NCBI GenBank assembly: GCA_028288625.1
Contig: JAQBNI010000110.1
Coordinates: 1 to 58,610, forward strand
Direction: 5' to 3'
Origin: Bacteroidota bacterium
GTDB taxonomy: Bacteria; Bacteroidota; Bacteroidia; Chitinophagales; JADIYW01
Length of the DNA stretch: 58,610 nucleotides
Part shown: positions 1-58,610 of the stretch, one piece after another
Numbering within the stretch: the stretch's first letter is position 1
Layout of the letters: each line of letters opens with the position of its first letter
Made by a program: the position numbers and the translations under genes
The notes under the pieces: generated by a model
What the model was told of the DNA's origin: nothing
The model's input: the letters and a program-made list of their open reading frames with translations, nothing else
The model's database searches: none

Positions 1-1
1 T

Positions 2-1078
2 GGAGAAGGTGAAGTATTATATAAAGGGAAGATTACTGCTTCTTCTACTGTCTTTAAAAAAGAAAAAATAAAACCGCTTACCATTCACAAGAGAGAAGGA
101 ATAGCAATAATCAACGGCACCTCGGTGATGACAGGCATTGGCTTGATCAATACTATTTATGCCAAAAAATTAATGAACTGGGCTATTATTTTTTCAAGCA
201 TTATTAGTGAATTAGTAGAAGCTTTCGACGATCATTTAACTGCAGAATTAAATAATGTAAAAAAACATTCGGGGCAGCAAAGAGTAGCAAAAGCGATGCA
301 CGACCTGGTGAGTGAAAGCAAGCTCATCAAAAAGCGTATAGATTATCTCTATGTGCACCACGATATTGCCAAGGAGATGATGGAGGAAAAAGTACAGGAA
401 TATTATTCACTGAGATGTGTGCCCCAGATCCTAGGTCCGATCCTGGACGCTATTGAAAATACGGAAACTGTACTCGTAAATGAATTGAATTCAGTAAATG
501 ATAATCCCGTCATTGATGTAGAAAATAATAATATTTTTCACGGCGGAAATTTTCATGGCGATTATGTTTCCTTCGAAATGGATAAGCTAAAAATTGCGAT
601 CACGAAATTAACCATGCTTACAGAAAGGCAACTCAATTATTTATTAAACAACAAGATCAACGAAAAACTTCCTCCGTTTATAAACCTTGGAAAACTCGGT
701 TTAAACTTTGGAATACAAGGACTGCAGTTTACGGCAACCTCAACAACTGCTGAGTCTCAGACCTTATCCATGCCGATGTCCCTGCACAGTATTCCAAATA
801 ATAACGACAACCAGGATATCGTAAGCATGGGCTGCAATGCTGCATTGATCACTAAAAAAGTAATTGAAAATGCTTTCGAAGTGATGTCTATTCATGCAAT
901 CGCAATTATACAGGCTGTCGATTATCTTAAATTCGCAAAAAAATTATCTCCGGTTTCAAATCAAGTCTATAATGAGTTGCGCGAAATTTGCCCGGTCATT
1001 ATAGAAGACAGACCGCTCTACAAAACCATACAGGAGATCACTGCTTACTTAAAAGATAAGAATAATAAATTATTGTAA
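2..1078 (+). CDS. Aromatic amino acid ammonia-lyase (HAL/PAL/TAL family), 5' end missing
   Basis: The frame is open from base 2, so the gene begins before the window; about 358 C-terminal residues of a usual ~500 are present. The family removes ammonia from histidine, phenylalanine or tyrosine using an MIO cofactor built from an Ala-Ser-Gly triad. That triad should lie just upstream, because the visible part opens with GEGEVLYKG and continues to IAIINGTS, which follow the MIO loop in this family. SVNDNPVI and GGNFHGDYV are family motifs. The substrate-selecting residue is not visible. The next genes (ketoreductase, ketosynthase, ACP, acyltransferase) are not histidine-degradation genes, so a role in supplying the cinnamoyl or coumaroyl starter of a flexirubin or aryl-polyene pigment is more likely than HutH. 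The family is certain; the substrate is inferred. Confidence 0.87.
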   Translation, partial: GEGEVLYKGKITASSTVFKKEKIKPLTIHKREGIAIINGTSVMTGIGLINTIYAKKLMNWAIIFSSIISELVEAFDDHLTAELNNVKKHSGQQRVAKAMHDLVSESKLIKKRIDYLYVHHDIAKEMMEEKVQEYYSLRCVPQILGPILDAIENTETVLVNELNSVNDNPVIDVENNNIFHGGNFHGDYVSFEMDKLKIAITKLTMLTERQLNYLLNNKINEKLPPFINLGKLGLNFGIQGLQFTATSTTAESQTLSMPMSLHSIPNNNDNQDIVSMGCNAALITKKVIENAFEVMSIHAIAIIQAVDYLKFAKKLSPVSNQVYNELREICPVIIEDRPLYKTIQEITAYLKDKNNKLL

Positions 1079-1087
1079 TTTTACTTC

Positions 1088-1816
1088 ATGGAATACGCAT
1101 TGGTTACCGGTGGTTCGAGAGGAATTGGAAGCGCCGTTTGTTTAAAATTGGCAAAGCAAGGATATAATATTCTGTTGAATTATAAATCCAATGATGAAGA
1201 AGCCAACAAATCAAAAACAGCAATTGAAGAGCTCGGTGTGCAATGCACCTTACTAAAATTTGATGTTTCCGATAAAGAAGAAACGAATGCGGCAATTTCA
1301 AATTGGATGAACAGCAACAAATCTTCCAGGATCGAAATATTAGTAAATAATGCAGGCATCACCCAGGATAATTTAATGGTGTTTATGCAGGAAGAACAAT
1401 GGAATAACGTGATCAACACAAGCTTAAACGGTTTTTTTTATGTAACGAAATCCATTATAAAAAGCATGATCTCCAACAGATATGGAAGGATAATTAATAT
1501 TGTTTCTTTATCAGGAATAAAAGGGCTGCCGGGACAAACAAATTACTCTGCTGCAAAAGCCGGAGTGATTGGCGCAACAAAAGCATTAGCACAGGAAGTG
1601 GCAAAACGCAACATCACCGTTAATGCAGTAGCTCCGGGTTTTATCACAACAGATATGACAAAAGATTTAGATGAAAAAAATTTATCTGAATTAATTCCCA
1701 TGAAAAGATTTGGAACGCCTGAAGAAATTGCGGATACAGTAGTTTTCCTGGCATCGCCTTCAGCCTCTTATATCACGGGACAAGTGATCTCCGTAAACGG
1801 CGGACTTTACACCTAA
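1088..1816 (+). CDS. fabG: 3-oxoacyl-ACP reductase, FabG-like short-chain dehydrogenase
   Basis: A 242-residue SDR of normal length. The Rossmann nucleotide motif TGGSRGIG is at residues 7-14, NNAG at 87-90 and the catalytic set at Ser140, Tyr153 and Lys157 (YSAAK). The ending ITGQVISVNGGLYT is typical of FabG, which reduces 3-oxoacyl-ACP with NADPH. It starts 9 bp after the ammonia-lyase stop and is followed by a ketosynthase and an ACP. It therefore probably works in the chain-extension cycle of a pigment polyene rather than in housekeeping fatty-acid synthesis. The family is clear; dedication to the pigment is inferred from context. Confidence 0.9.
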   Translation: MEYALVTGGSRGIGSAVCLKLAKQGYNILLNYKSNDEEANKSKTAIEELGVQCTLLKFDVSDKEETNAAISNWMNSNKSSRIEILVNNAGITQDNLMVFMQEEQWNNVINTSLNGFFYVTKSIIKSMISNRYGRIINIVSLSGIKGLPGQTNYSAAKAGVIGATKALAQEVAKRNITVNAVAPGFITTDMTKDLDEKNLSELIPMKRFGTPEEIADTVVFLASPSASYITGQVISVNGGLYT

Positions 1817-1842
1817 ATCCAAAATTATATTTAACTTTGAGT

Positions 1843-3066
1843 ATGCAAAGAGTGGTCATCACAGGCTATGGAATTTATTCCTGTATTGGTAAAAATAATG
1901 AGGAAGTAATTGATTCATTATATCATGGAAGATCGGGAATTATATATGATCCCGCCAGGAAAGAATTTGGTTACCGATCTGCATTGACAGGCTATGTGGA
2001 CCCTCCTTATCTTAAAGAATTATTAGACAGAAGAGCGCGATTAATGTTGCCGGAACAAGGCGAATATGCTTACATGTCAACGATAGAAGCGCTGAAGAAT
2101 GCAGGCTTAACGCAGGATTATATTGATGAGCATGAAGTAGGAATTATTTTTGGAAATGATAGTTCTGCAACACCAACAATAGTAGCCACTGATATTATAC
2201 GTGAAAAGAAAAGCACCGTGTTTGCCGGCTCTGGATCGGTATTTCAGTCTTTAAACTCTACAGTAACCATGAACCTCGCGACGATCTTCAGGCTCAAAGG
2301 AATTAACTTCACAGTAAGTGCAGCCTGTGCAAGCGGTTCGCAATCGATCGGGTTAGGCTATCAGTATATAAGAACAGGATTGCAGGATTGCATCATATGC
2401 GGAGGCGCACAGGAAACGGGGATTTTTTCCATGGGAAGCTTTGATGCAATTTCAGCTTTCTCGATCAGGGAAAATGAGCCCACAAAAGCTTCGCGTCCTT
2501 TTGATCGCGACAGGGATGGCTTAGTGCCCAGCGGTGGTGGCGCAACTGTGATCTTAGAAAGTCTGGAATCTGCTTTAAAACGCGGCGCTCATATTTATGG
2601 TGAAGTGATCGGGTATGGATTTTCTTCCAATGGTGGTCATATTTCAAATCCCACTGTAGATGGACCTGCGAGGTCTATTTTGAGGTCAATAAAAGATGCT
2701 AATATCGATATAAATGAAATAGATTATATAAATGCACATGCAACTTCCACGCCTGTTGGAGATGCAAGTGAAGCACAAGCTATATATTCAGTTTTTGGTG
2801 AATCTAAAGCACTGGTGAGTTCTACAAAATCCATGACCGGGCACGAATGCTGGATGGCGGGTGCAAGCGAAATTATTTATTCTTTGTTGATGATGAAAGA
2901 AGATTTCGTCGCGCCGAATATCAATTTCGAAAACCCCGATGAATATTCATCAAAATTAAATATTGCCGACAAAAAAATTAATAAAAAAATTGACGTATTT
3001 TTATCTAATTCTTTTGGATTTGGTGGAACAAATTCAACATTAATTATAAGGAAGTACACAGGTTAA
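1843..3066 (+). CDS. Beta-ketoacyl-ACP synthase (FabF/FabB type)
   Basis: A condensing enzyme of the thiolase fold that joins an acyl starter to malonyl-ACP. From the ATG at 1843 it has 407 residues. The catalytic triad is complete: Cys162 in SAACASGSQSIG, His299 in NAHATSTPVGD and His334 in TGHECWMAG. A TTG six bases upstream (1837) is a possible alternative start, but the ATG places the conserved RVVITGYG strand right at the N-terminus as usual. It lies 26 bp after the ketoreductase and 11 bp before an ACP gene. This fits an iterative type II polyketide or pigment synthase operon. Confidence 0.9.
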   Translation: MQRVVITGYGIYSCIGKNNEEVIDSLYHGRSGIIYDPARKEFGYRSALTGYVDPPYLKELLDRRARLMLPEQGEYAYMSTIEALKNAGLTQDYIDEHEVGIIFGNDSSATPTIVATDIIREKKSTVFAGSGSVFQSLNSTVTMNLATIFRLKGINFTVSAACASGSQSIGLGYQYIRTGLQDCIICGGAQETGIFSMGSFDAISAFSIRENEPTKASRPFDRDRDGLVPSGGGATVILESLESALKRGAHIYGEVIGYGFSSNGGHISNPTVDGPARSILRSIKDANIDINEIDYINAHATSTPVGDASEAQAIYSVFGESKALVSSTKSMTGHECWMAGASEIIYSLLMMKEDFVAPNINFENPDEYSSKLNIADKKINKKIDVFLSNSFGFGGTNSTLIIRKYTG

Positions 3067-3077
3067 ATTTATTTGAT

Positions 3078-3344
3078 ATGACTAACGAGGAAATAATAAA
3101 TAAGATCAACCATTTTTTTGTTGAGGAATTTGAAGCGGAAGAATCATCGCTTATTCCAACAGAAGATATGCGCAAAACTTTAGACCTGGATAGTCTTGAT
3201 TTTGTAGATCTGGTGGTCGTTGTAGAAAGCAATTTCGGATTTAAAGTGAATACGGAAGATTTTCAGAATATCATTTCTTTCCAGGATTTTTATAATTATG
3301 TCATTGAAAATTATACGCAGCAGGAAGCCGTAAAACCTTCTTAA
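3078..3344 (+). CDS. Acyl carrier protein
   Basis: An 88-residue acidic helical protein with the 4'-phosphopantetheine attachment motif DSL at Ser39 (LDLDSLDF). It should carry the growing acyl chain for the neighbouring ketosynthase and ketoreductase. It is not the housekeeping acpP type: the region around the serine is DSLDFVDLVVVVE rather than DSLDTVELVMALE, as is common for dedicated carriers in pigment clusters. The stop is one base before the next start, so it is probably translationally coupled to the acyltransferase. Confidence 0.88.
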   Translation: MTNEEIINKINHFFVEEFEAEESSLIPTEDMRKTLDLDSLDFVDLVVVVESNFGFKVNTEDFQNIISFQDFYNYVIENYTQQEAVKPS

Positions 3345-3345
3345 G

Positions 3346-4236
3346 ATGTCACAATGGCAGGGAAAATCAAAAACGAGTGCATCAGGTTATAGAATATTTG
3401 TATTCTTATTAGAGAAATTTGGTCTCGGCGCTACGTATTTTTTGCTTTATTTTGTCGCCTTCTATTACTTTCTCTTCTCACATAAAACTTCCAAGCCAAT
3501 TCTTTCTTTTTATCATAAAGAATTAGGATTTAGCAAAACGGAATCTTTCCTCAAATTATATAAAAATTATTTTAAGCTGGGACAAACGCTGATCGACAAG
3601 GTTGCAATGATGTCCGGCGTGAAAACAAATTTTACTTATCATTTTGATGGCAGGCATCACCTCGAGGAAATTGTGAAATTGGGAAAAGGTGGTTTGCTGT
3701 TAAGTGCACATGTTGGAAACTGGGAAGCTGCAGGTCAGATGCTTGAACATATCAATACGAAAGTAAACATAGTCATGTATGATGGCGAGGATGAAAACAT
3801 CAAACAATATTTAAACAAGGTTACCGGTGAGCGTACATTTAAAATCATCTATGTAAAAAATGATCTGACGCATATCTTCGAAATAAAAAATGCGCTCGCC
3901 GCAAATGAGATCGTGTGCATTCATGCCGATCGGTTTTTACCCGGCAACAAAACCATCACTTCAGATTTTTTTGACCATAAGGCACATTTCCCTTACGGAC
4001 CATTTTTATTGTCGCTGAAAATGGATGCGCCTACGGTTTTCGTCTTCGCATTTAAAGAAACCGATATGCACTATCATTTCTATTCTTCTGATCTTAATTA
4101 TTACAATAAACAGAACGGCGACACTGAACAAACAGTGCTAAAAGATTTTATTGCCGATCTCGAGGTTAAAGTGAAAAAATACCCGGAACAATGGTTTAAC
4201 TATTATGATTTTTATGCGGAAATTAACCCTGCGTGA
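3346..4236 (+). CDS. LpxL/HtrB-like acyltransferase of the pigment cluster
   Basis: A 296-residue lysophospholipid/lipid A acyltransferase-family protein. An N-terminal hydrophobic segment (about residues 27-47) anchors it to the membrane. The catalytic H-x4-E motif is seen in AHVGNWEAAG. Later blocks such as HADRFLPG and a C-terminal PEQWFNYYDF also fit the family. Acyltransferases of this type occur in flexirubin and aryl-polyene clusters, where they probably attach the acyl chain to a lipid or resorcinol acceptor. It is the last gene of the run; 177 bp without a gene follow. A role in lipid A acylation cannot be excluded. Confidence 0.75.
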   Translation: MSQWQGKSKTSASGYRIFVFLLEKFGLGATYFLLYFVAFYYFLFSHKTSKPILSFYHKELGFSKTESFLKLYKNYFKLGQTLIDKVAMMSGVKTNFTYHFDGRHHLEEIVKLGKGGLLLSAHVGNWEAAGQMLEHINTKVNIVMYDGEDENIKQYLNKVTGERTFKIIYVKNDLTHIFEIKNALAANEIVCIHADRFLPGNKTITSDFFDHKAHFPYGPFLLSLKMDAPTVFVFAFKETDMHYHFYSSDLNYYNKQNGDTEQTVLKDFIADLEVKVKKYPEQWFNYYDFYAEINPA

Positions 4237-4386
4237 ATTCAACATCCTGCATGCCTTTCATTCACCTGCAAAATTTAGAAACGCGCAAAGAATATTATGA
4301 AATTATATAGTATTATATTATGGAACAGGTTTTGTTATGAATACTTTAAACTAAATAGTTTATCTAAAGCACTGAGAACTAATTAG

Positions 4387-4394
4387 TAATTTTG
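4387..4394 (+). promoter_or_regulatory. -7 promoter element (TAnnTTTG) for the DUF5686 gene
   Basis: TAATTTTG fits the Bacteroidota -7 consensus TAnnTTTG and ends 19 bp before the GTG start at 4414. No convincing -33 TTTG is visible. The rest of 4237-4413 is AT-rich and holds nothing else I can name. Confidence 0.4.
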
Positions 4395-4413
4395 ACGTTG
4401 TTATCTTATTACC

Positions 4414-6912
4414 GTGCGGAAATTCGTTACTTCTATACTTTTTTTATTTGTCTCCTTGCTCTCTTTCGGGCAGTTTGAGCTCAAAGGTATTGTGATAGAT
4501 GCAAAAACGAAGGAGCCCCTTCCCTATGTAAATTTTTATGTTGGCTCGGGCGTTGGGGGCACCACTGACGACAGTGGAAGATTTGAGTTCACGGTAAATG
4601 CAAGAACAGATTCTGTAATTTTTTCTTATGTGGGATATAAGGATGAGATCTTAAAGAAAAGATTTTTCCGCAGGGATTCTATCGTAGTAAAATTGCACCT
4701 GGAAAGTTTTATGCTCGAAGAATTTACCGTGAAGGCGAAGAAAGGCAAGATCCCGAAAGATACCATCGCCATCAGGATATTCAGAAGCGTGGTAAGGCAT
4801 AAGGATGAAAACAAACCAAAATCCTACGACTCTTACCAATACGAGGAATACCAGAAGACCGTGGCTTCCATTTACAATATCAGTCCCAAGATCGCAAAAC
4901 GGAAAATATTAAAACCCTTCCGGTTTATCCTGGAAAACCAGGATACTTCCGCCAGTGGCGCAAGGTTTGTTCCATTGATATTGAAAGAAACATTATCGGA
5001 TTATTATTTCAACAAAGATCCTAAAAAAAATAAAACCGTTGTAAAAGCCAGCAAGGTATCCGGCATTGAACAATTGAGGTTTTCAGAGTTGCTGGATGTT
5101 GCATTCGATGATATAGAAGCTTACGACAACCAGGCTGTTCTGTATGGTAAAACATTTTTATTGCCATTTGCAGACGGTGGACTTGCACTGTATAATTATT
5201 ATTTAATAGATAGCGTTAAAGGTGCAGATAGCGCATGGATATACAATCTCGCATTCGTTCCTAAAAGTAAATCAGATCTTTTATTTAATGGACGTGCGAG
5301 CATACACGATTCTTCTTTTGCAATCATGAATATTGTTTTATCCGTTGACAGTCGCGCTAACATTAATTTCGTTAATGAGCTGGAAGTAAAACAAGGATTT
5401 GTAAATACACCGAAGGGATGGTTTAAAAATAAAGAATCAAGAACAACTAACTTACCTTTTATTCGCCGGAAGAAATCAAAAAGCATTCGCCTTTCAAGAT
5501 ACCTCGACAGGAAAGATATTATTATAGATCGTCCTATCGCCGACACTATTTTAAAACAAGAAAATACGGTGTATGTAAAGGATTACAGAAATCACCCCGA
5601 TACTTTCTGGCTTCATAACCGTCATGACACATTGAGTACACAAGAAGGAAAAGTGTACATCCTGATCGACTCTTTAAAGAACACTATGTTTTATAAAGTT
5701 ATCTCTAAGGTAGGTGGTATACTGGCAAGCGGTTATTATAAAACGCATACGCTGAACTATGGAAATTTATATCAGCTTGTCAGCTGGAACGATCTGGAAG
5801 GCGTGCGATTGCGGCTTAATCTGCAAAGTAACTGGCACTTAAGTGAATGGGTAAGTTTTAAAGTGTACGGCGCTTACGGCATCAAGGATAAGCGTTTCAA
5901 GTATGGCGGAGAAATCAGCTCCAAACTGCCGGATAAGCATCATTACCACAGCATAACTGCTGCTTACAAAGACGACTACCAACGATTCTCCTTAAACGGG
6001 AACCAAATGGATTTCGATTTTATCTATTCGTCGTTGTTTCGCAATAAATCCATTTCCGATTTGGTGTATTTAAAAGATGTGAAGCTGAGTTATTTCAGGG
6101 AATGGAAAGAAAATCTTTCTACCGAAGTTTCTTTTAATTACAGGATCTATAAAACCATCCCGGGAAGAATCGAATTCGTAAAAACAATTTCACATGGAAC
6201 AGATTTCGAAAGTGGTGGGCTTCCGGTTATAGAACGGGATACGATAAACAAATTCCATATTTTCGCGCCAAATTTTAATATCACATGGACACCCGGTGCA
6301 AAATTCTTACAAACTTCAACCAAAAAATCTTTTTTGAAAGGCAAACTCCCGCGGATCAATTTTAATTATTCTTTTAGTGTAAAAGGTAAAACGAGCGACT
6401 TCAGCTTTAACAAACTCGACCTGCTCATTGAAGAAAGATTTCCATCGCCAATTGGTCATACAATTATACAGCTCTCCGGTATGAAATTATTCGGATCGGC
6501 GCCATATCCGCTGTTAACGATTCATCCCGGTAATCAATCTTTCCTGAATGATTTCCAAAGATTCACCAATATGCGCGAAACGGAATTTATTGCCGACCAG
6601 CAGTTGACTTTATTTATCGAACACCATTTTGACGGATTTTTCTTTAATAAGATTCCGGGATGGAAAAGACTGGCGCTGAGAGAAGTTTTTATCACAAAGA
6701 TGGCGGTAAGCTCCATCAATACGAAGAACGTTTCCTTCAGTGATCTTCCGAAAGGATTATACGGGCTCAATGGATTTTATGCGGAAATAGGTTTCGGGAT
6801 AGAAAATATTGTCAGGTTCATGCGCGTTGATTTCACCTGGCGATTAACACAGCTCAACAATCCGGGCATCAGTAAATTCCGGTGGACGATGAGTTTCGCA
6901 CCAAACTTTTAA
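4414..6912 (+). CDS. DUF5686-type outer-membrane protein with CarboxypepD-reg-like N-terminus
   Basis: 832 residues starting with GTG. A signal peptide (about residues 1-19, ending FGQ) is followed by a carboxypeptidase regulatory-like beta-sandwich (about 22-105; FELKGIVIDAKTKEPLPYVN, then SVIFSYVGY). A long region rich in aromatic beta strands ends in a phenylalanine (SFAPNF), as outer-membrane barrels do. The family is widespread in Bacteroidota and looks like a TonB-receptor relative without a plug. Its substrate is unknown. It has its own promoter and is not part of the pigment run. Confidence 0.75.
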   Translation: MRKFVTSILFLFVSLLSFGQFELKGIVIDAKTKEPLPYVNFYVGSGVGGTTDDSGRFEFTVNARTDSVIFSYVGYKDEILKKRFFRRDSIVVKLHLESFMLEEFTVKAKKGKIPKDTIAIRIFRSVVRHKDENKPKSYDSYQYEEYQKTVASIYNISPKIAKRKILKPFRFILENQDTSASGARFVPLILKETLSDYYFNKDPKKNKTVVKASKVSGIEQLRFSELLDVAFDDIEAYDNQAVLYGKTFLLPFADGGLALYNYYLIDSVKGADSAWIYNLAFVPKSKSDLLFNGRASIHDSSFAIMNIVLSVDSRANINFVNELEVKQGFVNTPKGWFKNKESRTTNLPFIRRKKSKSIRLSRYLDRKDIIIDRPIADTILKQENTVYVKDYRNHPDTFWLHNRHDTLSTQEGKVYILIDSLKNTMFYKVISKVGGILASGYYKTHTLNYGNLYQLVSWNDLEGVRLRLNLQSNWHLSEWVSFKVYGAYGIKDKRFKYGGEISSKLPDKHHYHSITAAYKDDYQRFSLNGNQMDFDFIYSSLFRNKSISDLVYLKDVKLSYFREWKENLSTEVSFNYRIYKTIPGRIEFVKTISHGTDFESGGLPVIERDTINKFHIFAPNFNITWTPGAKFLQTSTKKSFLKGKLPRINFNYSFSVKGKTSDFSFNKLDLLIEERFPSPIGHTIIQLSGMKLFGSAPYPLLTIHPGNQSFLNDFQRFTNMRETEFIADQQLTLFIEHHFDGFFFNKIPGWKRLALREVFITKMAVSSINTKNVSFSDLPKGLYGLNGFYAEIGFGIENIVRFMRVDFTWRLTQLNNPGISKFRWTMSFAPNF

Positions 6913-6956
6913 TATCTATTTCCGTTTTACATTGTGCTTATCCTCATTTAAAAAAG

Positions 6957-6964
6957 TATTTTTG
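6957..6964 (+). promoter_or_regulatory. -7 promoter element for the TPR gene
   Basis: TATTTTTG matches TAnnTTTG. A TTG at 6932-6934 lies about 22 bp upstream and could be the -33 box. The ATG at 6982 follows 17 bp later. Confidence 0.5.
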
Positions 6965-6981
6965 CATCTCAATTTATCATT

Positions 6982-7638
6982 ATGGATTTCATGAAAATAT
7001 ATGTCAAGTACCGGTTTTATGCAGCATTTGCTGTTTTGGCGATCGGTATCTTACTCCACATTTTTGTTTACAAGGGATGGCAATGGTCCATCATCCTGTA
7101 CATTGCTTCCGTCGGTACTATTGTGTTTGATATTTTCATCGGTCCCATGCGTTACCTACAAAAAAAAGTGGAAGCAGGAGATATTGATGGTGCCAAGGAA
7201 GTGTTGACCTGGATAAAATTTCCGAACCTGTTGATCAAGCCGGTGCGCCAGGGATATTACATGCTGCAGTCTAATTTCGATATGGCAAACCAGGATCTTG
7301 CTTCAGCCGAAGCAAACATTCGTAAAAGTCTTGCCAACAAAAGCGATATGCTCGGCGGCTCGCAGGAAGGTATTTCGTATCTGCAGCTCGGAAGTATTGA
7401 ATTGCAAAAAGGAAATAATAAAGAAGCATTAAAGAACCTGAAGATCGCCATACAAAAGGGTGTTCCGGATGATGATAATTTGGCGACTGCTTATTTGCAG
7501 ATCTGTTCAATTTATGCGCAGCGCCGCGAAATAAAAGTGGCGAAAGAATATCTCCGCAGGGCAAATGCATTGAAAGTAAAAAATGAAGAGGTAAAGAAAC
7601 AGCTGAAGGAAGTGAACAAGCAGCTTGCCAGAGCGTAA
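6982..7638 (+). CDS. Membrane-anchored tetratricopeptide repeat protein
   Basis: 218 residues. Two hydrophobic segments (about 9-27 and 31-50) come first, followed by a soluble helical part with TPR-like pairs, for example ISYLQLGSIELQKGNNKEAL and DDNLATAYLQICSIYAQRR. The C-terminus is lysine-rich and probably coiled. TPRs are protein-binding scaffolds; no partner can be named. The gene stands alone behind its own promoter and is followed by repeat arrays and the aminopeptidase gene. Confidence 0.7.
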   Translation: MDFMKIYVKYRFYAAFAVLAIGILLHIFVYKGWQWSIILYIASVGTIVFDIFIGPMRYLQKKVEAGDIDGAKEVLTWIKFPNLLIKPVRQGYYMLQSNFDMANQDLASAEANIRKSLANKSDMLGGSQEGISYLQLGSIELQKGNNKEALKNLKIAIQKGVPDDDNLATAYLQICSIYAQRREIKVAKEYLRRANALKVKNEEVKKQLKEVNKQLARA

Positions 7639-7640
7639 GA

Positions 7641-7661
7641 AATGTTGAATGATGAATGATG
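7641..7661 (+). repeat. Heptad array, family A (three 7-nt units)
   Basis: Three units, AATGTTG then two AATGATG, with a partial fourth. The array starts 2 bp after the TPR stop codon. It has the same word as the arrays at 10554-10659 and 25568-25602. Confidence 0.75.
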
Positions 7662-7696
7662 AATTAAATGAGAAACAAATATTTTGTATTTTCATC

Positions 7697-7728
7697 TTCA
7701 AATTATCTCATTTTCAAATCTTCAAATT
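7697..7728 (+). repeat. Octad array, family B, in the leader of the aminopeptidase gene
   Basis: Four 8-nt units with TTCAAATT or TTCAAATC at 7697, 7713 and 7721 and a variant ATCTCATT at 7705. It ends 6 bp before the ATG at 7735. Bases 7687-7736 contain no G on the sense strand. The array at 24688-24719 carries the same units, including the variant, on the other strand. Confidence 0.8.
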
Positions 7729-7734
7729 ATTTTC

Positions 7735-9024
7735 ATGAAATATTCTTCTATCAGCAAGCAGCTTTTTATTGATAACAGGAAAAAATTCGCGCAGGAATTG
7801 CCGCCGAATTCTATGGCGATATTACTGGCGAGTGATGAAATGCCGCGTAGCGCCGATGCAACATTTGTCTTTCGTCAAAACCCCGATCTTTTTTGGTTAA
7901 GCGGTATCGACCAGGAAAAAACAATGCTCATCATTTATCCTGACTGTCCCAATCCTGCTTACCGCGAAGCCTTATTTCTCCGAAAAACAAACGAGCATAT
8001 TGCAGTGTGGGAAGGACATAAATATACAATGGAAGAAGCACGTGAAGCTTCAGGTATACAGAAAATTTTCTGGACGGATAGCTTTGATGCTGCTTTAAAA
8101 GTTGTGATGAATTATTGTGAAAAAGTTTTTGTAAACATTAATGAGAATGACCGGAATGAAAGTGAGGTTCCGTATAAAGATATTCGTTTTGCAAATGAAT
8201 TAAAATACAGATATCCGGCACATGAAATAAAAAGACTCGGTCCGATCATGGCAAAACTGCGCAGTATAAAAGATCCTGTTGAAGTGGAACTGATCCGGAA
8301 GGCTTGTGAGATCACGCGCGATGGATTTTTGCGCGTGCTTAAATTTATGAAGCCGGGTGTTTTTGAATATGAAGTGGAAGCGGAAATCATTCATGAATTT
8401 ATCCGTCAGCGCAGCAGCGGACATGCGTACACGCCAATCATTGCAAGCGGTTACAGTGCATGCGTGCTGCATTACGTTGATAATAACAAGGAATGTAAGG
8501 ATGGAGATCTGGTGTTGATGGACTTCGGCTCGGAGTACGCAAATTATGCTTCGGACCTCACGAGAACAATTCCTGCAAACGGAAAATTTTCTCCGCGACA
8601 AAAAGATGTGTACAATGCTGTATTACGCGTAATGAAGGAAGCGAAGAGCATGCTGAAGGCAGGAAATACTTTTCTTGAATACAATAAAGAAGTTGGAAAA
8701 ATAATGGAAAGTGAATTGATCGGTCTCGGTTTATTGAATAAGGATGATGTCGCAAAACAGGATCCTGAAAATCCGCTCTATAAAAAATATTTCATGCATG
8801 GCACTTCGCACTTTTTGGGAATTGATGTACATGACATCGGCAACCGCTATGTCCCGATGCAGGCGGGAAATGTATTTACCTGCGAACCGGGAATTTATAT
8901 TCCTGAAGAAAAGTTAGGCGTCCGCATTGAAAACGATATCCTCATTACAGAAAACGGGAATACGGATCTGATGCATGACATTCCTGTTGAAATAGAGGAG
9001 ATAGAAGGTCTGATGAATGCATAA
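7735..9024 (+). CDS. pepP: Xaa-Pro aminopeptidase (aminopeptidase P, M24B)
   Basis: 429 residues from the ATG at 7735. An upstream in-frame start would translate the repeat leader, so it was set aside. An aminopeptidase P N-terminal domain (about 1-160) is followed by the pita-bread M24 domain. The five metal ligands are visible: Asp263 and Asp274 (MDFGSEYANYASDLT), His359 (HGTSHFLGIDVHD), Glu384 (CEPGIYIP) and Glu399 (RIENDILIT). The enzyme removes N-terminal residues that precede proline, using two Mn ions. No signal peptide is seen, so it is cytoplasmic. Confidence 0.93.
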   Translation: MKYSSISKQLFIDNRKKFAQELPPNSMAILLASDEMPRSADATFVFRQNPDLFWLSGIDQEKTMLIIYPDCPNPAYREALFLRKTNEHIAVWEGHKYTMEEAREASGIQKIFWTDSFDAALKVVMNYCEKVFVNINENDRNESEVPYKDIRFANELKYRYPAHEIKRLGPIMAKLRSIKDPVEVELIRKACEITRDGFLRVLKFMKPGVFEYEVEAEIIHEFIRQRSSGHAYTPIIASGYSACVLHYVDNNKECKDGDLVLMDFGSEYANYASDLTRTIPANGKFSPRQKDVYNAVLRVMKEAKSMLKAGNTFLEYNKEVGKIMESELIGLGLLNKDDVAKQDPENPLYKKYFMHGTSHFLGIDVHDIGNRYVPMQAGNVFTCEPGIYIPEEKLGVRIENDILITENGNTDLMHDIPVEIEEIEGLMNA

Positions 9025-9068
9025 GATTTTCATTCCGCAAAACAGATCACATCAACTAAAAGATCTTA

Positions 9069-9443
9069 TTACTTAGTGGCAGTAAATGTACCCACACCCG
9101 CACTGCTCGTGCCATTGCCCTGAGTTCCTGCCATGAAAGTTGCTGTTGAATTCATTTTTGCCGCGGCAGATCTTATATCGCTGCCAAATGTCCAATGCCA
9201 CCGCACAGAATCCGAACCTACAGTGTAAGTTCCTTCATACTTGTCTGCCAGTGACGAATCTGCGGATGCTACAAATACCCTGACCGTGCTATTCGATCTG
9301 AATAAAAATTCAATGCCATCGAATCCCGTTGATCCTGTCCAATAACCTACTACTGATGGTGTGGAGGTGGTAGTAGAGCTTTTTTTGCAAGCTGCAATAC
9401 TTAATAGTATCGCCGCAACGCTGAAGAAGAATACTTTTTTCAT
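9069..9443 (-). CDS. Small lipoprotein, lipocalin-like
   Basis: About 124 residues from the ATG at 9443. A lipoprotein signal peptide ends in the lipobox SIAAC, followed by KKSSTTTSTPS, a Ser/Thr linker. The rest, starting VVGYWTGS, is beta-rich (GTYTVGSDSVRWHW) and resembles the small lipocalin-like lipoproteins of Bacteroidota. The CKKSS start is shared with the nuclease-like lipoproteins at 43651 and 45550. Function unknown. Confidence 0.65.
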   Translation of the reverse strand: MKKVFFFSVAAILLSIAACKKSSTTTSTPSVVGYWTGSTGFDGIEFLFRSNSTVRVFVASADSSLADKYEGTYTVGSDSVRWHWTFGSDIRSAAAKMNSTATFMAGTQGNGTSSAGVGTFTATK

Positions 9444-9530
9444 TTGATTAATTTTCACAAAAATAATAACGAATGATTAAATTCTTATATGCGTTAAGAC
9501 TTTTTTTTTGTTAAATGTAATAAGTAAAAG

Positions 9531-9749
9531 TTATTTTAAATCGCAGGTTTCGTGATCGCCGTTATGATTGTTTTGATCCTGGTAGCTGTCGCACGTATTT
9601 TTTGCGCCCATTTTTCCAACATCCTTAATAGGAATAACATCAACTACAACCCCATTTCTTTTACATTCGCACTGCCATGTCTTATGGCAGGAAGTATTCA
9701 ACATCGAAGTGATCACCAGTAAGAAAAAATAAATGTGGAGTTTTTTCAT
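9531..9749 (-). CDS. Small cysteine-containing lipoprotein
   Basis: 72 residues from the ATG at 9749 (MKKLHIYFFLLVITS). The lipobox ends NTSC. The mature part is short and holds four more cysteines (QCEC, NTCDS, ETCDL), perhaps two disulfides. It lies upstream of, and on the same strand as, the lipoprotein at 9069-9443. I do not recognise the family. Confidence 0.6.
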   Translation of the reverse strand: MKKLHIYFFLLVITSMLNTSCHKTWQCECKRNGVVVDVIPIKDVGKMGAKNTCDSYQDQNNHNGDHETCDLK

Positions 9750-9832
9750 GGTTAAAATTATAAAGAAAGTTACAAAATATCCCACAATATAACAACAGGA
9801 ATACGAAAAGGGAAATTAGCTTATATTAGATC

Positions 9833-10555
9833 ATGCTCGACAGGACGGAAGGTATTATACTCAAGACAACAAAATACTCTGAAAGCAGTGTAATTGCTAA
9901 GATCTTCACCAAAAAGTACGGTTTACTCAGCTTTATTATTCCGGGAATCCGAAGTGCTAAGAACAAGCAAAAAGGCAACCTTTTCCAACCTTTAAATTTG
10001 CTCAATCTCGAAATTTATCTAAAGGAAAATCGAAACCTTAACCGTTTAAAAGAATACGCTACAAACTATATTTATAAAAACCTTCACCACGATTTTTCAA
10101 AACAAAGCATCGCATTATTTTGCATCGAGTTAACATCGAAATGCATTAAGGAGCATGAAGTGAACGAACGGCTTTATAATTATCTCTCTTTGTTTTTAAT
10201 TGAATTAGATCAGCAGGATGACGGTATTGAAAACAAGCCTTTGTTTTTTTTACTGGAAACCGCGAGCATTCTCGGGTTCGAACCTTCAATGCATAATATT
10301 TTGGACGGCAATTATTTTAATATGGAAAGCGGGCTGTTTGAAAACACTTTCGGCTCTACGCAAAATTCCCTCGATGCGCATGAAACAACCATACTAAAAA
10401 GGCTGATGGCAGTGTATTATGAAAAAAATGAAGTGAAGCTTACGAACGCAGAACGCAAGTTATTGCTGAATAAATTACTTCTGTATTTCCGTTGGCATAT
10501 TGCTGATTTTACTGAAATGCGATCCCCGGCAATATTGCATGAAGTTTTAAGATAA
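9833..10555 (+). CDS. recO: DNA repair protein RecO
   Basis: 240 residues. It begins with the RecO OB-fold signature (TEGIILKTTKYSESS, then LLSFIIPGIRSAKNK), followed by a helical C-terminal domain. RecO binds single-stranded DNA and SSB and, with RecR (encoded at 24844-25464), loads RecA in gap repair. The Cys4 zinc motif of some RecO proteins is not seen. The stop codon is the first part of a heptad array. Confidence 0.88.
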   Translation: MLDRTEGIILKTTKYSESSVIAKIFTKKYGLLSFIIPGIRSAKNKQKGNLFQPLNLLNLEIYLKENRNLNRLKEYATNYIYKNLHHDFSKQSIALFCIELTSKCIKEHEVNERLYNYLSLFLIELDQQDDGIENKPLFFLLETASILGFEPSMHNILDGNYFNMESGLFENTFGSTQNSLDAHETTILKRLMAVYYEKNEVKLTNAERKLLLNKLLLYFRWHIADFTEMRSPAILHEVLR

Positions 10556-10659
10556 TGTTGAATGATGTATGTTGTATGTTGTATGGAGTTGAGAAAAAAA
10601 GGTACTGTGTGTTTTGTTGTACGCATCCATTCAACATTCATCATTCAACATTCAACATT
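10554..10659. repeat. Inverted pair of family A heptad arrays between recO and prfA
   Basis: The left array (10554-10587) has four 7-nt units, AATGTTG then variants such as TATGTTG. The right array (10628-10659) has four CATTCAA-type units plus CATT. Read as reverse complements, the 34-nt arms differ at 5 positions, with about 38 nt between them. The pair fills the gap between two convergent genes and overlaps both stop codons, so it could act as a bidirectional terminator hairpin. Confidence 0.8.
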
Positions 10660-11731
10660 AATTCAACCCGCCGACTTTCAACTTCTCCGCGTTCTCTTCG
10701 AAGTTTAATTTATCGATGATCTCCTGGAGATTGCCATTCATGATGTCTGATAAATTATATAAGGTAAGATTGATGCGATGATCGGTTACTCTGCCTTGCG
10801 GATAATTATATGTCCTGATCTTCGCACTCCTGTCGCCAGTAGATACTAGCGTTTTGCGCTGTTTTGCGATAGCTTCGTTGTGTACTGCAAGTGCTTTTTC
10901 ATACAATCGCGTACGCAATACTTTCATCGCGGATTCATAATTTTTATGCTGCGATCTGCCGTCCTGGCATTCAGCGATCGTGCCGGTTGGAATATGCGTT
11001 AACCGAACGGCAGATTCCGTTTTGTTTACGTGTTGTCCGCCCGCACCGCTCGCGCGGTAAACATCCTTTCGTATATCAGCAGGATTTAAATCAATATCCA
11101 CTTCATCGGCTTCGGGCAACACGGCAATGGATGCCGCCGAGGTGTGCACACGACCCTGGGATTCTGTTTCAGGAACACGCTGCACGCGATGCACACCCGA
11201 CTCATATTTTAAAACGCCATACACGCCGTCGCCGGTAACCTCCACGACAACTTCTTTAAAACCACCGGCAGTACCCGAATTTTCATTCATGATCTCTGTC
11301 GTCCATCCCCTGTTCTCACAATACTTTAAGTACATACGCAAAAGATCGCCCGCAAAAATACTTGCCTCATCTCCTCCTGTTCCCGCGCGAATTTCTAAGA
11401 TCGCATTTTTATCATCTTCGGGATCTTTCGGGATCAGCAGGAAGCGGATATGATCTTCCAGTTCAGGCAATTGCTGCTGCTGCTGATCGAGCTCCGCTTT
11501 TGCCATATCCCGCATTTCTTCATCCTTCTCCTCATTTAAAACCTTTCGGTTAAATTCAATATTTGATAAAAGATCTCTATACTTTTCATAAGCCTCCACG
11601 ATCGGCTCCAGATCTTTATACTCTTTAGAAGTTTTCTTAAATTTTTGCATGTCTCCGACCACACCCGGATCACTAAGCTGTGATTCAAGATCTTTGTACC
11701 TGAAGAAAATAAGTTCTAATTTATCGAGCAT
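10658..11731 (-). CDS. prfA: Peptide chain release factor 1
   Basis: 357 residues, the normal RF1 length. The GGQ peptidyl-tRNA hydrolysis motif is in [16 protein letters not shown]. The stop-codon-reading tripeptide is PET ([16 protein letters not shown]), an accepted RF1 variant of PxT; RF2 would have SPF. It recognises UAA and UAG. A coiled helical N-terminal domain comes first. A -7 promoter element lies 17 bp upstream. No prmC follows in this window. Confidence 0.95.
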
Positions 11732-11747
11732 ACTAAAAATCGAAGTG

Positions 11748-11755
11748 CAAAAATA
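11748..11755 (-). promoter_or_regulatory. -7 promoter element for prfA
   Basis: On the minus strand the sequence is TATTTTTG, matching TAnnTTTG, 17 bp before the prfA ATG. No clear -33 box is visible. Confidence 0.5.
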
Positions 11756-11836
11756 CGGTTTTGCTATTAATAATAGGGTTAGCCGGGTGGAGAATAAATA
11801 ACAAGTTATTATTACCTTAGTTAAAACTATAATATT

Positions 11837-12247
11837 ATGAATACTGATAACACTATGAATTCCGGGATCCTTGCGGGGTTAGGCGTCTTTCTTTTTATCT
11901 TTTTTGGATTTATCATCTTCTTTTATATCTGCCGGTGGAAAATATTTACCAAGGCAGGACAGGAAGGATGGAAATCAATTATACCTATTTACAATATCGT
12001 CGTTCAATTGGAAATTGCTAAACAGCCTACTATCTGGATCTTGTTTTTTTTGATTCCTTTTGTGAATATTTATTTTGCCATCCGCCATGTCAACGGAATA
12101 TCACGGGCATTTGGAAAAGATACAGGGTTCACGATCGGTCTTATTTTTCTGCCGATCATTTTCTATCCTATGCTGGCATTTGGCGATGCACAATATCAGT
12201 ATACCAAGGATGATGGCTTGATCAATGAGTTGCAGGAAGTAAGGTAA
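11837..12247 (+). CDS. DUF5684-type small membrane protein
   Basis: 136 residues with about four hydrophobic segments. The conserved loop [17 protein letters not shown] after the first helix marks the DUF5684 family, whose function is unknown. The C-terminus is short and cytoplasmic. It is divergent from prfA and single. Two hairpins follow it. Confidence 0.7.
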
Positions 12248-12283
12248 AGATTCCCAAATTTATATTTACAGAATCATTATGTC

Positions 12284-12303
12284 ATCCTCGCGTACGCGGG
12301 GAT
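12284..12303. terminator. Hairpin in the convergent gap, first of two
   Basis: Arms ATCCTCGCG and CGCGGGGAT (one G-T pair) around a TA loop. No U-tract follows. It lies between the convergent DUF5684 and SDR genes. Confidence 0.45.
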
Positions 12304-12352
12304 CTCATGTATGTTAGCAGTTTGTTTAGTGTTAGACGGAGTACAAAATTCG

Positions 12353-12381
12353 TGTGATCCCCGATCAGGTCGGGGATCACA
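12353..12381. repeat. Perfect 12-bp palindrome, REP-like
   Basis: Arms TGTGATCCCCGA and its exact reverse complement flank a 5-nt loop TCAGG. With the hairpin at 12284-12303 it shares the GGGGATC word. The pair is GC-richer than the surroundings and looks like a dispersed REP or MITE-type palindrome that may double as a terminator. Confidence 0.6.
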
Positions 12382-12453
12382 GTAGGTTTTTCTACAATAT
12401 TTGGTTTGTTATTTACTGACTGAATTCCTGAAGGTATTCCGAGGTTTTGCTGA

Positions 12454-13266
12454 TTAACGTGCAGTATAATCAAATACTCTTTTAGCGATCGAAGTATATC
12501 CCACAGGCATGGTACGTGCAAGCCTGTCGATGATCTCGGCATCAATCCCGATCAGTATCTTTTCATTTTTTCGGGCAACGCCTTTTAATATAATTTTTGC
12601 TGCTTGTTCCGGCGAAGTGCGCTCCAGCATTTTCTGAAATTTTACATCAAGCTCTGCATCTCGTTCATAATGCACGGCATTCTTATAGATATTGGTATTG
12701 ATGCCTCCCGGGTGCACACAATGAACCGTTACATTTGTATCCATCAATTCCATTCGCAGCGCTTCTGTAAATCCACGCACAGCAAATTTCGTAGTGCAAT
12801 ACGGTACTTGTTCCGCCATGCCAATGATCCCGAATACACTGGAAATATTAATGATGGCTGCTTCCGGGCGAAGCATCAAAACATCCAGGAATGCCTTCGT
12901 GTGATTGATAACACCCCATAAGTTGACATCTATGATCTTGTGAAAATCTTTCATCTTCACATCTTTCAGAGATATTTTTCCAAGCGCAAATCCTGCATTA
13001 TTAAAAAGCATATCAATATGCTTATGTTCTTTAAGTACTTGCTTTGCAAAATCATTAATAGCTTTTTCATCAGCAACATCCACAGTATAACAAAAGCAAT
13101 TAGCGCCGTAAGTGCGGATAAGCTTTTCCGTGTCTGCAAGCGTACCGGGATTTTTATCCGACAAGAGCAGTATCGCGCCTTTTTTTCCGAGTTCAATAGC
13201 CAATGCCTGACCTATTCCCGAACCCGCACCCGTAATCACTGCAATCTTATCCTTAAATTCTTTCAT
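12454..13266 (-). CDS. SDR family oxidoreductase
   Basis: 270 residues. TGAGSGIG at 12-19, NNAG at 89-92, Ser143, Tyr156 and Lys160 (YCTTK) form a complete classical SDR active site using NAD(P)H. The C-terminal extension (about 200-270, with ILIGIDAEIID) is typical of the larger acetoin dehydrogenase-like or general SDRs of Bacteroidota that act on lipophilic alcohols. Substrate unknown. It is convergent with the DUF5684 gene and divergent from the YceI gene. Confidence 0.8.
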   Translation of the reverse strand: MKEFKDKIAVITGAGSGIGQALAIELGKKGAILLLSDKNPGTLADTEKLIRTYGANCFCYTVDVADEKAINDFAKQVLKEHKHIDMLFNNAGFALGKISLKDVKMKDFHKIIDVNLWGVINHTKAFLDVLMLRPEAAIINISSVFGIIGMAEQVPYCTTKFAVRGFTEALRMELMDTNVTVHCVHPGGINTNIYKNAVHYERDAELDVKFQKMLERTSPEQAAKIILKGVARKNEKILIGIDAEIIDRLARTMPVGYTSIAKRVFDYTAR

Positions 13267-13397
13267 CCTGTTTTTTTTCGAAGATATTGATTTGAATCAA
13301 ATAATGCACTTAACACATGTAAATAACGGTCTGATTATACATTTTCACGTAGTTTAACGTTGACCTTAAACAAAATGGTCGGATATTTGTATAGACA

Positions 13398-14042
13398 ATG
13401 ATAAATAATCAAATGCTTAGATTTTTCATTATTGTAATAGTGTTTTTGACTTGCGGTTTTTCGGGAATTAATATAGCTCAAACTTCAAATTCAAAAAGTG
13501 TAAAAACTTCCCCGATCAAAACATCGAAGGTGGATACCACCAGGAGTTATGTACAGTGGACGGGGAAAAAAGTTCTTGGACAACATACCGGAAAGATCAG
13601 GTTTCAATCCGGAACGGTAAGAAGTAAAAGCGGAGTTTTGAGTGGTGGAGAATTTGTTATCGATATGACAACAATAACAAATGACGACTTAAATGATCCT
13701 GACTACAAAAAGAAATTGATCACACATTTAAGCAGCGATGAGTTCTTTAATGTAGCAGCCTTTCCAACGTCAACGCTTAAGCTGACTAAAGTATTAAAAT
13801 TGACGAAAAAAGCATATACGTACAACCTAACCGGCGATTTAACAATCAAAGGTATAACGAAGAGCGTTACTTTTCCCGCAACGTTTAAACCGGTGGGGAA
13901 GGGTTTCGAGGGGATGGCAAAGATCACGATTGACAGGTCTCAGTGGGATATTAAGTATGGATCGACCAGTTTCTTTGAGGGACTCGGCGACAAAGCGATT
14001 AAGAATGAGATTGATTTGAATGTGCACCTGATCGCTTATTAA
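13398..14042 (+). CDS. YceI-family secreted protein
   Basis: 214 residues. A signal peptide (about 1-28) is followed by a YceI lipocalin-like domain: RSYVQWTGKKVLGQHTGKIR, GGEFVIDMTTI, then DLTIKGITKSVTFPA and a closing INEIDLNVHL-like strand. YceI proteins bind polyisoprenoid or other lipophilic molecules in the periplasm. The gene is monocistronic and ends in a classic intrinsic terminator. Confidence 0.85.
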   Translation: MINNQMLRFFIIVIVFLTCGFSGINIAQTSNSKSVKTSPIKTSKVDTTRSYVQWTGKKVLGQHTGKIRFQSGTVRSKSGVLSGGEFVIDMTTITNDDLNDPDYKKKLITHLSSDEFFNVAAFPTSTLKLTKVLKLTKKAYTYNLTGDLTIKGITKSVTFPATFKPVGKGFEGMAKITIDRSQWDIKYGSTSFFEGLGDKAIKNEIDLNVHLIAY

Positions 14043-14057
14043 ATTCGAACTCTATTG

Positions 14058-14082
14058 ATTGCCGCGAGGCAATTGGGTTTTT
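14058..14082 (+). terminator. Intrinsic terminator after the YceI gene
   Basis: Stem ATTGCC / GGCAAT around a GCGA loop, followed by TGGGTTTTTTC. It lies 15 bp after the stop codon. Confidence 0.7.
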
Positions 14083-14104
14083 CATAGTTTTATGGTTTTT
14101 GTGG

Positions 14105-14131
14105 CTTGTCCGATCCTTTGGGTCGGACAAG
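14105..14131. terminator. 12-bp hairpin before the end of the ABC exporter gene
   Basis: Arms CTTGTCCGATCC and GGGTCGGACAAG (one T-G pair) around TTT. It sits 26 bp past the minus-strand ABC gene stop and faces the YceI gene, so it can serve either direction. Confidence 0.6.
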
Positions 14132-14157
14132 TCATTTTTAGGACAGACCGTAACCGG

Positions 14158-16002
14158 TTATAACTGCTGCAAATCCACCAGTTTTTTGTAATCCCCGTTC
14201 TGCTGCATCAGTTGCTGGTGCGTGCCTCTTTCAATAATACTTCCTTCTCTTAGCACCACGATCTCATCCGCGAATTGTACCGTAGAAAGTCTATGCGCAA
14301 TAATGATTGCTGTCTTATCCTGCAATAAATTTTGCAAGGCATCATGCACTAATTTTTCAGAGTTGCTATCTAAGTGCGAAGTGGCTTCATCCAATATCAA
14401 TATAGGAGCATTTTTCAAGATAGCACGCGCAATGGTGAGGCGTTGCTGTTCGCCGCCGCTCAGCTTGATCCCATTATCTCCAACATTCGTATCATATTGC
14501 TGCGGCATTTTCAAAATAAATTCATCTGCGTGTGCCAGAACGGCAGCTTTTTTTATTTCCGTTTGAGACGATATTTTCCCAAGCGCGATATTGTTGGAAA
14601 CCGAATCGTTGAACAAAGTCGTCTGCTGCGTCACCAAGGCAATCAATTGGCGAAGATCTGTTTGACGAATATTGCGGATGTTCTTTCCATCTAATAAGAT
14701 CTCACCCTTTGTTGTATCAAAAAAACGTAAAAGCAACTGGATAAAAGTAGATTTTCCGGAACCTGACACGCCAACGAGTGCGATCTTTTTCCCCTTCGGT
14801 ATTTCCAGGTTTATATTCTTCAATACTATCGTATCATTATAAGCAAACGAAACATTTTTCAATTCAATTTTATTCGAAAAATCCGTTACTGCAATTGCAT
14901 GGGGCAAATCATTGATCTTGCTTTCTTCATGCAAAACCTCTTCGATCCTTCTTAAGGAAGCTAAACCTTTCTGGATAAAATAAAATGCGTTTGAGAACGC
15001 TTTAGCAGGCTGTATAATTTGTGAGAAGATCACTATGAATGCAATGAATGCTTCTGCGGATAATGGTGAAGTATGATGAATGATCATTCTGCCGCCGACA
15101 AACAAAACCACTACCACAACAGTAATGCCTAAAAATTCTGACAGAGGAGTTGAAAGATCTCTTTTGCGGATCATTGACGTACCTATCTTATTATGCGCTG
15201 CATTAAGTGTTTTAAATTTATTTGATAAAATTTTTTCTGCTGTGAAAGATTTAATGATACGGATCCCGGAAATTGTTTCATCTACCATGGAGTTGATCAA
15301 GCCCTGTAATTGCTGCGAGTTTGCCGATGCCTGCTTTAGTGTCTTGCCAATCCTTCCGATGATATAACCGGATACAGGTAAGATGATCAGCACAAATAAA
15401 GTCAGCTTCGGACTTAAGATCAGCATGGTCACAAGCGTAGCAATTATGGTAACCGGTTCTTTAAATGCTACTTCAAGAAAATGCAAAATTCCATATTCTA
15501 CTTCCTGCACATCGTTGGTCAGCCGCGTTAAAATATCTCCCTTTCTTTGATCCGAAAAATACAGCACTTGAAGATCAAGTATCTTATCATACAATCTTTG
15601 CCGGATGTTGCTTGCAATACCGGTCCGCATCGGCGCTAAAAAATGGACGGCAAAATACCGGAAAATATTTTTTACAAAAAACACAAGCACGGTAAACAAA
15701 CAAATAAACAGCAAAGCGTTCGATTTTCCGGTTTCAATAGTCGCGCTGTTCTGGATATAATGAATCACATTATTGTTGAAAGTAGTTGCAATATATTCTT
15801 TGAGATGAAATAAACTGAACGGCACATCCTGAGCTTTAGAAGCCACCATTTTATCAGAATTAAAGATCAGGTTGAGAAACGGGATCAGCATTAAAAATGA
15901 GAAAATGGAGAATATGGTGGAAAGCAGGTTGAACAATACGTTCAACACAATATTCGGAACATATGGTTTGCAGTATTTAAGCAGGCTTCGCAGATCTTTC
16001 AA
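14158..16002 (-). CDS. MsbA-like ABC exporter (fused permease and ATPase)
   Basis: 614 residues. The N-terminal ABC type-1 membrane domain (about 15-340) has six predicted helices. The ATPase domain has Walker A GVSGSGKST (411-419), signature LSGGEQQ (514-520), Walker B ILILDEA (534-540) and an H-loop in IIAHRLST. It acts as a homodimeric exporter, with lipid A or another lipid as the likely cargo for this subfamily; the cargo cannot be read from sequence. It is divergent from rbfA. Confidence 0.88.
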   Translation of the reverse strand: MKDLRSLLKYCKPYVPNIVLNVLFNLLSTIFSIFSFLMLIPFLNLIFNSDKMVASKAQDVPFSLFHLKEYIATTFNNNVIHYIQNSATIETGKSNALLFICLFTVLVFFVKNIFRYFAVHFLAPMRTGIASNIRQRLYDKILDLQVLYFSDQRKGDILTRLTNDVQEVEYGILHFLEVAFKEPVTIIATLVTMLILSPKLTLFVLIILPVSGYIIGRIGKTLKQASANSQQLQGLINSMVDETISGIRIIKSFTAEKILSNKFKTLNAAHNKIGTSMIRKRDLSTPLSEFLGITVVVVVLFVGGRMIIHHTSPLSAEAFIAFIVIFSQIIQPAKAFSNAFYFIQKGLASLRRIEEVLHEESKINDLPHAIAVTDFSNKIELKNVSFAYNDTIVLKNINLEIPKGKKIALVGVSGSGKSTFIQLLLRFFDTTKGEILLDGKNIRNIRQTDLRQLIALVTQQTTLFNDSVSNNIALGKISSQTEIKKAAVLAHADEFILKMPQQYDTNVGDNGIKLSGGEQQRLTIARAILKNAPILILDEATSHLDSNSEKLVHDALQNLLQDKTAIIIAHRLSTVQFADEIVVLREGSIIERGTHQQLMQQNGDYKKLVDLQQL

Positions 16003-16087
16003 TGTGTTTTATTTATGCAGCAATCCGTATTTAGCATTCATTAAGAATTATCATGAATACTTGATTGGATGCTGCAAAGATATTATT

Positions 16088-16095
16088 TACTTTTG
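16088..16095 (+). promoter_or_regulatory. -7 promoter element for rbfA
   Basis: TACTTTTG matches TAnnTTTG. A TTG at 16065-16067 is 20 bp upstream, at about the right spacing for a -33 box. The ATG follows 5 bp later, giving a very short or leaderless mRNA. Confidence 0.55.
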
Positions 16096-16100
16096 TTTTT

Positions 16101-16487
16101 ATGGAATCTATCAGGCAAAGACAAGTAGCGAAAACGATACAAATAACGATGAGTGAGATCGTGCAGCAGGAACTGACGAATATTCTGGAAGGCGCTATGG
16201 TAACGATTTCCGGCGTTCGCATCACGCCTGACCTTTTTACCGCCAGGATATATGTGAGTATTTACAATCATAAAAATCCGGACTCGATTCTTGATGCCCT
16301 TGATAAGAACAATAAATTTATCCGTGGATTACTCGGTAAAAAGATCCGAAATAAAGTGCGCTCTATTCCACAGCTTGAATTTTTTAAAGACGACACATTG
16401 GAAGATGTACAGAACCTCGAGCGCATTTTCGGCGAGATCAGGAAGAAGGATGAAGAGATCGATAAATTGAGAGATGAAAACCTATAA
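16101..16487 (+). CDS. rbfA: Ribosome-binding factor A
   Basis: 128 residues from the ATG at 16101; the upstream in-frame start overlaps the promoter element. The KH-like fold is visible in RQVAKTIQITMSEIVQQELT, MVTISGVRITPDLFTARIYV and IPQLEFFKDD. RbfA matures the 16S rRNA 5' end in the 30S subunit. The last codons and the stop lie inside the left arm of a perfect 16-bp hairpin. Confidence 0.88.
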   Translation: MESIRQRQVAKTIQITMSEIVQQELTNILEGAMVTISGVRITPDLFTARIYVSIYNHKNPDSILDALDKNNKFIRGLLGKKIRNKVRSIPQLEFFKDDTLEDVQNLERIFGEIRKKDEEIDKLRDENL

Positions 16488-16511
16488 GGTTTTTGAAACC
16501 TTATAGGTTTT
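16477..16511. terminator. Perfect 16-bp hairpin overlapping the rbfA stop
   Basis: The left arm AAAACCTATAAGGTTT and its exact reverse complement are separated by TTG; the right arm ends in TTTT. It covers the last three codons and the stop of rbfA and ends 10 bp before the next ATG. The form is terminator-like, or it may be an inserted palindromic repeat. Confidence 0.7.
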
Positions 16512-16521
16512 GCCAAACAAT

Positions 16522-17760
16522 ATGAACCTCGAACTCAACATAGCCAAAAGATATTTATTCAGTAAAAAATCTACGAACGCCATCAATATTATTTCGCTCG
16601 TAAGCGGCGCTGCAATGTTGTTCGGTACCATGGCGCTGATCTTAGTATTGTCTGTATTCAATGGACTGGAAGATCTTGTAAAATCTTTATACGCAGTTTT
16701 TTATCCGGATATCGCCATCACTGCAACAGAAGGAAAAACATTTGATATTTCTCCCGCGCTCAAACAAAAATTAAATTCCATAAATTATATCGACGCGTAC
16801 ACTTTTACGCTGGAAGAAAATGCATTGCTGGAATATTCAGACAGGCAGCATATCTGTACCGTTAAAGGCGTAGATAAAAATTACTTTAACGTGGTGCAAA
16901 AATTTGACACGTTCATGGTGGATGGTCAGAAAATTTTGCAGAAAGACAGTATCAATTATTGCCTTGTGGGAATTGGCGTTGCACAAAAGTTAGGCATGAA
17001 TGCTGCACAAACATTTAGCCCGGTATCGATCTACATGCCGAAGAAAAATGCAAGTTCTTTTGCGACCATGGAAAATGCATTTAATAAAAGCTATATCACT
17101 CCGTCCGGAGCATTTGCTGTGTCTGACGAATTCGATACAAAATATGCATTTGTCCCGCTGGATTTTTTTCAGAGGCTAACGGAAAATGACAATAAATCAT
17201 CTCAACTCGAAATACGAATAAAAGATAAGAAGGATACGGAAGCCGCAATAGCGGCTCTTCAGCAAACACTTGGTCCGGGATTTAAAATAAAAAGCAGGTA
17301 CGAGCAGAATGAAGTATTGTACAAGATCCTCAAAAGCGAAAAATGGATCACCTTTGCAATCTTAGTTTTAATTATGGTGATCGCTTCCTTCAATATTATC
17401 GGGGCACTTTCCATGCTCGTATTGGAAAAGAAAAAAGACATCGCCACATTAACCGCAATGGGTATTCACAAAAACAACATCATAAAAATATTTTTGCTGG
17501 AAGGAATTTTAATGTCGTGCGTGGGTGCGTTCATCGGCATGGGCTTTGCATTTATTTTATGCATGCTTCAAAAGGAAGTCGGGTTAGTGCCGATGCCGGG
17601 AACTTCATTCCTGGTAAAATATTATCCTGTAAAAATGATGCCGCTTGATTTTGCTGCGGTAACATTGGTGGTAGTTATTATCAGCCTCGTAGCAGCGTAT
17701 CTTCCTGCAAGAAAGGCAGCAGCTTCAGTGGAGAAAGAGTATTTGAGTTATTTATCATGA
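16522..17760 (+). CDS. LolC/LolE-like FtsX-family ABC permease
   Basis: 412 residues from the ATG at 16522. One N-terminal helix (about 18-42), a large periplasmic MacB-PCD-like domain (about 45-265) and three C-terminal helices (AILVLIMVIASFNIIGALSM, then two more) give the 4-helix FtsX/LolE plan. Such permeases pair with a LolD-type ATPase to extract lipoproteins or drive other envelope processes. No ATPase gene is adjacent. The start AKRYLFSKKSTNAINIIS is typical of Bacteroidota LolE-like proteins. Confidence 0.82.
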   Translation: MNLELNIAKRYLFSKKSTNAINIISLVSGAAMLFGTMALILVLSVFNGLEDLVKSLYAVFYPDIAITATEGKTFDISPALKQKLNSINYIDAYTFTLEENALLEYSDRQHICTVKGVDKNYFNVVQKFDTFMVDGQKILQKDSINYCLVGIGVAQKLGMNAAQTFSPVSIYMPKKNASSFATMENAFNKSYITPSGAFAVSDEFDTKYAFVPLDFFQRLTENDNKSSQLEIRIKDKKDTEAAIAALQQTLGPGFKIKSRYEQNEVLYKILKSEKWITFAILVLIMVIASFNIIGALSMLVLEKKKDIATLTAMGIHKNNIIKIFLLEGILMSCVGAFIGMGFAFILCMLQKEVGLVPMPGTSFLVKYYPVKMMPLDFAAVTLVVVIISLVAAYLPARKAAASVEKEYLSYLS

Positions 17761-17764
17761 GGAA

Positions 17765-17799
17765 GTCTACGGTCGACTGTCCACAGTCCACAGTTACGG
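17765..17799 (+). repeat. Heptad array, family D (five units)
   Basis: Five 7-nt units of the form GTCNACN (for example GTCGACT, GTCCACA), the last degenerate. It begins 4 bp after the permease stop. A 27-bp segment recurs with 2 mismatches at 18391-18417, on the far side of the next gene. Confidence 0.85.
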
Positions 17800-17811
17800 C
17801 GATTAATAATT

Positions 17812-17819
17812 TACATTTG
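17812..17819 (+). promoter_or_regulatory. -7 promoter element for the secreted protein gene
   Basis: TACATTTG matches TAnnTTTG, 25 bp before the ATG at 17845. The -33 region would fall in the end of the heptad array. Confidence 0.5.
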
Positions 17820-17844
17820 TTATCTTTATCTCAATAGTTATATC

Positions 17845-18387
17845 ATGAAAAAAATATTTCTTCTCCTTTTATCTTTTGTTTGCGTATACTCTTTTGCAGA
17901 AGACCCAACAGAGAAAACTAAAATTGAGCAAGCCATCAACACTAAAGATTTTTTATTTAAGCAGGAAGTTTTTTCGCTGGATAATCTTTCTGCATTCCGG
18001 ATCGACGCCGTAAAAATCACCAATCTCGAAAAATTTAATGTCGTGAGCGGATTAAAAGTAGTGTACAAGATCGCAGCCGGCAAGGAATTAAAAACGCTTA
18101 ATAATTATATTGATGCAGAAGAGATCGATGGTTTTATTTCTTCACTCCAATACATGAAAACTATTTTAAAAAGCAAAACTACTCCCGGAAGCTACACCGA
18201 GATCAAGTACATGTCGCAATCAGGTTTCCTCATCATGTTGTATACCATTCTAACAGATCGCAATAAACTGGACTGGAGCTTTTCCGTTCAGATGGATATG
18301 AAGGTAGACAAAAGCCTGCTGGGATTAACTAATGATGATATAGATAAGCTGCAGAAAGTTTTTGAGCAAGGGAAGGGAAAGTTGTAA
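17845..18387 (+). CDS. Secreted protein of unknown function
   Basis: 180 residues with a clear signal peptide (MKKIFLLLLSFVCVYSFA, cleavage before EDP). The mature part is mixed alpha/beta (AFRIDAVKITNLEKFNVVSG, then IDAEEIDGFISSLQYMK) and shows no motif I recognise. It is probably periplasmic. It has its own promoter and is flanked on both sides by near-identical family D heptad arrays in direct orientation. Confidence 0.65.
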   Translation: MKKIFLLLLSFVCVYSFAEDPTEKTKIEQAINTKDFLFKQEVFSLDNLSAFRIDAVKITNLEKFNVVSGLKVVYKIAAGKELKTLNNYIDAEEIDGFISSLQYMKTILKSKTTPGSYTEIKYMSQSGFLIMLYTILTDRNKLDWSFSVQMDMKVDKSLLGLTNDDIDKLQKVFEQGKGKL

Positions 18388-18390
18388 GAC

Positions 18391-18418
18391 GTCAACGGTC
18401 AACTGTCCACAGTCCACC
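18391..18418 (+). repeat. Heptad array, family D (four units)
   Basis: Four GTCNACN units (GTCAACG, GTCAACT, then two GTCCAC-type). It starts 3 bp after the stop of the secreted protein gene. It is a direct copy of the array at 17765. Confidence 0.85.
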
Positions 18419-18459
18419 GCTCATTGTTCTTAAAAATGTCATCTTATCTTCTTAAAAAC

Positions 18460-18487
18460 TTATTACTTATACCTTATAACTTATCAC
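18460..18487 (+). repeat. Heptad array, family E (four units), in the guaB leader
   Basis: Four units TTATNNC (for example TTATTAC, TTATAAC). It lies within a 65-nt stretch, 18439-18503, with no G on the sense strand, ending 4 bp before the guaB ATG. Its near reverse complement is at 25522-25549. Confidence 0.85.
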
Positions 18488-18507
18488 TTTTTTCCCTAAT
18501 TTCGCAC

Positions 18508-19992
18508 ATGGAAACACTATCTCATTTTTCCCGGAGCAAATTTGCAGGTGACGGACTCACATTTGACGATGTTCTCTTACTACCCGCTTATTCACGCGTT
18601 TTACCACGACAAACAGATATCAGCACAAGGGTAACGCGCAACATTACCATTCAAATTCCCATTCTTTCCGCAGCAATGGATACTGTGACGGAAGCAAACC
18701 TTGCGATTGCGCTCGCACGTGAAGGCGGCATCGGCGTGTTGCATAAAAATATGTCGATAGAACAGCAGGCACATGAAGTAAGAAAAGTAAAAAGGTCTGA
18801 AAGCGGCATGATCACTGACCCTATCACACTTCATCCTGAAGCAAGAGTTGCAAAAGCTTTCGCACTCATGACAGAAAACAGGATCGGCGGTATTCCAATC
18901 ACAAATGAAAAAGGAATTCTCGTTGGAATCTTAACTAACCGCGATCTCCGTTTTTGCAAGGATAAAAATATGCTAATCCGCGACCTGATGACGAAGGACA
19001 GACTTATCACGGCTCCTCTAAAAACAACACTGAAGCAAGCAGAAGATATTTTACATGAATACAGGATTGAGAAATTGCCTGTAGTAGATAAGCGTGGTAA
19101 ACTGGTAGGCTTAATTACTTATAAAGATATTACAAAGGTGAGGAATTACCCGAATTCTTCCAAGGACGATGCAGGCAGGCTGCGTGTGGCAGCAGCTGTT
19201 GGTGTTACAGCTGATCTTATGGATCGCATGGATGCGCTCGTTGCTGCAGGTGTCGATTTTGTATGCGTAGATACCGCGCACGGGCACTCACAAGGCGTAC
19301 TCACCGCTATCAAACAAGTAAAGAAAACTTTTAAATATATTGATATTGTCGGCGGCAACGTAGCCACTGGTGCGGCAGCAAAAGCATTGGCAGACGCTGG
19401 TGTGGATGCCGTGAAAGTAGGTGTTGGTCCGGGATCGATTTGCACCACGCGCGTTGTTGCGGGCGTAGGCGTTCCGCAGTTGAGCGCAATTTATGATGCA
19501 GCAATTGCGCTGAAGAAAACCGGTATTCCAATCATCGGCGACGGCGGCATTCGCTACACGGGTGATATGGTGAAAGCATTGGCTGCAGGTGCGAGTACAA
19601 TTATGGCAGGTTCATTTTTTGCAGGCACGGAGGAAAGCCCGGGCAAGACTGTAATTTTTGAAGGAAGGAAATTTAAAACATACCGAGGTATGGGCAGCAT
19701 GGAAGCGATGCAGGAAGGATCTAAGGATCGTTATTTCCAGGATGCGGAAGATGATATAAAAAAATTAGTCCCGGAAGGAATTGTTGGAAGAGTGCCATAT
19801 AAAGGAACTTTAAGTGAAGTGGTTTACCAGTTCATCGGCGGGTTACGCGCGGGTATGGGTTACTGCGGCGCGAAAGATATTCCCACTTTACAAAAAACTG
19901 CGCAGTTCGTGAAGATCACTGCTGCCGGTGTCAATGAAAGTCACCCGCATGATGTAACGATTACAAACGAAGCGCCGAATTACAGCAGGTAA
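18508..19992 (+). CDS. guaB: IMP dehydrogenase
   Basis: 494 residues from the ATG at 18508; an upstream in-frame TTG would translate the repeat leader and is unlikely. The enzyme oxidises IMP to XMP with NAD, the committed step to GMP. Two CBS domains (about 100-215) interrupt the TIM barrel. The catalytic Cys312 sits in GPGSICTTR, preceded by VGGNVATG; the flap region carries [11 protein letters not shown] weak -7 box (TAATTTCG, one mismatch) is at 18497-18504. Confidence 0.96.
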
Positions 19993-19998
19993 ATTGAA

Positions 19999-20026
19999 TT
20001 TACGATTTGCGAATTACGATGCACGA
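19999..20026 (+). repeat. Heptad array, family C (four units)
   Basis: Four units ending in CGA (TTTACGA, TTTGCGA and two variants), starting 6 bp after the guaB stop. The reverse complement form is at 27190-27217. Confidence 0.8.
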
Positions 20027-20043
20027 TTTAATTGTCTGAATTT

Positions 20044-20075
20044 GGATTTGCGGGATGAATGGATTTTCAGGATTT
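20044..20075 (+). repeat. Short array with GGAT every 8-9 nt
   Basis: GGAT occurs at 20044, 20053, 20061 and 20070 (for example GGATTTTCA GGATTT). It precedes the small membrane protein gene by 12 bp. It is looser than the heptad arrays but of the same kind. Confidence 0.5.
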
Positions 20076-20087
20076 AAAAAAAAATAA

Positions 20088-20411
20088 ATGAAGAAAAGAA
20101 ACTGGATAAACATCATTTTATGGTGGGAAGTAAGGCGAATACCTTACAATATATTTATGATTGTTGTTGCCTATCTAAGCATTTATATTAGCGACGCAAC
20201 TATACCTCTTAATTATAAAATTATAGCATTAATCTTAAATATTATATACACGCTAAATTGGTTAGTAGAAATCATAGTAAATAAACAATCATCTAGCTTA
20301 ACCCTAAACAGAAATTACAAATATTTTGCTTTTTGTGCGTATCTAATAATATCAATTATTTTTGTAATTGGGATCGCTATATATTATAGTATTAAAGCCA
20401 ACAATCACTAA
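20088..20411 (+). CDS. Small membrane protein of unknown function
   Basis: 107 residues with three hydrophobic segments (about 18-38, 43-63 and 80-101) and basic ends. Base composition is visibly more AT-rich than guaB next to it, which suggests a recent acquisition or weak selection. No family recognised. It is convergent with the T9SS cargo gene, with 27 bp between stops. Confidence 0.5.
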   Translation: MKKRNWINIILWWEVRRIPYNIFMIVVAYLSIYISDATIPLNYKIIALILNIIYTLNWLVEIIVNKQSSSLTLNRNYKYFAFCAYLIISIIFVIGIAIYYSIKANNH

Positions 20412-20438
20412 TTTTTATTAATCGCTATATCAGAATAA

Positions 20439-21725
20439 TTATTCCTTAACAAACTTATTACTCACCAGTATATTCTTTTCTCCATCGCGGATCTCGATAA
20501 AATATATTCCCGTATTTAAATGTGAAATGTCAAATGCAAATTGTTCGCCGCGCACCAGTTGATGGAGAACGCTGCGTCCTGCCATATCATAAATAATTGC
20601 ATCCAGTTGATCCGTCATCTTTTTCCCTGTATACGAAGCAAATAAAACTCCTGAAGCAGGGTTAGGAAAAAATGAGAAATTTTCATTCGCTATATTTTTT
20701 TGCACTGCTGTTAACGGATCAAGAACATAAAGTTTTGCAGCTGTAAAATTAAAAGTACCCACATACAATTTTCCATTATACACTTCAATAGTATTTGCAA
20801 AACTTGTGGAAGGACTTAAGTTTAAACTTGTCCAGCTTGTACCATTCCACACCGCAACATATTTTGTAGTAACTCCACCGATCACCGTGAAATCTCCCAC
20901 TACATACAGCTTGCCGTTATACACCACCATGTCTCTTAAGCCATTTCCCCCTGATGTTGTAACACTTCCTCCAACCGCTGTCCATGCTGTTCCATTCCAC
21001 TTCGCAATGTATTGCGCTGCAACACCGCCCGCATGGGTAAAGTAGCCTCCTGCATATAACTCGTTATTGTACACTGCAAGGCATCGCACCGTTCCGTCTA
21101 ATCCTGTACCCAATCCCTGCCAGGTAGTTCCTGTCCACTTTGCGATGTGATTTAAGTTAGTACCGGAATACGCCATGTCAGTACCGGCGACAATAATTGA
21201 CCCATTATATTTTGTGATCGCGTAGGTACTTGTATTTGAACCGTCGAAAGCAGGTAATGAAGTAAATGCTGCACCGTTAACACTTTCTTTCACCAGCGAG
21301 AAATCTGTTCCCACATACAGATCGTTTCCATCTGCATAAATTCCTGTTGTGCTTGAAGAAAAATTCCCTACAGGTATCCATGATAAACTCGTCGTGTCCC
21401 ACAGGTCTAAGCCAATGCTTGATTCTATAGTGATTCCTCCTGTAGCATAAAGTTCATTCTTGTATATTTCAAAACGGTTCACTCCGGTACCGCCGATCAA
21501 GGTGGGCTGGTCAGTAAATGTTGAACCGTTATAAAAGCTGGAAGAATACGAAGTGTTGCCGTCGCGCTGGTAAAAATTTCCGCCGATATATAAATTTCCG
21601 TGGTAGGATTTTAAATCGTCTATGACCTGGTTGAATGTTGCAACAGTCGTCCACGTTTGCGCTTTAGTACTAAAGGAAATAAAAAGCGATAATGTAAAAA
21701 GCAAGTGTAAATATTTAGATCTCAT
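20439..21725 (-). CDS. Secreted beta-propeller-like protein with T9SS type A sorting domain
   Basis: 428 residues. A signal peptide (1-22) is followed by six or more repeats of about 45 residues of the form LYVGGDFTxxGGVxxxYIAxWNGTxW, which probably fold as a beta propeller. The last ~75 residues are a type A type IX secretion C-terminal domain (FSFFPNPASGVLFASY, IYDMAGRSVLHQL, NTGIYFIEIRDG, then KFVKE). It should be exported across the outer membrane by PorU-dependent sorting and released or anchored on the surface. Ligand unknown. Confidence 0.82.
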   Translation of the reverse strand: MRSKYLHLLFTLSLFISFSTKAQTWTTVATFNQVIDDLKSYHGNLYIGGNFYQRDGNTSYSSSFYNGSTFTDQPTLIGGTGVNRFEIYKNELYATGGITIESSIGLDLWDTTSLSWIPVGNFSSSTTGIYADGNDLYVGTDFSLVKESVNGAAFTSLPAFDGSNTSTYAITKYNGSIIVAGTDMAYSGTNLNHIAKWTGTTWQGLGTGLDGTVRCLAVYNNELYAGGYFTHAGGVAAQYIAKWNGTAWTAVGGSVTTSGGNGLRDMVVYNGKLYVVGDFTVIGGVTTKYVAVWNGTSWTSLNLSPSTSFANTIEVYNGKLYVGTFNFTAAKLYVLDPLTAVQKNIANENFSFFPNPASGVLFASYTGKKMTDQLDAIIYDMAGRSVLHQLVRGEQFAFDISHLNTGIYFIEIRDGEKNILVSNKFVKE

Positions 21726-21992
21726 GTTTTAGATTTTTTGTGAATTATTTTCTACCTAAATATAATTGTTATTTCATTCCTATAACTTAAAACAGGATTA
21801 ATTTCTTTTTAGCATACTGATGATAAGAATACAAATTGTAGCACGTGTCAACATTATAGTCTCTTTGCAATTTATATAATAAGTGGAGATTAGATATAAA
21901 GATGTGTTTGAATATAAGGATAAAATGAATGTTGAAATAAAATAACAGAACGAAATTCTTACTATGGAATGAATATTGCACCCCTTATACAA

Positions 21993-22226
21993 ATGAATTC
22001 TAAAATGAGATCTTTTATCAAACTGTGTGTGATTATACTCACGGTTATTGTATTACAAAGCTGTGTGCCTGCACACAATGATCCTAAAATTGCTGAACTT
22101 ACAAACCAGGTAGATGTTATGAAGCAGCAAATAAAAGTATTGAAACGCAACAACAAACCCGAAGTGATAAACCCGGTGATTATTACCAGCAAACAACAAA
22201 ATAAAAAGCAGTTGAAATCTGTTTAA
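21993..22226 (+). CDS. Small lipoprotein with coiled coil
   Basis: 77 residues from the ATG at 21993; the ATG at 22005 is also possible. The lipoprotein signal ends in VLQSC. The mature part has a short coiled coil (IAELTNQVDVMKQQIKVLKR) and a basic tail, reminiscent of Lpp-like or TolA-interacting small lipoproteins. Function unknown. The 267 bp upstream (21726-21992) are AT-rich; I see no clear element in them. Confidence 0.55.
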   Translation: MNSKMRSFIKLCVIILTVIVLQSCVPAHNDPKIAELTNQVDVMKQQIKVLKRNNKPEVINPVIITSKQQNKKQLKSV

Positions 22227-22247
22227 TTTATGGAGAGAAATGAGAGA

Positions 22248-22667
22248 TTAATTTTTTTCCCTTGTCCAGGTATCGGTTTTATGAAGGAATTTTAAGCTGC
22301 AGATATAACCGGTTACGGAGAGTGTACCGTCATCATTTAATTTAAATTTTCCGCAGAATTCATGTCCTTTCACATAGGCAATTCCATTTTCAAAATAATC
22401 AGTAGCGGGATTATATATTGCATCCCACAAAATTTTTAACCCTACAAGCGGCTGATTACTTCTATGATCAAGCAGCAGTTTTCCATCTTCATCTCTATCT
22501 TCCAATAACCAGACAACTTTGCCTTCTATCGTTTTACCATTCTGATATAACTGCACCTTACAATCTTTTTTTCCGGAACACCAAACGCCTAAAACATCCG
22601 GCATGGATTGACCGTATGCATTTACGACAAAGGATAGAATAAAAAATATGAAGAGGGTTTTTATCAT
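22248..22667 (-). CDS. DUF2147 secreted protein
   Basis: 139 residues. A signal peptide (about 1-19) is followed by a DUF2147 domain: VLGVWCSGKKDCKVQLYQNG, GKVVWLLEDRDEDGK, PLVGLKIL and a closing TDTWTRE. This lipocalin-like periplasmic family is common in Bacteroidota and Proteobacteria; its ligand is unknown. The cysteines at GVWCSGKKDC may form a disulfide. Convergent with the small lipoprotein, divergent from nothing nearby. Confidence 0.78.
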   Translation of the reverse strand: MIKTLFIFFILSFVVNAYGQSMPDVLGVWCSGKKDCKVQLYQNGKTIEGKVVWLLEDRDEDGKLLLDHRSNQPLVGLKILWDAIYNPATDYFENGIAYVKGHEFCGKFKLNDDGTLSVTGYICSLKFLHKTDTWTREKN

Positions 22668-22739
22668 GCTTACTGAATTACATTGGTTAAGTTAACGAAA
22701 ATATTTGAAATTTGTTGGATAAAATGCGAAAAGAATATA

Positions 22740-24689
22740 CTAAAAAATATGCTTCACAATAATGCCAAGATCCTTTAAAGGCGAATATTCCTTGGCATAC
22801 AACACATGTAATCTTTCCTTCAATGATATATTCCTGATCGTCACCTTATCGGAAATGGATATGACGGATCTTTTTAATTCCGGTAATTTCAAACGAGCGA
22901 CACCCATCAGGTCATCATCGTAACCCACCCACGTTTTCTGATTAAAAAGCACAGGAAAGCAATTGCTGAAAAAGGCAACATCCTTCCTGACAAAAAAAAC
23001 AAGAACGGGATAAGTGACAATTCCCGTAAAGGCAACGAGAATATCCGTGAGCCGCTTTAACCTCCTGTATAAAGGTTTATTGAGGTTAAAGCCAATATCG
23101 AAAGTATAGAGATCGCCGGATGTATCTTTTGAATTGCTTCCGATGATCGCCACAGAATTTTCCGATGCGATCTTATATTCCACATCGCCGCCCATATTGC
23201 TCATCGAATCAATAATGGTTTGCGCACTCACGGCATCCGCGCAAAAAATTAATTCCTCCACATTAAAAATAGAAACGATCTCCTCAAGGTGATCGCTCGC
23301 CCCTAAAAATTTATCTTCATTCTGATCCTGCACCATATCACTTATAAAACCGATATAATTTCTTTTTAACCCGGTAACCTGTATAAAATTCCAGACGCCT
23401 TCCGCATCCGCACTTGTTCCCACAATCACCATATTTTTTATTTCGGAAAAATATTCCGCTACATTTCCCGTGAGTAATTTATAGATCAGACGCACCGAAA
23501 ACAACACGACAAAATTCAACAGGAAACCTACGATGATAATTCCGCGCGAAGTTCGGAGGAACAGCGGAAAGAATGCATATAACGCGGCGATCATCACTAC
23601 ACCTAATGTTAGTCCAACCAATAAACGCAGCCATTTTGCATTCTTATCATATACACCGGCGAGCCACATCGCAAACAGCCAACATAAAACATAGATCGGA
23701 ATATTCACATATAAAAATGTATCCGGGATTTCAAGCCCTTCTTTCAACTTCACATAATTCTCCCAGATCAATTGAAGCGCATATAAATTGCCGAACATTA
23801 ACAACATATCAAAAACAGGTGCACCGATCTTTTCAAAAATACGCTGAATGATCGCCATAAACGCGCGCACATAAATTGCAATGTTCAGTAAAATACTCAA
23901 CAGCTTTCCGCGCGTTCCGCCTACATGTTTTTTAGAAAAGATGATCATCGCATTATAAAAGACGCGGACATAATTCAAACTGCCTTTTTTCGTGCTCTCT
24001 CCTTTGAAGTGAATAATCGAAGTTTCTGCGAAATAATAATTTTTATATCCTGCGTTTTTTATGCGATAGGAAATATCGATATCTTCTCCATACATAAAAT
24101 AATCTTCGTCGAGCAAGCCGACTTTATCCAACACCCTTTTACGCAACAGCATAAACGCTCCCGACAAAACATCCACTTCATGCGTTTCATTTTTATTTAA
24201 ATAAGTAAGGTGATATTTGCCAAGTGTTTCGGAATTTGGAAATAATCTTGCAAATCCGGTCATCTTTGCAAAGGCTGCCAGCGGGGACGGAAAGCCGCGT
24301 TTCGATTCGGGTAAAAATTTCCCGGTTCCGTCAAACATCTTCACGCCCAAACCACCCGCATCTTCCCGCTGATCCATAAAGGCGACACATTTTTGCAAAG
24401 TATCTTCGCGGATAACAGTGTCGGGATTCAGCAATAAAATATATTCGCCCTTCGCTTCTTTGATCGCCTGGTTATTTGCTTTTGAAAAACCAAAATTCTC
24501 TCGGTTCGCAATTACTTTTATATCCGGAAATTTTTGCTGCACCATTTTTACGGAATCGTCGGTAGAATTATTATCGACGACAAAGATCTCGTATTCGAAA
24601 TCTGTTTTGGATCGGTATACAGCGTGCAGCGCCTGCTCAAGAAAGTAGCGCACGTTATAATTAACTATGACAATGGAAAGTTTAATCAA
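22740..24689 (-). CDS. Two-part glycosyltransferase: GT2 domain fused to a degenerate sugar-phosphate transferase
   Basis: About 649 residues if it starts at the TTG at 24689 (then IKLSIVIVNYN); an ATG at 24734 would translate the octad array. The GT2 domain (about 1-270) has DNNSTD, NPDT and a YGEDIDIS acceptor motif. Four or so helices follow (about 290-440), then a Rossmann-like segment (MVIVGTSADAEGV, GFISD) as in WbaP/WcaJ. The last part has RRLKRLTDILVAF, QKTWVGY and a terminal LYAKEYSPLKDLGIIVK, matching both ends of a bacterial sugar transferase but without its FRTM catalytic block. It probably adds sugars to a lipid-linked glycan. Confidence 0.8.
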   Translation of the reverse strand: MIKLSIVIVNYNVRYFLEQALHAVYRSKTDFEYEIFVVDNNSTDDSVKMVQQKFPDIKVIANRENFGFSKANNQAIKEAKGEYILLLNPDTVIREDTLQKCVAFMDQREDAGGLGVKMFDGTGKFLPESKRGFPSPLAAFAKMTGFARLFPNSETLGKYHLTYLNKNETHEVDVLSGAFMLLRKRVLDKVGLLDEDYFMYGEDIDISYRIKNAGYKNYYFAETSIIHFKGESTKKGSLNYVRVFYNAMIIFSKKHVGGTRGKLLSILLNIAIYVRAFMAIIQRIFEKIGAPVFDMLLMFGNLYALQLIWENYVKLKEGLEIPDTFLYVNIPIYVLCWLFAMWLAGVYDKNAKWLRLLVGLTLGVVMIAALYAFFPLFLRTSRGIIIVGFLLNFVVLFSVRLIYKLLTGNVAEYFSEIKNMVIVGTSADAEGVWNFIQVTGLKRNYIGFISDMVQDQNEDKFLGASDHLEEIVSIFNVEELIFCADAVSAQTIIDSMSNMGGDVEYKIASENSVAIIGSNSKDTSGDLYTFDIGFNLNKPLYRRLKRLTDILVAFTGIVTYPVLVFFVRKDVAFFSNCFPVLFNQKTWVGYDDDLMGVARLKLPELKRSVISISDKVTIRNISLKERLHVLYAKEYSPLKDLGIIVKHIF

Positions 24690-24719
24690 TTTGAAGATTT
24701 GAAGATTTGAAAATGAGAC
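24688..24719 (-). repeat. Octad array, family B, at the start of the glycosyltransferase gene
   Basis: Plus-strand units AATTTGAA, two GATTTGAA and AATGAGAC, period 8. On the minus strand these are G-poor TTCAAATC units that run into the TTG start codon. They are the same units as at 7697-7728. Confidence 0.8.
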
Positions 24720-24834
24720 AATATATGAAAACAAATCATTCGTAGAATTTCTTCCCGAAGTTATAACATTTTCAAATTAACACATTTATTCAAATCTGTT
24801 TATTTCTTTACGGAGTTCATGAATGCTTCGCATT

Positions 24835-24850
24835 TTCAAATTTTCAAACC
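24835..24850 (+). repeat. Two family B octads at the recR stop
   Basis: Units TTCAAATT and TTCAAACC; the recR stop codon (24844-24846) lies inside. Further single units are at 24771-24778 and 24789-24796. They are inverted relative to 24688-24719. Confidence 0.6.
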
Positions 24851-25464
24851 TTATTAAGGTAGCTTTCATAAGGCAGGCGCGCCTGTATGGAGCGGGCGAG
24901 TGTAATTTCATCAACGTATTCCAACTCGCCTCCAAACGCAATACCGCGTGCAATCGAGGTGATCTTCACGTCGTATTTCGACAGCATCTTAGACAAGTAA
25001 AAGATCGTGGTATCCCCGTCAATCGTAGGATTAAGCGCCATGATCACTTCCCTGATTTCTCCGTTATCGACACGGCTCATCAGAGTTGCAATATTTAATT
25101 GCTCCGGACCAATACCATCCATCGGGGATATCAATCCTTCCAGCACATGATACAAGCCGTTGTAGTGCCGTGTATTCTCGATCGCGATAATATCCCTGAA
25201 ATTTTCTACAATGCAAACCACGCTTTTATCCTTGAACGAACTCGTGCATATACTGCAAATTTCTTCATCGGAAACATTGTGACAAGTCTTGCAGAATTTA
25301 ATATCGCGGCGCATTTTTATAATCGCTTCCGACAATTGCTTTGTATCGTTCTCTTCTTTTTGCAAAAGATGCATCACCAGGCGCAGCGCAGTTTTTTTGC
25401 CAATGCCCGGTAAAGTGGCAAAAGAATTCACAGCATCTTCTATTAATTTTGACGGGAAAAGCAT
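24844..25464 (-). CDS. recR: Recombination mediator RecR
   Basis: 206 residues. An N-terminal helix-hairpin-helix (FATLPGIGKKTALRLVMHLL), a Cys4 zinc finger (CKTCHNVSDEEICSIC) and a Toprim domain (VVCIVENFRDIIAIENT, then MDGIGPEQLN) come in the RecR order. RecR clamps DNA with RecO (9833-10555) to load RecA. The upstream gap carries three stacked heptad arrays. Confidence 0.95.
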   Translation of the reverse strand: MLFPSKLIEDAVNSFATLPGIGKKTALRLVMHLLQKEENDTKQLSEAIIKMRRDIKFCKTCHNVSDEEICSICTSSFKDKSVVCIVENFRDIIAIENTRHYNGLYHVLEGLISPMDGIGPEQLNIATLMSRVDNGEIREVIMALNPTIDGDTTIFYLSKMLSKYDVKITSIARGIAFGGELEYVDEITLARSIQARLPYESYLNKV

Positions 25465-25486
25465 AGTGTAAAAATAGTGAAAAAGA

Positions 25487-25514
25487 GTCGTAAGTTGTAA
25501 GTCGTAGGTCGAAA
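25487..25514 (+). repeat. Heptad array, family F (four units)
   Basis: Units GTCGTAA, GTTGTAA and two variants, beginning 23 bp upstream of the recR start. First of three blocks in the recR-symporter gap. Confidence 0.8.
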
Positions 25515-25521
25515 GATTCCA

Positions 25522-25549
25522 AGTGTAAGGAATAAGGTATAAGTAATAC
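25522..25549 (-). repeat. Heptad array, family E (four units), facing recR
   Basis: On the minus strand the units are GTATTAC, TTATACC and two TTANNCN variants, G-poor towards recR. They match the guaB leader array at 18460-18487. Confidence 0.8.
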
Positions 25550-25567
25550 GTAAATTTTATTTAATTT

Positions 25568-25602
25568 CATTCATCATTTAACATTCATCATTCATCATTA
25601 TA
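25568..25602 (+). repeat. Heptad array, family A (five units), in the symporter leader
   Basis: Units CATTCAT (three times), CATTTAA and CATTATA, ending 4 bp before the ATG at 25607. Bases 25551-25608 contain no G. Confidence 0.85.
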
Positions 25603-25606
25603 AAAC

Positions 25607-27088
25607 ATGTCTCCTACCTGGATAGCTGTCAGCATTTTTGTATATTTTATTTTCCTGTTTGTAATTGCCTGGATCACTTCAAGGAATGCGAATAACGATG
25701 CGTTCTTCCGCGGAAATAAAGCGTCGCCGTGGTATATTGTTGCGTATGGAATGATCGGCACTTCGCTTTCCGGAATTACTTTTATTTCTGTTCCGGGGAA
25801 AGTGGGTGTTGCGCATTTCGCTTACTTCCAGGTGGTGCTCGGTTATCTCATCGGCTATTTTGTGATCGCGTTTATTTTACTGCCGCTGTATTACAAACTC
25901 AATCTTACATCGATCTATACTTACCTGCAAAAAAGATTCGGAAACCACACGTATAAAACCGGTGCAAGTTTTTTTATTTTATCCAGGACACTCGGCGCAA
26001 CACTGCGATTATATCTTGTGATCAATGTATTGCAATTATTTTTATTGCCGGAAGGATTGGGATATTATACGGTGGCATCATTTATAATTTTAGTGATGAT
26101 CTTGTTGTATACTTTCAAAGGCGGTGTAAAATCTATCGTCTGGACGGATATGCTGCAGACGACGTTTATGCTGCTGGCGTTAGTTACATGCGTCTGGTTT
26201 ATTAAAAATGAATTGCATTTATCTTTTGGCGGATTGATGACATCACTGAAAGCAAAAGGTTATACGGAAGTTTTTATGACGGATTGGCTGAAAGGAAATT
26301 ATTTCCTGAAACAAATTTTAGGTGGCATGTTTATTACGATCTCGATGACAGGTCTCGACCAGGAAATGATGCAAAAAAATATCAGCTGTAAAAATTTAGG
26401 TGAAGCGCAAAAGAATATGATCACCTTTAGTTTTATTTTGCTGCTTGTGAATTTAATTTTTTTGGTGTTGGGCGGAGTGCTTTATTTATATGCGACGGCG
26501 GAAAATATTCCCGTTCCTGTTTTAACGGATAATTTATTTCCAACGATTGCCATGCATTATTTGCCGGGATTTATTTCCATCATTTTTGTGATCGGCTTGA
26601 TCTCCGCTTTATTTCCAAGTGCAGATGGCGCATTAACTGCTTTAACTTCTTCTATCTGCATCGATATACTCGGAATTAAGGATAAAGAAATGACAGAAAA
26701 GCAGCGCACAAAAACGCGACTCACGGTGCATTTTATTATGGCATTTGTTTTTTTGCTTTTTGTGATCGGATTTAAAATTTTAAACAAACAGGCGATCATA
26801 GATCTGCTGTTGAAAATTGCCGGTTACACATACGGTCCGTTGCTCGGCTTATTTATGTTTGGCATTTTAACGAAAAGAAATATAAAGGACAACCTCTCTC
26901 CTGTTGTATGTTTAATTGTTCCTGTGATTTGTTTTATTGCTGATAAGAATTGCGATAAATGCATCCCCGGTTTCAGTTTTGGTCCCGAACTGCTTTTGTG
27001 GAACGGATTGTTGACGTTTGCCGGTTTATGGCTGATCAGCAGTCCGCCAAACCCCGTTATATCACCTGATAGTGAACTCCTTAACTAA
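25607..27088 (+). CDS. Sodium/solute symporter family transporter
   Basis: 493 residues with about 13 hydrophobic segments in the SSS (SLC5) arrangement. Family blocks include YGMIGTSLSGITFISVPG in the first helices, LYLVINVLQLFL and GGVKSIVWTDMLQTTFML, and SALFPSADGALTALTSS near the sodium site. It imports a small solute with sodium. The solute (sugar, amino acid, sialic acid or other) cannot be told from sequence. The gene is single, divergent from recR. Confidence 0.87.
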   Translation: MSPTWIAVSIFVYFIFLFVIAWITSRNANNDAFFRGNKASPWYIVAYGMIGTSLSGITFISVPGKVGVAHFAYFQVVLGYLIGYFVIAFILLPLYYKLNLTSIYTYLQKRFGNHTYKTGASFFILSRTLGATLRLYLVINVLQLFLLPEGLGYYTVASFIILVMILLYTFKGGVKSIVWTDMLQTTFMLLALVTCVWFIKNELHLSFGGLMTSLKAKGYTEVFMTDWLKGNYFLKQILGGMFITISMTGLDQEMMQKNISCKNLGEAQKNMITFSFILLLVNLIFLVLGGVLYLYATAENIPVPVLTDNLFPTIAMHYLPGFISIIFVIGLISALFPSADGALTALTSSICIDILGIKDKEMTEKQRTKTRLTVHFIMAFVFLLFVIGFKILNKQAIIDLLLKIAGYTYGPLLGLFMFGILTKRNIKDNLSPVVCLIVPVICFIADKNCDKCIPGFSFGPELLLWNGLLTFAGLWLISSPPNPVISPDSELLN

Positions 27089-27104
27089 ATAAACTATTTA
27101 TTAT

Positions 27105-27112
27105 TACCTTTG
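27105..27112 (+). promoter_or_regulatory. -7 promoter element for the LOG-family gene
   Basis: TACCTTTG matches TAnnTTTG, 113 bp before the ATG at 27225. The long leader contains the family C heptad array. Confidence 0.4.
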
Positions 27113-27189
27113 CGAGTCGGATTTGATGATAAGTTATTTGTTATTGGGAATGAGGACCCGATAATAAAAATAATGCTGAGTAAAATCAA

Positions 27190-27217
27190 ATCGTAAATTG
27201 AAAATCGTAAATCGTAA
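27190..27217 (+). repeat. Heptad array, family C (four units)
   Basis: Three ATCGTAA units and one ATTGAAA, ending exactly 7 nt before the ATG at 27225. It is the reverse-complement form of the array at 19999-20026. Confidence 0.85.
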
Positions 27218-27224
27218 ATAAAGT

Positions 27225-27938
27225 ATGTCATTAGAAGATTTTAGAAAAAAAAGACCTTTCAAACAAAAGAGCTGGACACAAGTAAATGCATCCAATAGCT
27301 GGAGCATGTTTCGCATCATGAGTGAATTCGTGGATGCGTATGATAAGATGGATAAGATTGGACCGTGCATTTCGATATTCGGTTCTGCGCGTACCAAGCC
27401 GGATAGTCCTTATTACCAGATGGCAGTGAAGGTAGCGGAGCGTTTAGTGGAAGAAGGCTACGGCGTGATCACCGGCGGTGGTCCCGGCATTATGGAAGCG
27501 GGAAATTTAGGCGCGCAAAACAAGGATGGAAAATCCGTCGGATTAAATATTGAATTGCCTTTTGAGCAAGGACACAACCCGCATATCGATATCGACAAAC
27601 TCATCTCTCACCATTATTTCTTTGTGCGTAAAGTGGTGTTTGTAAAATATGCGCAAGGCTTCGTGTACTTACCAGGCGGCTTCGGTACTTTCGATGAATT
27701 ATTTGAAGTGATGACGCTGGTACAAACCAAGAAGATCGATCGTGTTCCGATCGTGTTGATGGGAAAAGCATTCTGGGCGGGCATGATAGATTGGATCAAA
27801 ACAGAAGTGATGGCAAACCAACACAACATTAACGAAGCGGATCTGAATTTATTTATCATCACCGATGATGTTGAAGAAGCGGTTAAACACATCAATACTT
27901 TTTATGATGAGCATGACCTTGCTCCAAACTTCGCTTAA
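27225..27938 (+). CDS. LOG-family (TIGR00730) nucleotide 5'-monophosphate phosphoribohydrolase
   Basis: 237 residues with both hallmarks: GGGPGIMEA (84-92) and PGGFGTFDE (150-158). The family splits the N-glycosidic bond of nucleoside 5'-monophosphates. Plant-type members make cytokinin bases, and bacterial ones may recycle or clean up nucleotides; older annotations call them lysine decarboxylase, wrongly. Cytoplasmic. A hairpin follows 22 bp after the stop. Confidence 0.9.
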   Translation: MSLEDFRKKRPFKQKSWTQVNASNSWSMFRIMSEFVDAYDKMDKIGPCISIFGSARTKPDSPYYQMAVKVAERLVEEGYGVITGGGPGIMEAGNLGAQNKDGKSVGLNIELPFEQGHNPHIDIDKLISHHYFFVRKVVFVKYAQGFVYLPGGFGTFDELFEVMTLVQTKKIDRVPIVLMGKAFWAGMIDWIKTEVMANQHNINEADLNLFIITDDVEEAVKHINTFYDEHDLAPNFA

Positions 27939-27960
27939 TTAGAAATTTTAACCATGGTTT

Positions 27961-27987
27961 ATACATAAGACATTTAGCCTTATGTAT
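27961..27987 (+). terminator. Hairpin after the LOG-family gene
   Basis: Arms ATACATAAG and CTTATGTAT (9 bp, exact) around a 9-nt loop, followed only by TTCTATG. A weak terminator or a small regulatory palindrome. Confidence 0.4.
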
Positions 27988-28095
27988 TTCTATGATGACA
28001 AAACTTATCATAATCATCTGGTAGTTACTTCTTAAGCTAAAACTTTCCTGTTTAAATAATCACAACTCAATTTATTTGTATTTTTTACTTCATAG

Positions 28096-28386
28096 ACTCT
28101 TCCCAATCATGTATGGAGCCCGTTTTATACATTCCAGGGCAGATATAATGTTGGACAATATGCCAATTTTGATAAAGTGAACGGACTCTATTCACAAACA
28201 GTTGATCTTAGTTTTTTATGGGGAGGTTCACTCCAATCCCGCTATATGGTATTCAGAAGATTAAAGACGGCAGGTTATCAATATTATTGGGTAAAAATAT
28301 CCCCGAATTATTTATTAGAGCAATACGGTAGTATTACCATAAACAATGGTAAATACCAAATGAACAGTATTGTAACCGGACAATAA
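28096..28386 (+). pseudogene. C-terminal gene remnant without a start
   Basis: An open frame of 96 codons runs from an in-frame stop at 28093 to TAA at 28386. It has no ATG; the only alternative is a GTG at 28177. The product reads like the end of a real protein (SPFYTFQGRYNVGQYANFDK, LSFLWGGSLQSRYMVFRRLK, YQYYWVKISPNYL). The rest of 27939-28423 holds nothing else I can support. I do not recognise the family. It may instead be a short active gene starting at GTG. Confidence 0.35.
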
Positions 28387-28423
28387 TTGCGGGTTAACTT
28401 AAGAGATTCTTTATCTTTACGGA

Positions 28424-30115
28424 ATGATATTTCTCGTAAGAATTCCTCTCTTATTTATATTCATTGTATCATTCACAATTTGTTATTCAATAGACCCTGG
28501 ATCGCTTGGATTTTCGAAGCCGGTTAATCTGCCGTTCAATTTAGCCGGAAGTTTTGCCGAGCCGCGCGAAGATCATTTTCATTCCGGCATTGATATCAAA
28601 ACAAACGGCGTAGAAGGCGAACCCGTTTTCAGTATTTACAATGGTTATGTTTCCCGCATTCTTGTTTCTCCGTATGGATACGGCAGGGCAATCTACATCA
28701 CGCATACCAACGGCTATACCAGTGTTTACGGGCATCTCAGCAAGTTCAATGCTGCAATAGAAGAATATGTACACAAGCAACATTACAATACGCAAAATTC
28801 AGAACTCGATTTAAAAATTAATCCATCTTTATTTCCGGTGAAGCAAAATGATACGATCGCTTTTTCAGGGAATACCGGCGGAAGTACTGCTCCTCACCTG
28901 CATTTCGAGATCCGCAATACCAAAACTGAAGAGGCATTGAACCCGCTTGATTTTTATCCGAACGAATTTTATGTGGATACAATTCCGCCACAGCTGAACA
29001 AGGTAAAGATCTATCGCTTTGACAGCTTGTTTTACAATGCAACGACAGAGATCCTCCCCTTAAAAAAAGAAAACGCTTATTATACAACGATGAGAATTCC
29101 GGTAAGCGAAAAATATTTTTGTCTTTCTCTTGAAGGATTTGATAAGCAGGATAATTCTGAAAACAAAAACGGTATCAAAAAAATAGAGGTGTTTCAAAAC
29201 AATGCGATTGCATTTAAATACGATATCACTAAAATTGATTTTTCATCGACGAGAATGTGCAATGCCTTTGTGGATTACGACGAGATGATGAACGACAGCG
29301 GCTATTTTTACAATGCCTATCAATTGAAAAAAAATACATTGGATATTTACAGCGTGGGAAATGGCTTCCTCTCTACGCGTACCGACGACAGTATTGATTT
29401 AAAAATTTATTGCTACGATTACAATGAAAATAAAACAGAAATTCACTTAAAGTTTATCTTTTATAAAAAGCAGCCGGTTCCTTTTCCAAAAGACTTAAAA
29501 GAAATTTTTGTAGAGAAATATGATTCTATTGAACAAGGAAATTTTCGTATGAAATTCCAATCCAATACATTCTTTGATGATTTATTGATGGGGAAGATTA
29601 CATATCCCGGTAGAGATAGTTTATCAGACATGTTTTCTGTTTACAGCAAATATAATGTCGCTTTAAAAAAACCTGCTGTTATTGAAATTACTACTCCCGT
29701 AAAAAAATTAAGATCAAAAATAGTTATTATGAATGAAGATAATAATGGCAAAAAAAAAGCATTAGCTTCAAATTCTGATGATAAAAAAATATACGGACAA
29801 ACAAGATCGCTCGGTTTATTTTACCTGCAGTATGATACGACCCGACCGCTTGTAAAATTGCTTAACCTGGCTAACGATTCTACATTTTTTTCACCAAATA
29901 TTTTAGTCAAGATTAAAGATGATCTCTCCGGTATTGCAAATTACAATGGCTACATTGATGGTCATTGGGTAAATTTTTACTATGATGCCAAGAACGACAT
30001 GATCACTTATAATTTTGATGAATATTGCCCGAAAGGAGTGCATACGCTGAAGGTATCGGTAACAGATAAGAAAGACAATGAGACCAACCTGATACAAATT
30101 TTCAACAATAAATAA
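28424..30115 (+). CDS. M23 family metallopeptidase (murein endopeptidase-like)
   Basis: 563 residues. A signal peptide (about 1-22) precedes an M23/LytM domain (about 45-170). Zinc ligands are His53 and Asp57 (DHFHSGIDIKT) and His160; the catalytic HLH is at 158-160 (APHLHFEIRN). The remaining ~390 residues are beta-rich (SGIANYNGYIDGHWVNFYYD, then GVHTLKVSVTDKKDNE) and look like Ig-type domains. It should cut peptidoglycan cross-links in the periplasm or regulate another hydrolase. It stands alone. Confidence 0.86.
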   Translation: MIFLVRIPLLFIFIVSFTICYSIDPGSLGFSKPVNLPFNLAGSFAEPREDHFHSGIDIKTNGVEGEPVFSIYNGYVSRILVSPYGYGRAIYITHTNGYTSVYGHLSKFNAAIEEYVHKQHYNTQNSELDLKINPSLFPVKQNDTIAFSGNTGGSTAPHLHFEIRNTKTEEALNPLDFYPNEFYVDTIPPQLNKVKIYRFDSLFYNATTEILPLKKENAYYTTMRIPVSEKYFCLSLEGFDKQDNSENKNGIKKIEVFQNNAIAFKYDITKIDFSSTRMCNAFVDYDEMMNDSGYFYNAYQLKKNTLDIYSVGNGFLSTRTDDSIDLKIYCYDYNENKTEIHLKFIFYKKQPVPFPKDLKEIFVEKYDSIEQGNFRMKFQSNTFFDDLLMGKITYPGRDSLSDMFSVYSKYNVALKKPAVIEITTPVKKLRSKIVIMNEDNNGKKKALASNSDDKKIYGQTRSLGLFYLQYDTTRPLVKLLNLANDSTFFSPNILVKIKDDLSGIANYNGYIDGHWVNFYYDAKNDMITYNFDEYCPKGVHTLKVSVTDKKDNETNLIQIFNNK

Positions 30116-30142
30116 TTTTAATTTAATCCTAAAATAAATTGT

Positions 30143-30571
30143 ATGTTACAGGAAGGAACCAAAGCTCCGAAAATTGATGGAGTAGATTTTAAAGGAAAAA
30201 CGACCATATTATATTTTTATCCGAAGGACGACACCCCAGGCTGCACAGCAGAAGCCTGTAGTTTCCGTGATAATTACACAGCACTTACAAAAAAAGGATT
30301 CCAGGTAATTGGTGTAAGTCCGGATACAGAAAAATCTCATCAGAAATTCAAAAATAAATTTGATCTGCCGTTCCAGCTTGTTGCAGATGATAAAAAAAAG
30401 ATCGTCAATGACTATGAAGTATGGGGAAGAAAAAAATTCTGGGGAAAGGAATATGATGGCGTTCTTCGCACAACATTCATTATCAATTCAAAAGGTGTTA
30501 TCGAAAAAATAATTGATAAAGTAGATACACAGGAAGCTACAAAACAGGTTTTAGAACTCATGGGGAAATAA
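30143..30571 (+). CDS. bcp: Thioredoxin-dependent thiol peroxidase (BCP/PrxQ)
   Basis: 142 residues. The peroxidatic Cys34 and resolving Cys39 are in DTPGCTAEACSFRDNY, the atypical 2-Cys PrxQ pattern. YFYPKDD and GVSPDTEKSHQKF are family blocks. It reduces hydrogen and lipid peroxides with thioredoxin. Cytoplasmic. It follows the M23 gene by 27 bp and may be co-transcribed. Confidence 0.94.
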   Translation: MLQEGTKAPKIDGVDFKGKTTILYFYPKDDTPGCTAEACSFRDNYTALTKKGFQVIGVSPDTEKSHQKFKNKFDLPFQLVADDKKKIVNDYEVWGRKKFWGKEYDGVLRTTFIINSKGVIEKIIDKVDTQEATKQVLELMGK

Positions 30572-30669
30572 ACTTTTTGCTCACTAAAAAAAGGTACGCA
30601 CCTTCTTAATTTCCCTTAATAATTTTATTGCTGTAGGATAATGTCAATTGTTTTCTTATTTTTAGTTTA

Positions 30670-31905
30670 ATGAATCTGACAGCAACAGATACCGATGTAA
30701 GTGCATTGAAAGATCTTCTACAGGTCAAATACAGCCAGTTAAGCGCATTGCTTGAAGCTACAAAAGCCATCAACGATAATGTATCTTCTGAAGGCTTGTA
30801 CCAGATCTATAAGAATACACTGAATGAACAGATACGTGTAAAGGATATTGCATTGTTTATGTACGACCAGGCATGGAAACGCGTGGTCTGGCAAAACAAT
30901 TCTCAGCCTGATGCTTTTATCCCGATACAATCTCATTTTGATAATTATAAAACGGTAAAAGAATTATCAGATGAAGAACAGGTGATCTTTGGCGGCTTTA
31001 AATACATTGTACCGGTCTACCATAAGCAACAGCCCCTGGCGCTTGCACTGTTCGGAGAAATATCAGAAGATATCTCACACCAGAAAAATGAGCTGCTGGA
31101 ATTCACGCAGATCTTTACAAATATTATTACCGTTGCCGTAGAGAACAAGCGGTTGTTTAAAAAAGAAGTAGAAAAAAAACAGCTCGACAAAGAACTCGAT
31201 CTTGCATCAAGAGTGCAGGGAATGCTGATCCCTAAAAAACTTCCTAAAAATAAACTATACGAATTTGCCGGCTTGTATCTTCCTTACAAAGGAATCGGCG
31301 GAGATTATTACGACGTGATCCACATTAATAAAGATGAATTTGTTTTTTGTATCGGTGATATTTCCGGCAAGGGTATTGCAGCTGCATTAGTGATGGCAAA
31401 TTTGCAGGCATATCTGAACGCAACACTGACTTTAAATATCCATTCAAAAAAATTAGTCGAGAACCTTAATCAAAAAATATACTCTATCACGAACGGTGAA
31501 AATTTCATTACGTTCTTCATGGCAAAGTATAATATGCTTACAAAGGAACTGATTTATCTCAATGCAGGACATATTCCGCCAATACTTATCCATAGCGATA
31601 AAATAGAATTGCTGGAGAAAGGATGTACGCTGCTTGGAATTTTTGAAGAGCTGCCTAAAATTGAATTCGGTATAAAAACTGTTCAGCCTAATACAACTAT
31701 TATTTCTTTTACCGATGGATTGACCGAGCTTGAAAATGATGAAGAAGTGCAGTTCGGGATGGACAGGTTATTGCAATTTACTTACACTAATTATCGGCTG
31801 GGTCCCGAAACGTTTAATAAAAGCCTGTATGATTACATCAGTAAATTTAAGGGCAATATGCTTTTCAATGATGACATCAGCGTGCTGACTGCTAAGTTCA
31901 TGTGA
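30670..31905 (+). CDS. GAF-like/SpoIIE-type PP2C serine phosphatase
   Basis: 411 residues. A GAF-like sensor region (about 15-160) leads through a short helix (KKEVEKKQLDKELDLASRVQ) to a SpoIIE/RsbU PP2C domain. Metal-site motifs are visible: GGDYYDVI, GDISGKGIAAALVMAN, GHIPPILI, FTDGLTE and a closing DDISVLTAKF. It should dephosphorylate an anti-sigma-antagonist-type partner in a partner-switching signalling chain. No antagonist or kinase gene is adjacent. Confidence 0.88.
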   Translation: MNLTATDTDVSALKDLLQVKYSQLSALLEATKAINDNVSSEGLYQIYKNTLNEQIRVKDIALFMYDQAWKRVVWQNNSQPDAFIPIQSHFDNYKTVKELSDEEQVIFGGFKYIVPVYHKQQPLALALFGEISEDISHQKNELLEFTQIFTNIITVAVENKRLFKKEVEKKQLDKELDLASRVQGMLIPKKLPKNKLYEFAGLYLPYKGIGGDYYDVIHINKDEFVFCIGDISGKGIAAALVMANLQAYLNATLTLNIHSKKLVENLNQKIYSITNGENFITFFMAKYNMLTKELIYLNAGHIPPILIHSDKIELLEKGCTLLGIFEELPKIEFGIKTVQPNTTIISFTDGLTELENDEEVQFGMDRLLQFTYTNYRLGPETFNKSLYDYISKFKGNMLFNDDISVLTAKFM

Positions 31906-31908
31906 TCG

Positions 31909-33366
31909 CTATTTTTTCTCCTCAATTTCTATACTTCCGCTATCCAGGTTGATCAGTAATGCCAGCGACATTAAAAATAATGATCCCACTTTATTCGCTT
32001 CAACAAGATCACTCAATGTATTATTCAATAAAAATGCAACGATACACAAAGTTACAGCAGCAATATATTTTTTCTTTTTCCATCCTGCAAAATTATAAGC
32101 CCGCTGCGCTGTTAAAAGAGTTGCAATGATCAATACTATAAATAGCAGCAATGCCGGCAATCCCTGCTCCGTTAACAATAACAGGAAATAATTGTGAACT
32201 GTCGAACGCTCTTCATTATCGCTGATGTACGTTTCGTACGCGGTGACCGTATATTTTTTATAATTCGTGACAAAATTATTCGGTCCCACACCAACAACAG
32301 GGTTTTCTTTAAAAAGCTTAACGGCTGCGATCCACCTGTAAAAGCGCTCAACGGTGCTCATGTCTTCCATTTCAAATGTAGACGTTAAGTGCTCCGATAA
32401 TTCATCATGATAGATGGTATGCTCGTAATCAGGCGAATATTTCAGGTAATTATTATTGCTCAGAATATAAATTGAAAAAACAATGACAACAACACTAACT
32501 GTTGCTAAAACATATTTCGTCAGGTTAAAACGGAGAACCATATAATAAAGCAGCATCGCACCTGTTGCGAGCCACGCGCCCCGTGTAAACGAAAAATAGA
32601 TCGCTGCCAGGAAAAAAGGAATCGCATAATTTAATACTCTTCTTCTCACATAATTTTCCGGATACCAGGTTCGGGCAAGAAATATGAAAGGCAGCATCAT
32701 GGTAATAAATACAGCATAGTTGACATGATTTCGGAAAATAGGATATACCGCATTCTGAATATTATCAAAGGTGAATTTAAGTGTTGCATGTTTGATCAAA
32801 ATAAATATCACACAAAAGAAAGTTGGAATAAAGAGGCACCAGAAAAATAACCTGAACGATCTTTCTTTCTTAATTAATATGATGGGTAAAATAAAAAATC
32901 CAAGAAGATACCATGATTTAGCCAATACGTATTTAACAGACAATGCGATGTCCGTCGAAAAAACCGTCACCAATATACTCCAGGCAAGCTGCAGCAGGAT
33001 AATAATGAAAATGGAATGTTTAAATGAAATGCTGTTTAACTCACTCTTATAAAAAATAAGATATAACAATGTACATCCTGCAAGCATGATCACTATAGGC
33101 TCTGAAGGAAGATCAGTTCCGAAACTGCCGATATATGCTTCCACCGAAACCGGCAGCACTAATAACATAATAAAAAAGATCAACCGGAAATTAAATAAAG
33201 TGAGCGCAGCAAACAGGAATACGAAGGGTATGGCGAAATACATTACGGATCCGAAATAAATTCCCGCAATAAAAAAAACCACTGACAATAAACCGGTCAA
33301 CCAAAACAGTTGCTTTGCATGCCGGTCAAAATATTCAGGAACGTTGAAATCCGTATTTGTCAGCAT
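31909..33366 (-). CDS. O-antigen ligase / polymerase family membrane protein (Wzy_C)
   Basis: 485 residues with 11-12 hydrophobic segments. The large loop before the last helices has VGVGPNNFVTNYKKY and STVHNYFLLLLTEQG, the Wzy_C-type signature. Proteins of this family either ligate O-antigen to lipid A core or polymerise repeat units; sequence alone does not say which. The start overlaps the end of the Wzz-like gene by 32 bp, so the two are coupled. It is the last gene of the polysaccharide operon. Confidence 0.83.
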   Translation of the reverse strand: MLTNTDFNVPEYFDRHAKQLFWLTGLLSVVFFIAGIYFGSVMYFAIPFVFLFAALTLFNFRLIFFIMLLVLPVSVEAYIGSFGTDLPSEPIVIMLAGCTLLYLIFYKSELNSISFKHSIFIIILLQLAWSILVTVFSTDIALSVKYVLAKSWYLLGFFILPIILIKKERSFRLFFWCLFIPTFFCVIFILIKHATLKFTFDNIQNAVYPIFRNHVNYAVFITMMLPFIFLARTWYPENYVRRRVLNYAIPFFLAAIYFSFTRGAWLATGAMLLYYMVLRFNLTKYVLATVSVVVIVFSIYILSNNNYLKYSPDYEHTIYHDELSEHLTSTFEMEDMSTVERFYRWIAAVKLFKENPVVGVGPNNFVTNYKKYTVTAYETYISDNEERSTVHNYFLLLLTEQGLPALLLFIVLIIATLLTAQRAYNFAGWKKKKYIAAVTLCIVAFLLNNTLSDLVEANKVGSLFLMSLALLINLDSGSIEIEEKK

Positions 33367-34156
33367 GCTTATATAGTTCTATCAATAATGCGATGAATGA
33401 AGCCAGCAGGAAAGAAACCACAGCCGAGGCGAGTACGATCAGCCATCTCACCGGTTTTGTTTTCTTCACAGCAGGTGATGGTTCTTCTACTACATACAAT
33501 GTTTTAAAATCTTTGGAAGTAGACACCGCATACTGATCGCGTATAGCGCTGAATTTCTGTATTTCTTCTGCGGTATTCGGCGTAGGATCTTTTTGCAGCT
33601 GACCATTCTTTTCATCTATCTGCTTATCCAAAAGTGATAAAACTGTCGATTTATTTTCGATAAGCATCGCACGGTAAATAGAATCCGATTTCAGCACAAC
33701 GTCGTGTGCGATATCTGATGCCAAGTTTGGATCTGTATCCACAATGCTCACTTCTATCGCGCCAAGATCATTTCTTACCGCATTGAAGTTGCTGTAAAAT
33801 TCTTTTTGTGTGTAATAAGTGAACAGCGGCGTCTTATCGCCCTTGATCTTGTAATGCCTGCCGAGATCATATTTATCGATCACATACAAGCTCACCGGCG
33901 CTGAATTTAAAATTGTCAGGAACCGGTTAATATCTTCCTTGCCTCCGAAAATACTTACGCCACCCACTTCTTTTTCATTAAATAAAGCAGCGCGGTCCGT
34001 GCTTATCGGGTTGGATAAATAAAATACCATCTTGGATTTGTAATAAGGAGGCATGATAAACGGCATCGTGACCACCGCGCTAATAACTATCATTGCAAGT
34101 GTAAACAACAGGATCTGTTTTTTCCATGTCATCACAATTTTCAGTATCTCTATCAT
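33335..34156 (-). CDS. Wzz-like chain-length determinant protein
   Basis: 273 residues. Transmembrane segments near both ends (about 15-33 and 240-262) flank a periplasmic domain of about 200 residues with a modest helical middle, the Wzz/PCP plan. MVFYLSNPISTDRAAL and the pre-helix KTKPVRWLIVLAS fit. It lacks a C-terminal tyrosine kinase, so it is a PCP-1-type copolymerase that would set glycan length with the neighbouring ligase/polymerase. Confidence 0.78.
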   Translation of the reverse strand: MIEILKIVMTWKKQILLFTLAMIVISAVVTMPFIMPPYYKSKMVFYLSNPISTDRAALFNEKEVGGVSIFGGKEDINRFLTILNSAPVSLYVIDKYDLGRHYKIKGDKTPLFTYYTQKEFYSNFNAVRNDLGAIEVSIVDTDPNLASDIAHDVVLKSDSIYRAMLIENKSTVLSLLDKQIDEKNGQLQKDPTPNTAEEIQKFSAIRDQYAVSTSKDFKTLYVVEEPSPAVKKTKPVRWLIVLASAVVSFLLASFIALLIELYKHADKYGFQRS

Positions 34157-34204
34157 CTATATAATTAAATTTAATAATTTTCAAAAATAGTAAAAGAATT
34201 GGGT

Positions 34205-35665
34205 TTATTCGCTCGTACCCACTTTCAGGCGGAAAGTATTTACGTTGATTAAGCCCGTTAAATACGCAGTAAAAGGAACAGAGCAGAAATATATCGCAAA
34301 ATGCGCAGCAAGATCATAACCCTTTTTAACGGAGAAATTGATTTTCCCGATACCAAACATAATTATAACGCAGGCAAATAAAAATGCGAATAATTGCAAC
34401 GCATATTTTATATTAAAAGATATTTTGAAAATCCTGAGTATATAAAAAGAATAACAAACCAGCATAAACAGTTGTGTGATCAAAGTAGCTTCGCCCGCAC
34501 CTTTTGCGCCATAATGTGTGATAAGATAAAAATTAAGTGAAATGTTGAGGATCACGGCTGTGATCAGCGTATAGATCATTAATTTGAAATCCTGGTTCGC
34601 TGTCAGTAAAGTTCCGATCACGTATAAAATTGCAACAGGGAAAAAGTTCAGCAATAAGTATCCGAATACTTCACCGGAATAATTAAAATCGCCGTTGCTG
34701 TATAATATGCTCATTAAATTTTCTTTGTATGCAAAAAGACAAACGATGATGGAAACGGAAATGCAAAAGACCAGAGACAAACCTGTTTTCAATAATGATT
34801 TTATTTCTTTGTGTGAGGCAATGCGGTAAGCAAACAGCGGCAACAATATGGTAGCCAGCAAGTAACCAATATTATTCAGCGACTCCATAATTCTGTAGCC
34901 CTGAGCGTAGATACCTGATTCTGCTGCTCCGTTCGCGCCTTGCAATCGCTCCAGCATAACGCCGTCGATGCGGTAGTACACCGTCATTAAAAAATGGATC
35001 ACCGCATATGGCAAGGTGGCTTTTGCAATAACAATAAAGTTTTTCAGATTGAAATTAAAGACCATTTTGTTTGTTAGTCTCAGCGAGAAAAATAAACAAG
35101 TGATAAATGTGATTGCATAGGCAGCAAGCTGCGCCAATGCAAAATTGAAAATGCTGAGTTTGAAGAAAGGCAAATTTCCCCAGATCAAGAACCCGCAAAA
35201 AATGATCATCAGGAATTTATCCAGCACTGACAACATCGCATCGGAAATAAACAACTGGTGCGCCGATACATTGGAACGCAGGTAAATATTGAACGACAAT
35301 AAGATCTGGTTAAGAAGGATGATCCATATAAATGGCTTTGAAAGATAGCCTATAGGATATGCGACCGCAATGCATAATACGAGGTATACTACAAATAAAA
35401 GCGTTTTAAAAACGAGAATTGCCGGCAGTAATTCGTTGATCTTATTTTTATCGGCGGCTACCTGGCGATTGTTATAATTCTGCAAACCGAAATCAAGAAG
35501 GATCTGGAAAAGGTAAGTAAAATTAAAGATCGCGAAATATAGCCCGTACGCGCTTTCCCCTAATTTGTTTTGTACGGTCCGGTCGATGCCGAATACCCAG
35601 AATGGCTTTATCAATAAATTGATAAGCACCATAAAAAAAACATTAAAAACAAATGATTTGCGCAA
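34205..35665 (-). CDS. Wzx-type oligosaccharide flippase
   Basis: 486 residues with about 12-14 hydrophobic segments, in the MOP/polysaccharide-synthase family. It begins FNVFFMVLINLLIKPFWVFG and has the repeated YIFAI/YRIDGVMLERLQG type loop. It should flip lipid-linked repeat units across the inner membrane. It begins 2 bp after the stop of the upstream gene and lies 48 bp before the Wzz-like gene. Confidence 0.85.
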   Translation of the reverse strand: MRKSFVFNVFFMVLINLLIKPFWVFGIDRTVQNKLGESAYGLYFAIFNFTYLFQILLDFGLQNYNNRQVAADKNKINELLPAILVFKTLLFVVYLVLCIAVAYPIGYLSKPFIWIILLNQILLSFNIYLRSNVSAHQLFISDAMLSVLDKFLMIIFCGFLIWGNLPFFKLSIFNFALAQLAAYAITFITCLFFSLRLTNKMVFNFNLKNFIVIAKATLPYAVIHFLMTVYYRIDGVMLERLQGANGAAESGIYAQGYRIMESLNNIGYLLATILLPLFAYRIASHKEIKSLLKTGLSLVFCISVSIIVCLFAYKENLMSILYSNGDFNYSGEVFGYLLLNFFPVAILYVIGTLLTANQDFKLMIYTLITAVILNISLNFYLITHYGAKGAGEATLITQLFMLVCYSFYILRIFKISFNIKYALQLFAFLFACVIIMFGIGKINFSVKKGYDLAAHFAIYFCSVPFTAYLTGLINVNTFRLKVGTSE

Positions 35666-35667
35666 GC

Positions 35668-36147
35668 CTAAAGTTTAAATATCGACCGGAGCTGATCCAC
35701 TCCTTGTCTCGAATAATAATTCACGTATTTTTTATCATAAATTTTAAAAACGATATAACTGTTCCGGTCATTCCAGAATATGTCCCCGATAATGACCCTT
35801 CCATCTTTCAATGTATAATTATAATAAATAAGCGATTTGAGACCGGGAATTTCCACTGCTGCAGAATCGCGTATATAACTGTTGAAAAGGTCATAATTTT
35901 TTTTCGGAAGATCGACATGCTGAAATTCCGTAGCGTGGTTGATCACAAATGCATCTGTTGAATCAATAAGTTTTTTAAACAGATCATGCGGCAGCTTGAT
36001 GCTATTTGCGGCAACTGCGGCTTTTTTTACAACATGTTTATGTGAGCTGTACTTTGTTTTAGTTTTGGTCTTGGTTTTAGTCTTAACCTGTGCAAATGCA
36101 GCGAAGCACATCATCATGATCATTGACAAAAATATAATCCTTTTCAT
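35668..36147 (-). CDS. Secreted protein with Lys-Thr repeat, in the polysaccharide operon
   Basis: 159 residues. A signal peptide (about 1-19) is followed by five Lys-Thr pairs (VKTKTKTKTKTK), encoded by a degenerate hexanucleotide repeat at about 36052-36084. The remainder (about 50-159) is mixed alpha/beta: GLKSLIYYNYTLKDGRVIIG and IFWNDRNSYIVFKIYDKKY. No family recognised. Its ATG directly follows the aminotransferase TAA, and 2 bp separate its stop from the flippase start, so all three are tightly coupled. Confidence 0.65.
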   Translation of the reverse strand: MKRIIFLSMIMMMCFAAFAQVKTKTKTKTKTKYSSHKHVVKKAAVAANSIKLPHDLFKKLIDSTDAFVINHATEFQHVDLPKKNYDLFNSYIRDSAAVEIPGLKSLIYYNYTLKDGRVIIGDIFWNDRNSYIVFKIYDKKYVNYYSRQGVDQLRSIFKL

Positions 36148-37335
36148 TTAACCGTAAACTGTTTTTAAAGCCTCGTTAATTATTTTGCAAGATACGCGAA
36201 TTTCATCTTCCGTTATAATCAGCGGCGGTGCAATCCGCATTGCGTTATCTGCAAAAAGAAACCAATCCGTTATTAATCCGTTTTCCAGGCAAACATCGAT
36301 CACCTTTCGCAGGTTTATAAAACTATCCAAATATAATGCCATCATTAACCCGCACTCATTTATTTTTTTTATTTGCGGGTGATGAAGTTCACTGATAAAG
36401 AGTTTCGCCTTTAATTCAACAGTTTCATATAATTTTTGTTCTGTAATTTCCTGTAATGATGCGAGCGCGGCTGCACAGCAAACGGGGTTGCCGCCGAACG
36501 TAGTGATATGCCCGAGAACAGGATCATGCTGAATCACATTCATAATTTTTTTATCTGCAATAAAACATGCCAGAGGCATTCCTCCGCCGAATGATTTTCC
36601 CAGTAATAAAATATCCGGCGTTACTTTTTCTTTTTCAAACCTGAATAAATTTCCGGTTCGTCCGCAGCCGGTTTGTATCTCGTCAAACACCAGCAATGTG
36701 CCGGTTTCATTACAGCGTTTTCTTACAGCATTCAGATAACCTTCGTCAGGCACAACAATTCCCGCTTCACCCTGAACAGGTTCCATAAAAACTGCCGCAG
36801 TTTTTTTTGTGATGAGGTTGATGTCTTCCAAATCATTAAAGCCAATTTGTTTTATTCCCGGCAGCAGCGGACGATAATTCGATTTGAAATATTCATCTCC
36901 CAGCAAACTCAATGCACCTTGTGTACTTCCATGATAAGATTTTAAACAGGAAATAATTTCCGTTCTTCCCGAGTAGCGCTTTGCAATTTTCATCGCGCCT
37001 TCCGTGGCTTCGGTTCCCGAATTAGTAAAGTAAACCGAGTTCAAAGTATCCGGCAGGAGATCGCATAAAAATTTCGCAAGCTGCACCTGCGGTGTTTGAA
37101 CAAACTCGCCATATACCATAGTATGCATATATTTTGCAGCCTGGCTTTGTATGGATGCTACAATTTTCGGATGACAATGACCGAGACTGCTCACATTAAT
37201 TCCCGAGATGAGATCGATATATTTTTTCCCCGCAACATCATAAAGGTATACGCCTTCGCCACGAGCCACCTCAATGCCGAGCGGAGCATCGCTGGTTTGC
37301 GCAATATGTTGCAGGAAAAGCTGGCGTTGTGTCAT
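36148..37335 (-). CDS. Class III PLP-dependent aminotransferase (ArgD-like)
   Basis: 395 residues. Schiff-base Lys247 is in LLGKSFGGGM, the PLP aspartate at 218 in VFDEIQTGCGRTG, and SGTEATEGAMKIAKR binds the phosphate. The closest general pattern is acetylornithine/ornithine/LysW-type or 4-aminobutyrate transaminases. It is the first gene of the polysaccharide operon, so it might provide an amino donor or amino acid decoration for the glycan, but it may simply be an amino acid enzyme. The promoter must lie in the gap filled by 89-bp repeats. Confidence 0.82.
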   Translation of the reverse strand: MTQRQLFLQHIAQTSDAPLGIEVARGEGVYLYDVAGKKYIDLISGINVSSLGHCHPKIVASIQSQAAKYMHTMVYGEFVQTPQVQLAKFLCDLLPDTLNSVYFTNSGTEATEGAMKIAKRYSGRTEIISCLKSYHGSTQGALSLLGDEYFKSNYRPLLPGIKQIGFNDLEDINLITKKTAAVFMEPVQGEAGIVVPDEGYLNAVRKRCNETGTLLVFDEIQTGCGRTGNLFRFEKEKVTPDILLLGKSFGGGMPLACFIADKKIMNVIQHDPVLGHITTFGGNPVCCAAALASLQEITEQKLYETVELKAKLFISELHHPQIKKINECGLMMALYLDSFINLRKVIDVCLENGLITDWFLFADNAMRIAPPLIITEDEIRVSCKIINEALKTVYG

Positions 37336-37360
37336 GACGTAAAGTTATTAATTAATAATT

Positions 37361-37537
37361 ACAACGCAGTTGTTGGTCCCTGTCAACATCAATAATTATC
37401 GATAGCAATCTCTTTGGTCAGGCGACCAAACAAGGCAGCATTTAAATTTACAACGCCGTTGTTGGTCGCCTGACCAACAACAATAATTTCGATAGCAATT
37501 TTTTTGGTCAGGTGACCAAACAAGGCAGTCTTAATAA
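37361..37537. repeat. Two tandem 89-bp units of nested palindromes in a divergent promoter region
   Basis: Units begin at 37361 and 37450 (ACAACGCAG and ACAACGCCG) and end near GACCAAACAAGGCAG. Each holds two hairpins whose cores, GGTCGCCTGACC and GGTCAGGCGACC, are reverse complements. Best examples are TTGTTGGTC/GACCAACAA (37459-37480) and TTTGGTCA/TGACCAAA (37503-37520). The region separates the aminotransferase operon (minus) from the monooxygenase gene (plus). Nothing else was seen in 37336-37625. Confidence 0.8.
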
Positions 37538-37625
37538 TTACTTATCATTTAACGTGTTTAAATTAGCTTTTGCATAGATGGCAGCCCTTAATATGGAGTA
37601 ACTTTAGATTATTAAATTTTATAAA

Positions 37626-39134
37626 ATGGCGGTGAAGAATAATTTGAAAAAAGACTTTTCCATTTTGATTACCGGGACAGGTTTTTCAGGCATTTGTGTG
37701 GGCATACAGCTTAAAAAAGCGGGCATACATAATTTTAAAATTCTTGAGAAAGCAAATGATGTTGGCGGCACTTGGCGTGATAATACTTATCCCGGGGCAG
37801 CCTGCGATGTAAAATCAAATTTATATTCCTTCTCTTTTGAACCAAACCCCAACTGGAGCAGGGAATTTTCCGCACAAAAAGAAATTCTTGATTACATCAG
37901 GCATTGTGTAAAGAAATACGATCTTGAAAAACATATTGTATTTAACTGGGAAGTAGCGACTTCCATCTTCCATGAAGATAAAGCCATGTGGGAAGTGATC
38001 AACACGAGAAAAGAAAAGCTTTTTGCGAATGTGATCGTACCAGGCAACGGACCATTGCATATTCCGAGCCTTCCGGATATTGATGGCATTCGTGATTTTA
38101 AAGGCGAAGTTTTTCATTCTGCAAAGTGGAATCATGATTATGATCTGGATGGAAAAAATGTTTGTGTGATCGGCACCGGTGCAAGCGCAATACAGTTTGT
38201 TCCGGAGATACAGCCGAAAGCAAAAAACCTTTATCTCATGCAGCGCACTGCGCCGTGGGTACTACCAAAACCTGACGGTGAATTCACATCACTCCAACAT
38301 ACTTTATTTGAAAAAATACCCTTCGTTCAAAAACTCAACCGCGATTTTATTTATTATTTCAATGAAGCGCAGGTGGTTGGATTTATGTATGAAGACAGAA
38401 TTCTCAAATTAGGAGAAGCGATCGGAACCAGGTACATGAAAAAAATTATCAAGGATCCAACACTACGTAAAAAATTAACACCGACTTATAGGCTGGGCTG
38501 CAAACGTGTATTAATGTCGAATAATTATTATCAGTCGCTTGCGAAGCCGAATGTTGATGTGGTAACAGATGGCATTGTAAAATTCACGAAGGATGCTGTA
38601 ATTACAGGCGATGGCAAGCAGCGCAAAATTGATGCGCTCATTTTGGGAACAGGTTTTCATGTGGCGGATAGTTTTCTTTTCTATGATGTGCATGGACGCG
38701 ATGATGTGCAAATGAAAAACGCATTCAAGGACGGACCGCAGGCTTATTACGGATCTGCGATCCACGGCTTTCCGAATATGTTTATGATGCTCGGACCGAA
38801 TACGGGACTCGGGCATAATTCCATGGTCTACATGATCGAATCACAAACCAATTATGTGGTGGATGCTATACAAAAAATGATGGCGAACAATATCCGCACT
38901 GTTGAGGTGAAGGAAGAAGTACAGGAAAAATTCAATGAAGAAATTCAGCGCAAATTAATCAATACCATCTGGGACTCCGGCTGTAAAAGCTGGTATCTCA
39001 GCGCAAATGGAAAGAACCACACCGTTTGGCCCGGCTTTACAACAGAATTCAGGAAACGCACCAAAACATTCAACATGAATGATTATATCGTGGAAAAAGA
39101 AATTGTAAAAAAGAGAGAAGCGGAGTTGGTGTAA
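37626..39134 (+). CDS. Flavin-containing / Baeyer-Villiger-type monooxygenase
   Basis: 502 residues. The FAD site GTGFSG is at 17-22, followed by GGTWRDNTYPGAACD, and the NADPH site GTGASA at 183-188. FKGEVFHSAKW (158-168) fits the class B fingerprint FxGxxxHxxxW with the usual P/D after W replaced by N. Enzymes of this class insert oxygen into ketones or oxidise N or S with NADPH and O2. Substrate unknown. Cytoplasmic; single gene. Confidence 0.87.
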   Translation: MAVKNNLKKDFSILITGTGFSGICVGIQLKKAGIHNFKILEKANDVGGTWRDNTYPGAACDVKSNLYSFSFEPNPNWSREFSAQKEILDYIRHCVKKYDLEKHIVFNWEVATSIFHEDKAMWEVINTRKEKLFANVIVPGNGPLHIPSLPDIDGIRDFKGEVFHSAKWNHDYDLDGKNVCVIGTGASAIQFVPEIQPKAKNLYLMQRTAPWVLPKPDGEFTSLQHTLFEKIPFVQKLNRDFIYYFNEAQVVGFMYEDRILKLGEAIGTRYMKKIIKDPTLRKKLTPTYRLGCKRVLMSNNYYQSLAKPNVDVVTDGIVKFTKDAVITGDGKQRKIDALILGTGFHVADSFLFYDVHGRDDVQMKNAFKDGPQAYYGSAIHGFPNMFMMLGPNTGLGHNSMVYMIESQTNYVVDAIQKMMANNIRTVEVKEEVQEKFNEEIQRKLINTIWDSGCKSWYLSANGKNHTVWPGFTTEFRKRTKTFNMNDYIVEKEIVKKREAELV

Positions 39135-39138
39135 TTTT

Positions 39139-41493
39139 TTACTTCACAGAAACCAACGCAGTCCCCGAATTCATCACTGTAAGGATCGCATTATTGTAAA
39201 CCGAGCTTAAACTGGTGTACTCGAACGGGATCACAACCTTCCCGTTCTTATCGATCAAACCCAGCTTTCCATTTTTTGAAACCTTCGAATACCCTTTTTC
39301 AAATGGTGTAGCACCTTCGTATTCAAAAGCTGTTGTTGCAGTACCACTGCTGCCGAGCACTCCCCATTTACCATTTTGCTTTGCCCATGTCAACCCTTCA
39401 CTTCTCGCAGAAATTTCCTGGTATTTAAAATCAATGATCTTATTTCCCTTGCTGTCGATCAAACCCCACTGCGTGCCTTTCTTCACAGGGAATGTGCCGT
39501 TGGCGGGCATTAACGCTGTTACATATTTTTCAGTGCCGACTTGTTTTCCTGTTTTATCTATCTGGTAATAATCTGTTCCGGATTTTACAATACTTGCTCC
39601 GCTTGTAAAATCTCCTACTTCATCAAATTGCGGGTTGATGATCATCTTTCCGGATGTATCAATATAACCGCATTTCCCGTTTAATTTTACCCATGCAAAT
39701 CCTTCAGAAAAACTTCCAACGGCATCATACAATGAACTGTTGATGGCCTTGCCTGATTTGTCGACATAGAAAAATTTATTAGTCGCATCCTTGATCAAAA
39801 TACGCCCGTTTTTACAAGCACCCCCATCAGTTGCATAGACTTTAAAAGCTTCATAGCCTTTTTTATCGAGATAATATATGTAACCCGCATATTGACCTTT
39901 CGCCATTGCTAATCCTTCCGAATACGGTCCATAAAAAACCGTAGACAGCTCCGCTATGTTATTTAAAGATTTATCCGCGAGATAAGGCTTGCTGTATTGT
40001 GTTTCCTGTATTGCGCAAATGCCTTCTGAGAAATTGACTACATTTGCAAACCATTTATCGGATAATTTTTTACCTGTATAATCTACAAAAGTATACGTTG
40101 TATTCTTACCAATAAAAATACCTTCTTCATTAAAATCACCCACCTCATTAAACTCCAGCTTTGTATTTTTCGCGGTTTGAAGATTATATAAATTAATCAC
40201 TTTAAAATACGGCACTTTCACCGAGTCGTCGTTGCTGAACAATCTTGTGCCGTAAACATCCACGCTCTCCTGCGCTATGTTTTTTATCAGCTTTCCTGTT
40301 ACATCAAACACCTTCGCTTTATTATTGAAAACAAACACAACTCTTTTTTCTCCTGAACTCGCAGTGATCGCGCTGTCGGCAGGAATCACCGTCTTCATAT
40401 TTTTATCCAGCACGGAATACTTACCGTCTTTTTTTACGATCATCAACCCATTCTTATAGTAACCGGATAAATAATTATAATCGGGGTTTAATTTTAAGGC
40501 ACCCTTTGTATTGACCACTCCATAATATCCCATTTCTTTTTGCACAATTGCCATCCCATCGCTAAACTCCTTGATTTCCTTATACTCCACGGGCAAAATA
40601 ACTTTACCGGTGCTGTCGATCAAACCATACTTATCATTTTTCTTCACCATAAAAATTCCACCATCTTTTCTCAGGGAAATAGATTCATAGGTATCCGTAA
40701 TTTCTTTTCCTGTTGTATCGATCAAAACAATTTCATCTTTTGAAGCTGACGTGGAGTAATTGTTCTTCGAATAGGATTTCTTGTGCTTATACACTTCTGC
40801 ATATCCGTTATAAAATGTTTCCGCATCTTCATATTTCGGTTCAACAACAAATTTATTTTCTTTGTTGATATAACCATACAGTGCGCCTTCCGATAAACTG
40901 GCAGGCGCTAACCCGTTGCTGAAATAACCCATGTTTACATATTGCGGTTCAATGACAACTTTATTCTCTTTATTAATAAAACCGAATTTTTTATTTTCAC
41001 CTTTGAAATTCATTAAGCCATCTCTCAAATTTCCCAGGTAAGTGTACTGCACAGGAATTATAAGCTTTCCGGTTTTATCCACGGCGCCGTAAAAATAATC
41101 GTAACTCGCTGTTTTCTTTTGTACAACTGCCAGTCCTTCACTGTAGGCTTCTACCCTATTATATATAGGTTCAACAATTATGCGCCCGGCTTTTGCAGAA
41201 AATATGCCGTAGTTGCTTAACGTGTCTTCAACAATATATAATCCATCCTCGTATGCGGTATAGATCACCGTATATTTCATCGGCAGAATTATTTTTTTTG
41301 TTTTCTCCTCCATTAAACCATACCTCGTAATAGTAGTGGAACTGCTATAATAATTTGCCGCAGGAATATACGTGGTTTTATAAATGGTCGTAAAGCCATC
41401 TTTATTTTTACTGCCTGTCTTGTAGTCTTCTTCAGAAAACGCACAAGGAGCAGCCACCAGGAACAGGATAAAATACAGCAGTTTCTTTTCCAT
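39139..41493 (-). CDS. WG-repeat protein, secreted
   Basis: 784 residues with a signal peptide (1-20). Most of the protein is made of about 15 WG (KWG) repeats of 35-50 residues with the pattern YGxIDxxGKxVIxPxYxxxxxFxEGLAxV, for example YGLIDSTGKVILPVEYKEI and CGYIDTSGKMIINPQFDEV. The repeats probably form a beta-propeller-like surface that binds a partner. Such proteins are frequent in Bacteroidota and their ligands are unknown. The gene is convergent with the monooxygenase (4 bp gap) and divergent from glyS. Confidence 0.85.
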   Translation of the reverse strand: MEKKLLYFILFLVAAPCAFSEEDYKTGSKNKDGFTTIYKTTYIPAANYYSSSTTITRYGLMEEKTKKIILPMKYTVIYTAYEDGLYIVEDTLSNYGIFSAKAGRIIVEPIYNRVEAYSEGLAVVQKKTASYDYFYGAVDKTGKLIIPVQYTYLGNLRDGLMNFKGENKKFGFINKENKVVIEPQYVNMGYFSNGLAPASLSEGALYGYINKENKFVVEPKYEDAETFYNGYAEVYKHKKSYSKNNYSTSASKDEIVLIDTTGKEITDTYESISLRKDGGIFMVKKNDKYGLIDSTGKVILPVEYKEIKEFSDGMAIVQKEMGYYGVVNTKGALKLNPDYNYLSGYYKNGLMIVKKDGKYSVLDKNMKTVIPADSAITASSGEKRVVFVFNNKAKVFDVTGKLIKNIAQESVDVYGTRLFSNDDSVKVPYFKVINLYNLQTAKNTKLEFNEVGDFNEEGIFIGKNTTYTFVDYTGKKLSDKWFANVVNFSEGICAIQETQYSKPYLADKSLNNIAELSTVFYGPYSEGLAMAKGQYAGYIYYLDKKGYEAFKVYATDGGACKNGRILIKDATNKFFYVDKSGKAINSSLYDAVGSFSEGFAWVKLNGKCGYIDTSGKMIINPQFDEVGDFTSGASIVKSGTDYYQIDKTGKQVGTEKYVTALMPANGTFPVKKGTQWGLIDSKGNKIIDFKYQEISARSEGLTWAKQNGKWGVLGSSGTATTAFEYEGATPFEKGYSKVSKNGKLGLIDKNGKVVIPFEYTSLSSVYNNAILTVMNSGTALVSVK

Positions 41494-41591
41494 AATTCAA
41501 TAATTTGAGGGAGTTAAATTAAATACCAAATGAAATTAATATAAATGTGTGATTTTTTGAAATTCTTAACCCACTAATAGCCTGCAATGCG

Positions 41592-41621
41592 TTGCCCAAT
41601 GAAGACATTGTTTTATATTTG
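41592..41621 (+). promoter_or_regulatory. Promoter of glyS (-33 TTG, -7 TATATTTG)
   Basis: TTG at 41592-41594, a 19-bp spacer, then TATATTTG at 41614-41621 match the Bacteroidota promoter in both boxes and spacing. The ATG at 41628 follows within 7 bp, so the mRNA is likely leaderless or nearly so. Confidence 0.6.
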
Positions 41622-41627
41622 CCCATT

Positions 41628-43151
41628 ATGGCAGAAGCAGACTTACAAAAAATTGTATCGCATTGTAAAGAGTACGGATTTATTTTCCCATCGAGTGAAA
41701 TTTATGACAACCTTGGCGCCGTATATGACTATGGTCCGTTTGGTGTAGAGCTGAAAAATCATATAAAAGAATATTGGTGGAAGAGCATGGTACAGCTGCA
41801 TGAAAATATTGTGGGTTTGGATTCCGCGATCTTTATGCATCCTACTACCTGGAAAGCTTCCGGTCACGTAGATAGTTTTTCTGATCCGCTGATCGACAAT
41901 AAAGATTCCAAAAAAAGATACCGCGCCGATGTTTTGCTCGAAGAAAAAATTGACAAGCTGAAAGAGAAGGGTGAAAAAGAATTGACTAAAAAAGGAATTG
42001 ATCTGTCATCGCCTGAAGAAGATAAAGCAAAAGCCAGCCGCGATTATGCCAAAGGCGTTGCGCTAGAGCAGGAGTATGGTAAGGCAGCTGAAGCGGCAGA
42101 TTTTAAAAGATATAAAGAATTGATCGAGGAATATGAAATTGCGTGTGAAGTATCCGGCTCGCGAAACTGGACGGATGTGCGGCAGTTCAACCTGATGTTT
42201 GCCACGAAAATGGGCGCATTGGATGAAGCAGCAACCGATCTTTACTTGCGTCCTGAAACAGCGCAAGGGATATTTGTGAATTTTCTTAATGTGCAAAAAA
42301 CAGCGCGGATGAAAGTTCCTTTCGGCATTGCACAGATCGGCAAAGCGTTCCGTAACGAAATAGTTGCACGACAATTTATTTTCCGCATGCGCGAATTCGA
42401 ACAAATGGAAATGCAGTTCTTTGTTCGTCCCGGCACTGAGCTGGAATGGTTTAAGACATGGAAGGAAACGCGCATGAACTGGCATCTCGCTCTCGGCACA
42501 CCGCAGGAAAATCTCCGGTTCCACGTTCATGAAAAATTAGCGCATTATGCAAACGCAGCAGAAGACATTCAATTTAAATTCCCGATCGGCTTTAAAGAAC
42601 TCGAAGGCATACATTCAAGAACGGATTTCGATCTCACTGAGCATCAGAAATTCTCCGGGAAAAAATTACAATATTTTGATTCGGAACTCAACCAGAATTA
42701 TGTTCCTTACGTGATTGAAACTTCTATCGGTCTCGACAGGATGTTTTTACGCGTCTTGAGTGAATGTCTAAAAGATGAAACACTGGAGAACGGCGAAACA
42801 CGCACCGTTTTAAAACTTCCTCCTGCGTTAGCGCCAATAAAAGTGGCTGTTCTGCCACTTGTGAAAAAAGACGGATTGGCGGAAAAAGCCAGGGAGATAT
42901 TCGATACGCTTAAGTTTACAGGCAGGTTTTTTTACGAAGAAAAAGATACGATCGGCAAGCGCTACCGACGCATGGACGCCATCGGTACGCCGTATTGCAT
43001 TACCGTTGATCACCAGACGCTCGAAGATAATACCGTAACCATCCGCGAAAGAGATTCCATGTCGCAGGAACGCATTGCGATCGCCGATATTGAGAAAACA
43101 GTTGGCGTCAAAATTGATATGAATAACCTGTTGCGTAAAGCGATCGCATAA
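41628..43151 (+). CDS. glyS: Glycyl-tRNA synthetase (single-chain, class II)
   Basis: 507 residues from the ATG at 41628; the upstream in-frame start overlaps the promoter. It opens with SHCKEYGFIFPSSEIYDNLGAVYDYGPFG, typical of the eukaryote/archaea-like dimeric GlyRS, quoted here in part only as GFIFPSSEIYDNLG. Motif 2 is GKAFRNEI ... REFEQMEMQFF, motif 3 ETSIGLDRMFLRV. The C-terminal anticodon-binding domain (about 400-500) has VAVLPLVKKDG and YRRMDAIGTPYC. It charges tRNA-Gly. The stop shares one base with the next ATG. Confidence 0.95.
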   Translation: MAEADLQKIVSHCKEYGFIFPSSEIYDNLGAVYDYGPFGVELKNHIKEYWWKSMVQLHENIVGLDSAIFMHPTTWKASGHVDSFSDPLIDNKDSKKRYRADVLLEEKIDKLKEKGEKELTKKGIDLSSPEEDKAKASRDYAKGVALEQEYGKAAEAADFKRYKELIEEYEIACEVSGSRNWTDVRQFNLMFATKMGALDEAATDLYLRPETAQGIFVNFLNVQKTARMKVPFGIAQIGKAFRNEIVARQFIFRMREFEQMEMQFFVRPGTELEWFKTWKETRMNWHLALGTPQENLRFHVHEKLAHYANAAEDIQFKFPIGFKELEGIHSRTDFDLTEHQKFSGKKLQYFDSELNQNYVPYVIETSIGLDRMFLRVLSECLKDETLENGETRTVLKLPPALAPIKVAVLPLVKKDGLAEKAREIFDTLKFTGRFFYEEKDTIGKRYRRMDAIGTPYCITVDHQTLEDNTVTIRERDSMSQERIAIADIEKTVGVKIDMNNLLRKAIA

Positions 43152-43606
43152 TGTTTCTCAAAAGAATATATACCATTTCTTTTTTTCTTCTTGCATACTC
43201 ATGTTTTGCAGGCAATCCTGCGCTGCATGGAAACTGGAAAGGATTTATTGTTTCCAATCTCGATGTATACAACAGCACCGGGTTGCCGGTTTCCTTAAGT
43301 ATTGTTGATGATAATGACGAAGGTGATCTGGTTGGTGAAATGACCGTGCAATACCGTTATCAAACCGACATCTACAAAGCAAAATATGCGATCGAAGGAA
43401 ATATTGATTATGAAAAATATGTGATCTCGTTGAGGCAAACTCATTTTGTCTACTCCGATTTACTTCCCAAGGGATTGCAGTGGTGCATAGGCGGAGGAAC
43501 GTTTAATATTTACCGCAGCACTTATGGCAAGAAGACCTATATGGATGGTTATATGAAAAGCAACTGCGGCAAGGAAGACATGCGCATGATCCTGATCAAA
43601 ATGTAA
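43151..43606 (+). CDS. Small secreted protein of unknown function
   Basis: 151 residues. A signal peptide (about 1-20) precedes a beta-rich domain (LHGNWKGFIVSNLDVYN, VGEMTVQYRYQTDIYKAKY), reminiscent of lipocalin-like proteins. Three cysteines remain in the mature part. The ATG overlaps the glyS stop by one base (TAATG), so it is translated after glyS, although a functional link is unlikely. Confidence 0.6.
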   Translation: MFLKRIYTISFFLLAYSCFAGNPALHGNWKGFIVSNLDVYNSTGLPVSLSIVDDNDEGDLVGEMTVQYRYQTDIYKAKYAIEGNIDYEKYVISLRQTHFVYSDLLPKGLQWCIGGGTFNIYRSTYGKKTYMDGYMKSNCGKEDMRMILIKM

Positions 43607-43650
43607 CCGCGGATACTTTTTTAATTGATAAAAAGGCTTACCTTAATGAT

Positions 43651-44535
43651 ATGAAAAAACAATTTTACTTTTCCATTTTATTGGTTTTGGTGACGATCAC
43701 CGCATGTAAGAAATCCTCAACAAACGCAGTAACGGAAGGAACGTTTACGGCTTTAACTTATAATGTAGCTGGCTTACCGGAACCGGTTTCACAATCTCAT
43801 CCACTGGTAAATTCGCCGCAGATCAGTTCGCGCCTGAATAATTACGATATTGTAAACGTGCAGGAAGATTTTGGTTATGATAGTTTATTACGGCTGCATG
43901 AACATCATCCCTTTCAAAGCAAATATTTTGCAGGCACATCCTTAGGCGATGGATTGAATTTATTTTCGAGATTTTTATTTCTCGATTACATGCGAACTGC
44001 ATGGGTAGATTGCAATGGTACGGATTGTTATACGCCAAAAGGATTTACTTATTCACGCGTAAAACTTGCAGAACATGCTTACATAGATCTGTATGATGTG
44101 CATTGCAACGCAGGCTCGGATGTGCTCGACCTTGCAGCACGAAGAAAAAATATTCTGCAGATGTGCGCATACATTGATTACCGTTCGAAAGGTCATGCAG
44201 TAATTATTATGGGCGATACGAATACCCGCTATACAAGAACAGGCGACAATATCCGCGAAATACTAAATCGCGATTTTAAAGATGTATGGATCGAGCTGGA
44301 ACGCAATGGCGTAGTTCCAAACCAGGATGGAATTTCATTATCGGATTGCGATCCAACTTCTACTTATGCAAATTGCGAAGTGGTAGACAAAATATTTTAC
44401 AGGAGCAACGATGAAGTGAAACTTACACCGCTTGAATTTGCAATTCCCGGCGACCAGTTTTTAGATGCAAATGGCGAATGGCTTTCCGACCACAGACCGG
44501 TGTATGCAAAATTTAAATTCAACGTTTTAAAATAA
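43651..44535 (+). CDS. Endonuclease/exonuclease/phosphatase-family lipoprotein, copy 1
   Basis: 294 residues. Lipobox TITAC with Cys19, then KKSS. The EEP fold residues are visible: Asn38 (YNVAGLP), Glu72 (NVQEDF), His151 (YDVHCNAG), Asp189 and Asn191 (MGDTNT), and Asp280-His281 (SDHRPV). The superfamily includes DNases, sphingomyelinases and inositol phosphatases. Conserved cysteines (CNGTDC) suggest a disulfide and an extracytoplasmic site. First of three tandem paralogues. Whether it attacks nucleic acid or a phosphodiester lipid cannot be told. Confidence 0.8.
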   Translation: MKKQFYFSILLVLVTITACKKSSTNAVTEGTFTALTYNVAGLPEPVSQSHPLVNSPQISSRLNNYDIVNVQEDFGYDSLLRLHEHHPFQSKYFAGTSLGDGLNLFSRFLFLDYMRTAWVDCNGTDCYTPKGFTYSRVKLAEHAYIDLYDVHCNAGSDVLDLAARRKNILQMCAYIDYRSKGHAVIIMGDTNTRYTRTGDNIREILNRDFKDVWIELERNGVVPNQDGISLSDCDPTSTYANCEVVDKIFYRSNDEVKLTPLEFAIPGDQFLDANGEWLSDHRPVYAKFKFNVLK

Positions 44536-44560
44536 TTTATCCATTAGTTATGCTATAAGC

Positions 44561-45442
44561 ATGAGAAAGCATCTACTCCTTTTTACAAGTCTTGTTTTTA
44601 TTGTGATAACAGGCTGCAAGAAGCAGGCAGATGAAATTAAACATGGCACTTTCACTGCAATGACCTACAACATTGCAGGATTGCCGGAACCGATCTCCGG
44701 CTCACATCCCGCCATCAATACACCATTGATCGCTAAATTACTTAACGATTATGATGTAGTGAATGTCCAGGAAGATTTTAATTACGATCAACTCCTGAGA
44801 GCAAATGACCGGCATCCATTCAAAAGTAAATATGAAGCTAAAGTAAGTTTTGGGGATGGATTAAACCTGCTATCGAACTTTCCTTTTACCGACTTCGTAC
44901 GAACTCAATGGACTAAATGTGAAGGAACGGATTGCCTGACACCGAAAGGTTTCACTTATTCGAGATTGAATATTGCAGGCGATGTGTTTATAGATTTGTA
45001 TGATGTGCATTGCGATGCAGGAAGCACACCGGAAGGCTATGCCGCAAGAAAAAGCAATATATTGCAATTGGTGGCTTACATTGATGCACATTCACAGGGA
45101 CATGCAGTGATCATTATGGGCGACACCAATACCGAATATACGGAAACACAGGAAAACCCGCGCGAGATATTGAACCGCGGTTTTAAAGATGTGTGGGTGG
45201 AACTGATCAGGCATGGAATATTGCCCACGCAAAACGACAGCTCCCTGGATTGCGGCAATCTCGTAACAAACGAAGTAGATTGCGAAGAGCTTGATAAAAT
45301 ATTTTACAGGAGCAACGACGAGGTAAAATTAACCGCACTGGAATATGCAATCCCCGGAGATAAGTTTTTAGATGTGCGCAGGGAATGGCTTTCCGATCAC
45401 CGCCCTGTTTTCACGAAGTTTCAATTTGATATACTGAAATAA
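44561..45442 (+). CDS. Endonuclease/exonuclease/phosphatase-family lipoprotein, copy 2
   Basis: 293 residues, the same plan as its neighbours: lipobox VITGC, YNIAGLPEPISGSHP, NVQEDFNYD, DVHCDAG, MGDTNTEYT and SDHRPVFTKF. The active-site set is complete. It begins 25 bp after copy 1 and is very probably in the same transcript. The last ~60 residues (KIFYRSNDEVKLTALEYAIP) are nearly the same in all three. Confidence 0.8.
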   Translation: MRKHLLLFTSLVFIVITGCKKQADEIKHGTFTAMTYNIAGLPEPISGSHPAINTPLIAKLLNDYDVVNVQEDFNYDQLLRANDRHPFKSKYEAKVSFGDGLNLLSNFPFTDFVRTQWTKCEGTDCLTPKGFTYSRLNIAGDVFIDLYDVHCDAGSTPEGYAARKSNILQLVAYIDAHSQGHAVIIMGDTNTEYTETQENPREILNRGFKDVWVELIRHGILPTQNDSSLDCGNLVTNEVDCEELDKIFYRSNDEVKLTALEYAIPGDKFLDVRREWLSDHRPVFTKFQFDILK

Positions 45443-45549
45443 GTTTCCTAAGGGTGAATTTTGAATTGATAAAAGTCATAAAAGATTTGTCATTTACTTT
45501 TTGCCGATTGTCTGCTGTAACTTGCCGTCTCATTTTTTAATTCTTTGTC

Positions 45550-46428
45550 ATGAAAAGATATTTGATTTGCGTTCCTTTTATTTTATTGTTGACGAGCGGC
45601 TGCAAAAAATCAACTAACAGTATAAAGCAGGGAACATTCACAGTAATGACCTATAATATTGCCGGATTACCCGAGCCGGCTTCAGGTTCTCATCCCGCTA
45701 CCAATACATCCTTAATAAGCAAACGACTGAATGACTATGACATAGTAAATGTTCAGGAAGACTTTTTCTACGACAGCCTTTTATTGAAATATGATCATCA
45801 TCCTTATCGTGGAAAATATACAAGGGCGAGAAGTTTTGGTGATGGCTTAAATTTTTTATCAAAATTTCTTGTCCTGAATTTTATGCGAACAGAATGGGAA
45901 GATTGTCATGGCACGGATTGCTATACGCCTAAAGGTTTTACTTATTCACGGGTGAAACTTGCAGAAGGCGCTTACATAGATCTCTACAACTTACACTGCA
46001 ATGCAGGCGGCGATGCGCCCGATTATGCGGCTCGCAGAAATAATGTTTTGCAGTTGTGCAAGTACATTGAATTTCGTTCCAAAGGAAATGCAGTGATCAT
46101 TATGGGCGACACAAATACAGATTACACGTATTCGCAGGAAAATACGAGGGAGATCCTGAGCCACGGATTTACAGACGTATGGATCGAACTGGTAAGACAT
46201 GGAATATTACCGGTTCAAAATGATATACGGATTGGCTGTGGCGTGCACGCGATCAATGAAACGGATTGCGAGGAAGTAGATAAAATATTTTACAGGAGCA
46301 ACGATGTTGTAAAATTAACTGCACTGGAATATTCAATACCGGGTGGAGATTTTTTAGATGCTCACGGCGAATGGCTTTCCGATCATCGTCCTGTTTCAGC
46401 TAAATTTCAGTTTGATGTGCTGAAATAA
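45550..46428 (+). CDS. Endonuclease/exonuclease/phosphatase-family lipoprotein, copy 3
   Basis: 292 residues. Lipobox LTSGC, then KKSTN. YNIAGLPEPASGSHP, NVQEDFFYD, MGDTNTDYT and SDHRPVSAKF keep the catalytic pattern, but the His motif is NLHCNAG instead of DVHC. A 107-bp gap separates it from copy 2, so it may have its own promoter. It matches copy 1 in the CYTPKGFTYSRVKLAE segment and copy 2 in the C-terminal part. Confidence 0.8.
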   Translation: MKRYLICVPFILLLTSGCKKSTNSIKQGTFTVMTYNIAGLPEPASGSHPATNTSLISKRLNDYDIVNVQEDFFYDSLLLKYDHHPYRGKYTRARSFGDGLNFLSKFLVLNFMRTEWEDCHGTDCYTPKGFTYSRVKLAEGAYIDLYNLHCNAGGDAPDYAARRNNVLQLCKYIEFRSKGNAVIIMGDTNTDYTYSQENTREILSHGFTDVWIELVRHGILPVQNDIRIGCGVHAINETDCEEVDKIFYRSNDVVKLTALEYSIPGGDFLDAHGEWLSDHRPVSAKFQFDVLK

Positions 46429-46452
46429 AAGTTGGCTATTAATAAGATTTTA

Positions 46453-46487
46453 GTTGACAATAATCTGTGAACTGTGATCGGTTAACC
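46453..46487 (-). repeat. Degenerate heptad array (family D-like) at the end of the murU-like gene
   Basis: Five units in 7-nt register: GTTGACA, a divergent unit, GTGAACT, GTGATCG, GTTAACC. It resembles the reverse complement of family D. It overlaps the stop codon at 46482. Confidence 0.55.
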
Positions 46488-47216
46488 CTTCCTCATGCTT
46501 CCAATGATCTCATTTGCTTTTGCAAGATCTGCTTCGGAGCCTATGTCGATCCAGATATCGCTGTCGTGGTGATATGCTTTGATGATATTTTCTTTGCAGA
46601 GATCGAGGTACCAGTCGACCATTGAAAAAGCACCGTTAAATTTATTGTTCTTAAATATCTCAGGTGAAATGATATGATAACCGCTGAACGCCAGCTGGTG
46701 CGTTCTTCCGGCAGGCTTGCGCGGCAACTTTACCTCATCCAATTTCGTATTTTTCCAACCACATAAAATATCGTCGTTATCAAATAATAAATAGCGTGAA
46801 GAATTCCTGTTACGCACGGCAAGTGTTGCCAGTGAATTATTTTTCAAATGTGTTTGGTAAAATTTTTGGAGATCTATATTTGTAAAAACATCTGCATTGC
46901 AAACCAGGAACGGCTTTCCATCATCAAAAAAATATTTTGCTTTCCACAAACCTCCACCTGTTTCCAGGATCTCATGCGATTCATCAGAAATTTCAATTCG
47001 CATCCCAAAATAATTTTGCTGTTTTAAAAATGCTTTTATCTGATCTCCGAGATAATGTATGTTAATGATCAATTCATCGAATCCGTAATACTTTAATTGT
47101 TCTATCACAATCTGCAGGATGGGCTTTCCACCCAATGGAATCAGGGCTTTCGGACAATTGTTGGTCAGCGGTCGAAGCCGTGTACCAATCCCTGCTGCAA
47201 AGATCATTGCCTTCAT
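46482..47216 (-). CDS. MurU-like sugar-1-phosphate nucleotidyltransferase
   Basis: 244 residues. The nucleotide-binding start FAAGIGTRLRPLT, then CPKALIPLGGKPIL, and the metal aspartate in VCNADVFTN mark the NTP-transferase family. Next to an AmgK-like kinase, the best assignment is MurNAc-1-phosphate uridylyltransferase (MurU) or a GlcNAc-1-phosphate version, which recycles cell-wall sugars to UDP-sugar. A mannose-1-phosphate guanylyltransferase is the alternative. An octad array occupies its leader. Confidence 0.8.
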   Translation of the reverse strand: MKAMIFAAGIGTRLRPLTNNCPKALIPLGGKPILQIVIEQLKYYGFDELIINIHYLGDQIKAFLKQQNYFGMRIEISDESHEILETGGGLWKAKYFFDDGKPFLVCNADVFTNIDLQKFYQTHLKNNSLATLAVRNRNSSRYLLFDNDDILCGWKNTKLDEVKLPRKPAGRTHQLAFSGYHIISPEIFKNNKFNGAFSMVDWYLDLCKENIIKAYHHDSDIWIDIGSEADLAKANEIIGSMRKG

Positions 47217-47221
47217 GCGTC

Positions 47222-47253
47222 AATTATTGAATTAGAGAATTGTAAAATTATGA
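47222..47253 (-). repeat. Octad array (AATT every 8 nt) ahead of the murU-like gene
   Basis: AATT recurs at 47222, 47230, 47238 and 47246 exactly (plus-strand units AATTATTG, AATTAGAG and so on). It starts 6 bp before the ATG of the murU-like gene and reaches the stop of the HEPN-like gene. Confidence 0.7.
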
Positions 47254-47254
47254 T

Positions 47255-47839
47255 CTAGTTTACTAATACTGAATCTAATTTTTTAAAGAAAATAACAATG
47301 TCTTCTAATAAGCAATCTAAAAATTCTTTGTTAATTTTTATTTGCCGAAATAAACCATAATCATTATAATCTAAATTAATAATGTTTGTTTTAATTTTAT
47401 CAAACTCATTCTTTTCAATGTCACCATCTGCATGCACAATCTTATTTCGAATCTCAGAATAAAACATTATTTTATTTAGTTCAACATTTAATGGTTCCAT
47501 TCTGATTTTATGCACCTTCTCAATATATAGTTTCGCTCTTAAAATACCTCTTCCTCTTAAATCCTTTATGTCAACATCATATTTATTTTCGTGTTTTATA
47601 CTATTGCACATTTCGTTTAAATTATGTTCAACAAATGACATAATAGAAATAAAGGTAGATCGGTAAAATAATCTTGTATATTCCCAACGTAAACTTTGAA
47701 ACTCATCAGAATCTACTCCGTATATATCAGCTGCAACTTTATACTTCTGTTCAATAAACTTATTGAGATCACTTAAATAATCTTTGAATGTCTCTATCTC
47801 AAACTCAAATAAAAAACTTAAGTAATTAGTTGTTTGCAT
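47255..47839 (-). CDS. HEPN-like protein inserted between kinase and nucleotidyltransferase genes
   Basis: 194 residues, mostly helical. The RNKIVH motif (Arg131 to His136) fits the HEPN R-x4-H active site, and SIMSFVEHNLNEMC (about 66-78) resembles the preceding HEPN helix. HEPN proteins with this motif are often metal-independent RNases in defence or stress systems, though some are only binding proteins. Base composition is visibly more AT-rich than both neighbours. Its ATG lies 3 bp after the kinase stop and its stop 38 bp before the next gene, so it shares their transcript. No specific HEPN subfamily can be named. Confidence 0.55.
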   Translation of the reverse strand: MQTTNYLSFLFEFEIETFKDYLSDLNKFIEQKYKVAADIYGVDSDEFQSLRWEYTRLFYRSTFISIMSFVEHNLNEMCNSIKHENKYDVDIKDLRGRGILRAKLYIEKVHKIRMEPLNVELNKIMFYSEIRNKIVHADGDIEKNEFDKIKTNIINLDYNDYGLFRQIKINKEFLDCLLEDIVIFFKKLDSVLVN

Positions 47840-47842
47840 ATT

Positions 47843-49315
47843 TCAAATTATTTTCCCTTGTAATTCGCGTTCAATATGTCGAAGTTGTACCGGTATGCGA
47901 TATTTTTCAGTGATATATTTTGCAGTCTGTTCCGCGCAATAAACGCTCCTGTGCTGTCCGCCCGTACAACCGAAATTGATTTGCAAGTGTTCAAAATCAC
48001 GCTGCAGATAATCCTGTATATTAATATCGATCACCTTATAAACGCTTTCTAAAAATTCCTTCACCTTGCTGCGCGCTTCCAGGAACTCGATCACAGACGC
48101 ATCCTTTCCTGTAAACTCTTTATACGGGTCATACCTTCCCGGGTTGTGCAATCCGCGACAGTCAAAAACAAAACCGCCGCCGTTGCCATGTGTATCTTCA
48201 GGAATACTTCTCCTGTAAGAAAAACTATTGACTTCAACTTTTAATTTTTTATCCGCATTATTATTCCAAACTTGCGTTGCAGTTTCTTTCTCGTCCAACT
48301 TTTCAGCTTCTGCAATATTCAGGAAGTCTGCCTGGCACAGTTGGTGCAGTACATTATATAATTCCGGTAGCTCAATCTTTAAATTTACATTTGCGAGGAA
48401 CCACCGGATATTTTCTATCGCAGGAAGTATACTTTCTATAAAGTGTGTGCGTTTTTCTATCAACCCGCGAAAACCATATGCGCCGAGTACCTGCAGCATC
48501 CTGATCAGCACAAATGCATAATAGCGGTCTTTAAAATCCTGCTTGTCTATCTCAATTAACGATTCAACTTTTTCCGTATAAAAATCAAAAAGCTGGTCGC
48601 GCAATGCATAAGGAATTTTTGCGCCTGCCTGCCACAACAACGAAGCGGCGTCATATTGCAACGGACCTTTTCTTCCCCCCTGGTAATCGATAAAAAATAT
48701 TTTTTCGTCGTGTATCATCACATTCCTCGACTGGCAATCACGGTACATGAAGTATAGATTTTTTTCCTGGAGGAGATAATCACACAACCAATGAAAATCT
48801 TTATTCAGTTTTACTTCGCTGAATTGCGCTCTTGCTATTCGTGCGAAATAATATTTGAAGCTATTCAGATCCCAGAACATGGAACTCCTGTTGAACTTGG
48901 AGATCGGGTAGCAAGAAGCAAAATCAAAATTCTCCGCTCCTTTTATCTGCAGGAATGCGAGTTGATGAAGCACTTCCCGGAGATACAATTTCACTTCATC
49001 CGAAATTCCATGCGTCTTAATTAACGAATACAAAGAAACATCTCCGAGATCCTGCTGCAGATAATATTGCTTGTCGTTGCTTACTGCATAGATCTGCGGG
49101 ACTGCGATTTCTTTCTGGTGAAAATGGCGTGTGTGATGAATGAAGGTTTCATTTTCCTTCGTGTCCTTGCCATAAGTACCGATAGCTGAATTTGCAGCAC
49201 TGTGTAAACGGTAATAGATGCGGTCGGAACCCGATTGCGGCAATTTCAATATACTCTGACAATCTTCTTTAAAATATTGCTGAAATAATTGTTGTAGCGC
49301 TTCATCGTGTTGCAT
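47843..49315 (-). CDS. AmgK-like sugar kinase fused to a RapZ C-terminal domain
   Basis: 490 residues in two parts. Residues 1-340 are an aminoglycoside phosphotransferase-fold kinase: the catalytic loop YRDCQSRNVM (Asp193, Asn198) and IDYQGGRKGPLQYD (metal Asp210) match AmgK, which phosphorylates the anomeric position of MurNAc or GlcNAc; the usual His before Arg-Asp is Tyr here. Residues about 355-485 are the RapZ C-terminal domain (FDCRGLHNPGRYD, GCTGGQHRSVYCAEQ), which in enterobacteria senses glucosamine-6-phosphate. The RapZ P-loop half is absent. The murU-like gene downstream supports cell-wall sugar recycling. Confidence 0.82.
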   Translation of the reverse strand: MQHDEALQQLFQQYFKEDCQSILKLPQSGSDRIYYRLHSAANSAIGTYGKDTKENETFIHHTRHFHQKEIAVPQIYAVSNDKQYYLQQDLGDVSLYSLIKTHGISDEVKLYLREVLHQLAFLQIKGAENFDFASCYPISKFNRSSMFWDLNSFKYYFARIARAQFSEVKLNKDFHWLCDYLLQEKNLYFMYRDCQSRNVMIHDEKIFFIDYQGGRKGPLQYDAASLLWQAGAKIPYALRDQLFDFYTEKVESLIEIDKQDFKDRYYAFVLIRMLQVLGAYGFRGLIEKRTHFIESILPAIENIRWFLANVNLKIELPELYNVLHQLCQADFLNIAEAEKLDEKETATQVWNNNADKKLKVEVNSFSYRRSIPEDTHGNGGGFVFDCRGLHNPGRYDPYKEFTGKDASVIEFLEARSKVKEFLESVYKVIDINIQDYLQRDFEHLQINFGCTGGQHRSVYCAEQTAKYITEKYRIPVQLRHIERELQGKII

Positions 49316-49342
49316 GTTGTAAAGATAATTTTTTGTACAAAC

Positions 49343-50350
49343 CTATACTGATTTTATATTAACCAAAATTTTACCGAATTGCTCACTGTTCTTCATCCGG
49401 TCGAATGCCGCAACTGCATCTTTAAAATCAAATACTTTATCTATGATCGGCTCGATCTTGTGTTCATTACAAAAATCCAGCATCTTAAAAAAATCTTTGT
49501 CGCTGCCCATCGTACTTCCCAGCAATTGCAGGTGGTTCCAGAAGATCTGGCGCATATTCAACCCGGATGGCAAGCCTTTAGTAGCTCCGTAAAAAACAAA
49601 TTTGCCTGCAGGTTTTAATGCAGCGATCAGCTCGTTCATTCCATCGCCGCATGCAGAATCGATCACGATATCAAAACCGCCGACAGATTTTGCTAAATTT
49701 TTTACCGCATCTTTTTCCGTATAATTCGCGCCGTCTTTCGCACCAAGGTTTTTGCAAAATTCAATTACTTTTTCCTTGCTGGAAGTCACATACGTATTTG
49801 CGCCCACAGCTTTTGCAAACAGAAATGCAAATTGCGCCACGCCGCCGCCAACGCCGGAGATCAATACATTCATACCCGATTGTACTTTCCCTTTGTTGAA
49901 CAATGCATTGTATGCAGTTAAGCCTCCAAGCGGAAATGCAGCAGCCTGCTCCATAGAAAGGTATGCCGGTTTTTGATGCAGCCTGTCGACATTCACCACA
50001 ACATACTCCGCCAGCGTTCCGTGTGACGGCATTCCTAATATTTGTGAATCCTTTGATTGAAAACGTTCGTCGTTTCCCCAGTTAATATTGGGATTGATGA
50101 TGACTTCCTTTCCAATCCAGCTTTTATCTCCGTCATTTCCAACTTTCTCTACAACGCCGGAACCATCTGAACCCAGGATAGCAGGCAGCTGAATTTTAGC
50201 ATACTGCCCGTCACGTATCCATTGATCGCGATGGTTGAGCGCAGCATAACTGATCTTCACAAACGCCTGTTGCCCCGAAGGAACCGGCGTATCCACCTCT
50301 TCTATCTGAAACGCATCCCCGCGTAGTACTAAAGCCTTCATTTTTTTCAT
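49343..50350 (-). CDS. Zinc-type/quinone-type MDR alcohol dehydrogenase-like oxidoreductase
   Basis: 335 residues; the ATG at 50341 is an equally good start. The GroES-like half has NHRDQWIRDGQYA and LGSDGSGVVEKVG; the Rossmann half has NVLISGVGGGVAQFAFLFAKA (AxxGxG-type, quoted in part). The four structural zinc cysteines are not present, so a quinone oxidoreductase/enoyl reductase-like NADPH enzyme is more likely than a true alcohol dehydrogenase. It is divergent from the tetR gene across a palindromic operator, so it may belong to the same regulon. Confidence 0.8.
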   Translation of the reverse strand: MKKMKALVLRGDAFQIEEVDTPVPSGQQAFVKISYAALNHRDQWIRDGQYAKIQLPAILGSDGSGVVEKVGNDGDKSWIGKEVIINPNINWGNDERFQSKDSQILGMPSHGTLAEYVVVNVDRLHQKPAYLSMEQAAAFPLGGLTAYNALFNKGKVQSGMNVLISGVGGGVAQFAFLFAKAVGANTYVTSSKEKVIEFCKNLGAKDGANYTEKDAVKNLAKSVGGFDIVIDSACGDGMNELIAALKPAGKFVFYGATKGLPSGLNMRQIFWNHLQLLGSTMGSDKDFFKMLDFCNEHKIEPIIDKVFDFKDAVAAFDRMKNSEQFGKILVNIKSV

Positions 50351-50391
50351 AAAGCTAAGAATTTGCTTAATATTAAATTTATGGTAAGTTG

Positions 50392-50423
50392 ATGGAAACT
50401 TTCAAACCTTTTTGAGTTTCCAT
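50392..50423. promoter_or_regulatory. Palindromic operator between the MDR and tetR genes
   Basis: Arms ATGGAAACT (50392-50400) and AGTTTCCAT (50415-50423) are exact inverted repeats with a 14-nt spacer. The right arm overlaps the promoter of the tetR gene. It is the natural binding site for the TetR-family protein encoded at 50453. Confidence 0.65.
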
Positions 50424-50444
50424 AGTTTTTTATTGCTAAATTTG
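50411..50444 (+). promoter_or_regulatory. Promoter of the tetR-efflux operon
   Basis: -33 TTTG at 50411-50414 and -7 TAAATTTG at 50437-50444, 22 bp apart (a little long), 9 bp before the ATG. Overlap with the operator's right arm predicts repression. Confidence 0.5.
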
Positions 50445-50452
50445 CAGTCCTC

Positions 50453-51091
50453 ATGGTCGCAACACCCGAAAATATCAGCCAGCCGCAACATACTATTTCT
50501 TCAAAGATATTTGAAAAAGCACGTCGCCTGTTCAATACCATCGGCATCCGCAACACCACAATGGATGATCTTGCAAAAGAACTGGGCATTTCAAAGAAAA
50601 CATTATACAGGGAAATTGAAAACAAAGCAGACCTTGTAAAATTTTGTGTGGAGTATGATCTTGCAGAAACAGAAAAGAAGATAAAATCAATTTCTACTAC
50701 CTGTGAAAATGCGATCGAAGAATTATTGCTGATTGGTGAACTGATCAGCGAAGACCTTCAGTTGTATCATCCTTCTTTATTGCGCGACATTACAAAATTT
50801 TATCCTGAAAGCCGTGCGCTGATTGAAAACCACAAAGAAACTTTCGCGCAAAAAAACATTACCGATAATTTAAAGAAAGGCATTAAGCAGGGTCTTTACC
50901 GCAAGGATATCAATATAGAGTTAACAACAATTTTTCAATTGCATTTATGCCTGCTTCCTTTGGAAATATCAGGAACAAAATACAATACTACAGAAGTATA
51001 TAAAGAAGTGTTGAAATATAATTTATATGCTATTGCAACCCCTAAAGGAATAGAGCATCTGCATCAATTAATTAAAAGAATAAGATTTTAA
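50453..51091 (+). CDS. TetR/AcrR-family transcriptional regulator
   Basis: 212 residues. The N-terminal helix-turn-helix is clear: ARRLFNTIGIRNTTMDDLAK then ELGISKKTLYREIENK (about 24-60). The C-terminal ligand-binding helices are unspecific. It is the first gene of the efflux operon, 3 bp ahead of the tolC-like gene, and should repress it and perhaps the divergent MDR gene until an effector binds. Confidence 0.88.
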   Translation: MVATPENISQPQHTISSKIFEKARRLFNTIGIRNTTMDDLAKELGISKKTLYREIENKADLVKFCVEYDLAETEKKIKSISTTCENAIEELLLIGELISEDLQLYHPSLLRDITKFYPESRALIENHKETFAQKNITDNLKKGIKQGLYRKDINIELTTIFQLHLCLLPLEISGTKYNTTEVYKEVLKYNLYAIATPKGIEHLHQLIKRIRF

Positions 51092-51093
51092 GA

Positions 51094-52521
51094 ATGATCA
51101 AATCAATTACGATAATATATTTTCTTCTTTTCGGCGTATCCACTGTTTTTTCTCAGCGAAACGACACGCTGCGTGTTACTTTGGATGAAGCAAAAGCATA
51201 CGCAAAAATCCACTCTAACGATATTAAGCAAAATGCTTACGAAGTAGATCGCGCCCATTTAATTGTTAAGCAAGCAATGGCTTCCTTGTTGCCGCAGGTT
51301 ACCGGTGAAGCTAATTATACTTATTACACTAAAGTGCCTACCAATGCCATTCCCGCAAGTACATTTTCATCAGGAATTGGAGATGCTTTCGGCCCCATAA
51401 CTGACCAAATCATTCAATTAAGACATCAAGCAAATATAACAACACCTTTTAATCCTTCAACCGGTGGTGATGGAGATCTTTTATTTCCTCTTGCACAAAA
51501 AAATGCATTTACTGCAAAGATCACTTTATTGCAAACACTTTTTAACGGCGTTTACCTGATTGGCTTCCAGGGCGCCAAAATGTTTATTGAGTTAACGAAG
51601 GCGGAAAACGATGTAAAAAATGTGGATGTCAGCGACAATGTGATGCGCGCTTATTACGGAACATTGATCGCGCAGGAAAATGTAAAGATCATCTCACAAA
51701 ATATTGCCAACCTTGAAAGACTGTTATACGAAACTACACAGATCTATAAGCAGGGTTTTGCCGAGCAGCTTGACGTTGATCGATTGACTTTATCCTTATC
51801 TACTTTAAGATCGCAAATAGAAGGATTGAAAGCGCAGGCATTATTGGCGGAAACAAATCTGAAATTCCAGATGGGTTATTCAGTGGATAAACACATTATT
51901 TTAAAAGACAGCACAAAAGGGATTGTCGCCAGGCTTGCTCCGTTACTGGATACTTCTTTACCAAGTTTTTCTTCAAGAAAAGAAGTAAGATTAATGAACA
52001 TCAGGGAAGACATCAATAAAATAAAAGTAAAAAAAGAAAAGTATGAATACCTGCCTGTTTTGAATGGATTTGCTGCACTTGGCAGCAGTGGTCAGCGTAA
52101 TAAATTTGCAGAAGTATTTGAAAATAAATGGCAGAACTTTCACTATGTAGGTGTGCAATTACAAGTTACGATCTGGGATAACTTTGCTAAAAAAAGACAA
52201 TGGCAGCAATCAGAAATTGATATCGCAAAAATCAAGCTTGGAAAAGTACAAATGCAGGAAGGATTCAAACTTCAGTATATAAAAGCGAAAACAGATTTCC
52301 AAACCGCTTACCGCGATATGCAGGTACAACAAGACAATGTAGCACTCGCAAAAAAGATATATGATGTCGCGAAGAAAAAATATACGGAAGGCGTTGGCAG
52401 CAGCCTGGAAATGACACAGGCAGAAGTACAATTCTATACTTCCCAGGCGCAATATCTTGGTGCTGTATACAAAGCGTTGATCGCAAAAACAGATATAGAT
52501 AAATCTTTAGGAACAGAATAA
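51094..52521 (+). CDS. TolC-family outer-membrane efflux protein
   Basis: 475 residues with a signal peptide (about 1-20, ending FSQ). Two OEP repeats are visible, with long coiled-coil helices (GFAEQLDVDRLTLSLSTLRS; AKKKYTEGVGSSLEMTQAEV). It should form the trimeric outer-membrane and periplasmic tunnel of the RND pump encoded downstream. Co-transcribed with tetR. Confidence 0.88.
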   Translation: MIKSITIIYFLLFGVSTVFSQRNDTLRVTLDEAKAYAKIHSNDIKQNAYEVDRAHLIVKQAMASLLPQVTGEANYTYYTKVPTNAIPASTFSSGIGDAFGPITDQIIQLRHQANITTPFNPSTGGDGDLLFPLAQKNAFTAKITLLQTLFNGVYLIGFQGAKMFIELTKAENDVKNVDVSDNVMRAYYGTLIAQENVKIISQNIANLERLLYETTQIYKQGFAEQLDVDRLTLSLSTLRSQIEGLKAQALLAETNLKFQMGYSVDKHIILKDSTKGIVARLAPLLDTSLPSFSSRKEVRLMNIREDINKIKVKKEKYEYLPVLNGFAALGSSGQRNKFAEVFENKWQNFHYVGVQLQVTIWDNFAKKRQWQQSEIDIAKIKLGKVQMQEGFKLQYIKAKTDFQTAYRDMQVQQDNVALAKKIYDVAKKKYTEGVGSSLEMTQAEVQFYTSQAQYLGAVYKALIAKTDIDKSLGTE

Positions 52522-52548
52522 ACCAATCAACAGTTTTAATTGAAGACT

Positions 52549-53679
52549 ATGAAAAAAAATAATATACTAAGGACAAGTGCGTTGATCATGTTGTTTTTTA
52601 TTTCTGCATGTAACGGAAGCAAACAGGAACAGGCACAAAAGATCCACGAAAAGATCGATACAAAGAAAAAAGAAATTGCAGATCTTGAAATGCAGCTAAA
52701 GGAACTCAACGGCGGACAAAAGGAAAACATTGACGTTTCTAAATTCATTTCTACTATTCCCGCCACGCGAAGAGATTTTGTGATGTACCTCGAGGCTCCG
52801 GCAAAAGTATATACAAAACAAAATATTTATGTGACCGGTGAGATAGGCGGCGCATTGAAAGCAGTGTATGCAACTGCGGGAATGCAGGCAAGAAAAGGCA
52901 TGCCGCTGGCACAAGTAGATGATGAACTCATCCAGAAAAATATCGCGGAAGTGGAAGGTTACTACCAGCTTGCGAACGATGTGTACACGCGTCAAAAAAA
53001 CTTGTGGGATCAGAAGATCGGCTCGGAGATCCAGTATTTACAGGCAAAGAATAACAAGGAAAGCCTCGAGAAAAAATTATCAACCATCCGCGCGCAATTA
53101 TCCAAAACCACAATTGTTTCTCCCATCGATGGTGTAGTGGATGAAGTGTATGGAAAGTTCGGTCAGCTTACCGGACCAACAACTCCCATCTGCCGTATTG
53201 TAAACTTGTCGCAGATATATATAGAAGCGGAAGTAGCAGAATCATATGTCGGTAAATTTAAAAAAGGCGAAACCATCATCGCGGAATATGCGCCGCTCAA
53301 CTATCATTATGAAGTGCCTATTGCCGCCATCACACAACAGATCGATCCGGCAAATCATACGTTTAAGGTGACGGCAAATATTCCGAACCCGGACGGACAA
53401 TTAAAACCAAATCTTTTGATCAATACAAAACTGGTAGAATACAATTCAAAAAATAAAGTCGTTGTTCCTACAAAATTAGTGCAGGAAGGCATGAGCGGAA
53501 ATTATATCATGACCGTAAATGCAAATGGCGTGGTAGAGAAAAAACAAATCAAAGTGGGAAGATCGTATAATGGTTCTACGGAAGTACAGGAAGGTTTAAA
53601 CGGCGACGAACAGCTGATTGATCTCGGCTATAAAAATGTTGTGGAAGGCGATAAGGTGACAGTTAAAAATCAAATGTGA
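52549..53679 (+). CDS. RND efflux periplasmic adaptor (membrane fusion protein)
   Basis: 376 residues from the ATG at 52549. A lipoprotein signal ends FISAC; a coiled coil (KIDTKKKEIADLEMQLKEL) comes before the lipoyl/barrel-sandwich half (YVTGEIGGALKAVYATAGMQ), the alpha hairpin, then TTIVSPIDGVVDEVYGKFGQ and the beta-barrel domain. It links the inner-membrane pump to TolC. Starts 27 bp after the tolC-like stop. Confidence 0.88.
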   Translation: MKKNNILRTSALIMLFFISACNGSKQEQAQKIHEKIDTKKKEIADLEMQLKELNGGQKENIDVSKFISTIPATRRDFVMYLEAPAKVYTKQNIYVTGEIGGALKAVYATAGMQARKGMPLAQVDDELIQKNIAEVEGYYQLANDVYTRQKNLWDQKIGSEIQYLQAKNNKESLEKKLSTIRAQLSKTTIVSPIDGVVDEVYGKFGQLTGPTTPICRIVNLSQIYIEAEVAESYVGKFKKGETIIAEYAPLNYHYEVPIAAITQQIDPANHTFKVTANIPNPDGQLKPNLLINTKLVEYNSKNKVVVPTKLVQEGMSGNYIMTVNANGVVEKKQIKVGRSYNGSTEVQEGLNGDEQLIDLGYKNVVEGDKVTVKNQM

Positions 53680-53738
53680 TCATCCACAAAATTATTATTA
53701 AAAATCATCTGCAATAATTTCACAGCAAACGGTAATAC

Positions 53739-56700
53739 ATGGAAATCGACGAAAGACCAGGATTAAAGAACGAAATATTACGTGAATTCGGGATCACAAC
53801 ATTTGCGATCAAGAACAGGACCAGCGTCTATATTTTTACCCTGCTGATGTGTATCATGGGCGTGATCGCTTATATCGGTATGCCGCGCGAAAGCTATCCT
53901 GAAATTGTACAGCCTACTATCATTGTAAGTCTTGTTTATCCCGGAAATTCTCCGAAGGATATTGAAAATTTAGTAACTCGTCCGGTTGAAAAACAGATCA
54001 ACACATTAAACGGTATCAAAAAATTATCTTCTACTTCCATGCAGGATTACACGATCATCATCGTGGAATTCGAAGGGAATAAAAATGTAGACAAAGCATT
54101 ACAGGAAGTAAAAGATAAAATTGCAAAAGCAAAAAATGATCTTCCGTCAGATCTTACCAAGGAACCTACCATTACACAGGTGGATTTTTCACAATTCCCG
54201 ATCATGAATATCAATCTATCGGGAGATTATTCGAATGACCAGTTAAAGGAATATGCAGATCTATTAAAAGATAGAATTGAAAAAATTCCGGAAATATCTG
54301 AAGTAGATATTAAAGGCTTGCTCGATAAACAGGTTTTAATAAAATGCGATCCGGATAAAATGCAAACGCTGAATGTCGGGTTTTACGATATCGATCAAAC
54401 CATGCAGCAGGAAAATGTAACGATGAGCGGCGGCGACTTGTTAAGTGACGGAACGCGCAGGAATGTAAGGGTTGTCGGGCAGTTTACTAATCTCGACCAG
54501 ATCAGGAATTTAATTGTGCGCCGCGATAACGGAAACATTGTTTATCTCCGGGATTTTGCGACTGTTGAATTTACACAGGCGGACCGCGATAGCTATGCGC
54601 GCATGGACGGCAAGCCTGTAGTAACGTTGGAAGTAAAAAAACAAGGCGGTAAAAATATGGTGACGGCTGTAGAACAAGTCGATACCATATTGTCGGAAAT
54701 GAAAAAAAATAAATTGCCGAAGGATCTCAAGATCGTGATCACGGGCGATATGTCGCAGCAGACAGAGCATCTCGTTAACGAACTCGCCAATCACATTTTA
54801 CTGGGAATTATTTTAGTGATCTTAGTGATCTTATTTTTTCTCGGATTACAAAACGCATTGTTTGTCGGAATTGCGATTCCTGTTTCCATGCTCATTGGTT
54901 TTGCCATTTTAAACTTTCTCGACATTACACTAAACATGATGGTGCTCTTTTCACTGATTCTCGTTTTGGGAATGCTTGTGGATGATGGTATCGTCGTCAT
55001 AGAAAATATTTATCGATTGCATTCAAAAGGAATGGAATTAAAAGAAGCGGCGAAATACGGAACCGGTGAAGTTGCTTATCCCGTAATTTCTTCAACACTC
55101 ACAACACTTGCTGCATTTGTGCCGTTGCTATTCTGGAAATCCACCATGGGTTCGTTTATGAAATTCCTGCCGCTCACGATGATGTTCACGATGACCGCCT
55201 CATTATTTGTGGCAATGGTCGTAAATCCTGCGTTAGCCTCTCAATTTTTAAAGATCGAAACGGGAAAAACAGTGTATAATGAAAGACGTTTTTGGGGAAC
55301 AGTGATCGGGTTAGTGATTGTTGGCGTTGCTTTGACCATTATTGGTCATGCAACAAAAACTTCCATGTATGTCGGCTTCGGATCATTTGCTATTCTTGTT
55401 GCGTTTCTTTTTATTTTGAATCGCTATGTACTTGACAGAGCTTCGCATTGGTTCCAGAATCATGTGCTCGTAAAATTTGAACACGGATATGCCTCTTTCA
55501 TCAAATCATCTTTAAAAGGGAAAAGACCTCTTGCATTTTTTATCGGGATAATTTTGCTGATGGTGTTATCTATTGCATTTTATTTTGGCAGCAACCCGAA
55601 AATTGTTTTCTTCCCTGAAGGCGATCCAAAATATGTAAACGTATTTATTGAAATGCCGATCGGTACGGATATCGAAGAAACCTACAGCATGACGAAACTC
55701 GTGGAGAAAGAGGTTACGGAAGTATTAAAGCCGAACAAATCAGTTGTTGAAGCGGTGCTTGCGCAAGTTGGGAAAGGTACGGCAGACCAGATGTCGGGTC
55801 CGGGTTCTAACATCGGCGTATCTCCGCAAAAATCAAGGTTGATCATTACGTTCGTTGAGTTTCAGCAGCGTCATGGCGTATCAACAGCAAAAATAATGGA
55901 AGACATTCGCGAGCGCGTAAAATTAATTCCGGGCGCAATTATTTCTGTTGGAAAAGATCCGACAGGTCCGCCTGTGGGTTATCCAATAAGCATTGAAGTA
56001 AGCGGGGAAGATTATGAAACATTGGTTCAGGTTTCTGATAAAGTGAAAAAATATTTATCGGATATGAATGTCCCGGGCGTTGAACATTTAAAATCGGATG
56101 TTGAAGCAGGGAAGCCGGAAATGCTGGTGTCCGTGAACCGCGATGCAGCACGCCGTTATGGAATTTCAACAATACAGGTTGCTGCAGAAATACGCACGGC
56201 TTTATATGGCAGAGAAATTTCAAAGTACAAAGAAGGCAAGGATGATTATCCGATCATCGCGCGCTTTTCGGATGTGAAACGATATGATCTACAGGCTTTG
56301 CTCAACAAAAAAATTACTTTCCAGCATCCGCAATTGGGGATCTGGCTGGGCGTACCGATGAGCGATGTGGTGACCGTTGATTATACCAGTGGTTACGGTT
56401 CAATCAAGCGACTCGACATGAACCGCGTGATCACTATTTATTCCAACATTAAAAAAGGCTACTCAGCAACAAGCATTTTAGCGCAATACAAACGCGAATT
56501 AAAAAATTTAAATCTTCCTGATGGTTATGCAGTAACGATCACGGGCGAATCGCAGGAACAGGCAGCCACTATGGCATTCATGCAGAAAGCGATGCTCATT
56601 GCAATATTTTTAATTTTCCTGATCATCATCACGCAATTCAATTCATTGCAGTGGCCGTTCATTATTTTGTTTACCGTTGCATTAAGCACGATCGGCGTAT

Positions 56701-57215
56701 TTTTAGGATTGGGAATTTTCAGAATGGAATTTGTTGTGCTGATGACAAGTATTGGAATTATTGCACTTGCAGGAGTTGTGGTAAAGAATGCAATCGTATT
56801 GATTGACTTTTCGGAATTATTGAAACAGCGGAAGCGCGTGGAGTTAGGTTTGCCCGAAGGATCTACATTAACCATCGATACCTTACGAAGTATTTATGAA
56901 GAAACAGGAAGAACAAGATTGCGACCGGTGATACTGACTGCTTTAACTGCTGTACTCGGGTTGATACCGCTGGCGATCGGGTTAAACTTTAACTTCTTTA
57001 CTTTATTTACTGAATACAATCCGCAAATTTATTTTGGCGGCGACAGCGTTGCTTTTTGGAGCCCGTTAGCGTGGACAGTAATTTTCGGATTAACCTTCGC
57101 TACATTCTTAACGCTCGTGGTATTACCGTCTTTATGCTTGCTTGTAGATATCACCATGCAAAAATTAAAACGTGAAAAATTGATCGTTACAGACACTAAC
57201 AAAACTGTGCAATAA
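53739..57215 (+). CDS. RND efflux transporter permease (AcrB-like), extended
   Basis: 1158 residues, about 100 longer than AcrB. The proton-relay motif GMLVDDGIVVIEN (TM4) and its partner VVVKNAIVLIDF (TM10) are present. The porter-domain start RPVEKQINTLNGIKKLSS is conserved. The extra length includes two hydrophobic segments between TM6 and TM7 (WGTVIGLVIVGVALTIIG and FGSFAILVAFLFILN), which would give 14 helices. It should pump out hydrophobic compounds with the adaptor and TolC encoded upstream. Confidence 0.92.
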   Translation: MEIDERPGLKNEILREFGITTFAIKNRTSVYIFTLLMCIMGVIAYIGMPRESYPEIVQPTIIVSLVYPGNSPKDIENLVTRPVEKQINTLNGIKKLSSTSMQDYTIIIVEFEGNKNVDKALQEVKDKIAKAKNDLPSDLTKEPTITQVDFSQFPIMNINLSGDYSNDQLKEYADLLKDRIEKIPEISEVDIKGLLDKQVLIKCDPDKMQTLNVGFYDIDQTMQQENVTMSGGDLLSDGTRRNVRVVGQFTNLDQIRNLIVRRDNGNIVYLRDFATVEFTQADRDSYARMDGKPVVTLEVKKQGGKNMVTAVEQVDTILSEMKKNKLPKDLKIVITGDMSQQTEHLVNELANHILLGIILVILVILFFLGLQNALFVGIAIPVSMLIGFAILNFLDITLNMMVLFSLILVLGMLVDDGIVVIENIYRLHSKGMELKEAAKYGTGEVAYPVISSTLTTLAAFVPLLFWKSTMGSFMKFLPLTMMFTMTASLFVAMVVNPALASQFLKIETGKTVYNERRFWGTVIGLVIVGVALTIIGHATKTSMYVGFGSFAILVAFLFILNRYVLDRASHWFQNHVLVKFEHGYASFIKSSLKGKRPLAFFIGIILLMVLSIAFYFGSNPKIVFFPEGDPKYVNVFIEMPIGTDIEETYSMTKLVEKEVTEVLKPNKSVVEAVLAQVGKGTADQMSGPGSNIGVSPQKSRLIITFVEFQQRHGVSTAKIMEDIRERVKLIPGAIISVGKDPTGPPVGYPISIEVSGEDYETLVQVSDKVKKYLSDMNVPGVEHLKSDVEAGKPEMLVSVNRDAARRYGISTIQVAAEIRTALYGREISKYKEGKDDYPIIARFSDVKRYDLQALLNKKITFQHPQLGIWLGVPMSDVVTVDYTSGYGSIKRLDMNRVITIYSNIKKGYSATSILAQYKRELKNLNLPDGYAVTITGESQEQAATMAFMQKAMLIAIFLIFLIIITQFNSLQWPFIILFTVALSTIGVFLGLGIFRMEFVVLMTSIGIIALAGVVVKNAIVLIDFSELLKQRKRVELGLPEGSTLTIDTLRSIYEETGRTRLRPVILTALTAVLGLIPLAIGLNFNFFTLFTEYNPQIYFGGDSVAFWSPLAWTVIFGLTFATFLTLVVLPSLCLLVDITMQKLKREKLIVTDTNKTVQ

Positions 57216-57226
57216 TTGAAGAGAAT

Positions 57227-58057
57227 TTAAGGGAGAATTTCAATTTCAAAAATAAGGACTGAATTAGCAGGAATTTTTCCGACTTCCCTGTCGCCATAAC
57301 TTAAGCGACTCGGAATGATAAGTGTTCCGGCATCTCCATAAAAAAAATCGCGGATTCCTTTATCCAAACCGTCGATCACTTGTTTTTTTCCCACAATGAA
57401 CGACAATGGTTCCTTCCTTTCGTACGAGTTATCAAATACTTTCCCGGAGGTCAGCTTGCCGGTATAATGAATCTTTATTGTATCGTTTTCCTTCACGGGT
57501 TTTCCGGTTCCTTGTTGTTTCCGCACAAACCAGTTTCCATATTCATCACGCACACAATCATGCAAATCATTATTTGTGATGTAATCCAGAATAGCCAATG
57601 AATCTAAAACCATCTGCTGTTTATATTGCTCGTTTTTATCAAATAAATAAACATCCTTTCTTTTAAAGTCTATCAGGTATAAATTGAAAGTGTAATATTT
57701 TTTTTTGCTGCCATTGCTGTCCGCAAGGTCAGAAGGAATAACTACCATGGCAGAATCGCCCTTGCCCATGAACGCAAATATTTCTGTCACATCCGCTTTC
57801 TTTTCCGGCTTTTTGAAATCCATTTCTACGCCGATCTTTGCGTCGAATATTTTTGTATTGAAAATTTCCTTGTTGTTAAGTCCGAATTTTTGTAAATGCA
57901 TCCAGATATGATCGCCGTAAACAGGTTTTTCTTTCGAAGTATCGCACGTATATATCTTATAATAAATACCTGATGCTGTGTGTTTCCATCCTTTTTTATG
58001 GAATGAAAATAATGCAGCAGGGATAATAAAAAATAATATGATAATCAATTTTTTCAT
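57227..58057 (-). CDS. FKBP-type peptidyl-prolyl isomerase, periplasmic
   Basis: 276 residues from the ATG at 58057. A signal peptide (about 1-20) leads to a first region with weak FKBP-like spacing (PVYGDHIWMHLQ, KGDSAMVVIPSD) and then a complete FKBP domain at the C-terminus: DTIKIHYTGKLTSGKVFDNS, VIDGLDKGIRDF, LIIPSRLSYGD and VLIFEIEIL. It should speed proline isomerisation during envelope protein folding. The gene is convergent with the RND gene (11 bp gap). Confidence 0.88.
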   Translation of the reverse strand: MKKLIIILFFIIPAALFSFHKKGWKHTASGIYYKIYTCDTSKEKPVYGDHIWMHLQKFGLNNKEIFNTKIFDAKIGVEMDFKKPEKKADVTEIFAFMGKGDSAMVVIPSDLADSNGSKKKYYTFNLYLIDFKRKDVYLFDKNEQYKQQMVLDSLAILDYITNNDLHDCVRDEYGNWFVRKQQGTGKPVKENDTIKIHYTGKLTSGKVFDNSYERKEPLSFIVGKKQVIDGLDKGIRDFFYGDAGTLIIPSRLSYGDREVGKIPANSVLIFEIEILP

Positions 58058-58114
58058 CTGCATGCAAAATAAAACATTCAAAATCAATTTATGTTATTTT
58101 CACCGAGCTTAAAT

Positions 58115-58122
58115 TATATTTG
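58115..58122 (+). promoter_or_regulatory. -7 promoter element for the phosphatase gene
   Basis: TATATTTG matches TAnnTTTG, 57 bp before the ATG at 58180. Confidence 0.45.
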
Positions 58123-58179
58123 TAAAGTGATAATGCGGGTATTGACGATCAGCCCTCTATCTTCAAAATGTATTCCATC

Positions 58180-58610
58180 ATGAAAGTTTTAATGGTTTGT
58201 TCAGGAAATATTTGCCGTTCTCCGCTTGCGGAAGGAATTTTAAAACGAAAATGCGCGCAAAAGAAACTGGATTGGTTTATCGACAGCGCCGGAACAAACA
58301 AATGGAATACAGGATCGCCACCCGATAACCGCTCTATTGAAATCGCAGCAAAAAACGGGATCGATATTACAGCACAATGCGCGCGCAGTGTGCGAAGTTC
58401 GGATTATGAAGAATTCGACCTGATTTTTGCTATGGATGTTTCTAATTACCGCAGCCTTATGCAATGGGCGTTGGACAAAGAAGAAGAAAGCAAGGTGAAA
58501 ATGATCATGGATGAAACTCATCCCGGTGAAAATAAAAGCATTCCTGATCCTTATTTTGACAACAACGGTTTTAGTATTTTTTATGAAATGCTGGATAAAG
58601 CTTGTGATGA
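58180..58610 (+). CDS. Low-molecular-weight protein-tyrosine phosphatase, 3' end missing
   Basis: The frame runs off the window after 143 codons of a usual ~155. The P-loop VCSGNICRSP has the C-x5-R signature right at the N-terminus, and the general-acid aspartate is in IPDPYFD. The ATG at 58180 (MKVLMVCSGN) puts the P-loop at the usual place; an in-frame ATG at 58168 is the alternative. The enzyme dephosphorylates tyrosine, in many bacteria on capsule-controlling kinases. The polysaccharide operon at 31909-37335 is not adjacent and has no kinase gene. Confidence 0.88.
   Translation, partial: MKVLMVCSGNICRSPLAEGILKRKCAQKKLDWFIDSAGTNKWNTGSPPDNRSIEIAAKNGIDITAQCARSVRSSDYEEFDLIFAMDVSNYRSLMQWALDKEEESKVKMIMDETHPGENKSIPDPYFDNNGFSIFYEMLDKACD

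Follow-up and report, generated by a model that had tools for sequence, protein, structure and literature searches.

A RapZ-type C-terminal domain fused to an AmgK-like kinase in a presumed MurNAc-salvage set of Bacteroidota

Described systems and the architecture of the fusion

Salvage of MurNAc along the AnmK - MupP - AmgK - MurU route requires a MurNAc-6P phosphatase, and MupP was found via its co-occurrence with AmgK and MurU (PMC5371407). Pseudomonas is described as lacking MurQ (PMC5371407), and a MupP homologue has been reported in Caulobacter (PMC13046382). Among the Bacteroidota, AmgK and MurU of Tannerella forsythia are a salvage pair that has been used experimentally in E. coli (PMC13041923). 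The second system to be compared is RapZ (YhbJ/YvcJ), which in E. coli binds GlcN6P with a KD of 186 nM and shows no response to GlcN or Glc6P (PMC7073468). In its C-terminal domain (CTD), malonate or sulphate is bound by the loop backbone at T248 and G249 together with the H190, H252, and R253 side chains (PMC5737377), and this pocket is also where the domain touches GlmZ (PMC9841335).

The window analysed here, i.e. the whole stretch of 58,610 nucleotides, carries on its minus strand a single ORF with an ATG start (47843-49315; 490 aa; GC 40.9%) that joins an AmgK-like kinase to a RapZ CTD. Pfam profiles place APH at residues 56-247 (35.5 bits, cut-off 23.2) and PapZ_C, the RapZ C-terminal domain, at residues 358-481 (112.8 bits, cut-off 27), bearing out a first-pass annotation that had described such a kinase fused to a RapZ CTD with the motif GCTGGQHRSV. 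Beyond these two families, no Pfam family was detected in the fusion at E≤0.001, and it contains no HAD-family (MupP-type) domain. The AF2/AlphaFold model of the full protein has a mean pLDDT of 89.8 and a pTM of 0.68; pLDDT falls under 50 at residues 335-355, around the interdomain linker (residues 336-355; 48251-48310, minus strand), a stretch predicted to be disordered, so that the model does not fix how the two domains sit relative to each other. As in the AmgK/MurU/MupP pathway of Pseudomonas and Caulobacter, a presumed anomeric kinase and a uridylyltransferase occur as partners, and the source genome likewise has AnmK and no MurQ. In contrast to that pathway, the kinase carries a RapZ CTD, the source genome has no match to the MupP model at E≤1e-20, and both the kinase and the MurU-like protein score far below the NCBIfam equivalog cut-offs.

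For the kinase domain (residues 1-335; 48311-49315, minus strand), the closest solved structure to the model is 3csv (Z 29.1, rmsd 2.7, 310 aligned, 19% identity), by its record title a putative aminoglycoside phosphotransferase of Silicibacter sp. TM1040, which has 322 residues and no CTD. N-acetylhexosamine 1-kinase 4ocj (Z 20.3) as well as choline and other small-molecule kinases also match the fold. The catalytic Asp, Asn, and metal Asp of APH-type kinases (D193, N198, D210) are present, and the domain is probably catalytically active, since 47 aligned sequences all keep R192, D193, N198, and D210; R197 of the catalytic loop Y191-R192-D193-C-Q-S-R197-N198 (48722-48745, minus strand) is conserved in at least 90% of them. 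We call the kinase AmgK-like only, because its NCBIfam AmgK scores of 46.5 and 27.5 bits do not reach the equivalog cut-offs of 550 and 500. The Tyr that had been pointed out in place of the AmgK His before Arg-Asp is indeed there (Tyr191) but uninformative: among the 80 best-matching of 592 relatives from the genome collection, which were retrieved with the patterns FGCTGGQH and GGG[FY]VFDC and whose motif counts are therefore biased, this residue is Tyr in 46, Phe in 29, and His in 2, with the pattern unmatched in 3. Tyr or Phe thus being the norm in this set, Tyr191 was ruled out as the mark of a dead or unusual kinase.

The MurU-like sugar-1-phosphate nucleotidylyltransferase (46482-47216, minus strand; 244 aa; GC 39.5%) matches Pfam NTP_transferase, and NCBIfam MurU is the best of its 44 matches (148.3 bits, below the equivalog cut-off of 250). 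Its gene had been described as lying beside the fusion; it is part of the locus but not directly adjacent, an ORF of 194 aa in between (47255-47839, minus strand) having been overlooked. This ORF begins three bases past the fusion stop codon, has a GC content of 25.5% where both flanking genes are near 40%, and shows at most 36% identity to hypothetical plasmid proteins. At E≤1e-4 it has no counterpart in the 53 other CTD loci, and Pfam gives nothing at E≤1. These features suggest that it was inserted into the operon, and it is probably outside the salvage pathway. Its sole PADLOC match is to a HEPN model (E 0.055), and it contains the string Arg-Asn-Lys-Ile-Val-His, which we take to be HEPN-like. 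On the plus strand at 43651-46428 are three similar tandem genes (292-294 aa) with lipoprotein-like products, the first matching the endonuclease/exonuclease/phosphatase family in Pfam and the other two by eye; according to its annotation, Parabacteroides distasonis also has a gene of this family after the nucleotidyltransferase gene.

Co-occurrence of the CTD with kinase and MurU

To determine the distribution of the CTD, 392 genomes sampled from the phylum were searched with Pfam PF22740, and the neighbourhoods of all positives were examined. The CTD was found in 54 of the 392 Bacteroidota genomes, always in one copy, with kinase and CTD fused in 40, encoded by neighbouring genes in 8, and apart in 6. 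Eight of the 14 genomes with a separate CTD have consecutive kinase, CTD, and MurU genes in that order; in another (G325) the CTD adjoins MurU with the kinase elsewhere, and in five (G180, G271, G306, G380, G384) neither kinase nor MurU lies beside the CTD. A kinase-domain profile matched 120 of the 392 genomes at E≤1e-15. Strong matches (E below 1e-76) were obtained in 55 genomes, namely all 54 CTD genomes and G009, and weaker ones (E 8e-31 to 2e-46) in 65 genomes without CTD, all of family f19. In two genomes of this distant kinase branch that were tested (G010, G044), no MurU was found. G009 has kinase and MurU adjacent (C44:46092-47785) and no CTD, and both AnmK and MurQ are absent from it.

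MurU is present in all 54 CTD genomes, in the same fetched locus in 42 (33/40 fused, 9/14 separate) and elsewhere in 12, and a MurU profile matched 0/9 control genomes. In the five genomes with an unlinked CTD, MurU scores are lower (185-228 bits) and three of the genes read through one stop codon. Whether the fusion is generally kept together with murU had been raised as a point on which the first-pass annotation could fail; it is, given that 33 of the 40 fused genomes have MurU at the locus and the other seven have it elsewhere. In a second sample, direct adjacency was less strict: the best 80 of 592 relatives are all fused, and of the 75 among them with over 900 bases downstream, 43 have a MurU gene no more than 500 bases away in the same orientation. 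Of the 32 such loci without adjacent MurU, 19 in named genomes were tested, and MurU was found elsewhere in 18 (exception G399).

These data indicate that the kinase-CTD fusion is genuine and no assembly accident, because 40 of 54 CTD genomes (392 sampled) and the best 80 of 592 relatives have it, and that it is nothing unusual in its lineage and no peculiarity of the source genome. As all 54 CTD genomes carry kinase and MurU whatever the linkage, profile matches and gene content place the CTD in the presumed MurNAc-salvage set, fused or not. The possibility that stand-alone CTDs form a different system was ruled out, kinase and MurU being found elsewhere in the same genomes. We thus see a conserved fusion of two domains within what is presumably a MurNAc-salvage set, undescribed as such in the literature searched: neither an AmgK-RapZ fusion nor a Bacteroidota kinase-RapZ fusion was found described in that search, which lay mostly outside subscription journals.

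Among the named relatives are assemblies of Bacteroidota, Ignavibacteria, Calditrichia, Neomarinimicrobiota, and Delongbacteria. Most are metagenome bins, and the label Williamsia on one of them (L175) may be wrong. Three relatives (L084, L085, L096) were labelled fused or separate by length, and kinase and CTD were then confirmed in each. Behind the stand-alone CTD gene, four genomes belonging to a single genus (f48) have similar transporter-like genes (L180, 17273-18550, minus strand; L069, L074, L075, L181). The one scanned matches MFS_1 and the others were judged by eye; they may encode an importer of sugars or muropeptides. In three genomes from a single genus, about 8 to 16 kb separate the CTD and AnmK genes, and in G005 about 11 kb. 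This positional link was dropped as evidence, since the intervening genes look unrelated by eye (G271, G384).

Loop, pocket and RNA-contacting residues of the CTD

Modelled alone, the CTD (residues 356-490; 47846-48250, minus strand) reached a pLDDT of 90.6 and a pTM of 0.87, and its model matched solved structures with Z about 20: 8b0j_A scored 20.1, and 5o5s, the E. coli RapZ CTD, scored 19.9 with an rmsd of 1.5 across 123 residues. In the model, the GCTGGQHRSV loop (residues 449-458; 47942-47971, minus strand), which runs from C450 to R456-S457, lies between strand 443-450 and helix 456-472. Model and alignment together thus reveal a Cys-X5-Arg-Ser/Thr loop between strand and helix, as in Cys-dependent phosphatases. 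For the alignment, 43 fused and 14 separate Bacteroidota-type CTDs (57) were combined with 10 RapZ sequences, with rows chosen by the filter G.TGG.H[RK]S, which leaves the Cys free and allows Arg or Lys but partly requires other loop letters. All 57 Bacteroidota-type loci passed this filter, and one of 11 RapZ sequences (L091, Fusobacterium, loop GCSGGQHRS) was dropped; it retains the loop Cys, Arg, and Ser, with Thr248 changed to Ser. Cys247, Arg253, and Ser254 (E. coli numbering throughout this section unless residues of the fusion are named) are present in 67/67 aligned CTDs, and Val255, D182, R184, N188, P189, G200, and H276 are identical in all of them, so that the loop, Asp182, Arg184, Asn188, and His276 are shared with RapZ. 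The sole relative with His for the loop Arg (L106, GCTGGQHHS) among the best 80 of 592 carries it near position 1355 of a short metagenome contig, as a real change or an error.

Despite these likenesses, the Bacteroidota-type protein, judged by its sequence, is not RapZ, because the ATPase half is absent, the RNA-binding residues are mostly lost, and the position of His190 is Gly in 57/57. The P-loop ATPase half that forms the N-terminal part of RapZ is replaced by APH according to Pfam, and NCBIfam RapZ matches the fusion over profile positions 143-275 only (104.5 bits, cut-off 244). A five-residue insertion (residues 375-379 of the fusion) adds the motif NGGG (residues 378-381; 48173-48184, minus strand), with G379-G381 in 57/57 and N378 in 54/57 Bacteroidota-type CTDs, whereas columns 375-379 are gaps in 10/10 RapZ sequences aligned. 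In a CTD tree, the Bacteroidota-type domain falls on one side and the 10 RapZ on the other (100/99 support). The separate state needs three changes on this tree, and well supported branches force only one of them.

The residue comparison bears on three ways in which the CTD could act. Action on RNA had been put forward as an option, and a retained RapZ-like role in controlling an mRNA of amino-sugar metabolism would be in line with the homology to the GlmZ-contacting domain (PMC9841335) and with RNA-contacting positions that stay basic (K170 in 54/57, R184 in 57/57, R196 in 51/57 Bacteroidota-type CTDs). Others do not, with basic residues at R238 in 0/57, K251 in 1/57, R211 in 6/57, and K194 in 12/57. 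Joint change of K270, K281, R282, and K283 abolishes RNA binding by RapZ, whose RNA-binding part is reported as restricted to Enterobacteriaceae (PMC7073468). At these four RapZquad positions, Lys or Arg occurs in 0, 12, 17, and 1 of 57 Bacteroidota-type CTDs, and the source fusion has I474, L485, Q486, and G487, although the positions vary in RapZ as well (Lys or Arg in 2, 8, 6, and 3 of 10). On this residue conservation, and with the RapZ ATPase half absent, we set an RNA-directed role aside as very unlikely.

The CTD could also be mainly a dimerisation or stabilising module of the kinase, with no needed chemistry of its own. The RapZ CTD self-associates via the strand YVFD (PMC5737377), and Phe384 and Asp385 of the matching strand in the fusion are invariant in the family, but this interface is no more invariant than the residues of pocket and loop, and the CTD persists as an unlinked gene, so that we consider this improbable.

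A serious competitor, the main reading of the first-pass annotation and in our view nearly as likely as the phosphatase discussed below, is a sugar-phosphate sensor, with GlcN6P perhaps as ligand, that would switch the salvage kinase according to de novo precursor supply. It has a direct precedent in GlcN6P binding by E. coli RapZ (PMC7073468), and T248, G249, H252, and R253 of the RapZ pocket are retained in the CTD; the CTD is also kept where AnmK is missing (18 genomes) and a MurNAc-6P phosphatase would have nothing obvious to act on. The fifth pocket residue, His190, is not retained. It is among the pocket residues reported as essential for E. coli RapZ, and its substitution abolishes activity (PMC9841335). 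Since it is Gly in 57/57 and the insertion makes NGGG, the ligand has probably changed, though His190 varies in RapZ too, where it is Tyr or Phe in 2/10. Sensing of GlcN6P, which had been presupposed for this domain, is therefore not established. The invariant Cys is not obviously needed by a pure sensor. Control of the kinase by the CTD within one chain is not obligatory either, as the two are encoded apart in 6/54 genomes and control in trans would be needed there.

A candidate MurNAc-6P phosphatase

Our preferred reading, to which we assign a probability of roughly 0.4, is that the fusion is a two-headed MurNAc-salvage enzyme in which the CTD would dephosphorylate MurNAc-6P for the kinase. 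That the CTD itself may be catalytic was absent from the first-pass annotation. The AmgK-type kinase domain would phosphorylate the anomeric oxygen of MurNAc and probably of GlcNAc too, a step for which fold, catalytic residues, and partner gene are in evidence and the activity is presumed, and the MurU-like enzyme would convert the 1-phosphate to UDP-MurNAc. The CTD would be a Cys-dependent sugar-6-phosphate phosphatase, with Cys450 attacking a phosphate gripped by the loop backbone, Arg456, and His455. MurNAc freed in this way from AnmK-made MurNAc-6P would be handed to the attached kinase, or in trans to a kinase encoded by a separate gene. The domain would stand in for MupP of Pseudomonas, an unrelated HAD enzyme, and would be at most its functional replacement; an additional regulatory role beside the phosphatase may exist.

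We took a pathway census of 80 genomes, consisting of the 54 with CTD, G009, and 25 without CTD and without strong kinase. MurQ was called above 240 bits; everything that scored lower stayed at or below 46 bits and was mostly long GlmS-like frames, and 6 of 45 MurQ calls fall under the curated cut-off. AnmK was found in 36/54 CTD genomes (in G216 as a fragment at a contig end), 0/1 (G009), and 22/25 genomes with neither, and MurQ in 22/54, 0/1, and 23/25, respectively. AnmK without MurQ occurred in 18/36 AnmK-positive CTD genomes (7 families) compared to 0/22 AnmK-positive genomes without CTD (Fisher 2.3e-5, kinship ignored), and with the strict MurQ cut-off in 21/36 compared to 3/22 (Fisher 9e-4). 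The source genome is one of the 18. Conversely, 18/54 CTD genomes have no AnmK, and 4 of these have MurQ.

In none of 34 genomes did a protein exceed the cut-off of the MupP model (NF009696). With the threshold at E≤1e-20, matches to this model occurred in 1/18 AnmK-positive, MurQ-negative CTD genomes (G087), 2/9 AnmK-less kinase genomes, and 2/7 controls. In the 17/18 without such a match, gene content suggests that AnmK would make MurNAc-6P with neither MurQ nor a recognised MupP, and with the CTD present. An unrecognised HAD MupP doing the phosphatase step is possible, because relatives detected by the HAD phosphoglycolate phosphatase model (NF009695) occur in 34/34 genomes and the Caulobacter protein falls under the MupP model cut-off.

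The census also bears on whether the kinase and the MurU-like enzyme might act on another sugar, e.g. of capsule or glycoproteins, with no MurNAc salvage. NCBIfam AmgK and MurU scores far under their cut-offs and a kinase fold shared with N-acetylhexosamine, choline, and other small-molecule kinases would fit this. However, MurU is the top-scoring named family for the nucleotidyltransferase, and at the looser MurQ threshold AnmK without MurQ is found only in genomes with the kinase-CTD-MurU set, which leaves another sugar unlikely in our judgement.

A phosphatase is consistent with the presence of strong kinase and MurU in every CTD genome, with the varying linkage of kinase and CTD (40 fused, 8 neighbouring, 6 apart), with the loop Cys, Arg, and Ser in 67/67 CTDs and in the Fusobacterium RapZ, and with the confinement of AnmK without MurQ to CTD genomes at the looser threshold. 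In addition, the CTD is under tighter constraint than the kinase (26/135 versus 33/335 invariant columns in 47 sequences). Against a phosphatase, the supply of MurNAc-6P is unexplained in the 18/54 CTD genomes without AnmK, MurQ occurs together with the CTD in 22/54, and an unrecognised HAD MupP is possible. Furthermore, there is no obvious general acid (Asp405 of the fusion is Asn in 2/43 fused proteins), and the His for the loop Arg in one of the best 80 of 592 relatives, from a metagenome assembly, would not fit. The fold is RapZ- and phosphofructokinase-like, with phosphofructokinase at up to Z 7.1 in the fold search and a single tyrosine phosphatase (3s4o) at Z 5.6, a noise level that excludes nothing.

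The report numbered PMC7199280 is presumably Khan and Gorke 2020. It saw in the E. coli RapZ pocket a likeness to the phosphatase loop found in Cys-dependent tyrosine phosphatases, and it proposed GlcN6P hydrolysis, so that the phosphatase-loop idea for RapZ is already in print and priority lies there, the pathway context being what is new here (PMC7199280). Further leads from E. coli RapZ are that C247S inactivates the protein and that a CTD crystal with GlcN6P likely holds a transformed product (PMC9841335), although the GlcN6P-specific binding fits sensing equally well (PMC7073468). It is conceivable, and we put it forward tentatively, that the RapZ CTD is at root a sugar-6-phosphate phosphatase, with the Bacteroidota fusion a MurNAc-6P phosphatase that replaces MupP without homology and proteobacterial RapZ derived from a salvage enzyme that took up sensing and RNA binding. 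We know of no pathway that has been proposed for ligand hydrolysis by the RapZ CTD. For the original function of this widespread domain, the lineage bound to kinase and MurU offers one that can be tested with one purified protein, and the census exposes a gap in how AnmK-positive, MurQ-negative Bacteroidota could recycle MurNAc. The comparison also corrects an annotation: WP_005858754.1 of Parabacteroides distasonis is named 'RNase adapter RapZ', and we confirmed in it kinase and CTD, with the kinase replacing the ATPase half, so that this kinase-CTD fusion is misnamed RapZ.
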